NCBI GenBank assembly: GCA_000381605.1
Contig: KB906757.1
Location: forward strand, 248,001 to 312,000
Direction: 5' to 3'
DNA: 64,000 nucleotides
From: Acidobacteriaceae bacterium KBS 89
Lineage (GTDB): Bacteria; Acidobacteriota; Terriglobia; Terriglobales; Acidobacteriaceae
Made by a program: the position numbers and the translations under genes
Notes under the pieces: generated by a model
Databases searched by the model: none
What the model was told of the DNA's origin: nothing
What the model saw: only the letters and a program-made list of their open reading frames with translations
Part shown: positions 1-64,000 of the stretch, piece by piece
Layout of the letters: the number at the start of each line of letters is the position of its first letter
How positions within the stretch are numbered: the stretch's first letter is position 1

Positions 1-23
1 CAACACGCAACCGGAGGGTCGCA

Positions 24-332
24 ATGAACCTTACACCAGAACAACGTAGCCAAGTCATCGCTGAAGCAGGGAAACTTGCCAGCAACCTTAACCTCAGCAG
101 CGATCAAAAAGAAAAACTGCAAACCGCATTTACAGATGCTCGCGCCAAAGTGGGCGACTATCTCCAGGACCACCCAAACATTACAAAGGCTGACATCGTC
201 AAACAAGTCGCCAGCCAGCGGGACCAGATTCGCCAGCGTGTGGTGAACTTCCTGACCCCGGAGCAACTGAAGATGTGGGACACGGAAGTGGCCAAAGCCA
301 AGGAGTTCCTTGGACAGAATATGGCGTCGTAA
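24..332 (+). CDS. small helical hypothetical protein with two LTPEQ motifs
   Basis: A 102-residue protein with a good Shine-Dalgarno GGAGGG at 13-18. It has no signal peptide or membrane segment and is predicted to be almost all helical. The motif LTPEQ occurs at residues 3-7 and again at 77-81. LTxxQ motifs are typical of Spy/CpxP-type helical proteins, but those are exported and this one is not, at least from this start. The window begins only 23 bases upstream, so a longer N-terminus with a signal peptide cannot be entirely ruled out, although the ribosome site argues for this ATG. Function unknown. Confidence 0.6.
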   Translation: MNLTPEQRSQVIAEAGKLASNLNLSSDQKEKLQTAFTDARAKVGDYLQDHPNITKADIVKQVASQRDQIRQRVVNFLTPEQLKMWDTEVAKAKEFLGQNMAS

Positions 333-454
333 ACGTACCCTTGGTATCCTCGGCGGCGACCGACAGACATTCGTCGCCGCCGGGTCTACCTGGTCAGACC
401 GCCCGGGTCTACCCAACAACAAATCTTCTGAACCCTGGATCTCTGAACCCAAGA

Positions 455-745
455 TCAATGTTTAGAGGAACCCTTGCCCCACTCGTCAGCCTTTTCACAC
501 GGAAAGCTGTAGACGACCTCGCAGAGTTCCTCAAGTCCCGAGAGCACCGGCCCCTCGACAAATCCCTCAATCATCAGCACAAACTCATCCCGCCTGGAGT
601 CAGTCTTGCTGCTGCTGTACAACTTCAGCGAAGTCAGCGAACCGAAACGCGACTTTGCCTCAAGCTCCGGAACCCACTTTGTAATAAACGACTCCAAACG
701 ATGGGCATCGACACCTGGCTTCAACTTGATAGCTACGATGAGCAT
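455..745 (-). CDS. hypothetical 96-residue protein
   Basis: A 96-residue protein with alternating beta and alpha character, beginning MLIVAIKLKPG. The pattern, with an opening strand, a helix rich in Glu and Lys, then strands around LTSLKLYSS and EFVLMIEGF, resembles a small ferredoxin-like or dimeric alpha-beta barrel fold. No catalytic motif can be seen. It has no close operon partner: the next minus-strand gene ends at 870, 124 bases upstream. Function unknown. Confidence 0.55.
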   Translation of the reverse strand: MLIVAIKLKPGVDAHRLESFITKWVPELEAKSRFGSLTSLKLYSSSKTDSRRDEFVLMIEGFVEGPVLSGLEELCEVVYSFPCEKADEWGKGSSKH

Positions 746-869
746 GGAAGGACCTCCGCATTAGGATCTGGCCCATTGGTGGAAACCAATCATATACCCG
801 TCTTCGCAGATACAAGTGATTCGCGGCCCGGCCCATCTCACTCCGGTATCAGCGGCAGCACTTAGGCCC

Positions 870-1289
870 TCAATCGTGATCCACATCCACAGTGCCTTTG
901 CTGACTCGAAACACATGCCCATCCGGATGCCGAACGTGCATCTCGCGGACCCGCCAAGGCATATCGGTCGGCGGGAAAGTGACATCCAGTCCAGCGGCAA
1001 CGCATTGTCGATGGACCTCATCAACGTCGTCCACCCAAATCGACATCCACGCGCCCTTGTCGGAAACTTCATCGCCATCTGGCCCAAACGTAGAGGCGTT
1101 CGCCCCCTTGCCGCGGCCTCCCTGGCCACCCAGGCAAAGAAATATCTCGGCCCCGCCTGACCCGACCGCCCCGAAACTCGGAGGCGTCCCCCAATCCCAG
1201 AGCTTCTTCCAACCCCACCTTTCAAACCATGCAAAGCTCGCAGCCATGTCGGATACATTCAATATCGGCGTAACGTGTCGCTCGCTCAT
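870..1289 (-). CDS. glyoxalase/bleomycin-resistance superfamily (VOC) protein
   Basis: A 139-residue protein of the vicinal oxygen chelate fold. The N-terminal VTPILNVSDMAASFAWFERWGW is the usual first beta-alpha unit, and the C-terminal HVRHPDGHVFRV is the classical ending with a metal-ligand-like Glu/His neighbourhood. VOC proteins act as dioxygenases, glyoxalases or antibiotic-binding proteins, and the substrate cannot be told from sequence. The ATG at 1289 (MSERHV) is chosen over an upstream ATG at 1379 because the extra 30 residues are Cys/Arg/Pro-rich and do not fit the fold. It stands alone. Confidence 0.75.
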   Translation of the reverse strand: MSERHVTPILNVSDMAASFAWFERWGWKKLWDWGTPPSFGAVGSGGAEIFLCLGGQGGRGKGANASTFGPDGDEVSDKGAWMSIWVDDVDEVHRQCVAAGLDVTFPPTDMPWRVREMHVRHPDGHVFRVSKGTVDVDHD

Positions 1290-1384
1290 GCGCGGAAGTA
1301 TAGCAGCGCAGGATGGCCCACAATTCGGCCTCGCCCCTAAGCGGAATCTGGAACAATCCGGGCGGCCTGCCCGGATCACTCCCT

Positions 1385-1933
1385 TTATCGCACCGTTGCC
1401 GCCACCACCAAATCAAGCACGTCGGCGACAATACGCGTCGTGGGATCGTAGGCCACCACATACCCGCCGTAGTATCCATACTGATAACCCGGGGGCGGGG
1501 GCGGCGCACCGACCCAATACGACGCAGGCACTGTGCGAATGACATATTCTCTCGGGATACCTCGGCCCATCACAAACACAGGACGCTTCCGGTACCGCCA
1601 TTGATCGCAATCACTCCGGTAGTGGACATAAAACCGTCCCCGATCATCATTCACGAAGTGATAGTCGTGACGATACTTTTTCGCCTGTCCCGGCGGCATG
1701 CCTCCATGTCCCTGAGGCGCGTTGTAGTAATAACCGTGTTCCTCCTTCCCATGTCCATGAGGTCCCTCATCGTAATAATCGTGCTTCTTCGCCTGTCCGG
1801 GCGGCACGCCTCCATGCCCCGGAGGTGGATTGTAAGGATCATGCCCCGGCGGACCTTGTGCAACGCCCAAGCCGGTAGCCGTTAGGAGAAATACCTTGAG
1901 AGCAAAACGAGTTAGGGGAGTAATCGCTTTCAT
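1385..1933 (-). CDS. RcnB-like secreted His/Gly/Pro-rich protein, copy 1
   Basis: A 182-residue exported protein. Residues 1-25 form a signal peptide ending near GVAQG. Then comes a low-complexity stretch rich in His, Gly, Pro and Tyr with two copies of GHGG(V/M)PPGQAKK. The C-terminal half (RPVFVMGRGIPREYV to PPPPPGYQYGYYGGYVVAYD and a final TRIVADVLDLV) matches the layout of the RcnB family, periplasmic proteins linked in E. coli to nickel/cobalt homeostasis. A GGAGG lies about 6 bases before the start. It is a close paralogue of the gene at 3816-4313, and the similarity extends into the upstream region. Metal binding is an inference from composition. Confidence 0.7.
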   Translation of the reverse strand: MKAITPLTRFALKVFLLTATGLGVAQGPPGHDPYNPPPGHGGVPPGQAKKHDYYDEGPHGHGKEEHGYYYNAPQGHGGMPPGQAKKYRHDYHFVNDDRGRFYVHYRSDCDQWRYRKRPVFVMGRGIPREYVIRTVPASYWVGAPPPPPGYQYGYYGGYVVAYDPTTRIVADVLDLVVAATVR

Positions 1934-2079
1934 CGATGGCCTCCATGGCCAGCCTTGATCCTAGCAACACACAACAACTCCTCACCGTCCCACATTTGGG
2001 GGATAGTCCAGCGTTGTAGCACCGCCAAATCGCGTCCAACAGCACCACGCCCACCCATTCCAGTGATAACCTTTCGCCT

Positions 2080-2253
2080 ATGAACGGTCCCACCCTCGAA
2101 CAAAAACTGCAGCACGCCATCGACTTACTAGCCGAAGCCGAACGAGAGTACGCCGCCGGAGTCGTCTACAAGGGCCCGAACTCATGGCCAGAAAAAATCG
2201 CCGGCATTAAAAAACACATCGCCGACCTCCGCGAGATAATCGCCAACGAGTAG
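2080..2253 (+). CDS. 57-residue hypothetical protein
   Basis: A small gene of 57 residues beginning MNGPTLEQKLQ and ending EIIANE. The peptide is regular and amphipathic (LEQKLQHAIDLLAEAERE, then KIAGIKKHIADLREIIANE), which suggests a two-helix hairpin around a short VVYKGPNSWP turn. Codon use is like that of neighbouring genes. The Shine-Dalgarno sequence is weak, so the start is less certain than the frame. It lies divergently from the RcnB-like gene at 1385-1933 and runs tail to tail with the MFS gene. Function unknown. Confidence 0.5.
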   Translation: MNGPTLEQKLQHAIDLLAEAEREYAAGVVYKGPNSWPEKIAGIKKHIADLREIIANE

Positions 2254-2288
2254 CTTTCTGTAAGCCAGCGCCCTGCTCAAAATTCCTC

Positions 2289-3716
2289 TCAGGCAGGATT
2301 GGTCTCCAGCTCAGCCATCCGATGGCCACTGGTAGTAGCTCCGGCATCCGGCGAAAGCCCGAGGCTATCGAACACCGGCCCCAGCGCCAGCAAAGCGATG
2401 CAGAGTATCGCAACGTGAAAATCCCGCAATTGAGGCAATGCCGCCGAGTGGCCGCGAGCATGCGCCACCAGCCGCAGCGTAATCGCCCCAACCGCAACGC
2501 CAAGCCCCATGCTCAGCTGCATCACAGCACTCAGAAATCCATTGGCCCGGCTCATCTTCTCCGGTGAAATCTCCGTGTAGGCCAGTGTCGTCATGCACGT
2601 GAACTCCATCGATCGAAACGCCCCATGCACAAACAAGATCAAAACAATGACAATCGGCGGCGTGGACGGGCTCAACGTCGCACAAAGCGCCATAGAAACC
2701 ACAGTAGCTATTCCATTGACGATAAGAATTCGCCGAAACCCGAAACGCCGCAGAACCTGAATCACAAAGGCCTTCATACTCAAATCTCCCGCGAACAGCG
2801 CAAGCAGATAGAGTCCTGATCGAAACGCATTGAGGCCAAACGCAATCTGAAACATCAGCGGCAGAAGAAACGGCAGCACCGAAACCGAGACGCGAAACGC
2901 GCTCGCCCCATACACCGAAAGCGAATAGCTCTTAAGCTTCAGAGACTCGAGATCGATCAGTGACGTAGCCGGCCTAAGCCGAGCGGTTACGATAGCCAAC
3001 CCGCCGCTCAGCACGCTAAGCGCAAGGATCGTAACCGGAAGCTGCCAGCGCCCACCTTCACCACCCAGCTTCTCCATCGCGTAAACGGCTCCCGTCGACG
3101 CAAACCCTGCAAAGAGAAACGTCGGCCAGTCGAGCGGATGCCTCTCTTCTGTGCGAACATTCTCAACCCACAGCAACGTCAGAACCAGCGCCAGAACTCC
3201 CAACGGAAGATTCAGAAAGAAGATCCAATGCCAGCTTGCATAAGTGGTAATAAACCCACCGAGCGGCGGACCGATGACCAGCGCAGTCAACCCCGGCCAC
3301 GAGATGTAAGCAATAGCCTGCGTCAGTTTCTCCTTCGGCGTGGTCCGCAGCACGATCAGGCGCCCCACCGGCACCATCATCGCCCCTCCAATGCCCTGCA
3401 AAATACGCATCAGCGTAAACTCCGTCAGCGTGCGCGACAATCCGCACAACAGAGAAGCGAAGGTAAAGATACCTATCGCCGACGCGAAAATGGAGCGAGA
3501 ACCAAAGCGGTCGGCCAGCCACCCGCTCAGCGGGATAAAGACGGCAAGCGTAAGCAGATAGGCAGTCATGCCGATGTTCAGATTGACGACGCCTGCATGG
3601 AAGCTGCGCGCCATCTGCGGCAGTGCAGTGGCGATGATCGTACCGTCCAGGTTCTCCATGAAGAAGGCTGCCGCAATGAGCGTCGTCACAAAGAGCGGCG
3701 AGCGATTTTTGTTCAT
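2289..3716 (-). CDS. MFS drug-efflux transporter, DHA2 (EmrB/QacA) type
   Basis: A 475-residue inner-membrane protein with about 14 hydrophobic segments. Segment 1 contains FFMENLDGTIIATALPQMA, which is the D1 motif of the 14-helix DHA2 family. GWLADRFGSRSIF is the conserved MFS loop 2-3 motif, and LMRILQGIGGAMMVPVGRLI is the antiporter motif C region. Such proteins export drugs or metabolites in exchange for protons. No periplasmic adaptor (EmrA/HlyD) or regulator gene is adjacent, so the substrate is unknown. The gene sits between the two RcnB-like paralogues. Confidence 0.88.
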   Translation of the reverse strand: MNKNRSPLFVTTLIAAAFFMENLDGTIIATALPQMARSFHAGVVNLNIGMTAYLLTLAVFIPLSGWLADRFGSRSIFASAIGIFTFASLLCGLSRTLTEFTLMRILQGIGGAMMVPVGRLIVLRTTPKEKLTQAIAYISWPGLTALVIGPPLGGFITTYASWHWIFFLNLPLGVLALVLTLLWVENVRTEERHPLDWPTFLFAGFASTGAVYAMEKLGGEGGRWQLPVTILALSVLSGGLAIVTARLRPATSLIDLESLKLKSYSLSVYGASAFRVSVSVLPFLLPLMFQIAFGLNAFRSGLYLLALFAGDLSMKAFVIQVLRRFGFRRILIVNGIATVVSMALCATLSPSTPPIVIVLILFVHGAFRSMEFTCMTTLAYTEISPEKMSRANGFLSAVMQLSMGLGVAVGAITLRLVAHARGHSAALPQLRDFHVAILCIALLALGPVFDSLGLSPDAGATTSGHRMAELETNPA

Positions 3717-3774
3717 GCATCTAGTTTACGAAACCGGCATTCCGCTTAGGGTGCTGCCTCACCTGCAACGCAAA

Positions 3775-3800
3775 AAGAGCCCGGCAACCGCCGGGCTCTT
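3775..3800 (-). terminator. rho-independent terminator after RcnB-like copy 2
   Basis: An 11-bp perfect stem, AAGAGCCCGGC paired with GCCGGGCTCTT, with a 4-base AACC loop. On the minus strand it is followed by a run of T. It lies 15 bases beyond the stop of the minus-strand gene at 3816-4313 and separates it from the MFS gene. Confidence 0.85.
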
Positions 3801-3815
3801 CGCACAAAATCAACT

Positions 3816-4313
3816 CTAGTGCGACGCCGCCACAACCAGATCAAGCACATCGGCGATGATGCGGGTCGTGGGGTCGTAGGCCACCACGTAGCCCCCATAA
3901 TATCCATACTGGTAGCCCGGAGGAGGAGGCGCACCAACCCAATACGACTGAGGTACCGGACGAAACACATACTCTTTCGGAACAGGCCGGCCCGCTACAA
4001 ATACAGGACGCTTGCGATGCTTCCAAGCATCGGCATCACTTCGATAATGTGTATAAAACTGCGCGCGATCGTCCCTCTCAAAGTGGTAATCGTTGCGATA
4101 CTTCTTCGCCTGCCCTGGAGGTACGCCGCCATGTCCGGGATTGTCGTGGTTGTCGTGACCCTCCTTCTTCGCCTGTCCCGGCGGTACGCCTCCATGGCCC
4201 GGAGGCGGATTGTAAGGATCGTGTCCCGGTGGACCTTGTGCAACACATATGCCGGTTGTTGCTAAAAGAATTGTGGAGAGAAAAAAACGAATTAGGGGAG
4301 TAGTCGCTTTCAA
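3816..4313 (-). CDS. RcnB-like secreted His/Gly/Pro-rich protein, copy 2
   Basis: A 165-residue paralogue of the gene at 1385-1933, with the same order: signal peptide (residues 1-25), two GHGGVPPGQAKK repeats, a charged YHFERDDRAQFYTHYRS segment, then the RcnB-like C-terminal domain ending TRIIADVLDLVVAASH. The spacer between the two repeats is shorter than in copy 1. The similarity extends upstream of the start for some 40 bases (GGCCTCC...CCTAGCAA), so promoter and ribosome site were duplicated with the gene. Probably periplasmic. A metal-related role is inferred from the family. Confidence 0.7.
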   Translation of the reverse strand: MKATTPLIRFFLSTILLATTGICVAQGPPGHDPYNPPPGHGGVPPGQAKKEGHDNHDNPGHGGVPPGQAKKYRNDYHFERDDRAQFYTHYRSDADAWKHRKRPVFVAGRPVPKEYVFRPVPQSYWVGAPPPPGYQYGYYGGYVVAYDPTTRIIADVLDLVVAASH

Positions 4314-4539
4314 TGAATGGCCTCCTTGGCCAACCCCATCCTAGCAAACACAGAACCTCTCCCGATCCAGACCCATGCCATCTCACAGTCCCCGTTCTCA
4401 AAATAATTTCTGTTGATCAAAATCCATCGCGGATGCTGGACCGTACTCTATCCAACCGGGAAAGTCCTCACGGCCCCTTCATCAACCAGACATTGACTTT
4501 GGATGACTTTCCAGGAATCGAAAGAGGAGATGCAAAGCA

Positions 4540-5412
4540 ATGAACACATCCAGCGAAATCGAAGTAGTCCCTTCGGCAGTGGACAGCCAGTCAGGCTCCT
4601 CCAGACGATCGTTCCTCAAAGGCGCCGCTCTTACCGGGGCCGCCACCCTCGCCACTCTCGGCGGACTCGCCACCGTCGCATCAGCAGAGCAGCATGAACA
4701 CGACGAAGACGACAACAGCATGAAGGCCGAACACGATCATCTCAAGAAGGGCGATCGCGAAATCCTCATCGCCGCAGAAATCGCCGAGGCCCTCGCCGTC
4801 ACCACCTACTCCAACATCATCGACATCGCCCCCTTCTTCAAAGCGCTCGAAGCGGACGATCAAGGCTACCTGATCGCCGCTCGCCAGGAAGAGATGTCCC
4901 ACTATCTTCTCGAGCAGTCGGTCACCGGCCAGTTCACACCCTTCACCCAGTTCTTCTATCCGCCAAAGATGTTCGCCGACGCCCAGACCACCCTTAACGT
5001 TCTGGTCACTCTGGAGGACGCATTCATCGCCGCATACCTCGTCGGCGTGCGCAACTTCAGCACGCGCAATCTAAGAGTCACCGCCGCGCGCATCATGGGT
5101 ATCGAAAGCGACCACAGAACACTCGCGCGCGTCGTCGGTCCCAACGTCGCCACGCAGTTTGGCGGTCCCATCGAAACCATAACCGGCATCCAGGGAGTCG
5201 CCGAGAGTGTCGACCCGCCAAACAACAACGGCTACGAAAGAACCTTGTGCTGGACGTCGATCGACCAGGCGTTGGCCGCACTCACGCCCTTTGTTGACTT
5301 CCACGCAGCTAACAAGGCGGGCTTCGACACCTCGCAGGCCTATCCCTTCCAACCCTTCAACCCGACCCTGCCCAACCCCCTCGGAGACTTCACGTCCTTC
5401 AGCGGCTGCTGA
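4540..5412 (+). CDS. Tat-exported ferritin-like domain protein
   Basis: A 290-residue protein. Residues 18-50 contain the twin-arginine signal SSRRSFLKGAAL followed by an Ala/Leu/Gly-rich segment and cleavage near ASAEQ. The remainder is the four-helix ferritin-like domain (family PF13668 type): ILIAAEIAEALAVTTYSNII and ARQEEMSHYLLEQ carry the paired Glu and Glu-x-x-His that would form a di-iron site, followed by LEDAFIAAYLVGVRNF and RIMGIESDHRTLAR. A His/Asp/Glu-rich linker (HEHDEDDN) follows the signal. Related proteins are periplasmic and of unclear function, possibly oxidative-stress or desiccation linked. A GAGGAG lies upstream. Monocistronic. Confidence 0.85.
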   Translation: MNTSSEIEVVPSAVDSQSGSSRRSFLKGAALTGAATLATLGGLATVASAEQHEHDEDDNSMKAEHDHLKKGDREILIAAEIAEALAVTTYSNIIDIAPFFKALEADDQGYLIAARQEEMSHYLLEQSVTGQFTPFTQFFYPPKMFADAQTTLNVLVTLEDAFIAAYLVGVRNFSTRNLRVTAARIMGIESDHRTLARVVGPNVATQFGGPIETITGIQGVAESVDPPNNNGYERTLCWTSIDQALAALTPFVDFHAANKAGFDTSQAYPFQPFNPTLPNPLGDFTSFSGC

Positions 5413-5653
5413 AAAATCTCGTCACATCCCCGGATGCCCCTCGTGCAGTCTCACCGCATCAGGGGCATTTGCTCGCACGTCACCGGCCTATCTCCGCTTC
5501 CGGCGCATGTCCCACCAGGCCTTCGTCATCCTCACCTCGTCATCGCCACCTTGGTTTGCCGAGACCTCGAGTTACGCTGGCGCAGACCCACCGCCGCGCC
5601 TGAGGAGACTAGCAAAGTAGGCCAGCCACGATTAAAATAATCGTGGAGCCGAA

Positions 5654-5878
5654 ATGCCTTTCCCCATCAAGATCTGCGCCATCTGCAAAGAAGAGTTCGA
5701 GCTGAAGCCCGACAAACCCGGCTTCGCCAACCGCTGCCCCCAGTGCACCGAGGAATCTGCCGAAGCGGAATCAGCCACCAAGGGCCGCATGACCGCCGAA
5801 GAACGCAACACCTCCAAAGAAGCGAACGAGGCCCGCCGCCAAGCCATGCGCAACCTCCTCTACCGAAAGGATAGTTGA
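5654..5878 (+). CDS. small zinc-ribbon hypothetical protein
   Basis: A 74-residue protein. The N-terminal half has a single zinc knuckle pair, CAICKEEF and CPQCTEE, which should fold as a small treble-clef or ribbon. The C-terminal half (TAEERNTSKEANEARRQAMRNLLYRKDS) is a charged helix, possibly binding nucleic acid. A GGAGC sits about 8 bases before the ATG. The 240 bases between the ferritin-like gene and this one hold no supported gene. Function unknown. Confidence 0.6.
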   Translation: MPFPIKICAICKEEFELKPDKPGFANRCPQCTEESAEAESATKGRMTAEERNTSKEANEARRQAMRNLLYRKDS

Positions 5879-5969
5879 CTCCGGGTGCCCCACAGAAACA
5901 AGCCCGTCCGCTAGCCAAAGCCTGTCCTTCGAACAATGCAAGGCCATCGCAACTTGGTTTACTCTGAAC

Positions 5970-7259
5970 TTGATCTCACCGACATTTCAGGAGCCATTCA
6001 TTCTCAAGTATTCAGTTACCACGCATTCCAGGATGCCCGTCCTCGCCGCAGTCATCACGATTGCGACTCTTCTCGGCATCGGAACGTTTCTGCGCGGAGA
6101 CTTGACGAATGCCTGGCAAATGATCCGTATCCGTTCGCTCCGCCCACTCTTCGCAGATACGCGTACCATTACGAATTCCATCGATTGCCTTCTCGCCGGC
6201 CAGGACCCATATACGGTCCGCAGCTTTGACCCTTGGAACCGCGTCTACAACTATCCCCCCATCTGGCTCAAGGCGCGATACCTCGGCGTCACCTCGCGCT
6301 CGACAAACCTGATCGGAACAATGCTGGCACTCGGCACGGTGGGTGCTTGTCTGCTCCTATTTCGCGCAAAAACACGGGCAAGTGCATTCATCATCTTTTT
6401 CGCGATGACATCGAGGGCCGTCTTGTTTGCTGTGGAGCGTGGCAACACGGACCAACTGGTCTTTTCGCTTCTGGTCTTCGGCTTATTCTTGATCGACCGG
6501 CAGCGAGCCGAAGTAAAATCCCTCTTCACTGGACTCCTGATTGGCTTATTGACCATCCTGAAGATTTATCCAGTCGCGACCGCCGTTGTCTTCATCCGCA
6601 ACCGAAACGGTGTCGCGAAAACGCTTCTGACTGTGGTGTTCTCTATAGCAGCCCTTGTACTCACCAGCGGACATAGTCTTCCCATCCTGCTTGCAAACAC
6701 ACCGCAAGATACACAACTATCCTTCGGCGCTTTGCCCTTTTTCACGGCAATAAGCCACCATGTCTTTCCCGGCTCAGTACCGCCGATGTTCCACCATCCT
6801 GGATTCGCTTCCCTTGGAGCAATCATCCTTGGCGTTCTTTCGCTGATCGCTGCACTCATCTATCGCGATCGCGTTAACCAGCTTCTACCGCAGCTTGACT
6901 TCGACCATGCCCGAGGACGTCTCGCCATCTCCGGTCTCGCGATCTTTTGCTTCGCCTTTGTCTCCGGTGCGAGCTACGACTATCGCCTCATCTTCCTCCT
7001 GGCTGTTCTTGCATATCTCGTCGACGACCTGAACATCGGCACGTCCCGGCGCTCCCTGCCCCCAGCCATTCTCATCCTTCTTCTGATGTGGGGTTCCTTC
7101 TCTCTGTCTTTGTCCCACGAGATTCTGGACGGTCTAACCTTCGTGTTAGCGACTGCATGGCTGGGCACCTCGCTCGTACATCGAGCAATTGCAAGTGAAC
7201 GAACAGCTCCCATCGGAAGCATTCAAACCAATCTAATCGACTCGCATCAGAGCCTCTGA
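5970..7259 (+). CDS. GT87-family (DUF2029) integral-membrane glycosyltransferase
   Basis: A 429-residue protein with about ten membrane helices. The first external loop has CLLAGQDPY and YPPIWL, the pattern seen in polyprenyl-phosphate-dependent GT-C enzymes of family GT87, where the acidic residue near the start of the loop is catalytic. These enzymes transfer mannose or similar sugars onto lipids or polysaccharides outside the inner membrane. An internal ATG at 6033 (MPVLAAV) could be the true start, because the first 21 residues are not strongly hydrophobic. The stop is 2 bases before the next gene, so the two form an operon. The acceptor is unknown. Confidence 0.75.
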   Translation: MISPTFQEPFILKYSVTTHSRMPVLAAVITIATLLGIGTFLRGDLTNAWQMIRIRSLRPLFADTRTITNSIDCLLAGQDPYTVRSFDPWNRVYNYPPIWLKARYLGVTSRSTNLIGTMLALGTVGACLLLFRAKTRASAFIIFFAMTSRAVLFAVERGNTDQLVFSLLVFGLFLIDRQRAEVKSLFTGLLIGLLTILKIYPVATAVVFIRNRNGVAKTLLTVVFSIAALVLTSGHSLPILLANTPQDTQLSFGALPFFTAISHHVFPGSVPPMFHHPGFASLGAIILGVLSLIAALIYRDRVNQLLPQLDFDHARGRLAISGLAIFCFAFVSGASYDYRLIFLLAVLAYLVDDLNIGTSRRSLPPAILILLLMWGSFSLSLSHEILDGLTFVLATAWLGTSLVHRAIASERTAPIGSIQTNLIDSHQSL

Positions 7260-7261
7260 AT

Positions 7262-8209
7262 ATGACAAAAAAAATCGCTATCACTGGAGCGGCAGGACTC
7301 GTCGGCCAGAACCTGATTCCCCGCCTCCTCTCTCACGGATACACCGACATCGTCGCGATCGATAAACATCCGACCAACACGGCAATCCTCAATAAAAACT
7401 ATCCCGCTGTGCGTTTGATACGGAGCGATCTCGCCGAGGCCGGCGAAAGCAATCCCGCCGAATGGCAGTCTGCGCTCGCCGGCTGCGACGCGCTCGTCAT
7501 CGCACACGCACAGATCGGTGGCATCGCACCCGAAGAGTTCGTGCGCAATAACGTAACCGCGACCGAACGCCTCCTCGAAGCCGCCCTGCGCTACAACGTA
7601 CCGTACATCGTGAGCATCTCTTCTTCCGTCGTCAACTCCGCAGCGGTGGACAATTACACCGAAACTAAGAAAGCCCAGGAAGCACTCGTTGCAGCCTCAG
7701 GCATCAGGCAAATCGTCCTGCGGCCCACCCTCATGTTTGGCTGGTTCGATCGAAAGCACGTTGGCTGGCTCGCTCGATTCATGCAAAAGGTCCCGATATT
7801 TCCCATCCCCGGATCAGGAAAATTCTTACGACAGCCCCTCTTCGCCGGCGATTTCTGCGACATCATCGTCTCGGCAATAGAAACGGAGATGACCGGCGCG
7901 TACAACATCACAGGCCAGGAACGAATCGACTACATCGATCTGATCCGCGCGGTAAAGAAAGCCACAGGCGCCAAAGCCCACATTCAACGCATCCCGTACA
8001 GCGTCTTCTGGTCGCTTCTCAAGATCAACGCAATCTTCGACCGCAATCCTGCCTTTACCGTAGGCCAGCTCGCCGCGCTCGTCACACCCGATATCTTTGA
8101 AGTCATCGACTGGTCGTCAATATTCAACATACGCGCAACGCCGTTACAGGAAGCCCTCAATAAAACCTTCCGCGACCCGCTTTACTCCCACATCACACTG
8201 GATTTCTGA
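7262..8209 (+). CDS. NAD(P)-dependent epimerase/dehydratase (extended SDR)
   Basis: A 315-residue extended short-chain dehydrogenase. Residues 4-20 form the Rossmann motif ITGAAGLVGQNL, IAIDKHP ends strand 2 with an acidic residue suggesting NAD, and SISSSVVNS followed by NYTETKKAQE supplies the catalytic Ser and YxxxK. VLRPTLMFGWFDRKHVGW and GQERIDYIDLIRAV are typical of the nucleotide-sugar epimerase/reductase family. It starts 2 bases after the GT87 gene, so it probably makes or modifies the sugar donor, or acts on the same glycolipid. The exact substrate is not visible. Confidence 0.82.
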   Translation: MTKKIAITGAAGLVGQNLIPRLLSHGYTDIVAIDKHPTNTAILNKNYPAVRLIRSDLAEAGESNPAEWQSALAGCDALVIAHAQIGGIAPEEFVRNNVTATERLLEAALRYNVPYIVSISSSVVNSAAVDNYTETKKAQEALVAASGIRQIVLRPTLMFGWFDRKHVGWLARFMQKVPIFPIPGSGKFLRQPLFAGDFCDIIVSAIETEMTGAYNITGQERIDYIDLIRAVKKATGAKAHIQRIPYSVFWSLLKINAIFDRNPAFTVGQLAALVTPDIFEVIDWSSIFNIRATPLQEALNKTFRDPLYSHITLDF

Positions 8210-8236
8210 TACGACAAGTCCTCAGCAGCGGCCTGT

Positions 8237-8467
8237 CTATGCAGGGCAGCCCGCGTCCATCCACCTCTTGAAAAGCGAAACACGATCCGCCGGCCACGGT
8301 TCATCCGGAGGCATAGAGCCATCGGCAACCGTACCGTAGACACTCTGCGCGTTGGCCGGGACGCACATCCAGGCGGGATCATCAAGATCCACGCCCATGG
8401 ACTTCATGCAGTCAATGTCCTCGTCCCGGAAAAGTGGGCGGATATCTGCGGCAAAACTGAGCGCCAT
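8237..8467 (-). CDS. small hypothetical protein, FAADIRPLFR type
   Basis: A 76-residue protein with the pattern FAADIRPLFRDEDIDCM, then VYGTVADGSMPPDEPWP and FKRWMDAGCPA. A similar beginning (DIRPLFR) and ending (MPP...W...G) is seen in short proteins related to cytochrome-c-like domains of oxidoreductase operons, but there is no CxxCH, so haem binding is not supported. It has no signal peptide. It is convergent with the SDR gene. A GGAGG about 6 bases before the start supports translation. Confidence 0.6.
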   Translation of the reverse strand: MALSFAADIRPLFRDEDIDCMKSMGVDLDDPAWMCVPANAQSVYGTVADGSMPPDEPWPADRVSLFKRWMDAGCPA

Positions 8468-8514
8468 ATAGCCTCCTTTTTGATCGTTCTGAATCCCTTG
8501 ACGTCCTTCGGCCG

Positions 8515-8820
8515 CTAACCCCAGGCTTTACCAAGACCCTCCAACCCCGCGGCTGCAAGGTCCTGACCGGTCATCACCGGACTCAAGTCAACGTCCGCGT
8601 TGAACGTAAGGAACCACGGCTCGCAGAGCGACGGAATCTTGGATGGGTCCGCCAAATCGACAATCAGGAACGCAGACCGGCGACCACCCGTGGCCGTGTA
8701 GTAGGCAGCCTCAGGCTTCAGCTGGTCGAGGACTCGTTTCATTTTGGCTCCAATACTGCCATCCCTGACAGCAGCGTTGAAGACCTCGTGGGGAAACGTG
8801 ACGTGCATCATCATGCGCAT
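8515..8820 (-). CDS. hypothetical protein, DUF3303-like
   Basis: A 101-residue protein. MHVTFPHEVFNAAVRDGSIGAKMKRVLDQLKPEAAYYTATGGRRSAFLIVDLADPSKIPSLCEPWFLTF has the strand-helix-strand layout of a dimeric alpha-beta barrel, and the EAAYYTATGGRRSAF and PWFLTFNADV segments resemble DUF3303-type proteins. A GGAGA lies about 7 bases before the start. It may be co-transcribed with the gene at 8237-8467, 47 bases downstream. Function unknown. Confidence 0.6.
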   Translation of the reverse strand: MRMMMHVTFPHEVFNAAVRDGSIGAKMKRVLDQLKPEAAYYTATGGRRSAFLIVDLADPSKIPSLCEPWFLTFNADVDLSPVMTGQDLAAAGLEGLGKAWG

Positions 8821-8934
8821 AAAATTCTCCTTCCGCCAAAGTAAAATCGGCGGACATCAATGGACCCGGAAACAGGGGAGGCCGCCAAAGCTACGCCCTT
8901 CGAACGTGATGAGTCAATATGAGCCTTTGGGTCA

Positions 8935-9270
8935 CTACTCCCACTGCGACGTATGCCGCTCAAGCCACCAGCACGCCGGATTTCCCTGCTGCGGAAAGAT
9001 CGAGTGGCTGCAAGTCATCGGCGCCGTACCCATCAGGTCGTACTCAACCTTGTTTCCCTTTAGCGGAGTAGCCAGAAACTGATTGACCTGGACCACCCCA
9101 TACGCCGTGCCACGCGAGACCCGTGTCCGCAGCACCACCCAGTCCCCCACGTACAACAAACCGAGCAGGATGGCTAACACCATCACCAATCGAATCAGCC
9201 GCCCTGCCCACTTACCCATAACCCAGAGTATTGCACGCACAAGCCAGTGCCCAGCCGCACGTTCCGGCAA
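8935..9270 (-). CDS. hypothetical single-pass membrane protein
   Basis: A 111-residue protein with one strong membrane segment (residues 29-45, LVMVLAILLGLLYVGDWVV) and a short C-terminal periplasmic or cytosolic domain containing AYGVVQVNQFLATPLKGNKVEYDLMG. An internal ATG at 9219 (MGKWAGRL) could be the real start, since it places a short basic stretch directly before the membrane segment. No family is recognised. The 206 bases upstream before the barrel gene on the other strand hold no supported gene. Confidence 0.5.
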   Translation of the reverse strand: MPERAAGHWLVRAILWVMGKWAGRLIRLVMVLAILLGLLYVGDWVVLRTRVSRGTAYGVVQVNQFLATPLKGNKVEYDLMGTAPMTCSHSIFPQQGNPACWWLERHTSQWE

Positions 9271-9477
9271 GGAAAAATAACCATTGCTCTAAGGTGGCCG
9301 ATAACTCTCTTCGTGAGCATTTCCTCAGGCACCCCGCATCCGCCTCCACCACGATACGCATTGAAATAGCTACCCTTATCTCGCACGTGGGCCCACATCG
9401 CCCTGATTCCGACAAGGAGACCCACCGCAAAAACACCGGCATCTGGGGTACCCTAGAAGGAGTAGTTAGAGGATTGA

Positions 9478-10077
9478 ATGAAGGAAAAACACCTATTGGT
9501 AAAGTTGGCCGTTTTAACGGCGGTCTGCTCCCTGGCCCTTACCGCATCGGCACAATCCACCCCAGCTGGGACGCAGCGGCTTCAGCTTTCAGCGTTCGGC
9601 GGTGCCACCGGCACCTTCACCGGTTTCCATGGCGGCAAGAACCTCGGTATCACCGCCGGAGTCGACCTCACCTACCTCGGCTTCCGCTCGTTCAGGCTTG
9701 CAGGCGAGATCCGCGGCACCTATCCCATCGACAAGGGCAACATCAGCAGTCAGAAAAACTTCCTCGCCGGTCCCAAGGTCGAATACCCGATCGGGAAATT
9801 CCATCCCTACGCTGACTTCTTCTTCGGCCGCGGCGAAATCGACTACCACGACCCCGGCTTCATCTTCGACGGCGTCCGCTACATCAGCACCAATACCTTC
9901 ATCTACTCCCCCGGGGTTGGGCTGGACTATAACCTCAACCACAATTGGGCCATGAAAGCCGACGCGCAGTTTCAACACTGGAACACCCCTGCGACCGAAT
10001 CTGGCAGCATTTACTCCACGGCCCTGACCATCGGAGTCCTCTACAACTTCGACTTCAACTCGCGCCACCGTCACTGA
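9478..10077 (+). CDS. outer-membrane beta-barrel protein
   Basis: A 199-residue protein with a signal peptide (residues 1-26, cleavage after TASAQ). The rest shows short alternating amphipathic strands separated by turns (RLQLSAFGGATGTFTGF, GVDLTYLGFRSFRLAGEIRG, KFHPYADFFFGRG, YSPGVGLDYNLNHNWAMKADAQFQHW), ending ALTIGVLYNFDFNSRHRH. This fits an eight-stranded OmpA/OmpW-like barrel of the porin-family domain. AGAGGA lies 6 bases before the ATG. A BON-domain gene follows 110 bases later in the same direction, but each may have its own promoter. Confidence 0.78.
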   Translation: MKEKHLLVKLAVLTAVCSLALTASAQSTPAGTQRLQLSAFGGATGTFTGFHGGKNLGITAGVDLTYLGFRSFRLAGEIRGTYPIDKGNISSQKNFLAGPKVEYPIGKFHPYADFFFGRGEIDYHDPGFIFDGVRYISTNTFIYSPGVGLDYNLNHNWAMKADAQFQHWNTPATESGSIYSTALTIGVLYNFDFNSRHRH

Positions 10078-10106
10078 TTCCGGAACAGTTGCAAAGCTGT
10101 CCCGGC

Positions 10107-10347
10107 GGCAAACAATGGACTCACCTTCCGGCTTAAGGTATCGTTTGGCCCACGGCCAAAATCCTTCAGCGTACGGAGTGAATCCCATGCACCTGCTGTC
10201 CCGTCTGACTCGTCACACTCTGCCAATCTTTGCCGCAGCACTCATCGTCAGCCTCGCCGTTCCGGCCGTCACCGCACAGGAACCCGCACCCGGCCCCACC
10301 TGGTCGCAGGAGGACACCCTCCGCATCGCCAAAGAGGTCCAAAAGAA
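10107..10347 (+). repeat. direct-repeat copy 1 (upstream region and start of the BON gene)
   Basis: About 240 bases covering the BON gene upstream region and first 53 codons. It is repeated at 13875-14107 in the same orientation with about 85-90% identity by eye and small deletions in the second copy. The two copies lie 3.77 kb apart and flank the rest of the BON gene and the kinase gene. Confidence 0.85.
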
Positions 10348-10870
10348 GCTCGCCGGCCTCACCAACTACAGCGTCTTCGACTGGATCACCTTCGGCTTCC
10401 ACGGCAAGACCGTAGTCCTCAAGGGCTACGCCTCCCGGCCAGTGCTCAAGAGCGACGCTGCCAACGCCGTCAAACGTATCCCTGGAGTCGAATCCGTCGA
10501 CAACCAGATCGAAGTCCTGCCCAACTCCCCCAACGACGACCGTATCCGCACCGCCGTCTACAACCGCATCTACACCCAGCCCACCTTGCGTAAGTACAAC
10601 GCCAACCAGGGCACGGTCGGCCAGGCAACCGGTCCCGGACCCAACATCGCCCGCCAGGCCGGCGGCATCACCAACGCCCCGCCCATCGGCTTCCACGCCA
10701 TCCACATCATCGTCAAAAACGGCAATGTCACCCTCTACGGGGTCGTCAACAACGAGAGCGACTCAGCCATCGCAGGCATGCAGGCCAACTCGGCCCCCGG
10801 CGCCTTCAGCGTCGACAACGACCTGATCGTCCAGGGAGCCGCAGCCAAACCGAAACCCGAAGCAAAATAA
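10187..10870 (+). CDS. exported BON-domain protein
   Basis: A 227-residue protein with a signal peptide (residues 1-30, ending AVTAQEP) and two BON domains: the first around residues 45-105 (RIAKEVQKKLAGLTNYSVFDW, VVLKGYASRPVLKSDAANAVKRIPGVESVDNQIEVLP), the second split around 110-220 with a long Gly/Pro/Asn insert and a final GNVTLYGVVNNESDSAIAGMQA. BON domains bind phospholipid or envelope surfaces. The ATG at 10187 is chosen because the signal peptide begins there. The promoter and first 160 bases of this gene recur in broken form at 13875-14107. Confidence 0.82.
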   Translation: MHLLSRLTRHTLPIFAAALIVSLAVPAVTAQEPAPGPTWSQEDTLRIAKEVQKKLAGLTNYSVFDWITFGFHGKTVVLKGYASRPVLKSDAANAVKRIPGVESVDNQIEVLPNSPNDDRIRTAVYNRIYTQPTLRKYNANQGTVGQATGPGPNIARQAGGITNAPPIGFHAIHIIVKNGNVTLYGVVNNESDSAIAGMQANSAPGAFSVDNDLIVQGAAAKPKPEAK

Positions 10871-10882
10871 TCTCCGGCAGTA

Positions 10883-10901
10883 AGATCCCCGAAGGGGATC
10901 T
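10883..10901 (+). terminator. hairpin after the BON gene
   Basis: AGATCCCC, loop GAA, GGGGATCT: a perfect 8-bp stem 12 bases after the stop codon, extendable by a CAG/CTG pair on each side. There is no T-run, so it may be a weak terminator or a 3' mRNA-protecting hairpin. Confidence 0.5.
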
Positions 10902-11107
10902 GCCTGGTGCTTGTCATCCTTCGCCGCAGGCGGAAGACCTGCCTTTGTCTTTTGATTTTGTCTTTTGCCCGGCTTGAAGTGAAAAAGCTGAAGTTGCCGA
11001 AAACCCGACTTTGCAGGACCCTCTTAGGCACTCGTCTCGCCGAACGCCAGCCCGTCGCAATTCCAGCAAATTCTCAACGCGCCCGCACTCGGTGATACCG
11101 TAATTGC

Positions 11108-13798
11108 GTGGCGCAAATCGAAGGCGACACCCAGGAATCCGCTCTCACCGGCCGCCTGCTCGGCATCTACCAGGTGCAGGAGCGCATCGGCGTGGGCGGA
11201 ATGGGCGAGGTCTATCGCGCCCGTGACACCCGCCTCGACCGCGATGTCGCCGTCAAGATTCTCCGCCCTCGTTCCCCTTCAGATTCCATCCCCGATCCCA
11301 GCCACATTGCCAGGTTCCGCCGCGAGGCCCGCCTGCTCGCCACCCTCAATCACCCCCACATCGGCGCCATCTACGGCTTCGAAACCGACGGCGACCGCAA
11401 CGCGCTCATCCTCGAACTGGTCGAAGGCGACACCCTCGCCGACCGCCTCCGCTTCGGACCCATTCCCCTCAAGGACGCGCTCCTCATCGCCGGCCAGATC
11501 GCCGAGGCGCTCGACGCCGCCCACTGCAAAGGCGTTGTCCACCGCGACCTCAAGCCAGCCAACATAAAGATCACCCCCCAGTCCGTCGTCAAGGTACTCG
11601 ACTTTGGCCTCGCCAAGGCCGTCTCCGGCGACTCCGACGCCGCCATCCCGCTCAACCAACGTGAAACCGTCAACTTCAACACCACCGAGGTCGGCATGAT
11701 CCTCGGCACCCCTGCCTACATGAGCCCCGAGCAGGCCCGCGGCGAGCCCATCGATAAGCGCACCGACCTCTGGGCCTTCGGCTGCGTCCTCTACCAGATG
11801 CTCACCGGCCGCTCCGCCTTCGGTCGCGACAGCATAATCGACACCCTCGCCGCCATCGTCGAGGGCGAGCCCGACCTCGCCGCACTCCCGCCCAACACCC
11901 CCGCCGGCGTCCGCCGCCTGCTCAGCCGCTGCTTCGAAAAAGACCCCAGGCGCCGCCTCCGCGACATCGGCGACGGCATCCCGCTACTCCTTGAAAAAGA
12001 TTCGCCGCTGTTGCTTGCATCGGCCCCTCGATGGCCTTCGCGCGTCTGGCCGGCCATAGCGGCAGTGTCGATCCTCCTGCTGTTCCTTTTGGCGCTGGTC
12101 CATTTTCGTAAAGCAGCGCCCAGGCAAGCTGTAGTGCATTCAACGATCTTGCCTCCCCCCACAACATCCTTTGCGTTCGCGACCAATCTCGGCCCCATGT
12201 CGCTTTCTCCAGATGGAAAGAGAATGGTGTTCGCCGCGACTGGACAAGATGGCACGAGCCAGTTGTGGATTCGGTCGTTGGATTCTGCCACAGCACAACG
12301 GTTGCCGGGAACCGACGGTGGGGCTTTCCCATTCTGGTCGCCGGATGGCTTGTGGGTGGCGTTCTTCGCGGACGCAAAGCTCAAGAAGGTCGACACGAGA
12401 GGTGGGTCGCCGGTTGCATTGGCCGAGGTGTCCGCGTCTACTGGTTACGGCGGGTCCTGGAGCGCGAAAGGTGAGATCGTATACGCGCCGGCCGCGTTCA
12501 CTCCGTTGCGGAAGGTCTCTCAAGACGGCGGCAAGACCAAATCCGCTGTGGATTATACGGGGGGCAGCGGCTTCCCGTGGTTCCTCCCGGATGGTGAACA
12601 TTTTCTCTTCGCGGCGTGGGAAGGGTCCGGCCACGTGATTATTCGCGTCGGCTCGTTGAGTTCCACCAACAGCACCGCCATCGGGGAAGCCGACTCGAAT
12701 GCTACGTATGCGGCCGGGCGCCTCCTTTATTTGAAAGGAACTTCTTTGATGGCTCAGCCGTTCGACTTGAGCTCGTTGCGCATGAGCGGAGAAGCGGAGC
12801 CGGTCGCGGAAGGAGTGGAGCGGTTCTTGGATTTGGTTACGGTCGGTGCGTTCACTGCCTCGAATTCGGGGCTGCTGGCGTACCAGACAGGTCCGGCCGA
12901 CGCACGGAAACAACTCACCTGGTTCGACCGCGCGGGCAAGCGGATCAAGACGCTCGGCGACCCGCGGGCGTTTTTCAGTATCGAGTTGTCGCCCGACGGA
13001 CGGACTCTGGCTGCCTCGGCTCCAGATGCGCTCGGAAACTACGACCTCTGGTTGTACGATGTTGCGAGCGGTTTGCCCACTCGCTTTACATCCGATCCGG
13101 GCGGCGAATTTTACGGAGTCTGGTCGCCGAACGGCCGGAGCATCATTCTCAACACTACTCGCAAGGGGCACTACGACTTGTTCCGCGGACTTGCAAACGG
13201 TGCCGGCACGGAGGAGGCGCTCTACACCGATGACATGGATAAGGTCCCCACGAGCTGGTCCCCCGATGGCAAATCCCTTCTTTACTTCACTGGCGGTGGT
13301 CCTCGAAACGAATTATTCGTGTTGCCGCTCACCCCGGACCGGTCGCGCGAGCCTCTAAAGCCGCAACCTTTTCTTAAGACGGGTTTCAACGAAATCTTCG
13401 GACAGTTCTCTCCCGACGGCCGTTGGGTGGTGTACAGTTCCGATCTCTCCGGGCAGAGTGAGATTTACGTGACGCCGTTCTCACGACCGAGCGAAAGACA
13501 CCGCATCTCGCCGAACGGCGGCGGGAGGCCGCGCTGGCGCCGCGATGGAAAGGAGTTGTACTACACCGCGCTCGACGGGAAATTGATGGCCACGGAAACC
13601 CGGATCAGCGAGACGAACGTCGAGGCAGGTCCACCGCACGCATTGTTGACCATTACTGGTTACAGTCCTTTCGCGGCCGGCTACCCTTACGACATTTCGG
13701 CAGACGGCCAGCGGATTCTGACGTCGATCCCAGTCGGAGACGCAGCCATCCAGCCCGTCACGCTAGTCCAGAACTTCACAGGTGCGCTGAAGAAATGA
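11108..13798 (+). CDS. Ser/Thr protein kinase fused to a WD40/TolB-like beta-propeller
   Basis: An 896-residue protein. Residues 20-300 are a Hanks-type kinase with all key elements: glycine loop GVGGMGEVY (28-36), Lys50 in VAVKIL, HRDLKPAN (145-152), DFGLAK (165-170) and GTPAYMSPEQ (200-209). A membrane segment spans about 314-333. Residues 345-890 are repeated SPDGK/SPDGR blades typical of TolB/WD40-like propellers, placed outside the membrane as a sensor. The start is GTG; no Shine-Dalgarno is evident, so the mRNA may be leaderless or the start uncertain. Codon use changes at about 12000, where the membrane linker begins: Leu goes from mostly CTC to many TTG. This hints that the two halves had different histories. 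Confidence 0.9.
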   Translation: MAQIEGDTQESALTGRLLGIYQVQERIGVGGMGEVYRARDTRLDRDVAVKILRPRSPSDSIPDPSHIARFRREARLLATLNHPHIGAIYGFETDGDRNALILELVEGDTLADRLRFGPIPLKDALLIAGQIAEALDAAHCKGVVHRDLKPANIKITPQSVVKVLDFGLAKAVSGDSDAAIPLNQRETVNFNTTEVGMILGTPAYMSPEQARGEPIDKRTDLWAFGCVLYQMLTGRSAFGRDSIIDTLAAIVEGEPDLAALPPNTPAGVRRLLSRCFEKDPRRRLRDIGDGIPLLLEKDSPLLLASAPRWPSRVWPAIAAVSILLLFLLALVHFRKAAPRQAVVHSTILPPPTTSFAFATNLGPMSLSPDGKRMVFAATGQDGTSQLWIRSLDSATAQRLPGTDGGAFPFWSPDGLWVAFFADAKLKKVDTRGGSPVALAEVSASTGYGGSWSAKGEIVYAPAAFTPLRKVSQDGGKTKSAVDYTGGSGFPWFLPDGEHFLFAAWEGSGHVIIRVGSLSSTNSTAIGEADSNATYAAGRLLYLKGTSLMAQPFDLSSLRMSGEAEPVAEGVERFLDLVTVGAFTASNSGLLAYQTGPADARKQLTWFDRAGKRIKTLGDPRAFFSIELSPDGRTLAASAPDALGNYDLWLYDVASGLPTRFTSDPGGEFYGVWSPNGRSIILNTTRKGHYDLFRGLANGAGTEEALYTDDMDKVPTSWSPDGKSLLYFTGGGPRNELFVLPLTPDRSREPLKPQPFLKTGFNEIFGQFSPDGRWVVYSSDLSGQSEIYVTPFSRPSERHRISPNGGGRPRWRRDGKELYYTALDGKLMATETRISETNVEAGPPHALLTITGYSPFAAGYPYDISADGQRILTSIPVGDAAIQPVTLVQNFTGALKK

Positions 13799-13874
13799 CA
13801 AGTCTTTTGGACGGACCATAAGTACCATCATGCTAATGTATCGGGTGCGCCGATTCCTCCCCCCCGTTCGCGCA

Positions 13875-14107
13875 GGCCAAACAATGGACTCACCTTGGGG
13901 CTTAAGGTATCGTTTGGCCCAAGGCCAAAATCCTTCCGCGTACGGCGTAAATCCATGCGCCTTCTACAAGGTCTGACTCGTCGCACTCTGCCGATCTTTG
14001 CTCATCTTCAGCCTCGCTGCTCCCGCCGTCACCGCCCAGGAACCCGCACCCGGCCCCACCTGGTCGCAGGAAGAGACCCTCCGCATCGCGAAAGAGGTCC
14101 AAAAGAA
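13875..14107 (+). repeat. direct-repeat copy 2 (remnant of BON gene upstream region and start)
   Basis: Second copy of the 10107-10347 repeat. The upstream part (ACAATGGACTCACCTT..., GTATCGTTTGGCCCA) is as conserved as the coding part, so a whole transcription unit start was duplicated. Confidence 0.85.
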
Positions 14108-14108
14108 C
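13955..14108 (+). pseudogene. truncated, frameshifted copy of the BON-protein gene start
   Basis: The ATG and following bases match the beginning of the gene at 10187, but a 9-base net deletion in the signal-peptide region is made up of events that shift the frame. The similarity stops abruptly after GTCCAAAAGAA at about 14107. Only some 50 codons remain, so no functional BON protein can be made. The breakpoint lies 35 bases from the end of the DUF3800 gene on the other strand, which suggests that arrival of that segment cut the copy. Confidence 0.8.
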
Positions 14109-14141
14109 TGCGAAACGGATAGAACCTTCTTCATTACCGCG

Positions 14142-14978
14142 TCAAATGTCTCTTTTTCCGTCATGATTGGATCCTCCCAGTATGGCGCGAGTTAGTTCCA
14201 TATTCTGATCCAGGTCTTCCTTGAGCTTCTGCTTTAGATATGCTTTCCGGTCTTTATCCAATTTTGGGAATTCTGAACCGACGTGATTCTCTTGCATTTC
14301 ATTGATCAATTCGATGGCCTGATGGCCACCCATACAGCGATGATCAATACTTCCTTCGAAGGCGTGCAAAATCGGAGATGTGAGATTGGCTTGCTGAGAA
14401 TTTGGGTTTACGAGTTGATACAAAACTGCATAGGCGAGATAGTCTGCCGCTTCTAGCAAGATGGACTTTTCAATGGAACTCGATTTCGCGACCCGACTTT
14501 TACCGTGATGAGCATTGTATTCTGGCATATTACGGATAAAAGCAAATGTTCTCTCGCGCGCCACTGCGAATTCCTTTTGTACTTCAAAAATGAACTCGAT
14601 CCTGTCGCGACGCGGTAGATCACTACACAGAATGGCATCCACCATTGCGAGGAGCGCAACGGGATATCCGGCAAGTATCAAATCGGCGGTTGTGTTTTTT
14701 ATCAAATGGCGATAGTCCGAAGTCCTTACCCATCCCACAAACGGCCGGAGCCCAACCTGTTTGGGAATAGCCGCAAGTCTCTCAAGATTTTTCTTCCATC
14801 GTCGCTCGGCGGTTCTGCTGCCAAGACGTAGCTCCTTCATGTGTAGTGGACGGCCTTCAAGTACCTCTGTCCACCGGCGAACATATTCTTGCCAGCTTCG
14901 TTTCCTTCCCACAAATCCCGCCACCACCACATAGCCATCTCCAGATTCGCCACTTTCATCGAAATAGCCGAAGATCAT
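14142..14978 (-). CDS. DUF3800 domain protein
   Basis: A 278-residue protein beginning MIFGYFDESGESGDGYVVVAG. The FDESG motif near the N-terminus is the hallmark of DUF3800, an RNase H-like fold family often found on mobile elements and near defence genes. LHMKELRLG, a middle DAILCSDLPRRDRIEFIFE and a late EAADYLAYAVLYQLVN are in the usual order. The ATG at 14978 is chosen because the family begins directly at the DES motif; a longer frame to 15092 adds 38 residues without family character. It lies beside the broken BON copy and the left inverted repeat and looks acquired. Activity unknown. Confidence 0.75.
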   Translation of the reverse strand: MIFGYFDESGESGDGYVVVAGFVGRKRSWQEYVRRWTEVLEGRPLHMKELRLGSRTAERRWKKNLERLAAIPKQVGLRPFVGWVRTSDYRHLIKNTTADLILAGYPVALLAMVDAILCSDLPRRDRIEFIFEVQKEFAVARERTFAFIRNMPEYNAHHGKSRVAKSSSIEKSILLEAADYLAYAVLYQLVNPNSQQANLTSPILHAFEGSIDHRCMGGHQAIELINEMQENHVGSEFPKLDKDRKAYLKQKLKEDLDQNMELTRAILGGSNHDGKRDI

Positions 14979-15219
14979 ACACGCCCACTTAGGTGGAAAG
15001 TCGCGAGGCGATGCACATAAACCATCACACTCAATTTCTGCAATTTCAGACCTCACAACCCCTTCTGTCTCGAATTGGGGAATGCACCCCACTTTAAAGA
15101 ACTAGCCTTGATTCGTCACGTACGGTAGTTCTCGCAAAGCGGCCTACGGCCCTGTCGAAGGCTGGAGCGTAGCCCAAAGGGGCCAAGCGGACCAATTTAT
15201 CGCCATTGCCTCTGTTGTC

Positions 15220-15497
15220 GCATTTATTTTTCGCGTTTTTCGCCCAAAAATCGCATGTCAAGCCCCAAAACAACCTAAACCCCTCAAACCAAACAAGATC
15301 GAGTTGGCGTATTGGTTTCACTCAAACCGCTATACTGAATATATAGATCAAAAACAAGCAAGCCCCGGCCACCCGCCGGGGCTAACTCGTTTAGGAAGAA
15401 TATTTTGGACGCAACTCCTTTATTATGAATATTTTGCAGACCATGACATCCGTTAAACTATTGAATACAGGAAACTTACGCGCGGGCAATAGGGGGG
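15220..15497. repeat. 278-bp inverted repeat, left copy (IR-L)
   Basis: The reverse complement of 20753-21030 with close to 88% identity by eye over exactly 278 bases. It begins 11 bases after the stop of the LytTR gene and includes the terminator of that operon, an AT-rich stretch (CTATACTGAATATATAG) and a conserved CATGTCAAGCCCCAAAA segment. The 240 bases between the DUF3800 start and this repeat hold no supported gene. Confidence 0.9.
15361..15383 (-). terminator. rho-independent terminator of the ECF/LytTR operon
   Basis: Stem AGCCCCGGC/GCCGGGGCT, 5-base loop, followed on the minus strand by TTGCTTGTTTTTG. It lies about 125 bases downstream of the LytTR stop, inside IR-L, and has its counterpart at 20867-20888. 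Confidence 0.8.
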
Positions 15498-15507
15498 AGG
15501 GGGGACC

Positions 15508-16296
15508 CTACAGGTTGAACAGCTCCCGCAACCGTTTGGTCTGCGCACGGCTCACCGGAATCTCGGTCTTCTGGACATCGTCCATCCGTAGCTGGTAGCT
15601 CGACTTGAACCATGGCACCACCTCCCGTATGTGTTGAATATTAACCACATACGACCGGTGTGCCCGCCAGAACGTCTCCGGATCGAGCTGATCCATCAAC
15701 TCCTCCAGCGTCCTGCAGTTCGAGTGTCCTTCCACCGTCCGGGTCACCACACTGATCGTGCCGCCTTCGATCGAGGCAAAACAAATCTCGCGCTGATCCA
15801 CCAGCAGCAGCCGGCTCTGCGCCCGCACAATCACCTTCCCCGAGGTCGCCTTCGATGGCTGAGCCTGCTCTTCTACAAGACGCAACAAAGCATCCAGCTT
15901 CGCATCGCTAGCAGACTCGACCGGTGCGGCCAGCCGCGCCTGGGCCTTTTCGATCGTCTGCATGACCCGCTTCCGATCAAACGGCTTCAACAGATAATCG
16001 ACCGCATTCACCTCGAATGCACGAACAGCATATTGGTTGAACGCAGTAGCAAAGACCACCTGAGGCATCGGAACCTTGCGGTCCAGCAGCTTCTTCAGCA
16101 CGCCAAACCCGTCCAAACCAGGCATCTGCACATCCAGAAACACCAGATCGGGCTTATGCGTCCGGATCAGCTCAACAGCCTCAATCCCATTGGTTCCCTG
16201 AGCCAGAACCTCGACTCCGCCTGCTCGCTCCAGCAGATACTGCAACTCCTGCCTCGCCAGCGGCTCGTCATCGATGATAAGTGCAGTCAGTGACAC
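15508..16296 (-). CDS. LytTR-family response regulator
   Basis: A 262-residue two-domain regulator. Residues 4-120 are a receiver with acidic pocket DDE (9-11), phosphoacceptor Asp55 in LVFLDVQMPG and Lys near 105 in YLLKPFDRKR. Residues 155-262 are a LytTR DNA-binding domain (IEGGTISVVTRTVEGHSNCRTLEELMDQL, FWRAHRSYVVNIQHIREVV, MDDVQKTEIPVSRAQTKRLRELFNL). No histidine kinase gene is present in the operon. It starts 2 bases after the zinc-ribbon gene, making it the last gene of a four-gene unit headed by an ECF sigma factor. It probably binds direct repeats upstream of its targets. Confidence 0.92.
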   Translation of the reverse strand: MSLTALIIDDEPLARQELQYLLERAGGVEVLAQGTNGIEAVELIRTHKPDLVFLDVQMPGLDGFGVLKKLLDRKVPMPQVVFATAFNQYAVRAFEVNAVDYLLKPFDRKRVMQTIEKAQARLAAPVESASDAKLDALLRLVEEQAQPSKATSGKVIVRAQSRLLLVDQREICFASIEGGTISVVTRTVEGHSNCRTLEELMDQLDPETFWRAHRSYVVNIQHIREVVPWFKSSYQLRMDDVQKTEIPVSRAQTKRLRELFNL

Positions 16297-16298
16297 AA

Positions 16299-16847
16299 CT
16301 AGTCACTATATACGCGCAGACGCGCCGGAGCATGATCCTCGGCAAGATCGTGTCCGCACTGCGTGCAGTACACATCCGTAATCTGGACGCCGCGAAAGCA
16401 CCGTCCACAAACCGGAGCCATTTGGAACTGGCACTGCGGGCAGAAGTGCACGTTCGAGGTAATCTCCGTACTGCAGTGCGGACAAGGAATCATCATCGGC
16501 TGCCGCAGCAGGAAGTAAACCACCGCACCGATTCCGCCCGGCATCACCACCACAATCAACATCCACAATCCCGCAGGCATTCGCCGCCGCCGAACGTCGC
16601 GGCTCACATACCCCACCAGCAGCACATAACTGGCAAACGCCGTCCCCCACGAATATCCCATCAGCAATCGCATGGGCAACAACTCATGCTTATGGTGAGG
16701 AAGGACACCATGAAACAGATACTGCACAGCACCAAATACGATGACCGCCAGCACAACCGACCAGGTCGGGATCATGCTCAACTGGTCCTCACCCCCTCCA
16801 GAGGTGTCCTGCGACCGATCCGATCTCTGGTTCCAGAACTTGTTCAT
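16299..16847 (-). CDS. membrane protein with C-terminal double zinc ribbon
   Basis: A 182-residue protein. Three hydrophobic segments lie at about residues 28-48, 60-80 and 95-115. They are followed by two zinc-ribbon motifs: CPHCSTEI/CPQCQFQ (residues 122-140) and CGRCFRG/CTQCGHD (about 146-168). The zinc ribbons should face the cytosol and could contact a protein partner or nucleic acid. Its ATG overlaps the upstream gene stop by 4 bases, so translation is coupled. No known family assigned. Position between an ECF sigma factor and a LytTR regulator suggests a signalling or anti-sigma-like role (inference). Confidence 0.7.
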   Translation of the reverse strand: MNKFWNQRSDRSQDTSGGGEDQLSMIPTWSVVLAVIVFGAVQYLFHGVLPHHKHELLPMRLLMGYSWGTAFASYVLLVGYVSRDVRRRRMPAGLWMLIVVVMPGGIGAVVYFLLRQPMMIPCPHCSTEITSNVHFCPQCQFQMAPVCGRCFRGVQITDVYCTQCGHDLAEDHAPARLRVYSD

Positions 16848-17227
16848 TGAGCAACCTCACGCTTACGCGCACGATGAAACAATACCACTGCCAATAACGC
16901 CATCGACATTGGCAGAAACCACAAACACAATACGAGGAACTGATTACTCGCGTCCGGCACACCACTCGGCGTCACGTCGTAGCCGTCCAAGGCGTTCCAC
17001 ACTGCGGTACAGATGATCAATAGAAGAGACGAACAAACTGCGAGCGGGATCCACAGACTGCGAACCCGGCTACGCCGTGCCGCCATGGTCTTCGCCCGCT
17101 CCCGCACCACTCGATGCGTCCGATTGACCACCGATGCTCGCGCTGGCGCAGTCGCATCGGTCAACCCGGCTCGCGCAAACGAGCGGCTCTCCTGCTGCGG
17201 CGTGGGCTTCTCAAAGAAGTCGCTCAT
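16844..17227 (-). CDS. small two-TM membrane protein downstream of ECF sigma
   Basis: A 127-residue protein with a basic N-terminal half (residues 1-55, rich in Arg and Ala) and two membrane helices (about 57-77, LWIPLAVCSSLLLIICTAVW, and 95-117, FLVLCLWFLPMSMALLAVVLF). It overlaps the ECF sigma gene by 4 bases and the zinc-ribbon gene by 4 bases. The position directly after an ECF sigma gene is where an anti-sigma factor is usually encoded, but no zinc-binding anti-sigma motif (HxxxCxxC) is present. An unconventional anti-sigma is possible but not shown. Confidence 0.6.
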   Translation of the reverse strand: MSDFFEKPTPQQESRSFARAGLTDATAPARASVVNRTHRVVRERAKTMAARRSRVRSLWIPLAVCSSLLLIICTAVWNALDGYDVTPSGVPDASNQFLVLCLWFLPMSMALLAVVLFHRARKREVAQ

Positions 17228-17916
17228 AACCCGGCCTCCGAAAAGGGACGTGCCGTACGAAGCTGCTCCATCTGGGGCTTCAAAGCTGCCAATCCTCGAT
17301 AGAGCCGAGATTTGACAGTCGATAATGGCGCCCTGGTCACGGAGGCAATCTCTTCCAAGGAGAGCTCTTCGTAAAAACGAAGGACCAGAACTTCTCTATA
17401 GGTCGGTTCCAGTTTGAGCAATACCTCGCCCACTTCGGCACAATCTTCCCGGGATTGAAACTGCTCCAAAGGAGAGGGCCCGGCCACGGCAATCTCAAAG
17501 GGACGCTCATCCTCGCCGCCCTCACTCATCTCGTCGAGGCTGACCATCGTGCGTTTTCTCGACAGATCGATCACAAGATTGCGTGCGATGGTGAAGAGCC
17601 AAGTGTCAAAGCGTGCCTTGCCGTTGTACTGCGCCCCTCGCAGTAGAACCCGCATCCACGTCTCCTGGAAAAGATCTTCAGCCACTTCGCGCTTACCTGT
17701 AAGAAAAAGGAGATAGCGTAGAAGCCGGTGCTGATAGAGGTCAATCAGATGGTCTAACAGCTCGGGATTCTGCTTCTTCAACCCATGGGCGATTGCCGCA
17801 TTTTCGCTTTGGACCTGATCGATCAGTGGAGCTGTAAGCGAAATGGAGCCAGTTTGCACAGTCCTAGAGACGGTGTTTCGACCAGGGAAGACTCGCTTTT
17901 TCGCCGAATGATCCAT
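17224..17916 (-). CDS. ECF-family RNA polymerase sigma factor
   Basis: A 230-residue sigma-70 factor of the extracytoplasmic-function type. Region 2 spans residues 52-122 (LIDLYQHRLLRYLLFLTGKREVAEDLFQETWMRVL, FDTWLFTIARNLVIDLSR). A charged linker follows, and region 4 spans about 162-212 (LLKLEPTYREVLVLRFYEELSLEEIASVTRAPLSTVKSRLYRGL). A 45-residue N-terminal extension precedes region 2. First gene of a four-gene, translationally coupled operon. The 116 bases between it and the divergent rlmB gene carry both promoters. Confidence 0.92.
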   Translation of the reverse strand: MDHSAKKRVFPGRNTVSRTVQTGSISLTAPLIDQVQSENAAIAHGLKKQNPELLDHLIDLYQHRLLRYLLFLTGKREVAEDLFQETWMRVLLRGAQYNGKARFDTWLFTIARNLVIDLSRKRTMVSLDEMSEGGEDERPFEIAVAGPSPLEQFQSREDCAEVGEVLLKLEPTYREVLVLRFYEELSLEEIASVTRAPLSTVKSRLYRGLAALKPQMEQLRTARPFSEAGL

Positions 17917-18032
17917 AAAAAATCAAATATTCACAACGGAAAACGCATTGAACGCATATGCCAGCCGATTTTCAACCTAGAAACATTCTAAGGCCTACGA
18001 TCATTTATCCATTTAGAAAGTAAACTTGAGAG

Positions 18033-18821
18033 ATGGAAGTTTTATACGGTCTCCACCCTGTCGAGGAGGCCATACGTTCGGGTTCGCGGCAGCTTGACCA
18101 TGTCAGTGTGGCCCGGGAGCGTCGCGACGATCGGCTGGAACGGTTGGTGGAGCTGTGCCGGAAGGCCGGTATTCGCGTGGCGCTTGAGCCCCGGGATCAG
18201 CTCACTCGCATGGCCCGGACGGACGCCCATCAGGGTGTTCTGGCGGTTGTTCGGGAGCGGCGATTCCTGGGGATCGAAGACCTGTTGGCTGCAACGGAAC
18301 CGGGACAATACCGGTTCTTCCTTGCTCTCGATGGCATCGAGGACCCACATAATCTGGGAGCATTGTTGCGGACCGCAGATGGCGCTGGGGTTGATGGAGT
18401 CGTTCTGCCGGAGCGGCGGTCAGCTCCCGTAAGCGCAACGGCGGCCAAGACTTCGGCGGGTGCGTCGGAACATGTGCGGATTGCACGGGTCACGAACCTC
18501 GTTCGAGCGCTTGAGCAGATGAAGCAGAAGCATATCTGGGTGCTTGGACTCGACGAACGCGGAACTCCCGATTACACCGAGTATGACTTCAACAGTGACT
18601 GCGTTCTGGTGCTGGGACGAGAAGGCGCAGGTTTGCACGATCTGGTGAAGAAGACCTGCGATCACCTGCTGCGGATTCCTATGGCAGGTCAGGTCTCGTC
18701 GCTCAATGTATCGGTCGCGGGCGCGATCGTGATGTATGAGGCGATGAGGCAGCGTCGTCAGGCCACGGCGACTCCAATCGCCCGGAAGCCGACAAAAGAG
18801 CGTAAGGGACTGGGATCTTGA
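18033..18821 (+). CDS. rlmB: 23S rRNA (guanosine-2'-O-)-methyltransferase RlmB
   Basis: A 262-residue SpoU/TrmH-family enzyme. The N-terminal substrate-binding domain (YGLHPVEEAIRSG to AHQGVLAVV, residues 4-74) is followed by the knotted SPOUT domain with the three motifs ALDGIEDPHNLGALLRTADGAGV (about 95-117), VLVLGREGAGL (about 190-200) and IPMAGQVSSLNVSVAGAIVMYEAMR (about 214-238). It methylates the ribose of a guanosine in the peptidyl-transferase region of 23S rRNA (G2251 in E. coli). Its stop overlaps the next gene start by 4 bases. The Pro/Lys-rich tail after residue 245 is species specific. Confidence 0.9.
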   Translation: MEVLYGLHPVEEAIRSGSRQLDHVSVARERRDDRLERLVELCRKAGIRVALEPRDQLTRMARTDAHQGVLAVVRERRFLGIEDLLAATEPGQYRFFLALDGIEDPHNLGALLRTADGAGVDGVVLPERRSAPVSATAAKTSAGASEHVRIARVTNLVRALEQMKQKHIWVLGLDERGTPDYTEYDFNSDCVLVLGREGAGLHDLVKKTCDHLLRIPMAGQVSSLNVSVAGAIVMYEAMRQRRQATATPIARKPTKERKGLGS

Positions 18822-20731
18822 AGAGTATGTGGGTCGTGCATGTGCAGCGTTGCTTGTCTCAGTTGGCAATGTTTGGGGTTTTGACGGCGGTCGCGATAGG
18901 ACAGACGACTTCGCCACCAACCACTGACCAGAGCGCGCCTCATGGAAAGGTTCTGTTCAGCAGGGATCTGGATTCTCCTACGGAAGAGAAAGAGTCGAAG
19001 GCTAAGGCCGAGCAGCGTGTCGACGTGGGCGATGCAGAGCGCTCTTCGCTGACCTTTACGGCGTACGATCTGGACGTTCATCTGATACCAGCGCAGTCGA
19101 AGCTCTCGGTTCATTCGGGGTTTACGGTAAGGAACTCGGGGAAGGAGCCTCTGGCGAGGCTTGTGTTTCAGATCTCGTCTTCGCTGCAGTGGGAGACCTT
19201 TGCGATGCGGAGCGATGGGCGCGTTTCGCCGCTGACTTTCGCTTCGCAGACCATCGATACCGACGCTGATCATACGGGTAAGGCCACGGAGGCGGTGGTT
19301 ACTCTGCCACAGCCGCTGCAACCCGGCGCGAGTCTCGAGCTGAGCTGCTTTTATTCGGGCGAGATTACACCGTCGGCTGAGCGGCTGGAGCGGATTGGAG
19401 CCCCGCTGGATCAGGCCGCCGGGGCGGACTGGGATCAAGTCAGTCCGGAGAGAACCGCGCTGCGCGGGTTCGGGAATGTCTTGTGGTATCCGACGGCCGC
19501 TGCGCCAGTGTTTCTGGGCGATGGAGCGAAGCTCTTCCAGAGTGTTGCGCAGACCAAGCTTCAACAAGCTGCTGCAACTGTCCGTTTGCGGCTGACCGTG
19601 GAATATGTCGGCGATGCGCCGGATTCGGTCTTCTTTTGCGGTCGTCCTGAGAGGTTGGCCGCGGTGAGTGAGAATCAGAATTTGCCGGTGGCACAGGCTC
19701 CGGGTGTGGCGACGGCGGAGTTTGCGGAGAGGCCGCTGGGGTTTCGGACGATGAGTCTGTTTATTACGGACCGGGCCGCTACGGTGACCGATAACAGCCT
19801 GATCTCGGCGGTGACGGAGCATTATGATGCGCTGCCGAACTATGGAGCGGCGGGTGGGAAGGTGCAGCCGCTGCTTGCGGAGTGGATGGGGCCGGGACCT
19901 TCGACCATGCTGAACATCCTCGATCATGATGGGCAGCCGTTTGAGGACGATGCGCTGCTGGTGGCTCCGATGCGGGCGGCAGCGCCGGACGTTCTTGCGC
20001 CTTCGCTGGTGCATTCGCTGAGTCATGCGTGGTTCGGTTCGTCGCATATATGGCTGGACGAGGGCGTTGCGCAGTTCATGTCGATGTTGTGGATGGAGCA
20101 AGCGCAAGGACGCGAGGTTGCTCTGCAGCATCTGCAGGCGGAGGCGAAGACGCTCGCGCTTGCTGAGCCTGTTGTAGCCCGAAGTTCCGAGGTTATTGAC
20201 GAGGGACAGAGCCTGATCGGGGCGAGCGATGAGGTTTACTACCGGACGAAGGCAGCGGCTGTGCTTTGGATGCTGCGCACGCTCGTTGGCGACGACGCGC
20301 TGAAGCGTGCTCTGCGAACTTACCAGAGCGACAAACTTGATGGTGATCCGAAGGAGTTTCAACACGTGGTTGAGCGGGTGGCGAAGCGGGACCTGAGCTG
20401 GTTTTTTGATGACTGGGTATACAGGGACCGGGGTCTTCCGGACCTGAGCATTGCCAGCGTAACTCCCCGGGCTCTCGAGCAGATCGGAAACAAGGGTCCG
20501 GGCTGGCTGGTTGCGGTGGAGGTTCGGAACGATGGCGGCGCCGCGGCAGAGGTACCGGTTACAGTGCGGTCGGGCACGTTGACGTCGACGCAGCAGTTGA
20601 GGATTCCCGGTCACTCCAGTGCCTCGACTCGGATCGTCTTCGAGGGGACGCCGGAGGAGGTACGAGTCAATGACGGCAGCGTGCCAGAGGTGGCAGCCTC
20701 AGTGCATACCAGGCAGATCGTCGCGCATTAG
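18818..20731 (+). CDS. M1-like (aminopeptidase N fold) protein with a degenerate HExxH, probably inactive
   Basis: A 637-residue exported protein (signal peptide residues 1-29, ending VAIGQT). Residues 65-330 form the beta-sandwich of M1 peptidases (FTAYDLDVHLIPAQSKLSVHSGFTVRN). The catalytic region reads VHSLSHAWFGSSHIWLDEGVAQF: His399 and His403 are kept and Glu415 of WLDEG is kept, but the catalytic Glu of HExxH is Ser400, and only 11 residues rather than 18 separate His403 from Glu415. No GAMEN-type motif is seen. The C-terminus resembles the M1 helical and FlgD-like end. It is therefore probably a zinc-binding non-peptidase. Translationally coupled to rlmB. Confidence 0.75.
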   Translation: MKSMWVVHVQRCLSQLAMFGVLTAVAIGQTTSPPTTDQSAPHGKVLFSRDLDSPTEEKESKAKAEQRVDVGDAERSSLTFTAYDLDVHLIPAQSKLSVHSGFTVRNSGKEPLARLVFQISSSLQWETFAMRSDGRVSPLTFASQTIDTDADHTGKATEAVVTLPQPLQPGASLELSCFYSGEITPSAERLERIGAPLDQAAGADWDQVSPERTALRGFGNVLWYPTAAAPVFLGDGAKLFQSVAQTKLQQAAATVRLRLTVEYVGDAPDSVFFCGRPERLAAVSENQNLPVAQAPGVATAEFAERPLGFRTMSLFITDRAATVTDNSLISAVTEHYDALPNYGAAGGKVQPLLAEWMGPGPSTMLNILDHDGQPFEDDALLVAPMRAAAPDVLAPSLVHSLSHAWFGSSHIWLDEGVAQFMSMLWMEQAQGREVALQHLQAEAKTLALAEPVVARSSEVIDEGQSLIGASDEVYYRTKAAAVLWMLRTLVGDDALKRALRTYQSDKLDGDPKEFQHVVERVAKRDLSWFFDDWVYRDRGLPDLSIASVTPRALEQIGNKGPGWLVAVEVRNDGGAAAEVPVTVRSGTLTSTQQLRIPGHSSASTRIVFEGTPEEVRVNDGSVPEVAASVHTRQIVAH

Positions 20732-20752
20732 AGTTGACTGCGCGGGAGGGTA

Positions 20753-21030
20753 CCCCCCTATTGCCCGCGTGTAAACCTCTTATATTCAATAGTTTAACGG
20801 GTGTTATAGTCTGCAAAATATTCATAATAAATGGGTTGCGTCCAAGATATTCTTTCCAAAAGAGTTAGCCCCGGCCATGGCCGGGGCTTGCTTGTTTTTG
20901 ATCTATATATATCCAGTATAGCGGTTTGGACAGAACTAATACGCCAACTCGATCTTGTTTTGTTTGTTGGATTTAGGTGGTTTTGGGGCTTGACATGCGA
21001 TTTTTGGGCTAAAAACGCGAAAAATAAAGC
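20753..21030. repeat. 278-bp inverted repeat, right copy (IR-R)
   Basis: Reverse-complement partner of 15220-15497. It starts 22 bases after the stop of the M1-like gene and carries that gene's terminator in its middle. The outer part (TTTTGGGGCTTGACATGCGA and GCGAAAAATAAA) is as well conserved as the terminator. The rest of the 385-base gap before the PadR gene holds only that gene's promoter. Confidence 0.9.
20867..20888 (+). terminator. rho-independent terminator after the M1-like gene
   Basis: A 22-base perfect palindrome with core CCCCGGCC, followed on the plus strand by TGCTTGTTTTTG. Counterpart of the terminator at 15361-15383. Confidence 0.8.
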
Positions 21031-21080
21031 ACAGCAAAAACCAGGGGAAGTAGCCCGCTCTATAGAAACGACGTTGATGC

Positions 21081-21109
21081 TTGACATGTATCCGTTACGG
21101 ATATAGTAT
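21081..21109 (+). promoter_or_regulatory. padR promoter with operator palindrome in the spacer
   Basis: A consensus -35 TTGACA at 21081-21086, a 17-base spacer and -10 TAGTAT at 21104-21109. The spacer contains the perfect palindrome TATCCGTTACGGATA at 21089-21103. A regulator bound there would block polymerase, which suits PadR autorepression. The predicted start of transcription is about 21116, one base before the ATG. Confidence 0.75.
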
Positions 21110-21116
21110 CCCGGCC

Positions 21117-21464
21117 ATGGTGAAGAAGGACACGGCGCAAGCTCCACTGACTCCCGCAGTGCTGCACATCCTGCTGGCGCTGTCGACTGGGGAGCGGCAC
21201 GGGTACGGGATCATGAAACAGGTGCAGGCGGACTCGCAGGGCAAAGCGAAGATGGGGCCTGGAACGCTCTATGGCTCGATGGGACGGATGATGGAGGCCG
21301 GGCTGATCCGGGAGAGCGATAAGCGAGTCGATCCGGAGATGGATGACGAGCGGCGGATCTATTACGAACTCACAGACGCGGGGCGGGCGGCGCTGGAAGC
21401 GGAGTTGAGCCGGTATCGCGGCGTGGTGGCGGTGGCGGAAGGACGTTTAGCGCATGGCCACTAA
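21117..21464 (+). CDS. PadR-family transcriptional regulator (first)
   Basis: A 115-residue winged-helix regulator: LTPAVLHILLALSTGERHGYGIMKQVQ, then KMGPGTLYGSMGRMMEAGLIRES and DERRIYYELTDAGRAALEAELSRY, the standard PadR order. The ATG at 21117 fits the family and lies right at the predicted transcription start, so the mRNA is probably leaderless; there is no Shine-Dalgarno. It overlaps the following membrane-protein gene by 11 bases. PadR proteins usually repress themselves and an adjacent transport gene. Confidence 0.88.
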   Translation: MVKKDTAQAPLTPAVLHILLALSTGERHGYGIMKQVQADSQGKAKMGPGTLYGSMGRMMEAGLIRESDKRVDPEMDDERRIYYELTDAGRAALEAELSRYRGVVAVAEGRLAHGH

Positions 21465-22233
21465 CCTCGCGGACACTAACATCGTGGGCCGGCGCTACCG
21501 GAGGTGGTATGGGATGCTGCTGCGGCTGTATCCGCGGCCTTTCCGTGAGCGGTTCGGCGAGGGTATGGCGCAGACATTTCACGACTTGTGCCGAGAGCAC
21601 AGGGACGCCAAGCGGGGACTGTTCAGGTTCGCGCTATGGATCTTTTGCGAGACGTTGGGGGGAATTGTTATGGAAAACATAATGCGTATGGACCAACTGA
21701 GAAAGACGATGCTGCGAGTGGCGCTGGGGGCGCTGGCTGTGTTGATGGTGCCGCTGGTGGCATCTCAGTTAGTGGAGGGTTGGAACTGGAACGCGGGAAG
21801 TTTCGTGTTCGTGTATGTCTTGTTCTTCGGGACGGGGATGGCGTATTCGCTGATCGCAAGGAAGATGGGCGCTTGGTCGTACAAGGCGGGCGTTGGCGTG
21901 GCGCTGGTTTCCGGGTTTGCTCTGGGGTGGTCCAACATGGTCCAGGTCGCGGACTCGGGACATCCGGAGAACCTGGTGTACTACAGCGTGCTTGGGGTGG
22001 GGGTCGTTGGGGCCTTGCTGGCGCGGCTGCAGGCGCGAGGGCTGGCTCTCACTTTGTTCGCGATGGCGGCGACGCTTGCGCTGATTGCCGTGATCCTGCC
22101 TTCGGGTGCACCGCCCGACATGGCGCGGAGAATGGCCATCGGGCATGGTGTCTACGTGGTGTTGTTCATCGCGTCAGGTCTGATGTTCCGGCACGCGAGT
22201 TTGGCGGGAAGTAAGACCGAGGCCGATTTGTAA
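21454..22233 (+). CDS. PadR-coupled membrane protein
   Basis: A 259-residue protein. The N-terminal cytosolic part (residues 10-50, RRWYGMLLRLYPRPFRERFGEGMAQTFHDLCREH) is a segment also seen at the start of some acidobacterial permeases. Six or so hydrophobic segments follow (starting around residues 85, 110, 145, 175, 200 and 230). No transport motif is visible. The start codon lies inside the padR gene, so the two are co-expressed and the protein is likely to be the regulated function. Substrate or role unknown. Confidence 0.7.
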   Translation: MATNLADTNIVGRRYRRWYGMLLRLYPRPFRERFGEGMAQTFHDLCREHRDAKRGLFRFALWIFCETLGGIVMENIMRMDQLRKTMLRVALGALAVLMVPLVASQLVEGWNWNAGSFVFVYVLFFGTGMAYSLIARKMGAWSYKAGVGVALVSGFALGWSNMVQVADSGHPENLVYYSVLGVGVVGALLARLQARGLALTLFAMAATLALIAVILPSGAPPDMARRMAIGHGVYVVLFIASGLMFRHASLAGSKTEADL

Positions 22234-22318
22234 TCGGGCGCCGGTTCGGCGTGCGCCAGGTTTCCTACGGCGACGGCGACGACAAACGATGGCGACAACG
22301 AAATCTAGGCCAAGTTGT

Positions 22319-24970
22319 TTAGTTATTGCGCAGGGCTACCATTGGGTTGATGCGGGAGGCTCGGCGGGCGGGGATGTATCCGGCCAATAAGGCTACGGCG
22401 GCTAGGAGCATGAAGATGGCGGCGAAGGTTGCGGGGTCCGTGGGGGCGGTGCCGAAGAGAAGTGAGGCAATCAACGAGGAGACGGCCAGCGAGGCGATGG
22501 CTCCTACGACTATTCCAAGGGCAGCCATGCGCAGGGTTTGGCTGATGATCCTTAACTGGACGGTGCGCTGGGTGGCGCCGAGGGCCATGCGGATTCCGAT
22601 CTCCTGGGTGCGCTGCGTGACGGAGTAGGAGATGACGCCGTAGATTCCGAGCGCGGCGAGGATGAGACCGAGCGCGGCGAAGATTCCGACGAGGTAGACG
22701 AAGAAGCGGCGCGGAGATGAGGCGCGGTCGACGAGGAGTTGGATGGGCTTGAGGTCGGCGGCGGGCTGGCCGGGGTTGAGCTGGCGGAGGGCGGCGAGGA
22801 CTGTCGGCTGGAGGGTGGAGACTGGCAAGGTGGAGCGGATGACGAGGTGGGAGTCGTTGGGGCCGTACTGCGGGGCAGCGGCGGAGATGTACATCTGCCA
22901 GCCGGATTTGGCCTCGGCGCTGGTTTCGCGGACGTCGGCGATGACACCGATGACACGTGCGTCGGCTCCGCCTACGATGGCGATGCGGTCGATGGGATCT
23001 TCGTTGGGCCAGAGGTAGCGGGCGACGGTTTCGTTGATGATGACGACGGCTTGTTTGGGGTCGTTGTCTTCCCAGGTCATGTCACGGCCTTTGACGAGGC
23101 GCATGCCGATGGCGTTGAGGTAGCCGGGGGTGACGACGTAGACGAAGGTTCCAGGGAGTTCGCCGGGCTCGTAGTGCTTGCCCTTGGCGGAGATGCCCCA
23201 GGAGCGGTTGCGGGACATGGGGAGGGAGTCGGTGATGGCTGCGGTTTGGACGCCGGGGATCTGTTCGACGCGGTGGAGGACCTCGCGGTCAAAGGCGGCG
23301 GTTTTGGCTGCGGTGTCGAGGCCCTTGGGGTAGTCGAGGAGGATGGCGGAGGCACGGGAGGGCTCGAAGCCGAGGTCAACGTCGAGGACGCGGAGGAAGC
23401 TGCGCAGGAGCAGGCCGGCACCGATGAGGAGGACGCAGGCGAGGGCGATCTGAGAGATGACGAGGGTGGTGCGGAGGCGAGCTGTTCCCTGGCCACCGGT
23501 GGTGCTGGCGGCCGAATCCTTGAGCGCGTCCTGCAGGTTGCCGCTGGCGATGCGGAGGCCTGGGATGATGCCGAAGAAGAGTCCGGCGGTAACAGCGATG
23601 AAGAGTGTCCAGGCGAGAGCAGTCTTGTCGATACGAATGCTTGAGAGGAGCGGAAGGGCGATGGAGCCCTGATGAGCGAGATAGAAGACGGCGGCGAAGG
23701 CGAGGCCGAGGCCGAGGATGGCTCCGGCGGCGGAGAGGACGAGGGATTCGGTGAGGAGCTGGCGGACGATACGGCCGCGTGCGGCTCCGAGTGCGGAGCG
23801 CATGGCGAACTCCTTGGAGCGCGCGGCTGCGCGGGCGAGGAGGAGGTTCGAGAGGTTGACGCAGACGATGAGAAGGATGAGTCCGACGGCTCCCCAGAGG
23901 ATGATGAGGGAACGGCGAAGGCTGCCGGAGACGAAGTCTTTGAGGTCCCAGAGCTGGGCGGTGTAGCCGCCTTTATATCCACGTTTGACGCTGCCGTCGA
24001 GGGTTGGGAAGAGGAGGTCGGCTTCGGCCTGGGCCTGGGCGAGAGTAACGCCAGGGTTGAGACGGCCGGTGAGCGAGATCATGTTGCCGTACTCGCGGAC
24101 CTGATCGTAGAGGTAGGGCGTGAAGACGTCCATTTTGGTGCCTGGGGCGTAGATGGCACCGAAGTCGAAGGTGTCGGGGAGGACGCCAATGACGGTGGTG
24201 GGCGTGTTGCCAAACGAAATGGCCTTGCCGATGATGTTGGGGTCGGCGTTGAGTTGACGCTTCCAGAATGGGTAGCTGAGGATGACGACCTTGGGACCGG
24301 TGGGGCGGGATTCTTCGGCGCTGAAGGTGAGGCGTCCCATAAGAGGCTGCACGCGCAGAGTGTGGAAGAAGTTATCCATGACATCGATCTGGGAGATGGG
24401 AATGGGAACGCCGCCACCGGTGAGTTTCCAGTTGCCGGGCGCGGTGAAGGCGTCGTAGCCGGTGAAGTCGGAGAAGGATTTGTTCTGTCGCTGGAACTCC
24501 TGGACGGCATCGGTGGAGTAGGTGGCGCAGGAGGCTCCGCACTTGGAGACTTTGGGGGCAATGCGGACCAGGCGGTTCGCTTCGGGAAATGGGAGCGGTC
24601 GCAGCAGGATGGTGTCGACGACGGAGAAGACAACGATGTTGGCTCCGATGCCGAGAGCGAGGATGAGGATGGCGATGGTGGCGAAGCCGGAGTCGCGACG
24701 AAGAGTGCGAAAGGTATAGCGGAGGTCTTGAAGGAGGACGTCGAGCCAGGGGAGGCCGCGGGCTTCGCGTTGATGTTCTTTGGCCTGCTGGACTCCGCCG
24801 ATGCGGATGAGGGCGCGGCGGCGGGCTTCTTCGGGGGACATGCCTTTGCTTATGTTTTCTTCGACGGCGAGGTCGATGTGGCTTTGCAGTTCGGCGTCTA
24901 GGTCGGAGTCGCGCTCCTGCTTGTGGAAGAAGGAATGCACGCGGTTGGAGGCTTCGCGGATGGCTCCCAT
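22319..24970 (-). CDS. ADOP-type duplicated FtsX/MacB-like permease
   Basis: An 883-residue inner-membrane protein of the acidobacterial duplicated orphan permease type. Residues 1-75 are a soluble header (SFFHKQERDSDLDAELQSHIDLAVEENISKG, EARRRALIRIGG). LRYTFRTLRRDSGFATIAILILALGIGAN begins the first MacB periplasmic-core plus FtsX unit, and a second unit follows after about residue 490. The last helix ends in YIPARRASRINPMVALRNN. No ATPase gene is adjacent, as is usual for this family. The ATG at 24970 is chosen over 25054 because GGAGA lies 8 bases upstream and it overlaps the padR stop as TAATG. Likely exports peptides, lipids or drugs (inference). Confidence 0.9.
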   Translation of the reverse strand: MGAIREASNRVHSFFHKQERDSDLDAELQSHIDLAVEENISKGMSPEEARRRALIRIGGVQQAKEHQREARGLPWLDVLLQDLRYTFRTLRRDSGFATIAILILALGIGANIVVFSVVDTILLRPLPFPEANRLVRIAPKVSKCGASCATYSTDAVQEFQRQNKSFSDFTGYDAFTAPGNWKLTGGGVPIPISQIDVMDNFFHTLRVQPLMGRLTFSAEESRPTGPKVVILSYPFWKRQLNADPNIIGKAISFGNTPTTVIGVLPDTFDFGAIYAPGTKMDVFTPYLYDQVREYGNMISLTGRLNPGVTLAQAQAEADLLFPTLDGSVKRGYKGGYTAQLWDLKDFVSGSLRRSLIILWGAVGLILLIVCVNLSNLLLARAAARSKEFAMRSALGAARGRIVRQLLTESLVLSAAGAILGLGLAFAAVFYLAHQGSIALPLLSSIRIDKTALAWTLFIAVTAGLFFGIIPGLRIASGNLQDALKDSAASTTGGQGTARLRTTLVISQIALACVLLIGAGLLLRSFLRVLDVDLGFEPSRASAILLDYPKGLDTAAKTAAFDREVLHRVEQIPGVQTAAITDSLPMSRNRSWGISAKGKHYEPGELPGTFVYVVTPGYLNAIGMRLVKGRDMTWEDNDPKQAVVIINETVARYLWPNEDPIDRIAIVGGADARVIGVIADVRETSAEAKSGWQMYISAAAPQYGPNDSHLVIRSTLPVSTLQPTVLAALRQLNPGQPAADLKPIQLLVDRASSPRRFFVYLVGIFAALGLILAALGIYGVISYSVTQRTQEIGIRMALGATQRTVQLRIISQTLRMAALGIVVGAIASLAVSSLIASLLFGTAPTDPATFAAIFMLLAAVALLAGYIPARRASRINPMVALRNN

Positions 24971-25329
24971 TAGAGGTCTCCTTCGACTGACATGGTGAGG
25001 ACGCGGCCCATCACCATCGAGAGGCGATGCCAGTAGGCAGTGTCTTTCGCCCATTGCTTACGGCCACTGGCGGTGATCGAGTAGTACTTCGCCTTGCGAT
25101 TGTTGTCGGAGGTGCCCCATTCGGCGGAGATCCAACCGCGCTGCTGGAGGCGGACGAGCGAGGCGTAGATGGTGCCCTGATTGAGGAGGACTTCGTCGCC
25201 GCTGACTTCTTCGATGCGACGGGCTATGCCGTAGCCGTGCAAGGGGCCCATGGTGGCGAGGGTTTGCAGGACCATGAGGTCGAGGGTGCCTTGAAGCAGA
25301 TCGAGTTTTTCTTGTTTTTCAAGGGCCAT
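24970..25329 (-). CDS. PadR-family transcriptional regulator (second)
   Basis: A 119-residue PadR protein: LLQGTLDLMVLQTLATMGPLHGYGIARRIEEVSGDEVLLNQGTIYASLVRLQQRGWISAEWG, then KAKYYSITASGRKQW. It is coupled to the ADOP permease by a TAATG overlap, the usual arrangement in acidobacteria. The upstream inverted repeat at 25346-25365 is a candidate site for its own binding. Confidence 0.92.
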   Translation of the reverse strand: MALEKQEKLDLLQGTLDLMVLQTLATMGPLHGYGIARRIEEVSGDEVLLNQGTIYASLVRLQQRGWISAEWGTSDNNRKAKYYSITASGRKQWAKDTAYWHRLSMVMGRVLTMSVEGDL

Positions 25330-25345
25330 CGGGTCTCCTGTGTTA

Positions 25346-25365
25346 ATGCCACATCAGTATGGCAT
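25346..25365 (-). promoter_or_regulatory. candidate PadR operator
   Basis: ATGCCA, 8 bases, TGGCAT: a perfect 6-bp inverted repeat 16 bases upstream of the padR start. The half-site and spacing resemble the ATGT-N8-ACAT pattern described for PadR proteins. Confidence 0.55.
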
Positions 25366-25409
25366 GGTTTTGTGTGGTTGTGCCACAGGAGGGGATGGTA
25401 TTGCGATTT

Positions 25410-27113
25410 TTATCGGGAGCGGTGGCGTGGGCGGGCGAGGGTGGGACGGGAGGCGTTGTCGACCCAGGTTTGAGCACCGTTCCAAGGGCGGGTGGCGGTG
25501 AGGTCGACGCGGAAGGGACCGGCGGCTCGGTTGGTGGGGAGGACTTCGGCGAGGCCGTCGCCGAACTGTGGAAGAGCGGTGCCGAGTGCGAGCATGCGGG
25601 CGATGGAGGCCATGCCGGTGAGGTGGAGCGTGTAGCCGTTGTTGTCGACGTGACCTTCGAGGATTGCGGGTTCTTTACCGCCGAGGGCGAGCGAGGTTGG
25701 AGTCAGCACGAATCCAGTGGGTGCAGGGGCCGCGGGCTGTTTCTTGTGGCGAGGGTCGGGCGTTGGGGCCGGGGGAATGGATTGGAGGCTGACGTCGCCA
25801 GTGACGAGTGAGAGTGCTCCGGCGCGCGGATTGACCAGGCTGGCGTCGGTGATCAGCATTTCGCCCTGCCAAGGGGTCTCGGCGGCTAGTTCGGGATGAT
25901 AGGAGAGGGTGCCGGTGAGCGTGCCGGCGGCGACGATGTCGGCAGGGACGCGAGAGCTGGCGATGTGGAACCAGTCGAGGAGGGTGGAGGCAGGAAGGCC
26001 TGGGGTGCCGATCTCGATGGCGACGCTGTTGGGGTTGCGAATGTCGGGGAGGGCTCCGGAGATGGCGAGCGTGGGGGGGACGGAGGATGCGGCGGGAGGC
26101 CAGCTGCAGTGGATGTCCTGAAAGCCGTGGAAGTCGCCGACGGCGGTGCCGAGACACTGAAGGTCGACGTCGAGGGATTGGGCGGGGACGAAGTCGGCGC
26201 GGCGAGCGCCTGTGAGTTGAAGGTGAGCCTGGATGGCGCTGTTGCTGACGGTGCCTTGAGCGTTGGCGGAGAGGACCATGTCACCGCGAAGGCCGGCGTC
26301 GCGGCCAAAGAGGACGAGGCTGGCGGCGCCGAGAGGAACGTTGCGCCACTGGCCACGAAGGCTGAGGGGCACCTCACCGAGAGAGGGCGCACGGCCGAGC
26401 GTGCCTTCGAGTTGAACTATGCCGGTGTCGGTGACGTTGGTGTCGGTGCGGGCGGGACGGCCCTGGAGACGAAGGTGCCATTGCTGGAGGTCGGGGAGCC
26501 AGAGGGCGAAGTCGGTGTCGGTGATGGAGATCGGTGTCTTGCTGTTGTCGAGCTTGAGGTTCAGGCGGGCGCCGGTAGCCTCGATGTAGGGAAAGCGTGG
26601 AGCTGGGCCGGCCTTTTTCTGGGCGGTCGGAGCGGCTTCGATGTGGGCGGCGTGGAGGAGGATGCTCTCGAGGTTCCACTTCCCTGCCGCGGTGTGGACG
26701 AGATTAACGCTTGGGTCGGCGAAGCTGATGGTGGAGAACTCCACGCGGCGGCGCCAGAGGGAGCTGATGCGCAGGGTGGCGCGGACGGAGGTGGCGCGGA
26801 TGACAGGCTCTGAGCCAAAGGCAGGATCTTCGTCGACGACGAAGTTCTCGAGCGTGAAGCCAGGGAGAGGCAGGAGATTCAGACTGACTCTGTCGAGATG
26901 AACGGGACGACCGAGGCTGTCGCTGATGCTGTTGGCGATGCGCTTCTGATAGCGATTGACGCTGATGAGAGGGGGGAGCAGAACGAGGAGAAGGATCACC
27001 AGAGCGGCGAAGGCCAGGTAGAGGAGGCGTCGCAGAACATGGGTGCTGATTGACGGAGGAGTGTCTACGTCGACGGCTTCGGCCTGCTCGTAGGTTGGAT
27101 TCATTTGCTGCAT
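25410..27113 (-). CDS. AsmA-family envelope protein
   Basis: A 567-residue protein with a membrane anchor at about residues 27-50 (LRRLLYLAFAALVILLLVLLPPLI) and a long periplasmic part beginning NRYQKRIANSISDSLGRPVHLDRVSLNLLPLPGFTLENFVVDEDPAFG, which is the AsmA N-terminal signature. The remainder is repetitive beta structure, as expected for AsmA/TamB-like bridge proteins that help move lipids to the outer membrane. The ATG at 27113 is preferred: an upstream ATG at 27176 would add a peptide that only translates the GAGAACTGACAACT-like repetitive spacer. It lies 106 bases after lepB and may share its transcript. Confidence 0.8.
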   Translation of the reverse strand: MQQMNPTYEQAEAVDVDTPPSISTHVLRRLLYLAFAALVILLLVLLPPLISVNRYQKRIANSISDSLGRPVHLDRVSLNLLPLPGFTLENFVVDEDPAFGSEPVIRATSVRATLRISSLWRRRVEFSTISFADPSVNLVHTAAGKWNLESILLHAAHIEAAPTAQKKAGPAPRFPYIEATGARLNLKLDNSKTPISITDTDFALWLPDLQQWHLRLQGRPARTDTNVTDTGIVQLEGTLGRAPSLGEVPLSLRGQWRNVPLGAASLVLFGRDAGLRGDMVLSANAQGTVSNSAIQAHLQLTGARRADFVPAQSLDVDLQCLGTAVGDFHGFQDIHCSWPPAASSVPPTLAISGALPDIRNPNSVAIEIGTPGLPASTLLDWFHIASSRVPADIVAAGTLTGTLSYHPELAAETPWQGEMLITDASLVNPRAGALSLVTGDVSLQSIPPAPTPDPRHKKQPAAPAPTGFVLTPTSLALGGKEPAILEGHVDNNGYTLHLTGMASIARMLALGTALPQFGDGLAEVLPTNRAAGPFRVDLTATRPWNGAQTWVDNASRPTLARPRHRSR

Positions 27114-27115
27114 GA

Positions 27116-27215
27116 GTTTCAAGTTCTCAGTTGTCAGTTCTCCGTTGTCAATGTTCGGTTGTGAAATTTTCGGCATGACGGACTCACGGGGAGACTGAGA
27201 ACGGAGAATTGAAAC
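27116..27215. repeat. imperfect inverted repeat of GAGAAC-type low-complexity DNA
   Basis: Arms GTTTCAAGTTCTCAGTT (27116-27132) and AACGGAGAATTGAAAC (27200-27215) face each other across a spacer that itself holds TTCTC/GTTGTCA repeats. It separates lepB from the AsmA-like gene. It could form a long hairpin in the mRNA. Confidence 0.55.
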
Positions 27216-27218
27216 CCT

Positions 27219-28019
27219 TTATTTGACGAGGTGGAAGGTGCGCTTCCAACGTGTCTCGTCGAAGATGTGGACGAGGATGTGTCCCATGAAACTGAGGCGC
27301 TCGCCGATGCTTTGCTTGTTGATCTGCTCAGCGGGAGTTTCAAAGGACCAATAGACGAACATGGGGCGGCCTACGATGTTTTCGCGAGGAACAAATCCCC
27401 AGAAACGACCATCGAGGCTTTCGGTGCGGTTGTCGCCCATGGCGAAGACTTTTCCGGGAGGGACGACGAGGTCGCTATCCTGAATGTGGGTGGGGAGTTC
27501 GTAGGCCCAGCTCGCGGTGACCTGGTCGTAGGGGCTGGGAGGGACGGCGGGAAAGTCGTCGCGGTAGGCGTTGAAGGCGTGTTGAGGGTTGTCGTCGGAG
27601 ACGGGCATGCCAGCGTAGGGCTCGTTCTGGGCGACGCCGTTCAGGTAGACGACGCCGTTGCGGAGACGGATGTGGTCTCCGGGAATGCCGATGGTGCGCT
27701 TGACGAGGAAGAGGTCGGGCTCGCCGGGTTTGAAGAAGACGATGATGTCGCCGCGACGGATATCGCGGTAGAAGTTGAAGGGCGCCCATTTTGCAGGCGG
27801 GGCGAGGGAGATGCGGTCTACTAGGACGTGGTCGCCGATGAGCAGCGTCTTGACCATGGATGCAGAGGGGATCTCGAAGTTTTGAAAGATGAAGGTCATG
27901 ACGAAGAGACCGATCGCGAGGACGGTGCAGATGGAGGCGAGGGACTCGAGCGGGGTCTCGGTACGGTCCTGCTCGGCGGTTTCGATCTCGTTCGCTTCGG
28001 TTGCCACGGTGTCGGTCAA
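27219..28019 (-). CDS. lepB: signal peptidase I (first copy)
   Basis: A 266-residue inner-membrane protease that removes signal peptides. One membrane segment lies at about residues 28-47. The catalytic Ser54 is in IPSASMVKTLLIGDHVLV and the general base Lys107 in LFLVKRTIGIPGDHI. The C-terminal box MGDNRTESLDGRFWGFVPRENIVGRP is intact. A Glu/Thr-rich N-terminus of 25 residues precedes the anchor. A second lepB lies at 32441-33328. The 249 bases upstream to the TonB-dependent receptor terminator hold no supported gene. Confidence 0.92.
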   Translation of the reverse strand: MTDTVATEANEIETAEQDRTETPLESLASICTVLAIGLFVMTFIFQNFEIPSASMVKTLLIGDHVLVDRISLAPPAKWAPFNFYRDIRRGDIIVFFKPGEPDLFLVKRTIGIPGDHIRLRNGVVYLNGVAQNEPYAGMPVSDDNPQHAFNAYRDDFPAVPPSPYDQVTASWAYELPTHIQDSDLVVPPGKVFAMGDNRTESLDGRFWGFVPRENIVGRPMFVYWSFETPAEQINKQSIGERLSFMGHILVHIFDETRWKRTFHLVK

Positions 28020-28220
28020 GACGGGTCTCCAGTGATGCAGCTATTAGTGTATCGCCGATGGAGGATGGTTTCGAAAGGGATATGGGTTGGAGAGTCCATC
28101 GGTCTGGCAAATTTGAAACAAAATTGGTGAAAAAACAGCGTTTTAGGGAGTTATCGAAGCGTTGTCGGGAGTCCGGTCCCTGACCGGTATACCTCGATTT
28201 TGAAGGAGCAAAAAAAGGCT

Positions 28221-28245
28221 GGCACCGCCGTTGAACGACGGTGCC
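28221..28245 (-). terminator. rho-independent terminator after TonB-dependent receptor 1
   Basis: Stem GGCACCG/CGGTGCC extended by CGT/ACG with one mismatch and a 3-base loop, 24 bases beyond the receptor stop. On the minus strand it is followed by a run of seven T. Confidence 0.85.
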
Positions 28246-28268
28246 CATTCTTGTTAGTTTCGTTCAGG

Positions 28269-31200
28269 CTAGAAGGTTATTCGGCCGCCTAGCTGGATCA
28301 GTCTTGGAAATCCGAGCGTTCCCTGAATCTGACCGAAGTTTGCGTTTTGAATCTGGGTTGCGTTCGAGGCGCCGAATCCATTGAACTGTGGCGTGTTGAA
28401 TGCATTCAAAGCTTCGGCACGGAACTGTGCGTTCACGCGCTCTGTAACCTTGAACGATTTGTTGAGGGAGAGGTCCGTGTTCAGGTAGCCCGGGCCGTAG
28501 CAGTTGGTGGTGCGCGGGGCGTTTCCGTAGGTGAAGACCGGAGCAGCCGCGAAGGCTGCTGTATTGATATAGTTCGTCAACCTGCTTTGCGGCGACCCGC
28601 TTCTGCATGCGGGGACGGCGGTCATGTTCGGCCGCTGTACGGCTCCTCCGATGGTTCCGTTGGCTCCTGTGACTGCGTTCGCGTTCACCTGAGTGACGGG
28701 GAGCGGCGAACCACTTTGGATAATCGTGACGTCGTTGAAGGTCCATCCTCCGACGGCCAAGTCGAGCCATCGGCTCGCTCCACCGAGGAACTTCTTGCCG
28801 CGGCCAAATGGCAGATCGTAGCTGCCAGTGACCGTGTAGCGGAGGGGCATGTCGTTGATGGCTCGCGCATACTCTGACTTGATCGACTGCTGGTAGGAGG
28901 TTGGGGTCGATGTGTCCCAGTCTTGTGGGCCATTGTTGCCGGGATTCAGAGTGGACGATGCGCCCCACGAGTTGTCCCAGTTGGATGCCCAGGTGAATGC
29001 GGTGAGGAGGGTGAAGCCTTTTGAAAAGCGACGCTGCAGCTTCACATCGAGAGCGTTGTAGTTCGAATATCCAACGCTGACGGAGTCGCTGATGGTGGTG
29101 TATTGAGGGTACGGGAGCAGTGTCTGCTCATATGGAATTGTGGCTTGTCCTATGAGTCCGGCGCCACCTGCCTTGTAGTAAGGATTTGGGACCTTGGCGA
29201 GAAGAGCGGTTTGTCCTAGCGAGAGATATTTATCTGGCAACTGGTTGATGTTCGCAGTGAGCGGTAGATTTTTTGCGTGCGCTCCGACATACCCGATCTT
29301 GAATGCGAAGCCGTATCCGAGGTCCTGTTGTACGTCGGCTGAGTACTGCATCACGACGGGCGCATGGCGATCGGAGTCGAGCAGGGTGAGCGAGCTGCCG
29401 ACGCCTGTTGCGTAACCGAGGGTGTTGCCCGACGGTCCGATGAGGCCATTTGGGAATGGATTGCTCAACGTGTAGGAGGCCGGAACAGGTGCGGTTGAGG
29501 AGGCGGCTACGAGGCTGTTGGTCTGCGTGTATCCGGGAGCGTACGACGGGCTGGTTGAGTAGACCAGAGGGGAATAAAAGATGCCGTAACCTGCGCGAAC
29601 GACGGTCGACGGGGTTGCGCTGTAGGCGAAGCCAACGCGCGGCGCGAGCTTGTTTCCGCTATTGCAGCATGCGGTTGGGTATCCGTTCTGGCCTGCGAAT
29701 TTAACTCCTCCAAGGATGGTTGTGTTGGGCGCTGTTGTCGCTGGATTCGTAACTGTTGGATCGAGGCCGACCGCGTAGTGGTTGTAACGCTCGTGAATTC
29801 CGGGCTCGTTCTCGTACCGGAAGCCGTAGTTGACAGAGAGCTTTGGTGTGACACGGTAGTCATCCTGAATGTAGAACGCGTTGTAGGGAACGTTGAGCGC
29901 AAGTTGTGTGGTCAGGATCACAGATCCGGAGGATGCAAGACCGAGGACCATGGACGCGGTGTCGGCGCCGGTTGGAGTCGTCCCGGTTGCGGGGGTCTTC
30001 GAGCCGTTGTTCGAGGTGTAGCTGCTGTCGAAGGCGTAGGTGCCGTTCCCGGTGCCGACGTTGGTGAACGTGACGCTGATGCTGCGGTAGACGTAGCCGG
30101 CCTTCAGCTCATGTTTGCCGAGAGACTTTGAAACACCGAGGACAAAGTTGCGAGAGTAGAAGACGGCAGGCCCAGAGTTGAGCGTGCCTTCTGTAGAGAG
30201 GGACTGATTGGTGATCTGGGGAAAGGCCGCCTTCTGCAGTGAGCTGACGTAGCTGGTGGGAAAACCGAGGGTCGTCTGGTCGAAGCCACTGCTAATGTCG
30301 AGCGTGTTGTTGGGAAAGCGATTGAAACCGAATCCGGCAGTCACAATCATCGACGGACTTGCGGTGATCGTCGTGTTGACGGCGAAGGCGTCCACCTTGC
30401 GATAGAGGAGGTAGGAGCTTGAACTACCGGGGTAGCTCTGCAATGCGTTTCCACCGGGCTCTTTGCTGCCGTAGTGCATGTAGGAGACGTTGGCAGCCCA
30501 TCGCTTCATGATCTGATGATCGATCTTGCCGACGAACTCGTCTGCGCGATCGCCGAGTGTGTCGCCGCCGGTAAAGTTATTGGTGCCGTACGCCAGTCCC
30601 GTTGAGCCGACGGGATAGGCATTGGCCAGGGCCACGCCGACTTGATTGAGGCGCGCCTTGGGAATCACGTTGTCGGTGGGGACTCCGTTGTGGAGACCGG
30701 CGTTGCCGTTCGCTACGGAGAACTGCTGGCGCGCTCCGCCGACGCCGAATGAGGTCGCCGGATCGTAGATGTTGAGCGGGACAAGCGCCTTGGTTACGGG
30801 GTTCTGTGTGAGGGTCTGGGAGAAGTCTCCGGTGCGCTCGAGCGCGGTGGGCACGACAAAGGAGTTGCTCGCGGTCAACGGCGAACGTTGGCGATATCCT
30901 TCTTCGGTGATCCAGAAGAAGGTCTTGTTCCTTCCGTCGTAGACATGCGGAATCCAAATGGGCCCGCCGATTGCGCCGACGTAGCTGTAGAAGGTGGCAG
31001 CACCACGCGGAATTTGAGGGGTGCTGTGATTGTTGAAGAACAAATTCGCGCCCCAGTTGGTCTGGCGGGTCTCTCCCTGCAGTACGCCGTGCAGCGTGTT
31101 GGAGCCTGACTTGAGCGTCGTGTTGAAGACGCCTCCGCCGGTGCGGCCCATTTCAGCGTCGTACGAGTTCTGCTGGACTTTGACTTCGTTAACTGCCTCG

Positions 31201-31850
31201 ATTGAAGGGATGATTACGGCGCGGTTGCTGAAGTCGGTGATGGGAATGTTGTCGATCTCGTAGTTGTTGCCGCTGATGGGACCGCCTGCGAGCGAGATTT
31301 GCGAGGAGCCGGACTGATCCTGAAAGCGCACGAACCTTGGATCGCCAACCTGCGTCACGTTGTTATCGAGTTTGGAAAAGAAGAAGGGGTTGCGGCCGGC
31401 GTTGGGCAGGTTCTCGAGCTTCTGCGAATCGATGACGAGACCATTCGATGCAGTGGCGTTGTCGATGAGTGGGGAGGAGGCTGTCACTTCGACGACCTGG
31501 CTCATCTCGCCCAGCGTCAAGGTCACGTCGAGGTTGACCGACTGCTGTGTCGCGATGATGAGGTTCTTCGCGTCGTATTTTTTGAATCCGTGAAACTCTA
31601 CCGTCATGGAGTAGGTGGTCGGCTCGAGAGCAGAGAACGAATACTCGCCGGCGGCGTTGGTTTCCGTGGAACGTTTGATGTGGGTTGAATCATTGGTGAG
31701 CGTGACTATCGCCTGCGATATGGCGGCTCCTTGCGTGTCTGCTACGAGGCCGCGAACACTTCCGTAGTAGGTCTGCGCCTTCGCGCTCACAACGGCAGCC
31801 ATGAACAAAACCAATACAAGTGCTTTGTATGTTTTTCTATGATGTCGCAT
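28269..31850 (-). CDS. Oar-like TonB-dependent receptor 1
   Basis: A 1,193-residue outer-membrane protein with a signal peptide (residues 1-25, ending SAKAQ). The N-terminal carboxypeptidase-regulatory-like domain (about 28-110) reads YGSVRGLVADTQGAAISQAIVTLTNDSTHIKRSTETNAAGEYSFSALEPTTYSMTVE. A plug domain follows (SQKLENLPNAGRNPFFFSKLDNNVTQVG, EAVNEVKVQQNSYDAEMGRTGGGVFNTTLKSGSNTLHG). The remainder is a 22-strand barrel ending RLIQLGGRITF with terminal Phe, as needed for barrel assembly. Receptors of this type import large substrates, often glycans. No SusD-like partner is adjacent. Its own upstream region is the 590-base gap 31851-32440. Confidence 0.92.
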   Translation of the reverse strand: MRHHRKTYKALVLVLFMAAVVSAKAQTYYGSVRGLVADTQGAAISQAIVTLTNDSTHIKRSTETNAAGEYSFSALEPTTYSMTVEFHGFKKYDAKNLIIATQQSVNLDVTLTLGEMSQVVEVTASSPLIDNATASNGLVIDSQKLENLPNAGRNPFFFSKLDNNVTQVGDPRFVRFQDQSGSSQISLAGGPISGNNYEIDNIPITDFSNRAVIIPSIEAVNEVKVQQNSYDAEMGRTGGGVFNTTLKSGSNTLHGVLQGETRQTNWGANLFFNNHSTPQIPRGAATFYSYVGAIGGPIWIPHVYDGRNKTFFWITEEGYRQRSPLTASNSFVVPTALERTGDFSQTLTQNPVTKALVPLNIYDPATSFGVGGARQQFSVANGNAGLHNGVPTDNVIPKARLNQVGVALANAYPVGSTGLAYGTNNFTGGDTLGDRADEFVGKIDHQIMKRWAANVSYMHYGSKEPGGNALQSYPGSSSSYLLYRKVDAFAVNTTITASPSMIVTAGFGFNRFPNNTLDISSGFDQTTLGFPTSYVSSLQKAAFPQITNQSLSTEGTLNSGPAVFYSRNFVLGVSKSLGKHELKAGYVYRSISVTFTNVGTGNGTYAFDSSYTSNNGSKTPATGTTPTGADTASMVLGLASSGSVILTTQLALNVPYNAFYIQDDYRVTPKLSVNYGFRYENEPGIHERYNHYAVGLDPTVTNPATTAPNTTILGGVKFAGQNGYPTACCNSGNKLAPRVGFAYSATPSTVVRAGYGIFYSPLVYSTSPSYAPGYTQTNSLVAASSTAPVPASYTLSNPFPNGLIGPSGNTLGYATGVGSSLTLLDSDRHAPVVMQYSADVQQDLGYGFAFKIGYVGAHAKNLPLTANINQLPDKYLSLGQTALLAKVPNPYYKAGGAGLIGQATIPYEQTLLPYPQYTTISDSVSVGYSNYNALDVKLQRRFSKGFTLLTAFTWASNWDNSWGASSTLNPGNNGPQDWDTSTPTSYQQSIKSEYARAINDMPLRYTVTGSYDLPFGRGKKFLGGASRWLDLAVGGWTFNDVTIIQSGSPLPVTQVNANAVTGANGTIGGAVQRPNMTAVPACRSGSPQSRLTNYINTAAFAAAPVFTYGNAPRTTNCYGPGYLNTDLSLNKSFKVTERVNAQFRAEALNAFNTPQFNGFGASNATQIQNANFGQIQGTLGFPRLIQLGGRITF

Positions 31851-32440
31851 GTAGGGCCTCCAAGTGTTTCGCGTTGAAAATTGAGTGCGGCTGCTCGATG
31901 GAGCAGTTGTTGAATCGTGGCGATAAGTGACGGGCAGATGCGGGAGAAAAAGAGGAGCAGGTTAGATACACTTCCGGCGTGGTCGCCGTTGATGGCGTCC
32001 GGTCCGGCAAATAGGCACACTATTCCCAGTGCTGCTCAGTCTTTTTTTAATTTGGTCTCAGACTGCTGATTCGATCTGCTCTGCTGTTAAGAAGGACTGC
32101 CAAGGCCAGACGGTCAGGAGAAAAGCAAATTGAACGGCACTGAAGGTGAAGCAATCGAGGCGAGCGCCTTGTCTGCTTCAGGTGCGGCGTGTCACGGTAC
32201 GGCTAGAGCTAAATACACTTCGGTTTACGAGGCCAAAAGATCGCTCGGTTACGATAACGTGAAAAATTGCTTTTGTGGTAATGTTTCCGACGATAAACAG
32301 GAGTCGGCGGCGTGTCAACAAAATAATTTCGCGGACGAAGTCTCACTGCGTCGGTTGAGAGGAGCGGAGTATTTTGTCCGCAGCTCCGCTGCCGAGATTT
32401 AATTAATTTTGAATTTTTTTTGATTTCGAAATTAATTTCG
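31851..32440. other. 590-base intergenic region, no supported gene
   Basis: The region lies upstream of TonB-dependent receptor 1 and downstream of lepB copy 2, and it is more AT-rich than its surroundings toward 32440. It ends with the perfect palindrome CGAAATTAATTTCG (32427-32440) directly after the lepB stop. An open frame at 32130-32402 uses a TTG start and has no family character or ribosome site. The receptor promoter must be in this stretch, but no clear -35/-10 pair could be picked. Confidence 0.5.
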
Positions 32441-33328
32441 CTAGCGGACGATTTGAAAGATGCGACCCCAACGTGCGAAGTCGACGAGGGTGTCGATCTT
32501 GCCGGGATGCTGAGGGTGCTGGTTTTCAGCGACGGCCTGCTGGGTGAAGGCACCATCGCGGTCGGTGTCGTGCTGCTGGAGGGAGAAATAGATGAGCAAC
32601 GGTTTGCCGACGATGGCCTCGCGTGGAACAAAGCCCCAGTAGCGACTGTCTTCGCTGTCGTTGCGGTTGTCGCCCATGACGAAGTAGTTGCCGGTGGGAA
32701 TGATGAGTTCGCCATTATCGATGAGAGAGCGCATGCGGATCCACCAGTGGGAGTCGATCTCGGGGTCGGCGCTCTGGAGGCGGGGAAAGTTGTCGCGGAA
32801 GTTGTCGGGCGGGCTGGGGCGATAGACGGCGTAGGGCTCGGTGAGGGCGTGACCGTTGATGTAGACCTGGCCGGAGCGGAGACGGAGATGGTCCCCGGGG
32901 AGGCCGATGACGCGCTTGACGAGATGGAGGCTGGCGTCGACGGGGTCATGGAAGACGATGATGTCGCCGCGGTGGATCGCGGCCGAGGGTAGGAGGCTAA
33001 GGGAACCGTCAGGCGTGCTGGGCGATGCGAGCTGTTTGTTGACCAGGAGGAAGTCGCCGACGAGGAGGGTGGACTCCATGGATTCGGAGGGGATGCGGAA
33101 GGGCTGTGCGCAGAACGTGATGATGAAGATCGCGATGACTATGAGGTGAAGGAGAGATTGCATCGCGGGAAGAACACCTGGCCTGTGATGAGCGTGGACG
33201 TGAGGACGGTGGGGTTCGATTGATGGTGGGTTGGGAGATGAGGTGGTGAGGGTCTCGACGGGTGGTGTGGAGACGTCGGGGTGGACCTTGATTTGACCGG
33301 ATTTGGAGTCGACTGCGGGAAAGGTCAT
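32441..33328 (-). CDS. lepB: signal peptidase I (second copy)
   Basis: A 295-residue paralogue with a longer N-terminus: 50 residues rich in Pro, His and Thr before the membrane segment (about 56-74). Catalytic Ser83 is in IPSESMESTLLVGDFLLVN and Lys138 in LHLVKRVIGLPGDHL. MGDNRNDSEDSRYWGFVPREAIVGKP is intact. It overlaps the RNase III gene by 4 bases, so the two are translationally coupled; lepB-rnc linkage is common in bacteria. It is the more likely housekeeping copy. No terminator with a T-run follows. Confidence 0.92.
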   Translation of the reverse strand: MTFPAVDSKSGQIKVHPDVSTPPVETLTTSSPNPPSIEPHRPHVHAHHRPGVLPAMQSLLHLIVIAIFIITFCAQPFRIPSESMESTLLVGDFLLVNKQLASPSTPDGSLSLLPSAAIHRGDIIVFHDPVDASLHLVKRVIGLPGDHLRLRSGQVYINGHALTEPYAVYRPSPPDNFRDNFPRLQSADPEIDSHWWIRMRSLIDNGELIIPTGNYFVMGDNRNDSEDSRYWGFVPREAIVGKPLLIYFSLQQHDTDRDGAFTQQAVAENQHPQHPGKIDTLVDFARWGRIFQIVR

Positions 33329-34143
33329 TCGGCCACCTCCATTGCAGCAGAAGCGCTACCGGACTGAGCTTCAGAGAGCAGTCGTTGAAAGGCGAGACGT
33401 GCGGCGTCCTGCTGGGCCTGCTTCTTGGTAGTTCCCTCGGATTCGGCGAGAGCGCGGGAGCCGCCTTTCTTGTCCTGGATGCGAACCTCGACGCGAAAGC
33501 GCTTTTGATGGTCGGGGCCGCTCTGGTCGGTGAGGACGTAGTGGGGCTGTCCGGCGCCAGAGGCCTGGAGATGCTCCTGCAGCGCGGATTTGTGGTCGCC
33601 GATTGCTCCGCTGAAGGTATCGCCAGTCTTCATCGCAAGGTGAAGATTGGGTAGGGTGGGTCCGATGATGTGTCTTTCGATGAAGGCGCGCGCGGCGTCG
33701 AGGCCACCGTCGAGATAGAGGGCGGCGATGACGGCCTCAATGGCATTGGCGAGAAGCGCGGGCTTTCTGCGGCCACCGCTCTGTTCTTCGCCGCGGCCGA
33801 GGAGGAGGAGCGAGCCGAGGTCGATGCGGGCGGCGACCTCTCCGAGGTGGCGGCGGCTGACGAGAGAGGCACGGAGGCGGGTCAATTCGCCCTCACGAGA
33901 TCCCGGGAACCGGAGGAAGAGGGACTCTGCAACGACGAGGCCAAGGACGGCGTCTCCAACGAACTCGAGTTGTTCGTTGTCGGCCGTGGGATCGGGGAGA
34001 GACTCGGGATTGGTCTCGTAGGCGAGCGACCGGTGAGTGAGGGCCCAGGTAAGCAGCTCGGGCCGGCGAAAGGCATGATCGAACAACGGGGCAGGAGTTG
34101 GCTGCTTCCCCGATTGGCCGGCTTTTTTGTGCCGTGTCGTCAT
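33325..34143 (-). CDS. rnc: ribonuclease III
   Basis: A 272-residue endonuclease that cuts double-stranded RNA in rRNA and mRNA processing. The signature NEQLEFVGDAVLGLVVAESLF holds the first catalytic acidic cluster, and LLANAIEAVIAALYLDGGLDAAR the second Glu. The double-stranded-RNA-binding domain (about 185-255) reads DHKSALQEHLQASGAGQPHYVLTDQSGPDHQKRFRVEVRI and KKQAQQDAARLAFQRLL. The ATG at 34143 is chosen over 34194 because GAGAGGGG lies just upstream. Short extensions occur at both ends (a Lys/Gly N-terminus and a Ser/Ala C-terminus). Confidence 0.93.
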   Translation of the reverse strand: MTTRHKKAGQSGKQPTPAPLFDHAFRRPELLTWALTHRSLAYETNPESLPDPTADNEQLEFVGDAVLGLVVAESLFLRFPGSREGELTRLRASLVSRRHLGEVAARIDLGSLLLLGRGEEQSGGRRKPALLANAIEAVIAALYLDGGLDAARAFIERHIIGPTLPNLHLAMKTGDTFSGAIGDHKSALQEHLQASGAGQPHYVLTDQSGPDHQKRFRVEVRIQDKKGGSRALAESEGTTKKQAQQDAARLAFQRLLSEAQSGSASAAMEVAE

Positions 34144-34196
34144 GGACCCCTCTCGACTTACTTTACCCGACGGACGCCTCTGTCCGGACTGCATGG

Positions 34197-35993
34197 TTAG
34201 TGTGGGGGTGGCGGGCGATATGCGTCTTTCTCGGCCTTGCCACTGGGGTCGAGGGGGGCATCGTCTGATTCGTCAGGAGTTGGATGCTCCGTCTTGGGCC
34301 CGACAAAGGGCTGTTTGATTCCTGCTTCGGCCGCAGCCTTGGTGTCGGGCTGGGAGTCACGGACGACGAGGGCGGCCTGGTACTCGGCCACTGCTTTTTC
34401 ACGGTCGGGCATGACGTCGTAGAGCCTGCCGAGGTAGATGTGCGACCAGGCGAGGGTGCGGGGATCCTTCGAGGTGCCGAGGACCTCCTGGAAGTCGCCG
34501 ATAGCGGCGCCGGGTTGACGCTGCATGAGGTTGACGCGAGCGAGGACATAGTGGGCCTGGGCGTGATCGCCGCTAGGGTCGGCGAGGACCTTGTTAGCGA
34601 TATCAGCGGCTCCGGTCAGGTCTCCCTTGTAGATCTTCAGCTCGGCGAGTTGCAGGCCGGTCAACTGTGTCGTCGCGCGACGCAGAACGTCGTGGCTGCC
34701 CTCTGGAAGGAAGACGATCTGCTGATCTTTGTGGCGCTCGTGTTCTACATCCATGCCGTAGACCATCTGGCCCATGTTTTCCCTGAGGCTGATGCCTTCT
34801 TTTTCCATGAAGCCGATCTGACCGTAGAAGTAATCGACGAGAACCCATCCCTGACGCATCGCGAGGTTGATTGCTTTGCGACGCACGGCCTCGGCCTCGC
34901 GGTCATAGTCGCTCATCTCGGCGTTGTAGCGTTCGATTTCAGAGCGTTGTTTGACCTCGGCTGGACGCTGAGGCTTGGTGAGGCCTACATCCATCGTTTG
35001 CGTCTCGATCGCTTTGATGAGGCACTCGGTGATGAGCGGCACGATCTCAGTCTTGTAGGTGTACTCGAGTGGGGCATCCTGTACCGCCCGGAGCAGAGGC
35101 TGGAGGCGCGCCATGGCCTGGGCGCGAGCGTAGACGAGCGGCTCGATCTCGTAGTGGAGATAGATGTGACGGATGTCGTCCATGTGCACGGCGCCGAGCG
35201 GGTTTCCCGAGGGAGACGCGACGACGATGTAGTTGTTCGCGTAGATTCGGGCGTTGGTTGCCGATGGAGCTAGCATGGGCTCAAGCAGGACAAGAAAACG
35301 GCGGCCATCGTAGCTGCTGACCGGCAGCTTGAGATAGATGTTCGTGTTGAGGATCATCTTTGTGAGAGGGGCGTGAACCTTGGCGGTGAGCTCTTCGTAC
35401 TCAGGACGATGTTCGATCCAGAGGGCGTGGAGATGAATGTCTTCGGCGAAGGTGCGGAGGAGGGGGAGAATGTTGACGATCTGAGTGGAATCGGGAGGGA
35501 GCTCGGTTTCGTCGACGGTGGGGGTCAATTCCGGGGGGGGAGAGAGATAAACGGAGAGCGAGATGTATTGGGCGAGGTTGAGACCACCGTCGGCCAAGGT
35601 GTGGCTGCGGACGTAGCTGCAAAGCGCGTCGCGGCTGGTGCGGGCGGCGGCAGAGGCTGCCACCGCAGCGTTGATCTCTTCGCGAATTTTTGCGCGGACA
35701 GGAGTGGAGGCGGCGAGGTCGGAATCATAACCGCAAGTATTGAGAGCCACCGCGATGTAGAAGAGAGGCTCGCTGGTTTCGAGGGTAATGGCGGAACCGC
35801 CGGCCTCCGGCTGCGCGATGCGCGGGGCGGGTTTCGGCGCCTCTTTTACGGGGGTGTCCGGGGTGCTGCTGCTCGAGGAGCTTGGCTCCTGAGCGTTTGC
35901 GAGAATCGCCGATGTGCCAACGAGGGCCGAGGCGAGGAACAGATAGAAGATTACGCGGTGCCGAAGCAAGGACGACTTATCTAGAAAAGACAC
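34197..35993 (-). CDS. exported protein with C-terminal tetratricopeptide repeats
   Basis: A 598-residue protein with a signal peptide (residues 1-35, ending ILANAQE), then a Ser/Pro-rich linker. The central part (residues 60-400) is not a recognised domain; it contains DDIRHIYLHYEIEPL, where HIYLH has the spacing of an HExxH motif without the Glu. Residues 445-560 form TPR-like repeats (AELKIYKGDLTGAADIANKVLADPSGDHAQAHYVLARVNLMQRQPGAAIGDFQEVL and AWSHIYLGRLYDVMPDREKAVAEYQAAL). The C-terminus is Asp/Pro-rich. It precedes rnc and lepB on the same strand with a 53-base gap. Likely periplasmic. Function unknown. Confidence 0.7.
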   Translation of the reverse strand: MSFLDKSSLLRHRVIFYLFLASALVGTSAILANAQEPSSSSSSTPDTPVKEAPKPAPRIAQPEAGGSAITLETSEPLFYIAVALNTCGYDSDLAASTPVRAKIREEINAAVAASAAARTSRDALCSYVRSHTLADGGLNLAQYISLSVYLSPPPELTPTVDETELPPDSTQIVNILPLLRTFAEDIHLHALWIEHRPEYEELTAKVHAPLTKMILNTNIYLKLPVSSYDGRRFLVLLEPMLAPSATNARIYANNYIVVASPSGNPLGAVHMDDIRHIYLHYEIEPLVYARAQAMARLQPLLRAVQDAPLEYTYKTEIVPLITECLIKAIETQTMDVGLTKPQRPAEVKQRSEIERYNAEMSDYDREAEAVRRKAINLAMRQGWVLVDYFYGQIGFMEKEGISLRENMGQMVYGMDVEHERHKDQQIVFLPEGSHDVLRRATTQLTGLQLAELKIYKGDLTGAADIANKVLADPSGDHAQAHYVLARVNLMQRQPGAAIGDFQEVLGTSKDPRTLAWSHIYLGRLYDVMPDREKAVAEYQAALVVRDSQPDTKAAAEAGIKQPFVGPKTEHPTPDESDDAPLDPSGKAEKDAYRPPPPH

Positions 35994-36066
35994 GATAGGG
36001 ATTCGACGCTCCCATAAAGTTTAAGGGAGCAATGGGCGCAGTGGCAAACTGACAGGCGCGCCCGGA

Positions 36067-36750
36067 CTAGCCGTGGACTGAGATTCCGGAGAAGGTAAGG
36101 ACCACGCGGCCACGCACGGGGGCGCCAAAGACGCTGGCCGGCTCGTAGACGCTCATCAGGAGCTGATCGAGGACCTGACTGTGGACGGCCGGATCGTCCG
36201 GGCCGGAGACAATGTTGTAGTCGTAGACACGACCTTGGGCGTTGACATAGGCTTCGACGACGATGACTGAGTCGTGATCGGTGAGGATGGCCCGGGGGTT
36301 GTCGACCGAGTAGAGATAGTGGGGGGCGGTCATGGCACCCAAGGGCTCGTCGTTCGCCATTACGGGCTCCGGCGCGGCGACCATCCCGAGGAGAAGTCCA
36401 ATGCCTCCAACGAGAATGACGGCTCCTGCAAATCCAGCGGAGACCTGAACCAACATCGGGCGGATGGCGTTGTCCCATTTCAAGGCCATGGAGTCGAGCC
36501 AACTTGATTTTCTTCGGGCCTGCTCGTGAGAGATAGCCAGCCTGAGTTTGAGGCCCAGGTCGGCAGGGGCCTTTGCCGGGCCGAGGGTGGCCAGCGACTG
36601 TTGCACGGCACGCATGGCGGCGAATTCTTGCGTACAGGGGGCGCAGGTATCAAGATGCCGGGCGATTTGCTGCATATGTTTTCCACTAACCGCGCCGTCG
36701 AGGTAGGCGGAGAAGGAAGATTGGCACTTCTGACAGATTTGAGGGATCAT
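36067..36750 (-). CDS. zinc-finger anti-sigma factor with TonB-like C-terminus
   Basis: A 227-residue protein. Residues 3-45 are a zf-HC2 anti-sigma zinc domain with His32, Cys36 and Cys39 in RHLDTCAPC plus an extra CQKC at 6-9. A single membrane helix spans about 96-118. The periplasmic part (residues 140-227) has VIVVEAYVNAQGRVYDYNIVSGP and GRVVLTFSGISVHG, which resembles the energy-transducing TonB C-terminal fold. Its start overlaps the sigma gene stop by 4 bases. It should hold the sigma factor inactive until a signal arrives at the envelope. Confidence 0.85.
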   Translation of the reverse strand: MIPQICQKCQSSFSAYLDGAVSGKHMQQIARHLDTCAPCTQEFAAMRAVQQSLATLGPAKAPADLGLKLRLAISHEQARRKSSWLDSMALKWDNAIRPMLVQVSAGFAGAVILVGGIGLLLGMVAAPEPVMANDEPLGAMTAPHYLYSVDNPRAILTDHDSVIVVEAYVNAQGRVYDYNIVSGPDDPAVHSQVLDQLLMSVYEPASVFGAPVRGRVVLTFSGISVHG

Positions 36751-37451
36751 CGCGTCACCACTTCCTTGGACGTCTCTGCTGAAGGATACGACGCATTTAT
36801 TACGGGAGGGATAACACTTTCGATACTGAGCAAGGCGCGCAGAGCTGAGCGGCCGCGGGTGAGCCTGGACTTGACTGTGCCTAGGTTAACGTTCAGGATT
36901 TCGGCGATCTCTTCGTAGGCAAAGCCTTCTATTTCGCGAAGGATGACGACGGTGCGGAAGGCCTCGGGAAGCCGGCGGAGAGCAGCTTCGACTCGTTCCC
37001 GAACCTCGGCCTGGGCTGCGTGGTCGAAAGGCGAATCGGAGCGGTCTGCAAGGGTTGCACCTAGACAGAGGCCGTTGCTTTCATCGTCCGAATCTGACTC
37101 GTAAGGCGAGTCGATGGTGATCTCCTGCCTTTTGTGACGGGACCACCAGCGTCTCTGATTGGACGCCTCACGGAGAGCGATGCGGTAGAGCCAGGTGCGC
37201 AGACTCGCCTCGCCATGGAAGCCGCGAATGCTGCGAAAGACCTTGATGAAGACTTCCTGGGTGATGTCGGCGGCGTCGGCGGGATCATTGAGGCTGCGCG
37301 CGATCAGCGAATAGAGCGGCTGATGATATTGCGCGATGAGCACACCAAAGGCCTGCTCGGACCCGGCTTTGAGGTCGGCGACAAGAGCGGCATCTTCGGT
37401 CGTGATGCCAATCGCGCTGGCTAGATTTCCCACTATCGTGCCCGCCTGCAT
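36747..37451 (-). CDS. ECF-family RNA polymerase sigma factor (RpoE/SigW type)
   Basis: A 234-residue sigma factor. Region 2 (about 30-105): FGVLIAQYHQPLYSLIARSLNDPADAADITQEVFIKVFRSIRGFHGEASLRTWLYRIALREASNQRR. Region 4 (about 155-205): ALRRLPEAFRTVVILREIEGFAYEEIAEILNVNLGTVKSRLTRGRSALRALL. A 40-residue acidic linker joins them. It is coupled to a zinc-finger anti-sigma factor downstream. Probably autoregulated. The 210 bases between it and the tRNA-Ala gene hold its promoter and nothing else seen. Confidence 0.93.
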   Translation of the reverse strand: MQAGTIVGNLASAIGITTEDAALVADLKAGSEQAFGVLIAQYHQPLYSLIARSLNDPADAADITQEVFIKVFRSIRGFHGEASLRTWLYRIALREASNQRRWWSRHKRQEITIDSPYESDSDDESNGLCLGATLADRSDSPFDHAAQAEVRERVEAALRRLPEAFRTVVILREIEGFAYEEIAEILNVNLGTVKSRLTRGRSALRALLSIESVIPPVINASYPSAETSKEVVTR

Positions 37452-37661
37452 ACCGGGTGTCCTCTACAGTACGACTTTGGTGAAGCCCGTTGCAAATTAC
37501 TCAGCCGCGAGGGTTCAATCGATAGGTCATAACAGCGCCTGCGCAGGCCGAGTGCTCGCTCACTCTATTACCTTTAGACACCGGGTGATACCGGATAAGT
37601 TCCCGGCACGTTGACGAATGTGCTGCGGTCATCCAGAATAGAAAGAGTCCTTCCTAAGAGT

Positions 37662-37737
37662 GGGCCTGTGGCGCAGCTGGGAGCGCGCTTCCATGGCATG
37701 GAAGAGGTCATCGGTTCGATCCCGATCAGGTCCACCA
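37662..37737 (+). tRNA. tRNA-Ala(GGC)
   Basis: A 76-base cloverleaf with encoded CCA. Acceptor GGGCCTG pairs with CAGGTCC (one G-U), D-arm GCGC/GCGC, anticodon stem CTTCC/GGAAG with loop ATGGCAT giving anticodon GGC, T-arm ATCGG/CCGAT with TTCGATC loop. Its 3' part serves as the attachment site of the island that follows. Confidence 0.93.
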
Positions 37738-37739
37738 AT
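37693..37739 (+). repeat. attachment site attL (tRNA-Ala 3' part)
   Basis: The 47 bases from the anticodon loop to two bases past the CCA recur exactly at 47057-47103. The bases on either side of the match differ. The integrase gene ends 30 bases to the right, as is usual for an attL. Confidence 0.9.
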
Positions 37740-37768
37740 CAACCCCCTCCATATCAATGGTTTAACTG

Positions 37769-38944
37769 TCAGCCCTCCGTGCCGGTCTCTGACACGATAG
37801 GTGCTAATAGGTGCTGAGGCTTTTTCTGGCTCTCCGGCAGCATCATCTGGACGACCTGTGCATTGGCATCTCGTTTCTGTTGAGACACAGCGCGAGTGTA
37901 AATATCCAGCGTCGTTCTGGAGTTAGCGTGCCTGAGCAGTTCCTGAGCCACCTTTACGTCTACCCCCATAGCCCGCAGGTTGGTGGCCAGCGAGTGGCGG
38001 AAATTGTGCCACCCGATTTGCTTTCCAACAATGCCAGCTCTCTCTAGTGCCGGCCTGATGCTCCTCTTCAACAGGCTGTCTGGACTAAGCGGTTTGGTGC
38101 CGTTGAGCCTGACTGACGGGAAGAGGAAGTCCGAAGGTTCCTTGTACGGTGATTTCTCCCGCCACTCCAGAAGTGCTACTAGCACGACCGGATGAAGTGG
38201 AACAGGACGCCTCGAGCACTCCGTCTTCGTCTCCCCGAACCGGTTACGGACACAGGAGCGAAGAACATTCACTTCCATGGTTGTCTTATTTACATCTGCC
38301 CAGGTCAGCGCGATCATCTCTGACCGACGCAGGCCTGTACTGCCAGCCAACATCACCATCGCCCGGTCTCTGATGGAAAGTTGTGCCACCAGATCCCGGA
38401 ACTCTTGAGGGCTCAGGACGTCCTTCTCCCTGAGCCGCTTGGATGAAGTACGAACCTTGCTGATGGGGTTGAAGGTAAGCCACTGGTGGCGGATAGCGTG
38501 AGAATAAAGAACGGAGAACGTGCTCTTTATCTTGGTCTTTGATGCAGGTGCAAGTTTCAAACCATCGAGCCAGGATTCGACCTCCACGGTTCGGACTGAA
38601 GAGAGCTTGTGACTACCCCATCGTGGTTCGATATAGCGCTTCGTCAGAATCAGATGGTTCTCCTGACTGGCGTAGGCCTTTCTGGTCAGTTCGTGCTCTC
38701 TGTAATGAGCAAGAAGTTCCAGTACCGTCTGCGGTACCCGGACTTCGGAGTTGATGTTGACTCGAAGTGCGGCCACTGCCTTTTCGGCATCGCGCTTCGA
38801 AGGCAGTTCAGCGACCGTTCCAATAATCTGCCTGCGGTACTTCCTCTTGCCGTCTTTCTCTTCGTAGTATCGGAGGACCCATACATCTGAGGTGCCCTGC
38901 CGCAGTTCCTTGAGGAGGCTTCCCCTCTGGAACCGGTTGCTCAC
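37769..38944 (-). CDS. int: tyrosine-recombinase integrase of the island
   Basis: A 391-residue phage-type integrase. The N-terminal part (residues 1-70) includes WVLRYYEEKDGKRKYRRQIIG, an arm-binding AP2-like domain. A SAM-like core-binding domain spans about 75-165. The catalytic domain has Arg in GSTGLRRSEMIALTW, HNFRHSLATNL, LLRHANSRTTLDIYTRAV with the last His and nucleophile Tyr. The start is taken as GTG at 38944, where GTGA overlaps the stop of the excisionase-like gene. A longer frame to 39028 would run inside that gene. It most likely recombines the tRNA-Ala sites. Confidence 0.9.
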   Translation of the reverse strand: MSNRFQRGSLLKELRQGTSDVWVLRYYEEKDGKRKYRRQIIGTVAELPSKRDAEKAVAALRVNINSEVRVPQTVLELLAHYREHELTRKAYASQENHLILTKRYIEPRWGSHKLSSVRTVEVESWLDGLKLAPASKTKIKSTFSVLYSHAIRHQWLTFNPISKVRTSSKRLREKDVLSPQEFRDLVAQLSIRDRAMVMLAGSTGLRRSEMIALTWADVNKTTMEVNVLRSCVRNRFGETKTECSRRPVPLHPVVLVALLEWREKSPYKEPSDFLFPSVRLNGTKPLSPDSLLKRSIRPALERAGIVGKQIGWHNFRHSLATNLRAMGVDVKVAQELLRHANSRTTLDIYTRAVSQQKRDANAQVVQMMLPESQKKPQHLLAPIVSETGTEG

Positions 38945-39216
38945 GCAACTCTCCGTAGGGTGGTGGTTTCGCGACCATTGGATTGAGATTCGACCCAGGC
39001 CAGCAATTCGTGTTTGAAGAAGCGCCAAATGCGGCGGCGACCTTCACCAAGTGGGTGGGCTGGCACATAGCCGGCCCGCGCCCATCGGATCAAGGTCCGG
39101 TGATCCATAAGCAATACCAGAGCGGCCTCAGCTGGGGTCAGCAAATTTGGTGCGGTTGGGGGGCAGTCCGACGACCTAGCCGGCTGCGGCATCAATTTCA
39201 GTGCTTCCTTAGACAT
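38941..39216 (-). CDS. excisionase-like helix-turn-helix protein
   Basis: A 91-residue protein. LLTPAEAALVLLMDHRTLIRWARAGYVPAHPLGEGRRRIWRFFKHELLAWVESQ is the MerR/excisionase-type winged helix. The start at 39216 (MSKEAL) has a GGAACAG upstream; the longer frame to 39345 lacks support. It is coupled to the integrase by a GTGA overlap, so it should serve as a recombination directionality factor or as a repressor of the integrase. Confidence 0.8.
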   Translation of the reverse strand: MSKEALKLMPQPARSSDCPPTAPNLLTPAEAALVLLMDHRTLIRWARAGYVPAHPLGEGRRRIWRFFKHELLAWVESQSNGRETTTLRRVA

Positions 39217-39364
39217 TGTGCTGTTCCTTTTCATTCGGTTATATCGGGCCATACCGATGGTTAAGGTTGACCTGATGGACCTGCTTACGCCATCAGGTGA
39301 ATTCCTGATCTGCCCGTTTCTATCAGTCGGGAATCGCGTTGCCAAAGCTCATCGTCAACGAGTT

Positions 39365-40276
39365 TTACTGTCGCCGGAATTCCATTGCACTGTGATAGCC
39401 GCGAGCGAGTGTGGTGGCGTTGAGCTCGAAGTACCCAGCAGTCGTAGAGAGACTGCTATGTCCCATCAGGTCTCTCAAGACCATGCTGTTGATATTGGCG
39501 TTCGCCAAGTTGGTAGCGTAGGTGTGGCGCAGCCGATGGACATTGATGTGAGGGACACCGAGCCGCTTGCACCAAATCCGTAACGTGTATTGAATCGCCG
39601 CCACGGACATTCGCTGCTTGCGTTCCGACAAGAACAACGCCGGATGATCGTCTTTACGAGCGGCTAGATACTGGCCATATAGACGGAGTGTCTCGTCATC
39701 TACATAAAACTTACGGCGCTTCCCGCCTTTCCCCACAACTTCTCCAGCCCCGGTGATCCGATCGCGGCCGATCTCGTCCTCCTCAAGGACGAATTCGATG
39801 GTGTTGCGGTCAAGCGAGTGCATCTCTGAGACCCGAAGTCCAGTCGCAAGGAACAGGCCGACCAAGATTCGGTCGCGTAGCACGGTGATCCCATCGAGTA
39901 GCTTCTCGATCGTCATATCGTCAACGGGCTTCGGCTGGTTGTTCCGCTTCCAGCGGCGAACCAAATCGTCGAGTGGATTTCTGAGCTTCGGATTTGAGGT
40001 TGCTCGAACATAGTCGATATAACTGGACACAGCTGCCAGTCGTCGTGAGATCGACGATTCCGCGAGACCGGACCGGCCAAAGCGTGAATTCTCCTGCTGC
40101 CGCATATGCTCTATGAACTGGTTGATGACTGCGTGATCAACTTGGGTAAGCCGTCGAATTCCGGTCCGATCTAAAAACCTCTGGAACATCTTGAGGTCAC
40201 TTCGATAGGCAGTGATTGTCCGCGGACTGCAGTTTTTGTTGGTCCTCCAATGAGCGAGGAAGGGTTCAAAGTCCAT
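39365..40276 (-). CDS. XerC/XerD-like tyrosine recombinase
   Basis: A 303-residue recombinase of compact Xer size. The N-terminal core-binding domain reads FLAHWRTNKNCSPRTITAYRSDLKMFQRFLDRTG. The catalytic motifs are ATGLRVSEMHSLD, VHRLRHTYATNLANANI, LMGHSSLSTTAGYFELN with nucleophile Tyr, all intact. The ATG at 40276 (MDFEPF) is used: AGAGG lies upstream, and a longer frame to 40381 would run through the inverted repeat at 40351-40384. The catalytic lysine region is VVGKGGKRRKFYV. A second-site function on the island, distinct from integration at the tRNA, is possible. Confidence 0.88.
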   Translation of the reverse strand: MDFEPFLAHWRTNKNCSPRTITAYRSDLKMFQRFLDRTGIRRLTQVDHAVINQFIEHMRQQENSRFGRSGLAESSISRRLAAVSSYIDYVRATSNPKLRNPLDDLVRRWKRNNQPKPVDDMTIEKLLDGITVLRDRILVGLFLATGLRVSEMHSLDRNTIEFVLEEDEIGRDRITGAGEVVGKGGKRRKFYVDDETLRLYGQYLAARKDDHPALFLSERKQRMSVAAIQYTLRIWCKRLGVPHINVHRLRHTYATNLANANINSMVLRDLMGHSSLSTTAGYFELNATTLARGYHSAMEFRRQ

Positions 40277-40350
40277 GAGGGACCTCTTGTTTTTGAAACA
40301 TGTAACTCCTTTGTGATGAGCAGCTTGGCTCGATTGCGTGTTCGGGATTG

Positions 40351-40384
40351 AACGTGAAGTGTAACTCGGATTACACTTCACGTT
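40351..40384. repeat. perfect 14-6-14 inverted repeat between two recombinase genes
   Basis: Half-site AACGTGAAGTGTAA, spacer CTCGGA, then the exact reverse complement of the half-site. No T-run lies on either side, so it is a poor terminator candidate. Two arms with a 6-base spacer is the layout of tyrosine-recombinase core sites (loxP is 13-8-13; Xer dif sites have about 11-bp arms with a 6-bp centre). It lies 75 bases upstream of the Xer-like gene start. It could also be an operator. Confidence 0.85.
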
Positions 40385-40409
40385 CCGTAACCCATTGAAT
40401 CAATTGCAG

Positions 40410-41822
40410 TTATCCGGCACGCTTCAGGTGATTTAGGTATTCTTCGAAGGTCATCGACTTCTTCGTCGGCTTCGAGTGTTTCTTCTCCCGACTCAGGCGC
40501 ATGGCCTCGTCGTACCCGCGCCGGGCAAGGTCCGGATCGATCTCGGTGTAGCCCGCCATAGCTTCAGCCGTCTTCCAACCGCCCTGCGCCATGATCACGT
40601 TAACGTCCGCACCCGCTGATGCCAGGTTTGAGGCCATCGTGTGACGAAGGCGGTGAGTAGACCACTTGTCGAAGCCCGTTTCGTGAATCCGCTTCCCACG
40701 ATAGGTTTTGCAAAGAGTCTGGCGGAACTCATTCCTCAGCGACTCATGGCGGCTCGCATTTCCCCGCCGGTTGTGAAGAAGGTTGTCGTGCCCGCAATCC
40801 GGGTCGCGCTCCCGCATCCACTCCTCGTAATACTTCACGGTCAGATCGGAGAAGAACGCCCAGCGTACTGTATCGGTCTTATTGGGAGTGCCAACGAAGA
40901 GACGACGGCCCTTCAGATCGATGTCCCGAATGCTGAGGCGACTGATCTCCCCGATTCGCAGGCCGGCTTCATTGGCGATAGCTGCGGCCAACCGCAGGCG
41001 GGCGCTTCCCCTTTCTTCAAGGAGCTGCCACATCAATTCGGTCTCCGTCTGCTTCATCGGCCGAGGAGTCCCCTTCGGCTGCCGCTTGTAATGAAGAAGG
41101 GAGACAACGGGATTACCATTCTTCCGCTTCTTGTTGGCGATCGCCCACTTAAAGAACGTACTGATAAACGACACGTCCTTAGTTACAGTGCGCCGTCCGG
41201 CCTTCTCGCCCCACCTCTGGAAGTCGGTGATTGTCTTGGGATCCACGTCCTCAATGGAGTCGATACCCGTCTCGTTCAGGAATACAAAGAACGGGCCGAT
41301 GGCCTTCCGTACGGTCTGCTGCTCCTTGTAATGGAGCTTTGCATAACCCTCCAGATACTCGACGACCAAGTCGTAGTAACCTCCGGAAGTAGTGATGACG
41401 TACTGCTCGTGCAAGTAATTTCCGTAGTGCTGCAGCGACTTGAAGTACAGACCATTCATGGTCTTCCTCTCGGCTCGGCCCAGGAATTCCTCACTGCATC
41501 CGCAACCGCAAGTCAGAAGACGATTGCCCTTGGTCAGCCGCCTTATCCAGCATTCTCCGCAACACGTGAAGAAGTCGGCCCTATTGTCATAGCGACCTTC
41601 TGGGACGAAGTTGGGGCAGTCTGGCCCCTCACATTTATGCTCACCGGCCTTGATGTAGCGCCAGTACTTTGTATCCCTGACGACGACAGCACACTTTGGT
41701 TTGCCACAAAAGCGATGCCGCGCCCCCGGCCAAGTCTCATGTGCTGGCAAGGGATCCTTGCACTCAGGGCATAACCGTTCACCGTCCTTGTAAACCCTCA
41801 TCAGCTTCTGGTATGGCTTCAA
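40410..41822 (-). CDS. tyrosine recombinase with Cys-rich zinc-ribbon N-terminus
   Basis: A 470-residue protein. Residues 15-115 hold at least eleven Cys in CxxC-like pairs (CPECKDP, FCGKPKC, CEGPDC, CCGECW, CGCGC), which is unusual for a recombinase. Core-binding and catalytic domains follow: EAGLRIGEISRLS, STHRLRHTMASNLASAGADV, GGWKTAEAMAGYTEI. The second catalytic His of LGH is Trp, as in Cre. The start is TTG at 41822 with a strong GGAGG 6 bases upstream, and TTGA overlaps the stop of the preceding small HTH gene. Confidence 0.85.
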   Translation of the reverse strand: MKPYQKLMRVYKDGERLCPECKDPLPAHETWPGARHRFCGKPKCAVVVRDTKYWRYIKAGEHKCEGPDCPNFVPEGRYDNRADFFTCCGECWIRRLTKGNRLLTCGCGCSEEFLGRAERKTMNGLYFKSLQHYGNYLHEQYVITTSGGYYDLVVEYLEGYAKLHYKEQQTVRKAIGPFFVFLNETGIDSIEDVDPKTITDFQRWGEKAGRRTVTKDVSFISTFFKWAIANKKRKNGNPVVSLLHYKRQPKGTPRPMKQTETELMWQLLEERGSARLRLAAAIANEAGLRIGEISRLSIRDIDLKGRRLFVGTPNKTDTVRWAFFSDLTVKYYEEWMRERDPDCGHDNLLHNRRGNASRHESLRNEFRQTLCKTYRGKRIHETGFDKWSTHRLRHTMASNLASAGADVNVIMAQGGWKTAEAMAGYTEIDPDLARRGYDEAMRLSREKKHSKPTKKSMTFEEYLNHLKRAG

Positions 41823-42022
41823 GCGACCCTCCTTGCCGCCGTCATCTTGTAGGCGTCGATCAGTTGGAAAAGGTCCTTGGAATCGAACCTTTCCTCGCCG
41901 GCGATCCTGATGGGCAGGATCTGCCGTGTGTCTACTAGCTGCTGGACCTTCTCCTCCGGGAGCTGCAGCAGGGAGACGATCTCCCCACGCAGCAGTAGCC
42001 GGCGTTCGTGTTGCATTTGCAT
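41819..42022 (-). CDS. small DNA-binding (excisionase-like) protein
   Basis: A 67-residue protein: LLRGEIVSLLQLPEEKVQQLVDTRQILPIRIAGEERFDSKDLFQLIDAYK has the helix-turn-helix-wing order of MerR/excisionase-type proteins. The ATG at 42022 (MQMQHE) has AGGAGAAGG directly upstream; an ATG 6 bases later is an alternative. It is coupled by TTGA to the zinc-ribbon recombinase. Likely its directionality partner or regulator. Confidence 0.7.
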   Translation of the reverse strand: MQMQHERRLLLRGEIVSLLQLPEEKVQQLVDTRQILPIRIAGEERFDSKDLFQLIDAYKMTAARRVA

Positions 42023-42188
42023 ATGCCTTCTCCTGGTCAAACCTTCAGCCAGAAGTGACCCGCTCCACAGCTCCGTCCGACGCTTGGGTCGCGGCCGGCG
42101 AACGTGGTCTCATCTGACTGCGCTGAGAATTGCATCCCAGAGCGGTCGAGCCATCGGCATAGCTAAATTGCTGGGCTTTTTTGCAGAA

Positions 42189-42356
42189 TCAGGACGCCGG
42201 GGGAGGCAGAAGCCGACAGTCGATGGCGGGAAACTCGACAAGATCTCCAGGCCTTCGCAATAATCGCCACAGCGCCAGTTCCAGAAGTTGGGTAGCTAGG
42301 ATGAGAAGGAGCAAGGGAAGTATTAAACCCAGCAGTCGAATCAGGATTGGTCGCAA
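42189..42356 (-). CDS. possible 55-residue membrane protein with TTG start
   Basis: An open frame from TTG at 42356 to TGA at 42189. It begins (M)RPILIRLLGLILPLLLL, followed by ILATQLLELALWRLLRR and a Pro-rich tail. AAGGGG lies 7 bases upstream of the TTG. A single hydrophobic stretch of about 20-25 residues with basic flanks would be a small inner-membrane peptide, perhaps a toxin-like or helper peptide. The only support is composition and the ribosome site. The surrounding 42023-42567 region otherwise holds no gene. Confidence 0.35.
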   Translation of the reverse strand: MRPILIRLLGLILPLLLLILATQLLELALWRLLRRPGDLVEFPAIDCRLLPPPAS

Positions 42357-42567
42357 GGTTCATCCCCTTTATCATCAATGAGTTCGAAGTCGAATGGCAC
42401 TTGTACCAATCGGAGTGGGCGCGGCGGCCGAGCCACTGCATCTGTGGTCTCAGGTAAAAGGGGTGTGGAATTACGGGGGATGCGGGTTGGTTTCATGCAC
42501 TATCTCCATAGAAATGGTGGCTCTTGAACCACCGGGTTGTTGATGCGATTGATTTGAGCCAAATACA

Positions 42568-42656
42568 TGCCATATGGAATTGATATGACATATACATGCC
42601 GTTTGGAATAGACTAGAAAGACTATGCCAAATGGAATATATATATAGACCAAATGG
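42568..42656 (+). promoter_or_regulatory. iteron-like operator array upstream of the MarR-like gene
   Basis: Direct repeats TGCCATATGGAAT (42568-42580), TGCCGTTTGGAAT (42597-42609) and TGCCAAATGGAAT (42625-42637) spaced 28-29 bases apart, plus a fourth, diverged ACCAAATGG (42648-42656) that contains the start codon. Each has a CCNNNTGG-like palindromic centre. TATATATATA at 42638-42647 could be the -10. Probably autoregulation by the MarR-like protein. Confidence 0.7.
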
Positions 42657-43105
42657 CTAACAGAAAAGATGAAGTAACATTCGATGAGTTTGTGCGGATC
42701 TGGGCGACTTGGTCGTCGAATGTCCCGGCTCAGTTAGCGCGTCAGGACCCAAGCACCGTGGCACAGCTCTTGAATCTCGGTCTGCGGGAAGGGGGTATCT
42801 CGCAGACCGACCTGCAGCGAGAACTTCGAATGAATCAGCCACGATTGAGCAAACTGGTGAAGAAGCTGCTCCGGGCAGGTTGGGTCCGGGTGAGGAGATC
42901 GGAAACTGACAATCGAGTCAGGCTGATGACCACGACAGTACCGGCGCGAAAACGGATAGCCAGGATGACGGCGGATTTGGAGAGCTTGTTGCGGGCAGGA
43001 AGGGTTGAGCTGGCACAGACTCCTGTGCGAAAGCAGACAGTGTCCCCACCTCGTAGGCGTATCGAGAAACAGCCATTACCCCAGTTCTTCAAGTTCGAAG
43101 AATAG
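42653..43105 (+). CDS. MarR-like winged-helix regulator of the island
   Basis: A 150-residue protein. STVAQLLNLGLREGGISQTDLQRELRMNQPRLSKLVKKLLRAGWVRVRRSETDNRVRLMTTTVPARKRI (residues 34-102) is a MarR-type winged helix with the D/N-R wing tip. A C-terminal basic tail (RKQTVSPPRRRIEKQ) may add DNA contacts. No Shine-Dalgarno is present and the ATG lies inside the last operator repeat close to the -10, so a leaderless mRNA is likely. It precedes the restriction endonuclease gene by 84 bases and may act as its controller (C-protein-like role, inference). Confidence 0.8.
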   Translation: MANRKDEVTFDEFVRIWATWSSNVPAQLARQDPSTVAQLLNLGLREGGISQTDLQRELRMNQPRLSKLVKKLLRAGWVRVRRSETDNRVRLMTTTVPARKRIARMTADLESLLRAGRVELAQTPVRKQTVSPPRRRIEKQPLPQFFKFEE

Positions 43106-43189
43106 GTATGTGACGGCCTTGGGGAACCACGCGCATGAAGGGATATGATTGATCCATTGGTACACCAAGGTAGGAAAGAGGATCCAAGA

Positions 43190-43999
43190 ATGCGCCGGAA
43201 GAACGAGCCTGGAGCTCTCTACCGCGAAATTGTGAAGATAATGATGCGCATCCCCGACGGCGTGACAGCTGCCGATTTAAGGGCAGGGTTGGGACTTGAA
43301 CCCGGAGAACAGGAACACTTAGGGCGACGGCTCCGGGACATGCACAAGTATTACAAAATACAAAAAGCCCCCTCCTTTCGTCGCGTAAATGGAACGAACA
43401 GAGCCGTCACACTCTACAAGTACATCGGGGAACGTGACGAGGTAACCGACGAAGGGCAGGTGAGTCAAAAAGTCCGCGCGGCGATTCTGCACGGAGCTTT
43501 CGGGCGATGCCAGATGTGCGGCCAAACCATCGAACAAGACGGCATAAAGCTCGTCGTTGATCACAAAATCCCGCGCAATTGGGGTGGATCGAACGACCCC
43601 GAAAACCTTTGGGCGATTTGTGAGACGTGCAACGGAGGAAAGAAGGCCCACTTCGCATCTGTCAATGCGAGCGCTGACATCATGAAGAGAGCTTTGGTGC
43701 ATCACAGCGTCCGCAAGCGGATTGGAGAACTACTCTTGGCCTATGGGGTAGGCGTGGAAGTTCCAACCTATATCCTCGAGATTGTCGCTGGTCAGGATGA
43801 ATGGCGGAAGCGATTGCGTGAGTTGCGCTATCCGGTTATCGGGTGGGAAATTGACAACAAAACAAGGAAGATCAACGGCCGAAAAAAGAGCTTCTACGTC
43901 TTGAAACGGTCCCTTCCATGGCCGCCCGATCCTGACGCGCTAATCCGGCAATTTGAGGAAGATCGTAAGAAGCGAAATCGTGAAGGCCTAGGCGTTTGA
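43190..43999 (+). CDS. HNH restriction endonuclease (putative)
   Basis: A 269-residue protein. Residues 5-75 form a winged-helix-like N-terminus (EIVKIMMRIPDGVTAADLRAGLGLEP, RLRDMHKYYKI). The HNH nuclease centre spans 105-150: CQMCG (107-110), VVDHKIPRNWGGSNDPENLWAICETC, with catalytic His125, Asn and the second zinc pair Cys144/Cys147. The ATG at 43190 has AAAGAGGA upstream. It is convergent with vsr and the C5 methyltransferase, overlapping vsr by 12 bases at the ends. Association with those genes makes it a type II restriction enzyme candidate. The recognition site is unknown. Confidence 0.78.
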   Translation: MRRKNEPGALYREIVKIMMRIPDGVTAADLRAGLGLEPGEQEHLGRRLRDMHKYYKIQKAPSFRRVNGTNRAVTLYKYIGERDEVTDEGQVSQKVRAAILHGAFGRCQMCGQTIEQDGIKLVVDHKIPRNWGGSNDPENLWAICETCNGGKKAHFASVNASADIMKRALVHHSVRKRIGELLLAYGVGVEVPTYILEIVAGQDEWRKRLRELRYPVIGWEIDNKTRKINGRKKSFYVLKRSLPWPPDPDALIRQFEEDRKKRNREGLGV

Positions 44000-44410
44000 A
44001 GGGTACTCGCCCAGAAACGATGAGAGCTTTTGGGTAAGGTCTGAAACCTTGGAGATCTCGCACTCCCATATAACCAAGACGCCCCATCCAGCTTCTTGCA
44101 GAGCAGAGACGCTCGACCGGTCTCGTTCACGATTCTTGTTCAATTTCGGCTCCCAATATTCGGGTCGTGATTTTGGCAGGCGTCCTTCGCGGCATTGAGG
44201 ATGCTGATGCCAAAAGCACCCATGCACAAAGATCACCTTACCGAGGCCAGGGAAAACCAGATCTGGCTTCCCCGGGAGATCCTTACGATGAAGCCGAAAC
44301 CGATAGCCCATCGCATGCACCATTCGGCGCACGGCCATTTCGGGTCGCGTGTCTCTGTCCCGGATTAGTCGCATGTTTGCGGAGCGACGGCTTTCGGTGA
44401 GGCGGTCCAT
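43988..44410 (-). CDS. vsr: very short patch repair endonuclease Vsr
   Basis: A 140-residue nuclease that nicks at T:G mismatches left by deamination of 5-methylcytosine. All family hallmarks are present: MRLIRDRDTRPEMAVRRMVHAMGYRFRLHRKDLPGKPDLVF with Asp50, VIFVHGCFWHQHPQC with His63, His68 and zinc ligands Cys65, His70, Cys73, then PEYWEPKLNKNRERD and VLVIWECE. GAAGGAG lies 9 bases before the ATG at 44410. The gene begins inside the methyltransferase gene, overlapping it by 128 bases in another frame. Confidence 0.93.
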   Translation of the reverse strand: MDRLTESRRSANMRLIRDRDTRPEMAVRRMVHAMGYRFRLHRKDLPGKPDLVFPGLGKVIFVHGCFWHQHPQCREGRLPKSRPEYWEPKLNKNRERDRSSVSALQEAGWGVLVIWECEISKVSDLTQKLSSFLGEYPSNA

Positions 44411-45440
44411 CTGGTTCGACTCCTTCGACTCGGATTGCTGAGTTGTTCTTGAGCAGCGTGCCTCCTCTAGGATTCAGTTTCTGTCCCTTCCGCAAGCAGC
44501 TGGCGATCGCCTCGGCCAGTGCCTTAGCGACGGGCGGAGGGAAGGCGTTGCCCACTTGCCGGTAGGTTGATGTCTTCGCGCCAGCGAACTGCCAGGAATC
44601 ATCGAAGCCCTGTACCCTGGCAGCCATCCTTACAGTCAGGTGCGGGTCTCCTGCGAATCCGGGCTGCGGCGCTTCCTTCGCTAGAAGATGCCCATTGACG
44701 CCCAGTTTTGCCCATTCTCGTTTGGCCCGCGTAGGGCCGAGGTCTGGACCTCCATGCTTCTTGCTGCCACCCACCAGCGTGGGAGCAATCCCATTGGCCC
44801 TGTCGCGCCAATCATGAGCTCCTTCCCATCCTTGTTCAGCCATCAGGTCAAATAGCTTTTCACCAACTGTTGGAGGCTTCGGCCCTGCCTTCGGCCACTT
44901 GAAATGCTGCTTCCAACCTTTCGGGACAGCAACGAAAGCTGCGCGGGGTCTTAGTTGCGGCACTCCGAACTCGGAAGCGTTGAAGATCTTCCACTCGAAC
45001 GGGTGGTATCCCAAGGTGCAGATTTCGGCTGCAAACGCATCTCTGAAGCCAGTGAACTTCGGATTTAGGATGCCGCTCACGTTTTCAATGAGGATCGCCT
45101 TCGGCCGAACCTGACGGATGATTTTCAAAGCCGCGGGGAAGAGGTTCCTCTCGTCGTCTTCCCCCAATTGCTTCCCTGCTTTCGACCATGGCGGGCACGG
45201 AAGACCTGCAGCAAGAACGTCGGTACCTGCGAACTCGGCCGCGTCAAACAAGTGAATATCGCCCTTACACTCGCCTTCGATCACATTCCACTCAGGGCGA
45301 TTGAGCCGAAGCGTAGCTCTCGCGTCCTTATCTATTTCAAGCAATCCCACATGCGCGTATTTGGCTGCTTCGAAGCCGAGCGCCTGGCCACCAGCACCTG
45401 CACAAAGTTCAAGTACGGTAAGAAGTTTCATTCGTTTCAA
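44283..45440 (-). CDS. DNA (cytosine-5-)-methyltransferase
   Basis: A 385-residue modification methylase. Motif I LELCAGAGGQALGFE (10-24), motif IV GLPCPPWSKAGKQ with catalytic Cys82, motif VI ENV (119-121), motif VIII region VPQLRPRAAFVAV, variable region, then motif X RQVGNAFPPPVAKAL. The final 50 residues after CLRKGQKLNPRGG are encoded in DNA that also codes for Vsr and look non-conserved. It protects the host from the HNH enzyme. An ATG at 45431 (MKLLTVLELC) is an alternative start. Confidence 0.93.
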   Translation of the reverse strand: MKRMKLLTVLELCAGAGGQALGFEAAKYAHVGLLEIDKDARATLRLNRPEWNVIEGECKGDIHLFDAAEFAGTDVLAAGLPCPPWSKAGKQLGEDDERNLFPAALKIIRQVRPKAILIENVSGILNPKFTGFRDAFAAEICTLGYHPFEWKIFNASEFGVPQLRPRAAFVAVPKGWKQHFKWPKAGPKPPTVGEKLFDLMAEQGWEGAHDWRDRANGIAPTLVGGSKKHGGPDLGPTRAKREWAKLGVNGHLLAKEAPQPGFAGDPHLTVRMAARVQGFDDSWQFAGAKTSTYRQVGNAFPPPVAKALAEAIASCLRKGQKLNPRGGTLLKNNSAIRVEGVEPDGPPHRKPSLRKHATNPGQRHATRNGRAPNGACDGLSVSASS

Positions 45441-45492
45441 GTTTATCTCCTCGGGCGATCTGAGTCCGCCACGGCTAGTAGTATTAAATGCA

Positions 45493-45523
45493 AGCCGCCA
45501 ATCCCCTATTGAGATTGGCGGCT
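45493..45523 (-). terminator. hairpin between the methyltransferase and the 45557 gene
   Basis: AGCCGCCAATC paired with GATTGGCGGCT, 11-bp perfect stem, 9-base loop. It lies 34 bases beyond the stop of the minus-strand gene at 45557 and upstream of the methyltransferase start. The following minus-strand bases are T-rich but mixed, so termination strength is uncertain. Confidence 0.7.
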
Positions 45524-45556
45524 GTCCTGCCAGATGTTGCTGGGTTTAGTCCGTCA

Positions 45557-45937
45557 TCAGTGACTTCCTGAGACGAGTGATTTCGCAAATGCCTCGGCGC
45601 TGGGCCAATCTGCCGAGACATAAATATCCTTGGCCTTGCCGGCTTTGGTCTCGGTCACGACAAAGAAGGAGTAGAGTCTCGGATACTGGCGGACGTCTTC
45701 AAGCGATGCTTCGCTCAACTCCTCCCAAAGGAAGTCCTCGTAGTCTGGTCCGTCGGGGGCTGGTATATCGTCGGGCTTGTAGTTCTTTTCGATTTCCAAT
45801 GCAGTCGCGAGGCTTTTCATGGCCGCGCCGTCGATGTTACCGAAGACCTCGCGGGCGTAGGACGGGTCGTAGGTCTTGAGAACCTCGACTCTCCGATCTT
45901 CGGCTTGCTGCGTAAAAAACAATTCTTGCTGGGGCAT
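45557..45937 (-). CDS. island hypothetical protein, acidic
   Basis: A 126-residue acidic, soluble protein with no recognised domain: helical residues 15-60 (DRRVEVLKTYDPSYAREVFGNIDGAAMKSLATALEIEKNY), then DDIPAPDGPDYEDFLWEELSEASLEDVRQYPRLYSFFVVTETKAGKAKDIYVSADWPSAEAFAKSL. GGAG lies 9 bases upstream. It is transcribed toward the methyltransferase but separated from it by a hairpin. Possibly a cargo or anti-restriction-type acidic protein, but nothing specific supports this. The 207-base AT-rich gap to its right (45938-46144) holds divergent promoters. Confidence 0.55.
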   Translation of the reverse strand: MPQQELFFTQQAEDRRVEVLKTYDPSYAREVFGNIDGAAMKSLATALEIEKNYKPDDIPAPDGPDYEDFLWEELSEASLEDVRQYPRLYSFFVVTETKAGKAKDIYVSADWPSAEAFAKSLVSGSH

Positions 45938-46144
45938 CCCTTATATCTCCGGCTGATCTATTATGCCTCCCGGTCGTCCTGCGGAACGAACTGAACAGTA
46001 CCTGGCATATATATGTGTGTATAGTTCCGTGAAAAGCGATTTGTTATGCTAAGTCAAACAGCAGGTATAACTTGACTGGACGCGGCATGGCACTCGCCGG
46101 GTAGAATCAAGGGTAGGCCATAAATGAGGGAAAGGCCTGGCGAC

Positions 46145-46561
46145 ATGGCAATTGAGCCGCAACCCGATGAGTCAGGCGCGAAACTGGTCAAAGCACCGAT
46201 CAGAAAAACGCACACGGCGTTGTCACGCGTACAGCGCGCACTCACGGATCAGGAGCTGTCCACAACCGGCGTGCAAAAGATGTTGGTGGAACGGATCTCA
46301 GAAGCTGAGGAGCGGAACAAGTTACTCGAAACCTATCGTGACCAGTTTTACTCCAGTGAGAAACAAGTTGCAGTATTGGACGCGAAGCTCCAACGAACAC
46401 GGTCTGCGGAAATACTCTCCAGCGGGTGTTTGGCCGTCGGAGCCATCCTGCTGGGATATACACCGTCGGTATGGAAGGCTCAACCCAGCGGATGGTTTTC
46501 ACTGATTTTGGGCTTGATTCTTTTGACGATCGGGATACTCGCAAAGGCCATACGTTTATGA
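46145..46561 (+). CDS. coiled-coil protein with two C-terminal membrane helices
   Basis: A 138-residue protein. Residues 30-85 are a long charged helix or coiled coil (LSTTGVQKMLVERISEAEERNKLLETYRDQFYSSEKQVAVLDAKLQRT). Two membrane segments follow at about 88-106 (LSSGCLAVGAILLGYT) and 114-134 (WFSLILGLILLTIGILAKAI) with a 10-residue loop. The ATG at 46145 is preferred over 46124, because an AAAGG lies upstream. Its stop overlaps the next start by 4 bases (ATGA). The N-helix-plus-2TM layout recalls membrane effectors of defence systems, but no family match is claimed. Confidence 0.65.
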   Translation: MAIEPQPDESGAKLVKAPIRKTHTALSRVQRALTDQELSTTGVQKMLVERISEAEERNKLLETYRDQFYSSEKQVAVLDAKLQRTRSAEILSSGCLAVGAILLGYTPSVWKAQPSGWFSLILGLILLTIGILAKAIRL

Positions 46562-46911
46562 AGATCGAGATTAGCTCGTTCGCAGACAAGGGCGTTATTC
46601 AAAACGAACGTCTGGTAATCAAGCTGCTGGATGACCTTGATATCGGAGAGTACGCCGTGTTCTGTTCTTCCAGTACTGATGGCTCTCCGTTGTCCGGGAA
46701 ATCTACGGCTTTTTGGTTCCCGGATGAGTCGCTACAGCGCGGAGATCTAGTTGTCCTTTATACGAAGAGTGGATCAACAAGAAAAAAGGAGCTGGGGTCG
46801 GGCGGTACCGCTCATTTCTTTTATTGGGGGTTGGACGCGCCTGTATGGACGGGCCAGAATGGTGCAGTCTTACTTGAGGTCAAGGAATGGTCTTACAGGC
46901 TGTCTAAGTGA
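46558..46911 (+). CDS. beta-rich, lamin-tail-like hypothetical protein
   Basis: A 117-residue soluble protein: MKIEISSFADKGVIQNERLVIKLLDDLDIGEYAVFCSS, then FWFPDESLQRGDLVVLYTKSG, HFFYWGLDAPVWTGQNGAVLLEVKEWSY. The order of a Phe/Pro/Asp strand, a GDLVVLY strand, a WGL...PVW strand and a final LLE strand resembles the immunoglobulin-like lamin tail domain. This is a by-eye comparison. It is translationally coupled to the coiled-coil membrane gene upstream, so the two products probably form a complex. Function unknown. Confidence 0.6.
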   Translation: MKIEISSFADKGVIQNERLVIKLLDDLDIGEYAVFCSSSTDGSPLSGKSTAFWFPDESLQRGDLVVLYTKSGSTRKKELGSGGTAHFFYWGLDAPVWTGQNGAVLLEVKEWSYRLSK

Positions 46912-47056
46912 GTGTGATCCAGGCATCGCGCACATGCCGCAAACAGGTGCTGAAATAGGTGCTGAAGCGATGCCTCCGGGCCGTTCCGCTGCTTTTGAGT
47001 GCCGATGAAACTCCTTCCGGTCTCGTCGTTTCAGTCAGTTACGCGAGCCGGTTACT

Positions 47057-47103
47057 ATGGCATGGAAGAGGTCATCGGTTCGATCCCGATCAGGTCCACC
47101 AAT
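47057..47103 (+). repeat. attachment site attR (duplicate of tRNA-Ala tail)
   Basis: Exact 47-base copy of 37693-37739. The 5' half of the tRNA is missing, so no tRNA is encoded here. It marks the right end of the island, 52 bases before the sorbosone-dehydrogenase-like gene. Confidence 0.9.
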
Positions 47104-47154
47104 TCTTTCAACAACTTGTGCACACTCGCGTACTCCGACCTTAGGAGACGGGTG

Positions 47155-48549
47155 CTATTTTCCGGTGTAAGCGACGCGCCAGATGCTGCGAGAACCGTCA
47201 TCTGTCACGTAGAGGGCGCCATCGTGACCTACGGCTACTCCTACCGGCCGGCCCCAAACCTGTCCATCTGCTGTGACAAACCCGGTAAGAAAATCCTCGT
47301 ACTCTCCGGTGGCTTTGCCGTTCTTCATGGGAATCCGGATAACCTCGTATCCTCCGCGATTGGCACGGTTCCAGGACCCGTGTTCGGCTGCGAATCCGTC
47401 TCCCTCGTATTCGGATGGGAAGGTGGATTTACTGGTGGGATAAAAGGTCATTCCGAGCGAGGCCATGTGGGGTTGAACCAAGACATCGGGGGTAATGACC
47501 TTGGATTTGAGTTCAGGATGGGTGCCCATAAGCCGCGGGTCCTGATGACCGCCCATGTAGAACCAGGGCCAACCATAGAAACCGTCTTCCTTTACTGACG
47601 TTACATAGTCCGGAACGAGATTGTTCCCCAGGCCGTCACGCTCGTTCGTTGAGCACCACAACTCACCCGTAACAGAGTTGATTGCCTCGCCGACGCAGTT
47701 ACGAATTCCGTAGGCGTACACTTTGACGAATTTCCCCTCCGGGGTGTACTCCAACACATCCGCCCGATGGAACTCTCTGGGATGGGTGTCGGGATCGTCG
47801 GCATTCGATCCACTTCCGACGGACACGAGCATATGCTTGCCGTCGGCAGAGAAGACGACATCCCTGGTCCAGTGGCCGCCGCCGCGTAGTTGAGCATAGC
47901 CGGGGAGATCGGGCACGATTGTCGCAGGCGTGCTAGCAGCTTTTAGATCTCCGGACTTGTAGGCGAATCGAACGACGGTTGTGGCGTTGCCGACGTAGAC
48001 CCATTGAGGATTTGCGCCAGCAGGATAAAAGGCAATGCCAAAGGGGTGATCGAGGCCAGTAGCGAAGGTGCTAATGGTGGTTGCCTTGCCAGCATCGGTG
48101 ACACCGCGCATCACCAGGATGGAACCAGCCTGCGAGTCGGCTACGAAGAGATCGCCGTTGGGTGCAGGATGGATGATGCGGGGCATGACGAAGGTTCCGG
48201 AGGTGGGCGGATGCGTTTCTTTCTTGTTTTCGGATCGCTGCATTGGGGTGGCTGCATCACCGCCCGCATAGAGCTGGACCGTAAAGCCGGCTGGGGCAAT
48301 GGGCCACGCGCCCTCTGGCCTTTGGACAAGCGTGGGACCGTTGTCTACAGACTCAGAGGGTTTCGGTTCAGGCAGGTCAGCCACGGTTATCTTTCGCCGC
48401 ACCCCTGGCTTCTGCTGCGTGTAGTCGGCGAAGGCGGCCTGACCGGTGATCGTCTGCTGGGCATGGAGCGGCGAAGGAAGAAACGCGGTAAAGGTGAGAG
48501 AGGCCAACACCTGGAACTTTCGGAAGCGTGAACGTCTCATATTTCTCAT
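47155..48549 (-). CDS. exported sorbosone-dehydrogenase-like PQQ-type sugar oxidoreductase
   Basis: A 464-residue protein with a signal peptide (residues 1-30, ending PLHAQQ) and a six-bladed propeller: PRIIHPAPNGDLFVADSQAGSILVM, LDHPFGIAFYPAGANPQWVYVGNATTVVRF, WTRDVVFSADGKHMLVSVGSGSN, EVYAYGIRNCVGEA-type blade YAYGIRNCVGEAINSVTGELWCSTNERDGLGNNLVPDYV, and HDGALYVTDDGSRSIWRVAY. This is the glucose/sorbosone dehydrogenase fold, where PQQ and calcium are bound in the central channel. It would oxidise sugars in the periplasm. A 77-base gap separates it from the aldo/keto reductase. Confidence 0.85.
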   Translation of the reverse strand: MRNMRRSRFRKFQVLASLTFTAFLPSPLHAQQTITGQAAFADYTQQKPGVRRKITVADLPEPKPSESVDNGPTLVQRPEGAWPIAPAGFTVQLYAGGDAATPMQRSENKKETHPPTSGTFVMPRIIHPAPNGDLFVADSQAGSILVMRGVTDAGKATTISTFATGLDHPFGIAFYPAGANPQWVYVGNATTVVRFAYKSGDLKAASTPATIVPDLPGYAQLRGGGHWTRDVVFSADGKHMLVSVGSGSNADDPDTHPREFHRADVLEYTPEGKFVKVYAYGIRNCVGEAINSVTGELWCSTNERDGLGNNLVPDYVTSVKEDGFYGWPWFYMGGHQDPRLMGTHPELKSKVITPDVLVQPHMASLGMTFYPTSKSTFPSEYEGDGFAAEHGSWNRANRGGYEVIRIPMKNGKATGEYEDFLTGFVTADGQVWGRPVGVAVGHDGALYVTDDGSRSIWRVAYTGK

Positions 48550-48626
48550 CTCCCTATACTAATTTTGCAACAGTCGATCGTGGCTGGGCTTAAGTAAGAA
48601 ACAATGACACGAAGTCTGGCCCCGCT

Positions 48627-49514
48627 TTAACCACGCAGACTTACCGGAGGATGGCTTACAGCGGACAGCTGCTCGTAAGCAGCCTGAGGGAGTTCAAGAC
48701 CCGCAGCGGCGATATTCTCCTCCAGGTGCTTGATCGAAGATGTTCCTGGGATAGGCAGGATCACTTTGGAACGCTTGAGCAGCCAGGCCAATGCGACCTG
48801 CAAAGGAGTTGCCTCGAGATCGTTCGCAAGTTTCTTGATGGCATCATGTGCCTCCCTCGCCTGACCGAGCGGAGCCCACGGAAGGAAAGCGATATTGTTC
48901 TGCTCGCAATAGTCGACGATGAAGTCCGATTCCCGATCGGCGAAGCTGTAGCGGTTCTGCACCGAGACAATCGGCACGATATTGCGTGCCCTCTCGACGT
49001 GTTCGCGAGTCACATTCGAAAGCGCGACATGACGAATCTTACCCTGCTTGCGCAGACTGGCCAGTGCATCTACCGACGCCTCGAAGGAGACAGCATTATC
49101 GGGAGCGTGGAGTTGATAGACGTCGATGCGGTCCAGACGCAGGCGCTTCAGACTTCCCTCGAGCGCTTCGGTGAGATGTTTCGGACTGGCGTTGTGGGTC
49201 CATTGGCCGGGGCCCGGGCGCTCCCATCCGGCCTTGGTTGCGATCACTAGTTCAGCTTGATAAGGGTAGAGTGCTTCCGCGATCAGCTCTTCGGAGGTAC
49301 CAGGACCGTAGGAGTCGGCTGTGTCAATCAGATTCACGCCGACTTCAATCGTACGTCGCAGGGTCGCAAGCGCAGCGGTTTTGTCTGCGGGAGGCCCCCA
49401 CACGCCTGGACCTGTGATGCGCATCGCGCCATAGCCCATTCGGTTGACGATGAGATCACCACCAATGGTGAAGGTGCCGGCAGCTGCGGCTGAAAGGGTC
49501 TGATGGTTGTTCAT
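48627..49514 (-). CDS. aldo/keto reductase
   Basis: A 295-residue NADPH-dependent (beta/alpha)8 oxidoreductase. GVNLIDTADSYGPGTSEELIAEAL holds the catalytic Asp/Tyr; VIATKAGW supplies Lys; YQLHAPDN supplies His. The C-terminal VILPIPGTSSIKHLEENIAA is the cofactor phosphate-binding motif. The ATG at 49514 has AAGGAGA upstream; an upstream frame to 49646 lacks support. Lies 77 bases upstream of the sorbosone-dehydrogenase-like gene on the same strand and may be co-transcribed. Confidence 0.9.
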   Translation of the reverse strand: MNNHQTLSAAAAGTFTIGGDLIVNRMGYGAMRITGPGVWGPPADKTAALATLRRTIEVGVNLIDTADSYGPGTSEELIAEALYPYQAELVIATKAGWERPGPGQWTHNASPKHLTEALEGSLKRLRLDRIDVYQLHAPDNAVSFEASVDALASLRKQGKIRHVALSNVTREHVERARNIVPIVSVQNRYSFADRESDFIVDYCEQNNIAFLPWAPLGQAREAHDAIKKLANDLEATPLQVALAWLLKRSKVILPIPGTSSIKHLEENIAAAGLELPQAAYEQLSAVSHPPVSLRG

Positions 49515-49859
49515 GAGATTTCTCCTTTTACATCCATCTTGAAGACTTGTGACAAGCCCACTGTCTTTAGAAATCCGATTGAGATACCGAGCATCGCTAT
49601 TCGCCATTACGACATCGGTCTCGTATCTGGTGGACGAGCGAATCATTGGGTTTGTTTCGTACTCTCCCCCAGTGGTTCGCGATCGGCTCCAGGAACGCAG
49701 GTCCGCCTACTTCGTCGAGTGGCGACGGCCCTCCGTCTCTAAGAAATGGTCTGGCGATATTGTCGGGTCGCATCAATGGACACGCTTGTGGGAGGCTTTC
49801 ACCGCTTTGAAAAGGCAAATTTGCATCCTAAACTCAGGAATGATCCTAGGAGGGTGCAT
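49515..49859. other. 345-base divergent intergenic region, no supported gene
   Basis: Between the minus-strand aldo/keto reductase and the plus-strand small membrane gene. It should contain the promoters of both. Open frames here (for example 49549-49899) have no ribosome site, family character or codon regularity. Nothing further was recognised. Confidence 0.5.
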
Positions 49860-50054
49860 ATGGCAAGAGCAGGGCGGGTTGAAACTCAGAGTTCCATGAG
49901 AAGAGTAATCTTGTTCGCAACAGTCGCTTCCGGCTTTATTGCGGCTTATTTAATGTATCGGCGTGGCGAATCCTTGGGATCGATCGCAAAACAGACGATT
50001 ACCAATCCGGTTGGCTCCCTGGTTTCCGAAGTCAAAACTCGGGCCAACGGATGA
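49860..50054 (+). CDS. small single-TM protein coupled to MscS
   Basis: A 64-residue protein with one membrane helix (residues 14-32, RVILFATVASGFIAAYLMY) and a polar tail rich in Gly, Ser and Thr. GGAGGG lies 7 bases before the ATG at 49860. It overlaps the mechanosensitive-channel gene by 4 bases, so it is expressed with it and may be a small channel partner (inference). Confidence 0.65.
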   Translation: MARAGRVETQSSMRRVILFATVASGFIAAYLMYRRGESLGSIAKQTITNPVGSLVSEVKTRANG

Positions 50055-51859
50055 ATCGTGCTCGCAAGATAGCTGTAGGGGTATCGCTGGCCTTATTGAT
50101 TCTGGGCGTGGCCGGGAGCTTCATGACCCAGGGGGTGATGGAGCATCTGCCCTTCCTGCATGGGCAAAAGGCAGGATGGAACGAAGTGATTATCCCACAT
50201 GGAATTGTGGACCAGCGGCCCTGGCAGACTGCGGCGACTCTGTCGACGCTGGCTGTATCGACCGAGGAGCGGGAGCTTGCGCGAGAGGCGGAGCGGCTAG
50301 CCGATCACGAGGTGGATCAGGCTTTCTCTCAATCTCTGCGCCAAGCGAGTGCGGAGACCAGAGAGCTGAAAGGGGAGGCTCTTGCGTTGCAACAGCGAGT
50401 GACCGAGTTGCAGCGAACGGTCAAGGAAGACCAGGCCAGAGTAGCGGCGCTAACGCCAAAGGGAGGGGTTGCTGCGGATGGCACCACAGAGTCGGCCGGC
50501 GATGATCTGAGTGTTGCCAAAGCGCAGCTGGGCCTTGATCAAAGCGAGTTGTCCGATTCAATAGAAGACCTGGCGCGGGAGAGTGGAGATCAGCGGGTAA
50601 AGATTCAGCAGGAGCTATCGGCCCGCGAGGCGGCGATGAAGAAGTACGACGCACAAGCGGCAGGCGGTGAGGGCCAGACTGCAGTGGCAGCGGCGGAACA
50701 GTACAACACGCTGGCGGGACAGCTATCGGAGTGGTGGGCTCAGAGGAACAGGAAGCAACTGATTGAGCAGGCAGAGCAGTTGGCAAGGGCAGATGTCGCC
50801 GCGCTGACGGGAGATCGGGTAAGGCTGGAGGCCCAAGCCGCGGCGGACGAAAAAAATGCTGCCATGGCCAGGTCGGCGGGACAGGCGAGTCCAGATCGGG
50901 TAAACCAACTGCAGCGACTGGCGGCCCAACGGAATATTTTGAGCATTCTCAATGACCGGTTGGGAGCTCAACAACAACTGGTCGCGCTCTATGTGAAATG
51001 GGGTAAACAGGTCGAGTTACAACATAAGATCGTTCTTCACCGGATGTTGCAGTCACTCACTTCAATTGCGATTATTTTTCTGCTGACGACACTAGCTGGT
51101 TGGGGCCTGCAGGTCGCGTTGGGCCGGCTGTGGCGTGACCATAGGCAGAAGCGGACCGTGCGAACGATTCTGAACCTGGGGACACAGCTGATCGGGTTGC
51201 TGCTGGTGCTGCTGGTAATCTTCGGGGTTCCGAAGCAGACTCCGACGATCCTTGGGCTGGCAACTGCTGGGCTAACGGTGGTGTTCCAGGACTTCATTCT
51301 GGCATTCTGCGGATGGTTTGTGCTGATGGGGCCGAACGGACTGCGAGTGGGGGACTGGGCTGAGATCGATGGGGTCGGTGGAGAGATTGTGGAGATTGGG
51401 TTGTTCCGGACCTGGCTGTTGGAGACGGGAAACTGGACCGCGAATGGCCATCCGACCGGGCGGCGGGTTTCGTTTTTGAATGGGTTCGCGATCCGCGGAA
51501 AGTATTTTAACTTTTCAACTGCTGGGCAGTGGATGTGGGATGAGATCAAGGTGAGTATTCCGCCCGGGGAGGAGGCCTATCCTCTGATTGAGAAGATTCG
51601 GGTGGCAACGGTAACGGCGACCGAGTCGGACGCGAAGATGGCCGAGGAGGAGTGGAAACGGGTAACGCACGAGGAAGGTTCACCGCATTTCAGCGCAACG
51701 CCTTCCGTCGATATGCGACCGGCGGGTGCAGGTGTCGATATCGTCGTTCGATATATCACCCGAGCCGGGGTGAGGCTGGAGACGCGGAACCGACTGTTTG
51801 GAATGGTAGTGGAGCTAATGCAAGGATCGCGAGAGGAGAGCGAAAAGAGCAAGGTGTAG
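50051..51859 (+). CDS. MscS-family mechanosensitive ion channel with coiled-coil N-terminus
   Basis: A 602-residue protein. A first membrane segment is at residues 9-27. Residues 75-305 are a long coiled coil rich in Glu, Gln and Ala (ELAREAERLADHEVDQAFSQSLRQASAETRELKGEALALQQRVTELQRTVKEDQARVAAL). Then come two or three membrane helices and the pore region GLATAGLTVVFQDFILAFCGWFVLM, followed by the beta domain GLRVGDWAEIDGVGGEIVEIGLFRTWLLE, as in MscS. It should open under membrane tension and release osmolytes. The coiled coil probably lies in the periplasm and could sense the cell wall. Confidence 0.85.
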   Translation: MNRARKIAVGVSLALLILGVAGSFMTQGVMEHLPFLHGQKAGWNEVIIPHGIVDQRPWQTAATLSTLAVSTEERELAREAERLADHEVDQAFSQSLRQASAETRELKGEALALQQRVTELQRTVKEDQARVAALTPKGGVAADGTTESAGDDLSVAKAQLGLDQSELSDSIEDLARESGDQRVKIQQELSAREAAMKKYDAQAAGGEGQTAVAAAEQYNTLAGQLSEWWAQRNRKQLIEQAEQLARADVAALTGDRVRLEAQAAADEKNAAMARSAGQASPDRVNQLQRLAAQRNILSILNDRLGAQQQLVALYVKWGKQVELQHKIVLHRMLQSLTSIAIIFLLTTLAGWGLQVALGRLWRDHRQKRTVRTILNLGTQLIGLLLVLLVIFGVPKQTPTILGLATAGLTVVFQDFILAFCGWFVLMGPNGLRVGDWAEIDGVGGEIVEIGLFRTWLLETGNWTANGHPTGRRVSFLNGFAIRGKYFNFSTAGQWMWDEIKVSIPPGEEAYPLIEKIRVATVTATESDAKMAEEEWKRVTHEEGSPHFSATPSVDMRPAGAGVDIVVRYITRAGVRLETRNRLFGMVVELMQGSREESEKSKV

Positions 51860-51886
51860 ATGCCACGCGATCGCATGGGTTATTTG

Positions 51887-52591
51887 TCAATGAGCTTCCT
51901 TGAAGTCGAAGTTGGCCAGGTTCATATTCCCTCCGCTGAGAATATGAACAGTCAAGACGGTTTTCCCTTTTGGCAATCGAAGCGTTGTAAGACTTGGCGC
52001 CCTATTCCAGTGATGCCACTGTCGCCACGCGATCGGATCCGCAGCGTTGAAAGTTGATTGAATCGTCAATGGCAGCGTTGCAGACTCACCATTTACATCG
52101 AGAGCGATGGTGCCCCCACGATTCGAGGTATAGAGAAGGTCTGCGCTATAGATACCAGCATGGGCGACCTCGACTGTGATCTTGAACCACTCTCCGGGCT
52201 CGGTCCATCCTACATAGAGGAGGTTCTCCGGAGGGTGAATTACTTCGTACGGGTTGTCGTCGATCTGATCGTGAAATTTGGTGTAAGACGTGTCGACACC
52301 CTCGTTCATGCGGAACTGATTCAGATAAGTTCCATCTGCAGGGTTCAGTGCCCCACTGCCGTTATTCTTTGCGTCCGTGTCGTGGTAGGCAACCCCTTCC
52401 CCACCGAGATCGTAATAGGCACAGTCGACCTGTCCGGGGATCGCCTGGGCCACGCCTGAATGGTGGTTATCGTGATAAGGGGTGCCTTTGTATTTGCCGT
52501 GGTCGAGGGCTGGCAATTCAGGAGCGGGAACCAGCATGCTCAAAGCAACCAGCGATGATACGCACGAAGGTGTCAGTATTTTTCTTTTCAC
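51887..52591 (-). CDS. secreted CBM6/CBM35-like carbohydrate-binding protein
   Basis: A 234-residue protein with a signal peptide (residues 1-29, MKRKILTPSCVSSLVALSMLVPAPELPAL). The body has the carbohydrate-binding jelly-roll pattern: VDCAYYDLGGEGVAYHDTDAKNNGSG, ENLLYVGWTEPGEWFKITVEVAHAGIYSADLLYTSNRGGTIALDVNGESA, TTLRLPKGKTVLTVHILSGGNMNLANFDF. This fits CBM6/35 proteins that bind glycans. No catalytic domain is attached. It sits after TonB-dependent receptor 2, separated by a terminator, so it may present the glycan taken up by that receptor (inference). Confidence 0.8.
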   Translation of the reverse strand: MKRKILTPSCVSSLVALSMLVPAPELPALDHGKYKGTPYHDNHHSGVAQAIPGQVDCAYYDLGGEGVAYHDTDAKNNGSGALNPADGTYLNQFRMNEGVDTSYTKFHDQIDDNPYEVIHPPENLLYVGWTEPGEWFKITVEVAHAGIYSADLLYTSNRGGTIALDVNGESATLPLTIQSTFNAADPIAWRQWHHWNRAPSLTTLRLPKGKTVLTVHILSGGNMNLANFDFKEAH

Positions 52592-52619
52592 TTTGAATAT
52601 CTTGCCTTAAGAGAGAAAA

Positions 52620-52643
52620 GGGATAGCGGTTGACCGCTATCCC
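52620..52643 (-). terminator. rho-independent terminator after TonB-dependent receptor 2
   Basis: GGGATAGCGG paired with CCGCTATCCC, 10-bp perfect stem, TTGA loop, 12 bases past the receptor stop, followed on the minus strand by TTTTCTC. Confidence 0.85.
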
Positions 52644-52654
52644 CATAGGGTGTA

Positions 52655-55600
52655 TTAAAACGTGATTCGTGCGCTGAGCTGCATGGTTCGCATCGGAACA
52701 GAAGTGCTCGAGATCTGTGACGTGCCGGTCGAAATTGCTGATCCGGTAAGACTTAGACCATTGGCGGGCAATCCAAAGTTCGCGTGATTGAATACATTGT
52801 TCGCATCACCACGAACCTCCAAGTGAACCTGTTCCCAGACGGCAAATGACTTGCCGAGTGAGAGGTTTACCGTGCTCAATCCAGGTCCGTTCAGGGAGTT
52901 CCGCCTCTCGTTGCCGAAGGTGCCAGAGGTTGGAACGGCAAAGGCCGCCTCGTTGAACCATTGTTTAGGCCCACGATTCGACAGGCTTGGATTTCCCACG
53001 ACATTGGGATACCAGGCAAAGCCATTACCGCCAGAGGCGTATGAGTTACCGGCGTCGCTCATGATAGGAGTAAAGGGTTGACCACTCTGGACGACGAGCG
53101 TTGTGGCGACCTTCCAGCCTCCGAGGACCTCATCGAGCAACAGGTTGTTGTTCATGAACTGGCGCCCTCGACCAAAGGGCAGGAGATAAATAACATTCCC
53201 CTTGAAGGAGTTTCTGACGTCGAAGTTCGAGCTGCCGTAGTTTGCAGCCGGACTGTAGGCGTTCTGCCAGTTCGCGTTGCCGGTATGGCTTCCCCAGCCT
53301 GAAGTGTCGAGATCGTCCAGGAAGTGTGACCAGACGTAGTTGAAGTTGAAGCTAAGCCCGTAGCTTACGCGCTTTTCAATTACAGCCTGCAGCGAATCGT
53401 AGTTCGAGATCGCATTCTCGTTAGGCACTGTTCCTGAGGCGTTGATCGCGCCATACTGCGGGTATGGCCGGAACTGCTGATCATTCTGAGCCAGCTTGTT
53501 CTGGGGGACCTGGTTGATATCGACTGCGAAGGGCAGGTCATGACCATGACTTGCGACATAGGCGATGGATGCGACCAGGTTATTGTTTATTTGATGTTGA
53601 ACCTGGAGGTTCCACTGGTAGGATCCGCCTACAGGCTGATGGTATTGAGCATAGTTGATGTTGTTTCCTGCGCCGTTGACTGCAGCCGGATCGGTAGAAG
53701 CGGGCAGATACGGAAGATTTGCTCCTGATCCGGAAAGGATCACGACAGGAGTAACCCCATTCGTGCTGTCGGTGACGTTGCCCTGGGAGCCAAACGCTGC
53801 ACCCATGACGCCGCCGTTGTAGGTGTCGTTACTCCAGTTATACGCATAGAGACCGAATCCACCTCGGATGGTTGTGTTGCGATCGAGAAGATAGGCGAAC
53901 CCGACTCGTGGAAGAACGGTGTTGTAGACACTATTTTGAATGCGAGTGCGGCCGTTCGTATGAGTCGATCCATACCATAGGGCACCGAGAGTACCGGTTC
54001 CGGGGTTCAGGATTGTCGGGTCAAATGAGCGCTCATTTCCTTTGACCTCGCTCCAGCCGGTCTGGATCTGGTAGCGCAACCCGAGGTTCAACGTGAGGTT
54101 GGGACTCACCTTATAGTCGTCCTGGATAAATAGTTGTGGTAGCTTCAGCCTCCCGCCATACTCCGGCGTTACGCTCGCAGTCCATTTTTGTGTCTGCCCT
54201 AGCAGGAAGTCGGCGTAAGCAAGTCCGGTTGTGCTGTTCCCAGGCCCTGCTGATGTGTAGGTGCCGGTGTAGTTAAACGTTCCCGCATCCGTATTCCCCC
54301 AATTCGTGGAGTTATTTTGGTAGATAAGAAGTTCACCACCAAAATGCAAGATGTGTTTTCCGACAATGAACGTAACTACATCTGATGGATCGAAGGCATG
54401 CTCTTTGTAGACGGCGTTGATTTGAGGTTGCAAAACCGTGTCGTAGGTGGTGATGTTGAATGTCGGAAAGGTATCTGCCTTGGCAAACTGCAATCCAAGC
54501 TTGGCAGGATAACCCTGACCCGCAGTCAAGGGTGAGAAGAAGTTAAGCTGATTGGTGTAACCCAGTCTGACCTCGTTTGTTAGACGCGGGCTTATGGACC
54601 AAACATCGGTAATTTGAGCGTTGTTCTTGCTCACGTCCTGGCTCTGGCAATCGATGGGGCAGATACCTGCACCGAAGCCCTGGCCGGGATTGTCGCCTTC
54701 ACTCTCGGAGATTGTGATGCGGTTGTTGGATCTGATGTCGTAGTCGAGCCGTCCGAAGTATCGAATGAAGGGCTGCGATGACGGAGCGGTGTAGGTGTAG
54801 TTCTTATTGACCAGACCGCTGCTGTCGGGGGCGGGCGATCCGTTGGCCTTTGGCCAGTATTGCTGGGCGGCAGCGGCAACTGGATCGATGCGGGAGGAGG
54901 GTATTTTGTTTCCGTTATGATATTCATCCGCAAACGACTGACGAATGACACACGGGCACGTGGTCGGCGTGGTCTGTCCTGGGTAGAGGTGCGTTCCAGA
55001 CTGCTGGGTCGTCTGTGTCGCGGGATCGTAGATTAGATTGGTGAATCCGGAGAAATCACCAGCCAGAACAGCAGCAGTCGGAACTGTAAAGGACTGGGCC
55101 GACGTGCTTCCATGCTGGATGATGTGATCGTAGTTGAAGTAGAAGAAGAGCTTTCGCTTGAGAATCGGGCCGCCGACCGAGCCGCCAAAGTTGTTATAGC
55201 GGAAATACTTACTTGTCGGCCCGTTGAAGGAATACGGGAGGGCGTTGAGCGCTTCATTCTGAAAATATTCGTACAAGGCGCCGTGGAACCTGTCTGTGCC
55301 GCCTTTGCTGATCTGGTTGTATAAACTGCCTCCGACGCCGTACTGCGCGGAGAAGTTTGAACCACTGACCTGAACCTCCTCGATCGTCTCCTGGGTGAGA
55401 ATGTCAGAGTTCGCGCTGGCTGGAAGAGTCGTCTCCGCGCCGTCCGAAAGTACAGTGCTGAACGGCAGATTTCCATTCACTGCGAGCGTCGTACCATTCG
55501 AAGTACCCGTTCCTACAGCTCCTTGATTACCACCGGGAGCACCCGAAGCGCCGGGAAGAAGGATAACGAAGCTTGACCAATCCTGGCCTACCTGGGGAAG

Positions 55601-56053
55601 AGCCTGCAGGGTCTGGGCGGACAACGTGGTTGTCTGCTCGCCGTTCTCCGTTTTCAGGAGCGGAACGTCGGTGTTAACCAAGACCTCCTGGGTCACCGAT
55701 CCGACCGAAAGCTGAGCGTTAACTGTCGTGTTTCCGACGACGATTGTGATGGAAGATCGCACAAGAGTTGAAAATCCAGTCCTTGCGAAAGTGATCTTGT
55801 AGGTTCCAGCAACAATTGATGACGTATCGTACACGCCAGCGTCATTTGTGACGTAGGTTTTGGAGACGCCAGTGCCGACGTTTAGAACTGTTACCGTCGC
55901 ACCGGGCACAGCTGCGCCGGTATTATCGGTTACGACACCACTTATGTCTCCGGAGTTTGTGCTCTGCGCGAACGCCGATTCCCTAATTCCAGCCCACAGA
56001 AGGACTGCGAGCATCATCGTCAACCATCTCAGTTTCAATTGCGTTTCCTCCAT
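52655..56053 (-). CDS. Oar-like TonB-dependent receptor 2
   Basis: A 1,132-residue outer-membrane protein. Signal peptide residues 1-29 (ending SAFAQ). Regulatory-like domain about 33-115 (GDISGVVTDNTGAAVPGATVTVLNVGTGVSKTYVTNDAGVYDTSSIVAGTYKITF). Plug with SAQTLQALPQVGQDWSSFVILLPGA and QETIEEVQVSGSNFSAQYGVGGSLYNQISKGGTDRFHG. Barrel ending RTMQLSARITF. The start in MEETQLKLRW is close to a GGAGG-like GGAAAC. LacI-type palindromes lie about 80 bases upstream, so expression is probably induced by a sugar. Likely imports a glycan used by the downstream enzymes. Confidence 0.92.
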   Translation of the reverse strand: MEETQLKLRWLTMMLAVLLWAGIRESAFAQSTNSGDISGVVTDNTGAAVPGATVTVLNVGTGVSKTYVTNDAGVYDTSSIVAGTYKITFARTGFSTLVRSSITIVVGNTTVNAQLSVGSVTQEVLVNTDVPLLKTENGEQTTTLSAQTLQALPQVGQDWSSFVILLPGASGAPGGNQGAVGTGTSNGTTLAVNGNLPFSTVLSDGAETTLPASANSDILTQETIEEVQVSGSNFSAQYGVGGSLYNQISKGGTDRFHGALYEYFQNEALNALPYSFNGPTSKYFRYNNFGGSVGGPILKRKLFFYFNYDHIIQHGSTSAQSFTVPTAAVLAGDFSGFTNLIYDPATQTTQQSGTHLYPGQTTPTTCPCVIRQSFADEYHNGNKIPSSRIDPVAAAAQQYWPKANGSPAPDSSGLVNKNYTYTAPSSQPFIRYFGRLDYDIRSNNRITISESEGDNPGQGFGAGICPIDCQSQDVSKNNAQITDVWSISPRLTNEVRLGYTNQLNFFSPLTAGQGYPAKLGLQFAKADTFPTFNITTYDTVLQPQINAVYKEHAFDPSDVVTFIVGKHILHFGGELLIYQNNSTNWGNTDAGTFNYTGTYTSAGPGNSTTGLAYADFLLGQTQKWTASVTPEYGGRLKLPQLFIQDDYKVSPNLTLNLGLRYQIQTGWSEVKGNERSFDPTILNPGTGTLGALWYGSTHTNGRTRIQNSVYNTVLPRVGFAYLLDRNTTIRGGFGLYAYNWSNDTYNGGVMGAAFGSQGNVTDSTNGVTPVVILSGSGANLPYLPASTDPAAVNGAGNNINYAQYHQPVGGSYQWNLQVQHQINNNLVASIAYVASHGHDLPFAVDINQVPQNKLAQNDQQFRPYPQYGAINASGTVPNENAISNYDSLQAVIEKRVSYGLSFNFNYVWSHFLDDLDTSGWGSHTGNANWQNAYSPAANYGSSNFDVRNSFKGNVIYLLPFGRGRQFMNNNLLLDEVLGGWKVATTLVVQSGQPFTPIMSDAGNSYASGGNGFAWYPNVVGNPSLSNRGPKQWFNEAAFAVPTSGTFGNERRNSLNGPGLSTVNLSLGKSFAVWEQVHLEVRGDANNVFNHANFGLPANGLSLTGSAISTGTSQISSTSVPMRTMQLSARITF

Positions 56054-56456
56054 AAAATTGATCCGCCCATTTTTTGGCGGCGACCGTTTACTCTTCTTAA
56101 TCCTTTGGAATCACTAAAACGCTTTAGTTTGGTAAGACAAACGTTTGTCTTTGAAGAGATTTTGAACCGCTTGGAACTATGAACTGAATCAAACTGCTTT
56201 GTCAACCGTTTCTCCACCGAAAGGTTGACGTTTTTGCTTCCCGCTTTAGAGGAGCGTTTCGCGGCATGTGAATGGAGCGGTCAGCTCTGGAGGTATGCCA
56301 TTCGACAAGCACACCGAAGCTAATCCGGTTCCGTGAATTCCTTTGCCTGTTTCAGTACTGAAGAAAGAGGTCACCAGCGCAGGACCCCGCTCCGGCTTAC
56401 CGATTTTAGGAGGTGTAGCAAAGCAGGAGCTCAGGATGTTGGGAGCCATCGGCAGC
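56054..56456. other. 403-base intergenic region, no supported gene
   Basis: Upstream region of TonB-dependent receptor 2, and downstream of the RraA-like gene. It contains a promoter-like pair and LacI-type palindromes (56112-56205). Open frames at 56246-56449 and 56343-57179 have no support. Confidence 0.55.
56112..56205 (-). promoter_or_regulatory. promoter and LacI-type operators of TonB-dependent receptor 2
   Basis: On the minus strand, -35 TTGACA at 56205-56200 and a -10 of CATAGT at 56181-56176 (18-base spacer). Downstream lie the 18-bp perfect palindrome AAGACAAACGTTTGTCTT (56134-56151) and ACTAAAACGCTTTAGT (56112-56127), a near palindrome. Both have an AACG centre typical of LacI-family operators. 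Position after the start site suggests roadblock repression. No LacI gene is in the window. Confidence 0.65.
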
Positions 56457-57395
56457 TCAGGGCCTTCTCGGCTGCTTCTTCCTTTCGAGAATAGTGTTGA
56501 ATTCGGAGCGGGACATCTTCAATTTATCCGGATGCTCATCGATCCACTTGGCCAAGGCATCATACTTAGCCGGGGTCCAGCCTCCTTCAAATTCGGCGCC
56601 GTTTTTCCCGAGGCGGTTAAGCTCGAAGTTGAAGGCGTCCTCGAGATTGGTGAACTCGGCCGAGACAATCGCCTGCTCGGCGAGTATCGCAGGGATAAAG
56701 ATCACGCCGTCCGTTTTGGCGAGGACAAGATCCCCAGGAAGCACAGTGGCGCGGCCGATGCGGATAGGGGCGTTGATGGAGGTGAGCGTCATCTGGGCCC
56801 AGGCGGAGGGATCATAGCCACGATAGAAACCGTTGAAGTTGGGGATTTCGCGGTTCTCTTCGGCGTCGCGAATGCCGGCATCAAAGACAAACCCGGTGTG
56901 GGTATGGGCGGCGACGCCGTTGCCAAGATTGGAACCAATCAAGGTTCCTTCGACGATCTTGCCGTAGCCGTCGGCCACGTAGACGTCTCCTATCTGGAGT
57001 TCGTTAATGGGCCAGCTGTTATTCCCGCTGACACGGCCTTCCGCCTTGCCCTCGGCGGTGATGGCTCGGATCATGTCAGGGCGAAGAGGCATGTACTGGG
57101 CGGTCAGGGCGCGGCCGGCGAAGGGTTTCTCCGGATGCAGGGCCTGGAAGCCGCCATCGAACTGGCTTTTGTAGCCTAGACCGCCGAGATACTCCCATAC
57201 GTCTTCGATAGAGACGTCGAGGGCGCGCTTGAGGAGGTCGTCGGGAATCTTCGGGCGGCCATCGGGGAACCGCTCTCCTTTCCAGTCGGACGTGTAAAAC
57301 AGGATCTGTTCCTTCGTCATCTTGACTTGTGACAGAGAGGGAACGGCGGAGGCAAATGCGCAGGCCAGGACGGTCGCGCCGATCAGTTTTCTCAT
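56457..57395 (-). CDS. exported RraA-like protein (dimethylmenaquinone methyltransferase/HMG-aldolase family)
   Basis: A 312-residue protein with a signal peptide (residues 1-22, MRKLIGATVLACAFASAVPS). The RraA/HMG-aldolase fold follows: SIEDVWEYLGGLGYKSQ, FAGRALTAQYMPLRPDMI, LQIGDVYVADGYGKIVEGTLIGSNLGNGVAAHTHTGFVFDAGIRD, RATVLPGDLVLAKTDGVIFIPAILAEQAI. In this family the GxxxAxxAxxxGxxGxVxDGxxRD motif places pyruvate and metal; here FDAGIRD supplies Asp and Arg. Members are class II pyruvate aldolases or RNase E inhibitors. A periplasmic RraA-like protein is unusual and fits a sugar-acid aldolase better (inference). It follows the first dehydratase on the same strand after 78 bases. Confidence 0.78.
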   Translation of the reverse strand: MRKLIGATVLACAFASAVPSLSQVKMTKEQILFYTSDWKGERFPDGRPKIPDDLLKRALDVSIEDVWEYLGGLGYKSQFDGGFQALHPEKPFAGRALTAQYMPLRPDMIRAITAEGKAEGRVSGNNSWPINELQIGDVYVADGYGKIVEGTLIGSNLGNGVAAHTHTGFVFDAGIRDAEENREIPNFNGFYRGYDPSAWAQMTLTSINAPIRIGRATVLPGDLVLAKTDGVIFIPAILAEQAIVSAEFTNLEDAFNFELNRLGKNGAEFEGGWTPAKYDALAKWIDEHPDKLKMSRSEFNTILERKKQPRRP

Positions 57396-57473
57396 AGGTC
57401 GTTGTCTCCAGAAGAGCTGTGCGTGAAGGCGTGAGCAGCAGGGGAATTATACGAGCTGTTCCGGTTCGGCAGG

Positions 57474-58853
57474 TTAGCTCCACAGTTGATCGTCGAAGGA
57501 TTGCTTGGTGTCCCACATGGGAGTCGGTTCGAAGTACCCCACACCGGGTGCGAGGTGTTGTTTCATTACATCGTCGTTGAGTGTAACGCCAAGACCCGGG
57601 GTATCGGGAACTGCGATATAGCCTCCGTTGACAATGGGTTTATCGACTTCATTGACAAGGTCCTGCCACCACGGCACATCGAGCGAGTGGTTTTCCAGTG
57701 CAAGGAAGTTTCGTGTCGCCGCCGCACAGTGCACGTTGGCCATACAGGCGACGGGTGTCCCGGCAAAGTGCATAGCCATCGGCACACCATACTTATAAGC
57801 CATATCGCCGATCTTATGTGTGCGCAAAATGCCGCCGGAGGTAGACAAGTCCGGATGAATCTTGTCGACCGCGTGGGTACTGCAGAGCTTTTCAAAGTCG
57901 GCGAGTTCGTAGATGTCCTCACCGGTGAGGGTAGGTGTCGGGCTTGCATCCGTTATCTCTTTCAGCAGGTCGGTGTACCACCATGGGATGACATCTTCCA
58001 TCCACTCGAGATTATATTTTTCGTACGCTCGACCGAGACGGATGATCGACTTCACGCCTATGTGGCCGAGATGATCTGTTGAGAGTGGGGTGTCATACCC
58101 GATGGCCTCGCGGATAGCTGCGATGTATTCGCAGTAGACAGCAATGCCTTTGTCGGTCAACTCGTTTCCAGTGAATTGGTGGGGAAGGCGCTTATCGTAC
58201 TCGATGGAGTGCTGGTCGGCCGGTTCCATGATGGTGCCTGGCTTGCCCTTAAGCACATCGGTGCCGACATCTACCTTGATCCAAGTGAGACCGCGGTCCT
58301 TGCGCGCCTTGGCGATGGCCGCAAACTCCTGTGGCGTGTCTGCTTCGGGCGTGTCCGCGTAGATACGAATCTTGTCGCGCCACTTGCCACCCAGCAGTTG
58401 GTAAACGGGAATGTTATAGACCTTTCCGACGATGTCCCAGAGCGCCATCTCCACCGAGACGACACCGCCGGCCTGGCGCGAGATGCCGCCGAACTGCGCG
58501 ATTTTTTCAAAGAGGTAGTCGACGTTGAGCGGGTTCTCACCCATGATGCGGCTCTTGAGTACCATGGCGTACTGATAGTTGGCCACATCGCGGACCTCGC
58601 CCAAACCGTACACGCCTTGGTTGGTGTCGATGCGAATGATCGGACAAGGGCTTGGCCCTGGTTTCTTGACGACGGTGTAGCGCATGTCGGTGATCTTCAA
58701 CTGGGATGGGTTGCCGTTGCGGTTTACATGTTGCAATGCGGGCTGGGCTTCGGCCTTCTCGGCCAGCGGTCCAATGAGACCACCGGCGAGCAGGCCAAGC
58801 GTGGACTTGAGGACGCCGCGACGGTTGTAGCTGGAGTTGTTACTGATATTCAT
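57474..58853 (-). CDS. Tat-exported mandelate racemase/muconate lactonizing family sugar-acid dehydratase 1
   Basis: A 459-residue enolase-superfamily enzyme. A twin-arginine signal spans residues 5-38 (SYNRRGVLKSTLGLLAGGLIGPLAEKAEAQ). The capping domain reads ITDMRYTVVKKPGPSPCPIIRIDTNQGVYGLGEVRD. The barrel has the metal ligands in DHLGHIG, EWMEDVIPWW and LTGEDIYEL, with His212-type base residues in HPDLSTSGGILRTHKIGD and MHFAGTPV. This pattern is like galactonate/gluconate-type dehydratases, giving 2-keto-3-deoxy acids. ATG 58853 has GGAGC upstream. Export by Tat is unusual for this family. Confidence 0.82.
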   Translation of the reverse strand: MNISNNSSYNRRGVLKSTLGLLAGGLIGPLAEKAEAQPALQHVNRNGNPSQLKITDMRYTVVKKPGPSPCPIIRIDTNQGVYGLGEVRDVANYQYAMVLKSRIMGENPLNVDYLFEKIAQFGGISRQAGGVVSVEMALWDIVGKVYNIPVYQLLGGKWRDKIRIYADTPEADTPQEFAAIAKARKDRGLTWIKVDVGTDVLKGKPGTIMEPADQHSIEYDKRLPHQFTGNELTDKGIAVYCEYIAAIREAIGYDTPLSTDHLGHIGVKSIIRLGRAYEKYNLEWMEDVIPWWYTDLLKEITDASPTPTLTGEDIYELADFEKLCSTHAVDKIHPDLSTSGGILRTHKIGDMAYKYGVPMAMHFAGTPVACMANVHCAAATRNFLALENHSLDVPWWQDLVNEVDKPIVNGGYIAVPDTPGLGVTLNDDVMKQHLAPGVGYFEPTPMWDTKQSFDDQLWS

Positions 58854-58931
58854 GCGGGCTTGCTCCGATCTGAACAAATTAGATTAACTTGGATTGTTAT
58901 GCGAGCAATAGTGCAATCAGAAAGCGGTTGT

Positions 58932-60194
58932 CTATCCCCACCAGGTCTCTCCCGGGGCTAAGTGAGCTTTGGCTACGTCGGGGTTGATCTCGACGCCAAG
59001 GCCAGGTTTGTCCTCGATGGTGAAGTAGCCGTCCTTCCAGAACGGGCCTTCATGGGTGACGAGATCAGGCCACCAATCGATCCACTTTGCGAGTTCGTGG
59101 ATGCGGAAACCGCGCATGGAAGCCGCGGCATGGGCCGATGCGATCGTACCGACGGGGCTTGCCGGATTGTGAGCGGCAGTCCAGATCTCCCACATGTCTG
59201 CCAGATCCGAAATGCGTTTCGATTCGAGCAGGCCACCTGACTTCGGAATGTCAATGTGAACTCCGGCGCAGGCCTGGCTTTCGATCAGAGTTCTGAACCC
59301 ATGTACGCCATAGAGATTTTCGCCGGTGCAGATCGGTGTTCGTGTGGCACGCGCCAACCTTGCCAGCGCATCGGTATTCTCCGGAGGGAGCGGGTCTTCC
59401 ACCCACATTGGCTGAAGATGCTCAAGGGCGTTCAGTAGGGTAATTGCGTCGCTAGTGTCATATTTCCAATGATTTTCAATTGCGAAGTCGATCACGGGGC
59501 CTAGCTCAGTTCGCACGGCTTCCATCTTGGTGACGATGCGACTAATGTCTCTATTGGTTAGCGCTTTGTTGTAAAAGTCATGGCCTGGCTCCGAATACGT
59601 TGGGTCGGCGCTGACTGGAATGTTGTCGCCCTGAAACTTGAAGGCGGTAAAGCCATACTTGTTGTTTGTCTTGGCGTCTGCGGCCTGATCGCGCCAGGAG
59701 GAGACTTCCTTAGGATTGGAGGGGGCCTGCAGAGTGCGATAGAAGCGGACGCGATCGCGGAAGCGTCCCCCGAGGAGGTTGCATACAGGAGTTTGAAGAA
59801 TGCGTCCGGCGAGATCCCAAAGTGCGATTTCGATGCCGCTTGCGGCGGTGATGGTCACTCCGCCGATTGCGCCCGCACCTCCGCTCATGAGGAGCATCTT
59901 GTGGTAAAGCTTGTCGACGTTCAGCGGATCTTCGCCGATGACGAGCGGCTTCAATTGGGTCAGGACGAGGTCCTTCACCCCCGGGCCCCAGTAGGCTTCA
60001 CCAATACCAGAGATGCCGGCGTCAGTCTCGATCTTGATGAGGTTCCAGTCCCACGTTCCGCGCACAATCATGCACTTGACGTCGGTGATCTTGACCTTCT
60101 TGCGAAGAGATTGAGCAAGCGTGCGGTAAGGTTCGGCGAACAGGCATGCGCCGGCGGCGAGATGCTGGAGGAAGTTCCTGCGGTTACTCGGCAA
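58932..60194 (-). CDS. Tat-exported mandelate racemase/muconate lactonizing family sugar-acid dehydratase 2
   Basis: A 420-residue homologue of the neighbouring dehydratase. The start is taken as TTG at 60194 with GGAG 8 bases upstream. It opens (M)PSNRRNFLQHLAAGACLF, a twin-arginine signal; a longer frame to 60650 has no family character in the extra part. KITDVKCMIVRGTWDWNLIKIETDAGISGIGEAYWG is the capping domain; KFQGDNI, DFAIENHW, MWVEDPLPPEN, CTGENLYG hold barrel residues and metal-binding Asp/Glu; IDIPKSGGLLESKRISDLAD and AAHNPASPVGTIAS complete the site. Probably acts on a different sugar acid from the first enzyme. Confidence 0.82.
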   Translation of the reverse strand: MPSNRRNFLQHLAAGACLFAEPYRTLAQSLRKKVKITDVKCMIVRGTWDWNLIKIETDAGISGIGEAYWGPGVKDLVLTQLKPLVIGEDPLNVDKLYHKMLLMSGGAGAIGGVTITAASGIEIALWDLAGRILQTPVCNLLGGRFRDRVRFYRTLQAPSNPKEVSSWRDQAADAKTNNKYGFTAFKFQGDNIPVSADPTYSEPGHDFYNKALTNRDISRIVTKMEAVRTELGPVIDFAIENHWKYDTSDAITLLNALEHLQPMWVEDPLPPENTDALARLARATRTPICTGENLYGVHGFRTLIESQACAGVHIDIPKSGGLLESKRISDLADMWEIWTAAHNPASPVGTIASAHAAASMRGFRIHELAKWIDWWPDLVTHEGPFWKDGYFTIEDKPGLGVEINPDVAKAHLAPGETWWG

Positions 60195-60300
60195 CGTTAG
60201 ACTCCGCTTCGGCTGAAGGTGAATGAGGCAGGGCGCGAACCGATATCCGGAGATTCGGCAGGAGGAGCTGAGCCTTTGGTTTCGGAGGCCCACACGGTCG

Positions 60301-63300
60301 CTAGAAAGTGAACGTTGCCGAGAGCTGCAGGTCGCGGTTGTCGTTGATCGTTCCAGTAATCTGGCCGGCAGACGACGAGCCCAGTGCAGCGTTCGGTGTG
60401 GCGAAGTTTGGAGTATTGAAAGCGTTGAATGCATCGAACCTGAGGTTGATGGCCATGTTTTCGTAAATTTTGAACCTGCGTTGAAGCCCCAGGTCCCAGT
60501 TCTTGGTGCTGGGGCCGTATAGGATGGAGCGGCCGGAGTTGCCATAGGTGTTTGCGACAGGGATCTGGAAGGCGCAGGGTGTACCGTCGGCAAGAACCGT
60601 AGTGCTGACAGCGCAGAGGCTCGTATTGAAGAACCGCACCGGGTTGCCATGATCGATCTTGCCGCGCGATCCGATTCGATTCGGCCAGCTGGGAGAGCCG
60701 CTGTTGACTCCGCTGTTTAAAGTTGGAGTGAAGGGGACTCCGGAGGCGTAGACGGTGATGACATCGACCTCAAAACCGCCAACGATGTGAGAGGCAAAAC
60801 CCTGGTTAACAAACCTCCTCCCTCCACCGAACGGGAGTTCGTATGAGGCGCTGGCAACAAGGCGGTGCTTCTGATCGAAACCCGAGGCACCGTAACCGGC
60901 ACGAAGATTGGTGACCGTCTGCGGATTCCCGGCCGAGCCGCCACCCGATGCAGCCGAGCCACCGTAGTCGAGCGATTTGCTGTAGGTGTAGCTGATGAGC
61001 GCTGTCAGGCCATGGGAGTAACGCTTGTTGTACTTACCCTGGAAACTGTTATAGTTCGACGCGTTGATCGGGTCTTCCTGGGCCCAAGTGGAGATGTTGT
61101 TGAGGGGTTGGATGAGCCGCCGAAGGGTCGTGGAGGTTGGGCCTCCGGGTTGGATCAGACCGACCTCATTCGGGTTATAGAGATAGACGAGATGGACATT
61201 GTGGCTGCCGGCATATGCCAGCTCTACGATGCCGCCAAGAGCCTGACGTTCAATTCCAAAGGCGTAGGTCTGCATATTCGGCGTTGCGTTATGCATGGAA
61301 TGAGCGACGATCGCGGGTGCAGCTGCGTTGAGCAGCGCGGTGTTGGTTAGAGTTGCGATGGAGAGTGGTGTCGCTCCCTGGGGAAAAGGGTTTGCGAGTA
61401 TTGGTTGGCAGGTGGCCGAGATATTTGTGGCCGTGCACTGGTTCGCAGGCGCAAAGGAGGCGGGCAGCGGGAAGGTAGCGGGACTTGAAAACGTCTGTGA
61501 GATGGTGAAGGGAGGGTTTTGCCCCAGTTCATCCGAGGCCGAGAATGGGTCGAGGAAGTAGGAGATGCCGAAGCCTGCGCGGAGCACCGTCGTTCCCTTG
61601 CCCGAGACGTCATAGGCTAGCCCGACACGGGGTCCAACGTTCCCATAGCGGGTCTGTATGCCTGCGCTGCGGCTCACCCCATTCTGACCGGCAAAGACGA
61701 AGACCAACTTCACGGGATCGAAGTTCGCAAGTTTGTTGTCCTTTTCAGTGTCCGCCGTGAAGACGTCATAGCGAAGACCCACATTGAGCGTGAGACGAGA
61801 GGTAGCCTTCCAATCGTCCTGAAGGAAGCCCGCGAATTGCTTGTTGGTGATGTAGTAAGGGACTATCAGGAAGTTGCGGCTTCCAAGGTTGGGGAAACCC
61901 AGCAGAATGGATGCCAGACCCGCGCCTCCGACGGCTGCGGTTCCGCTGTTGGTGAAGTTGTCGTTGAAGGTGAGCCCACCTCGCGTGGTCGTGTTCGTGA
62001 ACGGTGAAGCGTAAACCTTGATGAAACGGAAGCCTGTCTTTAATTGATGGTGCCCTTTGGTTAGCGATACGGTGTCCTCGAATTGGATGTTGGTTTGCAC
62101 CGGATGCGCCGGCAGGAAGGCGGTGCCCCCCTGTAGGCAGGTAAATTCGTTTCCGCATGCGCTTCCGATCGTGAAGTTCGGCAGACCTGTTGTGAACTGG
62201 GAGATGTTGAGTCCAGCGATGCCGAGCGAAGTTGAGGAGTTATGACCGAAGTCCGACTGTGTGGTGAAGGGATTCGTGCGGGCGTATCCCATTCGAAACT
62301 CATTGAGAAAGGTTGGGCTGAAGAGGTGTGTCTCATCAAATGACAGGCCCTGTGCGGCGAGTGAAGTGTTTTGAATACCCGCTACGTAGGGTCCGAGATC
62401 GAATTTGGATGCCGCCGAGGGGGGCGTCGGCAGGCAGCAAGTTCCCTGGCCTCCGGTGAGCGGGTTCGGAGAGGTCTGGATGAACTTTTCGTAGCTAAAG
62501 CGGCCGAAGAGCGAATCCTTGCTGCTCAAGTGGTAATCGATCCGAGCATTGCCACCGTTGTCATCGATGATCTGATTCGATGTTGAGGTGTAATTGTTGA
62601 AACTGCCCGCGGTTTGAGGCAGGGGGTAGATGCTGGCAACGTTGAGCCCCACCTGCGAAAGACGGTTGGAGCAAATTACGTTCGGATGCAAACCGTCGCA
62701 GCCCTTGAATTGCGTTCTGGTGACAACGGAACCGGTCTGCACAGCGGTCAAAGGGTCGTAGATTGGAATCAACGCACCCGCCGCGTTGGTGTATGCGCTG
62801 AAGTCGCCTGTGCGCTCGGCGGCAGTTGGCACGCTGTTCAGGTTGGTGATCCCTTTCAACGACCGTTGACCGTAGTAGTCGGCGAAGTAGAAGAGCTTGT
62901 CTTTCTTGATCGCTCCCGAAATGGCGCCACCGAACTGACCACGACGCAGGGCCGGCTTTTGCACGTTGGAGCCTACGCGAGCGAAGTAGTTACGCGCGTC
63001 GACGGCACTGTTGCGGATGTAGGCAAAGACTTCGCCATGAAGACCGTTCGTGCCGGAGCGAGTCGATACCGAGACGACACCCGCGCCGCCGCCGAAGTCC
63101 GCAGAGTACACTCCCGTGAGGACCTTGAACTCGGCTATCGACTGAACGGAGGGTTGCACCATTACGGTATTGAAGGTCCACTCGTTATCAACGATGCCGT
63201 CGACCAACCAGGCGTTGGTGTTTGCCTGGCTACCTAACGCGTTGAAATTTGATGCGGCGCGAGGATTGAAAGAGCTGGATCCGGATAGGTTCTCGCCAGC

Positions 63301-63819
63301 TTGTCCGGCAGTCACGCCCGGGACAAGGTAGACAAGCGATGCAAAATTACGGCCATTCAAAGGCAGGTTTTGTACCTGTTGCTTGCCGACGACCTCGCCC
63401 AACTCGGAGCTATCGAGGCGGAGCAGAGGTGGGGCGGTGTTGACCTGAACGGTTTCGGTGGCGCCCCCTGCCTGAAGGTCGAAGTCTACGCGAGCTTTCT
63501 GGTCGATGTCGAGAACGACATTACTTGAGACGCTGCGCTTGAAACCAGGCATCTCAACTGACACAGTGTAAGTGCCAGGGATGAGGAAGGGCACGTTGTA
63601 GTCGCCGCTAGCGTCTGTCTGTTTGGTGGAAATAGTGCCTTTGCCCACATCAGTGATTGTGATAGTGGCATTAGGGACGACTGCACCCGAGGAGTCATGA
63701 ACGGTGCCGAGGATGCTTCCGGTCGTGACTTGAGAATTGGCTGCGGTACTGGAGAGCAAAAGGAAGAGGAACGCAGTGATGAGGGCGGGTGAGAAGATTT
63801 CTATTCTGTTCTTGGTCAT
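60301..63819 (-). CDS. Oar-like TonB-dependent receptor 3
   Basis: A 1,172-residue outer-membrane receptor. Signal peptide residues 1-29 (MTKNRIEIFSPALITAFLFLLLSSTAANS). Regulatory-like domain about 32-115 (GSILGTVHDSSGAVVPNATITITDVGKGTISTKQTDASGDYNVPFLIPGTYTVSVE). Plug with GKQQVQNLPLNGRNFASLVYLVPGV and SIAEFKVLTGVYSADFGGGAGVVSVSTRSGTNGLHG. Barrel ending DNRDLQLSATFTF. The two dehydratase genes and an RraA-like gene follow in the same direction, 106 bases after the stop, so the receptor probably supplies their substrate. A consensus promoter lies upstream at 63913-63941. Confidence 0.92.
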   Translation of the reverse strand: MTKNRIEIFSPALITAFLFLLLSSTAANSQVTTGSILGTVHDSSGAVVPNATITITDVGKGTISTKQTDASGDYNVPFLIPGTYTVSVEMPGFKRSVSSNVVLDIDQKARVDFDLQAGGATETVQVNTAPPLLRLDSSELGEVVGKQQVQNLPLNGRNFASLVYLVPGVTAGQAGENLSGSSSFNPRAASNFNALGSQANTNAWLVDGIVDNEWTFNTVMVQPSVQSIAEFKVLTGVYSADFGGGAGVVSVSTRSGTNGLHGEVFAYIRNSAVDARNYFARVGSNVQKPALRRGQFGGAISGAIKKDKLFYFADYYGQRSLKGITNLNSVPTAAERTGDFSAYTNAAGALIPIYDPLTAVQTGSVVTRTQFKGCDGLHPNVICSNRLSQVGLNVASIYPLPQTAGSFNNYTSTSNQIIDDNGGNARIDYHLSSKDSLFGRFSYEKFIQTSPNPLTGGQGTCCLPTPPSAASKFDLGPYVAGIQNTSLAAQGLSFDETHLFSPTFLNEFRMGYARTNPFTTQSDFGHNSSTSLGIAGLNISQFTTGLPNFTIGSACGNEFTCLQGGTAFLPAHPVQTNIQFEDTVSLTKGHHQLKTGFRFIKVYASPFTNTTTRGGLTFNDNFTNSGTAAVGGAGLASILLGFPNLGSRNFLIVPYYITNKQFAGFLQDDWKATSRLTLNVGLRYDVFTADTEKDNKLANFDPVKLVFVFAGQNGVSRSAGIQTRYGNVGPRVGLAYDVSGKGTTVLRAGFGISYFLDPFSASDELGQNPPFTISQTFSSPATFPLPASFAPANQCTATNISATCQPILANPFPQGATPLSIATLTNTALLNAAAPAIVAHSMHNATPNMQTYAFGIERQALGGIVELAYAGSHNVHLVYLYNPNEVGLIQPGGPTSTTLRRLIQPLNNISTWAQEDPINASNYNSFQGKYNKRYSHGLTALISYTYSKSLDYGGSAASGGGSAGNPQTVTNLRAGYGASGFDQKHRLVASASYELPFGGGRRFVNQGFASHIVGGFEVDVITVYASGVPFTPTLNSGVNSGSPSWPNRIGSRGKIDHGNPVRFFNTSLCAVSTTVLADGTPCAFQIPVANTYGNSGRSILYGPSTKNWDLGLQRRFKIYENMAINLRFDAFNAFNTPNFATPNAALGSSSAGQITGTINDNRDLQLSATFTF

Positions 63820-63912
63820 GGATCAGTAACCTCCAAACAATGAACGGTTGAACACAGGCCCTTGCAGTCTGCTTCTTGAAATCGGCTCGCGAGTGAAAAG
63901 ATCGACGCGAAA

Positions 63913-63941
63913 CTTATAGGCGCAGAATGTCCTTCTGTCAA
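63913..63941 (-). promoter_or_regulatory. promoter of TonB-dependent receptor 3
   Basis: On the minus strand, -35 TTGACA (63941-63936), a 17-base spacer, and -10 TATAAG (63918-63913). The start of transcription would be near 63906, giving a leader of about 87 bases. Close to sigma-70 consensus. Confidence 0.75.
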
Positions 63942-64000
63942 AAGCAATTTGAAGATATCTCTACGATGGAATATCTACGAAAATACCGACTGGAACCTAA

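Follow-up and report, generated by a model that had tools for sequence, protein, structure and literature searches.

Do the three recombinases and two small HTH-like proteins of a compact island in the soil bacterium Acidobacteriaceae bacterium KBS 89 act as one integration machine or as separate systems? The locus lies on contig KB906757.1 of assembly GCA_000381605.1, and the window, that is, the whole stretch of DNA analyzed, comprises 64,000 nucleotides (forward-strand positions 248,001 to 312,000), with coordinates counted from window position 1. According to ARAGORN, with which Rfam concurs, it holds one tRNA, tRNA-Ala(ggc), and the island is bounded by the following features.

37662..37737, +: intact target gene tRNA-Ala(GGC) (ARAGORN; Rfam tRNA 58.8 bits)
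37693..37739, +: left att repeat, 47 bp, 3' part of the tRNA
47057..47103, +: right att repeat, 47 bp, exact copy of 37693-37739

The exact 47-bp repeat of the tRNA tail reported in the preliminary description was reproduced base for base, and these are the only two copies in the 6,009,926-bp genome in a search allowing up to three mismatches (the reversed 47-mer, as a control, gave 0 matches). The start-to-start distance of the repeats gives an island size of 9,364 bp. Between them lie the following genes and repeats.

37769..38944, -: int1, tRNA-site integrase, 391 aa (PF00589 8e-29; PHROG integrase)
38941..39216, -: xis1, excisionase-like HTH_17 protein overlapping the int1 start (PHROG excisionase 3.1e-8)
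39365..40276, -: int2, Xer-like tyrosine recombinase, 303 aa from ATG (PF00589 1.3e-27, PF02899 5.8e-15)
40410..41822, -: int3, tyrosine recombinase with a Cys-rich N-terminal part (PF00589 3.4e-24)
41819..42040, -: hth3, 73 aa, overlapping the int3 start; HTH by reading only
42567..42637, no strand: three ATGCCNNNTGGAAT repeats, 28-29 bp apart, directly upstream of the MarR-like gene
42653..43105, +: MarR-like protein with a winged helix, transcribed divergently from hth3 (PF12802 8.5e-11)
43145..43999, +: HNH nuclease, likely restriction enzyme (PF01844 1.3e-10; PADLOC REase_II 1.2e-7)
43988..44410, -: Vsr endonuclease (TIGR00632 149.9 bits, cut-off 97.85)
44283..45440, -: C5-cytosine DNA methyltransferase (PF00145 3.8e-61; PADLOC PDLC00029 1.8e-131)
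45557..45937, -: 126-aa protein without a family, 60% relative in G142
46124..46561, +: 145-aa protein, hydrophobic C-terminus by reading (sub-threshold Pfam only, DUF4231 0.061)
46558..46911, +: 117-aa protein without a family; family searches gave no match

The int1 start is a GTG after GGAGAG in an ORF open to 39028, and its end lies 29 bp from attL, so that the integrase adjoins the tRNA-side repeat; the int2 ORF is open to 40381. The catalytic set R-H-R-H-Y is present in int1 and in the island copy of int2. Xis1 also matches PF12728 (4.6e-11, scored on the longer ORF), whereas hth3 has no Pfam match. The crowding of three recombinases and two small HTH-like proteins into about 4.3 kb (37769-42040), as well as a cargo of a restriction-modification-Vsr set and proteins without a family, was found as first described, and a Pfam scan of 14 island ORFs likewise shows none of the transfer genes that had been said to be missing. 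The 117-aa protein at the right end has no match among the plasmids searched.

Comparison across the genus indicates that tRNA-Ala(GGC) is a recurrent integration hotspot. An ECF sigma gene precedes tRNA-Ala in 28 of the 30 tRNA loci fetched (that of KBS 89 included), an int1-like integrase lies within 1.5 kb of tRNA-Ala in 15/29 relatives' loci (one match spans 35 aa only) and additional tRNA tails occur about 3 to 121 kb downstream at many of the relatives' tRNA-Ala loci; tandem tRNA tails also occur at tRNAs used by these islands. Five islands were delimited in all, that of KBS 89 included. Three sister islands are bounded by tRNA tail repeats at tRNA-Pro (9,241 bp in G032, 8,464 bp in G085 and 23,762 bp in G183), and one of 9,003 bp lies at a tRNA-Met tail (G142). 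Cargo varies among the islands looked at, although a DNA methylase was found in 4/4 compact islands. The idea of a fixed size for packaging, suggested by four delimited islands of 8.5-9.4 kb, was dropped because that of G183 measures 23.8 kb.

Empty sites were found for two of the five islands, both of which share their gene order with the KBS 89 island. In G014, the right flank of the G085 island directly follows tRNA-Pro (94.7% identity over 1,503 columns), with left flanks that are 99.7% identical over 1,500 bp, and in G025 the right flank of the G032 island does so (95.4% over 1,504), with left flanks that are 93-97% identical, in pieces. At the tRNA-Ala locus, the empty-site comparison proposed in the preliminary description yielded no empty site for the island in 62 genomes of the genus; the tRNA-Ala matches there extend no further than about 17 bases into the right flank of the window. 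In the 18 stretches compared from relatives, a single match to the right side of the window has at least 50% identity (53%, a gene of G026 that lies 12 kb past the tRNA). The genus-wide reuse of the tRNA site, together with the clean empty sites of the sister islands, supports a compact island integrated in tRNA-Ala.

The high share of recombination functions noted at the outset is real, but that account stopped short, as the comparison of loci indicates two separate systems: an ordinary, exchangeable tRNA integrase (int1 with xis1) and a separate module, hth3-int3-int2. Int2 and int3 appear to diverge together and independently of int1, with a similarity correlation of r 0.82 (p 0.0001) for int2-int3, compared with r 0.17 (p 0.11) for int1-int2 and r -0.05 (p 0.60) for int1-int3. 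Furthermore, int2 and int3 each form one clade in the tree (100/100 and 100/99; int2 grouped with 11 relatives), whereas the integrases near the module fall into several unlike groups. The anatomy and comparison together show Int1/Xis1 as a predicted tRNA-site integration system, and the comparison shows hth3-int3-int2 as a second module, evidently inherited separately and found near different tRNA integrases. With ordinary tRNA islands the KBS 89 island shares Int1, Xis1, tRNA 3' repeats and accessory cargo; it differs in adding this two-recombinase module and a conserved site.

A single integration machine in which the three recombinases act together with the small HTH proteins, comparable to the four gin genes of GInts, would fit the number of recombinases, which is the same in GInts, and their arrangement in one same-strand gene run (PMC5385486), as well as the presence of a further recombinase close to the module in every one of the 12 usable loci. 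The available part of the GInt report states that all three integrases and GinD are required (PMC5385486). However, such a machine is considered unlikely here: the divergence of int1 is out of step with that of int2 and int3, the neighboring integrases are of unlike groups and Int1 relatives occur in islands without int2/int3, such as G028, in which int1 and xis1 lie in a 26.5-kb stretch between tRNA tails with no int3, hth3 or ~120-bp site and no int2 except for a weak cross-match within its int1. The resemblance to GInts as described there extends to a small HTH/HLH protein beside three integrases and to restriction systems in the cargo (PMC5385486). The differences are that the att repeats are 47 bp and exact here (45-47 bp in the family) rather than 10-17 nt and imperfect; that int1 occupies the outermost position and is transcribed towards the tRNA, unlike the layout in which ginA takes the outer end and ginD is followed by the cargo; that all three recombinases keep the first arginine, which GinC lacks; and that int1 is exchangeable (PMC5385486). 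GInt membership was rejected on two features of the published description, repeat length and gene layout.

In the sampled genomes the module is confined to Acidobacteria. Int3 was found in 15 family genomes, and a search of genome contigs gave seven loci; in the phylum sample, int3 was detected at 1e-40 in 5 of 396 genomes, all from the genus of KBS 89. A single-protein search of viral contigs gave nothing beyond one 23-residue match, and none of the 26 plasmid records matching int3 covers 80% of the query (identity at most 27.6% among the 20 listed of the 26). Int2 and another tyrosine recombinase lie near int3 in all 12 usable loci, hth3 adjoins int3 in 11/12, and a tRNA gene, of five kinds (tRNA-Ala, -Pro, -Met, -Thr and -Ser), lies near the module in 10/12 (ARAGORN). 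The 12 include three imperfect loci, namely G400 (int1 truncated at the end of the contig), G025 (a shortened int2) and G394 (int2 4 kb from int3), and leave out G429 (hth3, int3 and int2 on a 3.85-kb contig), G008 (hth3 and int3 with one TAG, at tRNA-Met, without int2), G155 (at a contig end) and G157 (a 307-aa int3-like ORF beside tRNA-Gly, without int2 or hth3).

R-H-R-H-Y is present in 11/12 int2 and R-H-R-W-Y in 11/12 int3; the C-terminal part of int2 with the tyrosine is missing in G025, and the tyrosine column of int3 is T in G400. Residues R289, K315, H390, R393, W416 and Y425 of int3 are invariant in eight aligned rows, and Xer/integrases were the top matches in a fold search. Taken with the co-divergence, the mostly retained catalytic residues suggest that int2 and int3 are under selection together.

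It is very unlikely that a selfish unit resembling a transposon of the Tn554 or RIT type simply landed in tRNA islands and gave rise to the module. Such elements typically carry two or three recombinases side by side, and a trio on pBAM2, called RIT by form and not by record, shows the arrangement; however, the constant company of another recombinase and the frequent tRNA gene count against this reading, and the other four int3 genomes are either short contigs (G429, G008 and G155) or G157, beside tRNA-Gly. RIT elements likewise have three tyrosine recombinases next to one another on the same strand, but in the part of PMC3414803 available their genes overlap one after another (by 4 bp, twice, in the pBAM2 trio), whereas here gaps and HTH genes lie between or beside the recombinase genes. 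The RitC-like protein comes closest to int2, at 28% only, and neither the int2 nor the int3 clade includes RIT rows, in a tree with one trio only and long branches. RIT membership was rejected on the lack of gene-to-gene overlap (xis1 and gaps intervene) and on int2 and int3 clades free of RIT rows. Strand-biased circularizing elements (SEs) also combine several integrase-fold proteins with a small one; they are set apart by description, their synteny blocks being reported, in the available text, from Gammaproteobacteria only, with the core genes intA, tfp, intB and srap (PMC10214605). A gamma-mobile-trio was rejected, with the GmtY NCBIfam cut-off at 340 and int2 and int1 scoring 35 and 33.1 bits.

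The module is accompanied by a conserved site, the features of which are as follows.

42059..42175, no strand: conserved ~117-bp site upstream of hth3, possible recombination site
42072..42097, no strand: imperfect inverted repeat (arms 42072-42080 and 42089-42097; 8-bp spacer 42081-42088)
42145..42163, no strand: second box, GTCGAGCCATCGGCATAGC; CCA common to all nine sites

The site is 117-121 bp long in eight loci (7 of the 12 usable and one broken locus) and precedes the hth3 match by 18-101 bp; no site match better than E 4 was found in the other five (L098, G025, G031, G394 and G244). Strong genome matches lie beside the module only, with a model built from the very loci that it finds; 113 of 300 genomes gave some match at E 0.1 or below, but with six exceptions these are weak, and the weak ones that were checked do not lie beside the module. 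The inverted arms probably change in step, as in a tyrosine-recombinase core. Their inner three bases are complementary in 8/9 site copies, whereas the mean over 86 placements is 1.0, the true place included; a count of eight is also reached one base away, and otherwise at most four. None of 2000 sets of re-dealt arms reaches eight, a test that fits DNA or RNA pairing alike. An anchored test of the 9-bp arms is weaker (99/5000 random placements reach the observed mean), and an unanchored inverted-repeat search across the whole site found no shared place; the place of the repeat was chosen by eye, and the anchored tests came after the unanchored search.

The site may instead serve the hth3 operon as an operator or as an RNA attenuator hairpin. 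An RNA hairpin would keep the arms complementary too, and RNAalifold, applied to nine sequences, predicted a single short hairpin on each strand (-3.4 and -2.8 kcal/mol), that of the plus strand (-3.4 kcal/mol) coinciding exactly with the inverted repeat. That the site is only a promoter, operator or leader hairpin of the hth3 operon, to which its position is suited, with the extra recombinases now without a role, is nevertheless highly improbable given that int2 and int3 co-diverge and mostly retain their catalytic residues. Beyond this short hairpin, a structured RNA was rejected, as no larger shared fold was found in these sequences, and Rfam gave nothing besides the tRNA and one sub-threshold match.

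The explanation proposed here, which is given an even chance of being correct, is that int1 moves the island while int2, int3 and hth3 form an accessory recombination system acting on the ~120-bp site, with Tn3-family resolvase/irs systems as the nearest parallel. The element is a member of a family in Acidobacteriaceae, in which Int1, helped by Xis1, would integrate and excise at the tRNA 3' half, leaving 45-47-bp repeats. Int2 and Int3, with their R-H-R-H/W-Y set, would be a working pair on the site, which may combine a palindromic core, its spacer 6-8 bp long, with a second box farther off, and Hth3 would be an architectural or regulatory factor; this action on the site is inferred, and binding there would also control the hth3 operon. 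Its likeliest use would be to resolve dimers of the element or copies of it in tandem. The restriction-modification-Vsr cargo may help it to persist and spread, and cell-to-cell transfer would need a helper.

Tn3-family TnpI/irs and TnpS+TnpT/rst, in the sections of PMC7157771 available, likewise have an inverted-repeat core and further repeats adjoining a recombinase gene, and TnpS+TnpT is heteromeric, as Int2/Int3 are read here; the inverted-repeat core adjoining the recombinase operon is of this type, though hairpin RNA fits too. In contrast, the island has no transposase, and two catalytic recombinases, of predicted function, take the place of one plus a helper; the comparison is by description and not by sequence (PMC7157771). 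A broader proposal, plausible but somewhat less than evenly favored, is that two co-evolving, catalytically complete recombinases and a 73-aa protein constitute an undescribed heteromeric system on its own ~120-bp site, independent of the exchangeable integrase, that keeps islands modular by tandem resolution or cargo swap. If so, one recombination backbone could be combined with integrases that use tRNA-Ala, -Pro, -Met, -Thr or -Ser. In one small island, the address-choosing enzyme (int1) stands apart from another recombination system that is passed on as a block, and the findings suggest that Acidobacteriaceae harbor a family of compact islands with restriction genes. The 117-bp site offers a defined test substrate; if the pair recombines it, a two-catalyst system would be added to the known resolvases, and single-copy islands or reshuffled defence cargo could be explained.

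That Int2/Int3/Hth3 instead swap or capture cargo at the site is judged rather improbable. The site sits between the recombinase operon and the cargo, which is unlike among the islands, but six of eight loci have a single copy (G250 and G008 on short contigs), so that cargo there is not seen flanked by sites. Two copies lie in tandem in G085, and in G400 a degenerate second copy lies 4.4 kb off with cargo between, although at 21.5 bits it is near the level of unrelated matches. These second copies suit cargo capture better than resolution.

Within the window (G000:C4:248001-312000, genome size 6.0 Mb), the element delimited by the tRNA tail repeats measures 9,364 bp and is arranged as follows.

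Features of the island, in order from the tRNA
37662-37737, tRNA-Ala(GGC)
37693-37739, left repeat: the last 45 tRNA bases and two more, an exact match to 47057-47103
First block, minus strand: int1 (tRNA-site integrase), xis1 (excisionase-like HTH_17 protein), int2 (Xer-like tyrosine recombinase), int3 (tyrosine recombinase with a Cys-rich N-terminal part) and hth3 (73-aa small protein)
Second block, plus strand: MarR-like gene, HNH nuclease gene
Third block, minus strand: vsr, C5-methylase gene, 126-aa gene
Fourth block (far end), plus strand: two small genes
47057-47103, right repeat: an exact copy of 37693-37739

The preliminary description of a compact island was correct in its coordinates and gene list, and its remark that the bases next to the 47-bp repeats differ was borne out. 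No further copy of the repeat was found in the genome with up to three mismatches allowed. At the far end, overlapping 145-aa and 117-aa genes without a family (46124-46911) may form a small two-gene system. The finding is real; as an island it is ordinary, and what is new about it is the module of paired recombinases, hth3-int3-int2, with its site. A limited literature search gave no description of this module in Acidobacteria in the titles and opening abstract lines listed.

The empty tRNA-Ala site that had been anticipated in related genomes was not found for this island in 62 genomes of the genus, where tRNA-Ala matches reach at most about 17 bases past the 47-bp core. The full tRNA-Ala was searched in 61 genomes, with some match in 60. 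The same ECF sigma gene lies upstream of it in 28 of the 30 loci fetched (own included), and an int1-like integrase lies within 1.5 kb in 15 of 29 relatives (24-81% identity; one match spans 35 aa only). Downstream tRNA-Ala tails recur; the relative G012, for example, has three, and G014 and G028 have two each. On the right side, comparison with stretches from 18 relatives, mostly starting at the tRNA, gave a single window gene with a match of at least 50%: the match, at 53%, is in G026 and lies roughly 12 kb beyond the tRNA of that genome. The island is followed there (47155-49646) by a GSDH-family gene and a neighbouring gene, which occur together in G014, G002, G018 and G025; since a long distance separates the GSDH-family gene from the tRNA in G014 and G002, the right flank has probably been rearranged. 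Elsewhere in the genome, a tRNA-Pro tail copy (G000:C1:1144765-1144811) about 41 kb from its own tRNA-Pro (C1:1103147) suggests another island.

Searches with int3 gave matches in 12 of 298 genomes of the order at 1e-20, and its profile in 15 of 398 family genomes at 1e-30 and in five of 396 phylum genomes at 1e-40, every one of the latter of the own genus. A contig search gave seven loci, all in records whose titles name Acidobacteria, Acidobacteriaceae, Edaphobacter or Bryocella. Twelve loci were kept in which the surrounding sequence sufficed and the frames of int2 and int3 were open (G000, G032, G085, G183, G400, G142, G250, L098, G244, G025, G031 and G394); 11 come from the 15 family genomes and L098 is a MAG contig, while G429, G008, G157 and G155 were dropped. 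In all 12, int2 is near int3 (4 kb apart in G394) and an additional tyrosine recombinase lies within a few kilobases; hth3 is present in 11 and was not found in G244. ARAGORN placed an adjoining tRNA in ten (Ala, Pro three times, Met twice, Thr, Ser three times); of the other two, G400 is cut off at int1 by the end of its contig, and in G142 a tRNA-Met tail stands in place of the tRNA. The integrase is on the opposite side of hth3 in G025, G031 and G394. Locus L091 (G031) carries two successive int3-like genes and then int2, giving three module recombinases and an integrase.

Sister islands bounded by tRNA tail repeats measure 9,241 bp (G032), 8,464 bp (G085), 23,762 bp (G183) and 9,003 bp (G142), the last lying beyond an initial stretch of some 40 kb that starts at tRNA-Met. 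In G142:C1 (L089/L130) these two tail-bounded stretches, about 40 kb and then 9.0 kb, thus stand in tandem behind one tRNA-Met; the first encodes a UG19-type reverse transcriptase. The right flanks of G085 and G032 are found directly behind tRNA-Pro in G014 (94.7%) and G025 (95.4%), respectively, each aligning from its first base onwards for about 1.5 kb, and the left flanks match the same genomes (99.7% over 1,500 bp; 93-97% in three pieces). This shows, for two of the five delimited islands, that they were inserted at the tRNA.

Across the 12 loci, pairwise similarities of int2 and int3 were correlated (r = 0.82, permutation p = 0.0001), and those of int1 with int2 (r = 0.17, p = 0.11) or int3 (r = -0.05, p = 0.60) were not. 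Between G000 and G400, int1 is shared at 82% (297 residues), int2 at 42% and int3 at 28%; between G000 and G142 the values are 35, 61 and 56%, and between G032 and G085, both at tRNA-Pro, 73, 39 and 33%. In the tree, which has long branches, int2 and int3 each form one clade, with the proteins of the pBAM2 trio (comparison rows called RIT by form) outside both, and in both clades the same five loci (L098, G183, G085, G400 and G250) are split from the other seven with full support. Furthermore, G028 has int1 and xis1 of like kind in a 26.5-kb stretch between tRNA tails from which the module is absent. Comparison thus shows the module to be separate from int1, and from the independent divergence of int1, the int2 and int3 clades and the G028 stretch, one may regard int1/xis1 as the system for tRNA integration and hth3-int3-int2 as a different one.

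Both recombinases of the module mostly retain catalytic residues. In the alignments, int2 shows R-H-R-H-Y at 11 of 12 loci (G025 int2 is cut short) and int3 shows R-H-R-W-Y at 11 of 12 (T in place of Y in G400, possibly an alignment fault); the six catalytic residues of int3 are invariant in eight aligned rows, as are six cysteines of its N-terminal part in six rows. A predicted int3 model of middling quality (pLDDT 75, pTM 0.48) matches Xer and integrase structures. By profile int2 is Xer-like, with scores far below the Xer cut-offs.

Eight loci, namely G008 and seven of the 12, resemble one another over 117-121 bp upstream of hth3 (42059-42175 in G000). A model of this candidate site, run on 300 family genomes, gave matches at E of 0.1 or less in 113; only six reach 49 bits, all training loci adjoining the module, and the next has 23.9 bits. 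No island gene was found within 1.5 kb of the weaker matches in 24 loci checked. The site contains an imperfect inverted repeat with a spacer of 6-8 bp, the three inner arm bases being complementary in eight of nine copies. Over 86 placements, the true one included, the mean was 1.0 of 9; a placement one base off again gave eight, and at most four were complementary elsewhere. When the arms were re-dealt between sequences, 0 of 2000 re-dealings reached eight, and for four inner bases (complementary in seven of nine) 2 of 2000 reached seven, counts that are not probabilities because the copies are related sequences. A looser 9-bp arm test gave weaker support, and the G142 arms picked by the program differ in place from those read by eye. 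The arms fit a tyrosine-recombinase core; the repeat would also suit a hairpin in the leader RNA of hth3, where RNAalifold predicts a weak one. In PMC7157771, res, irs and rst sites adjoin a recombinase gene, the same placement as that of the candidate site here. As to the function of the paired recombinases and this site, which we infer, resolution fits better than cargo capture because six of the eight loci (two on short contigs) have a single copy, the exceptions being G085, with two copies, and G400. In the latter (L123), a weak second copy lies 4.4 kb from the first, and the interval holds the MarR-like gene together with further ORFs.

Between the site and the MarR-like gene of G000, three ATGCCNNNTGGAAT repeats 28-29 bp apart (42567-42637) end 15 bp before that gene and are likely its operator, though iteron-like. 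Two small minus-strand ORFs (42189-42356 and 42341-42496) also lie there; the first reads as hydrophobic, and an ORF of 70 aa that looks similar (MRSILI...) occupies a comparable position in G085.
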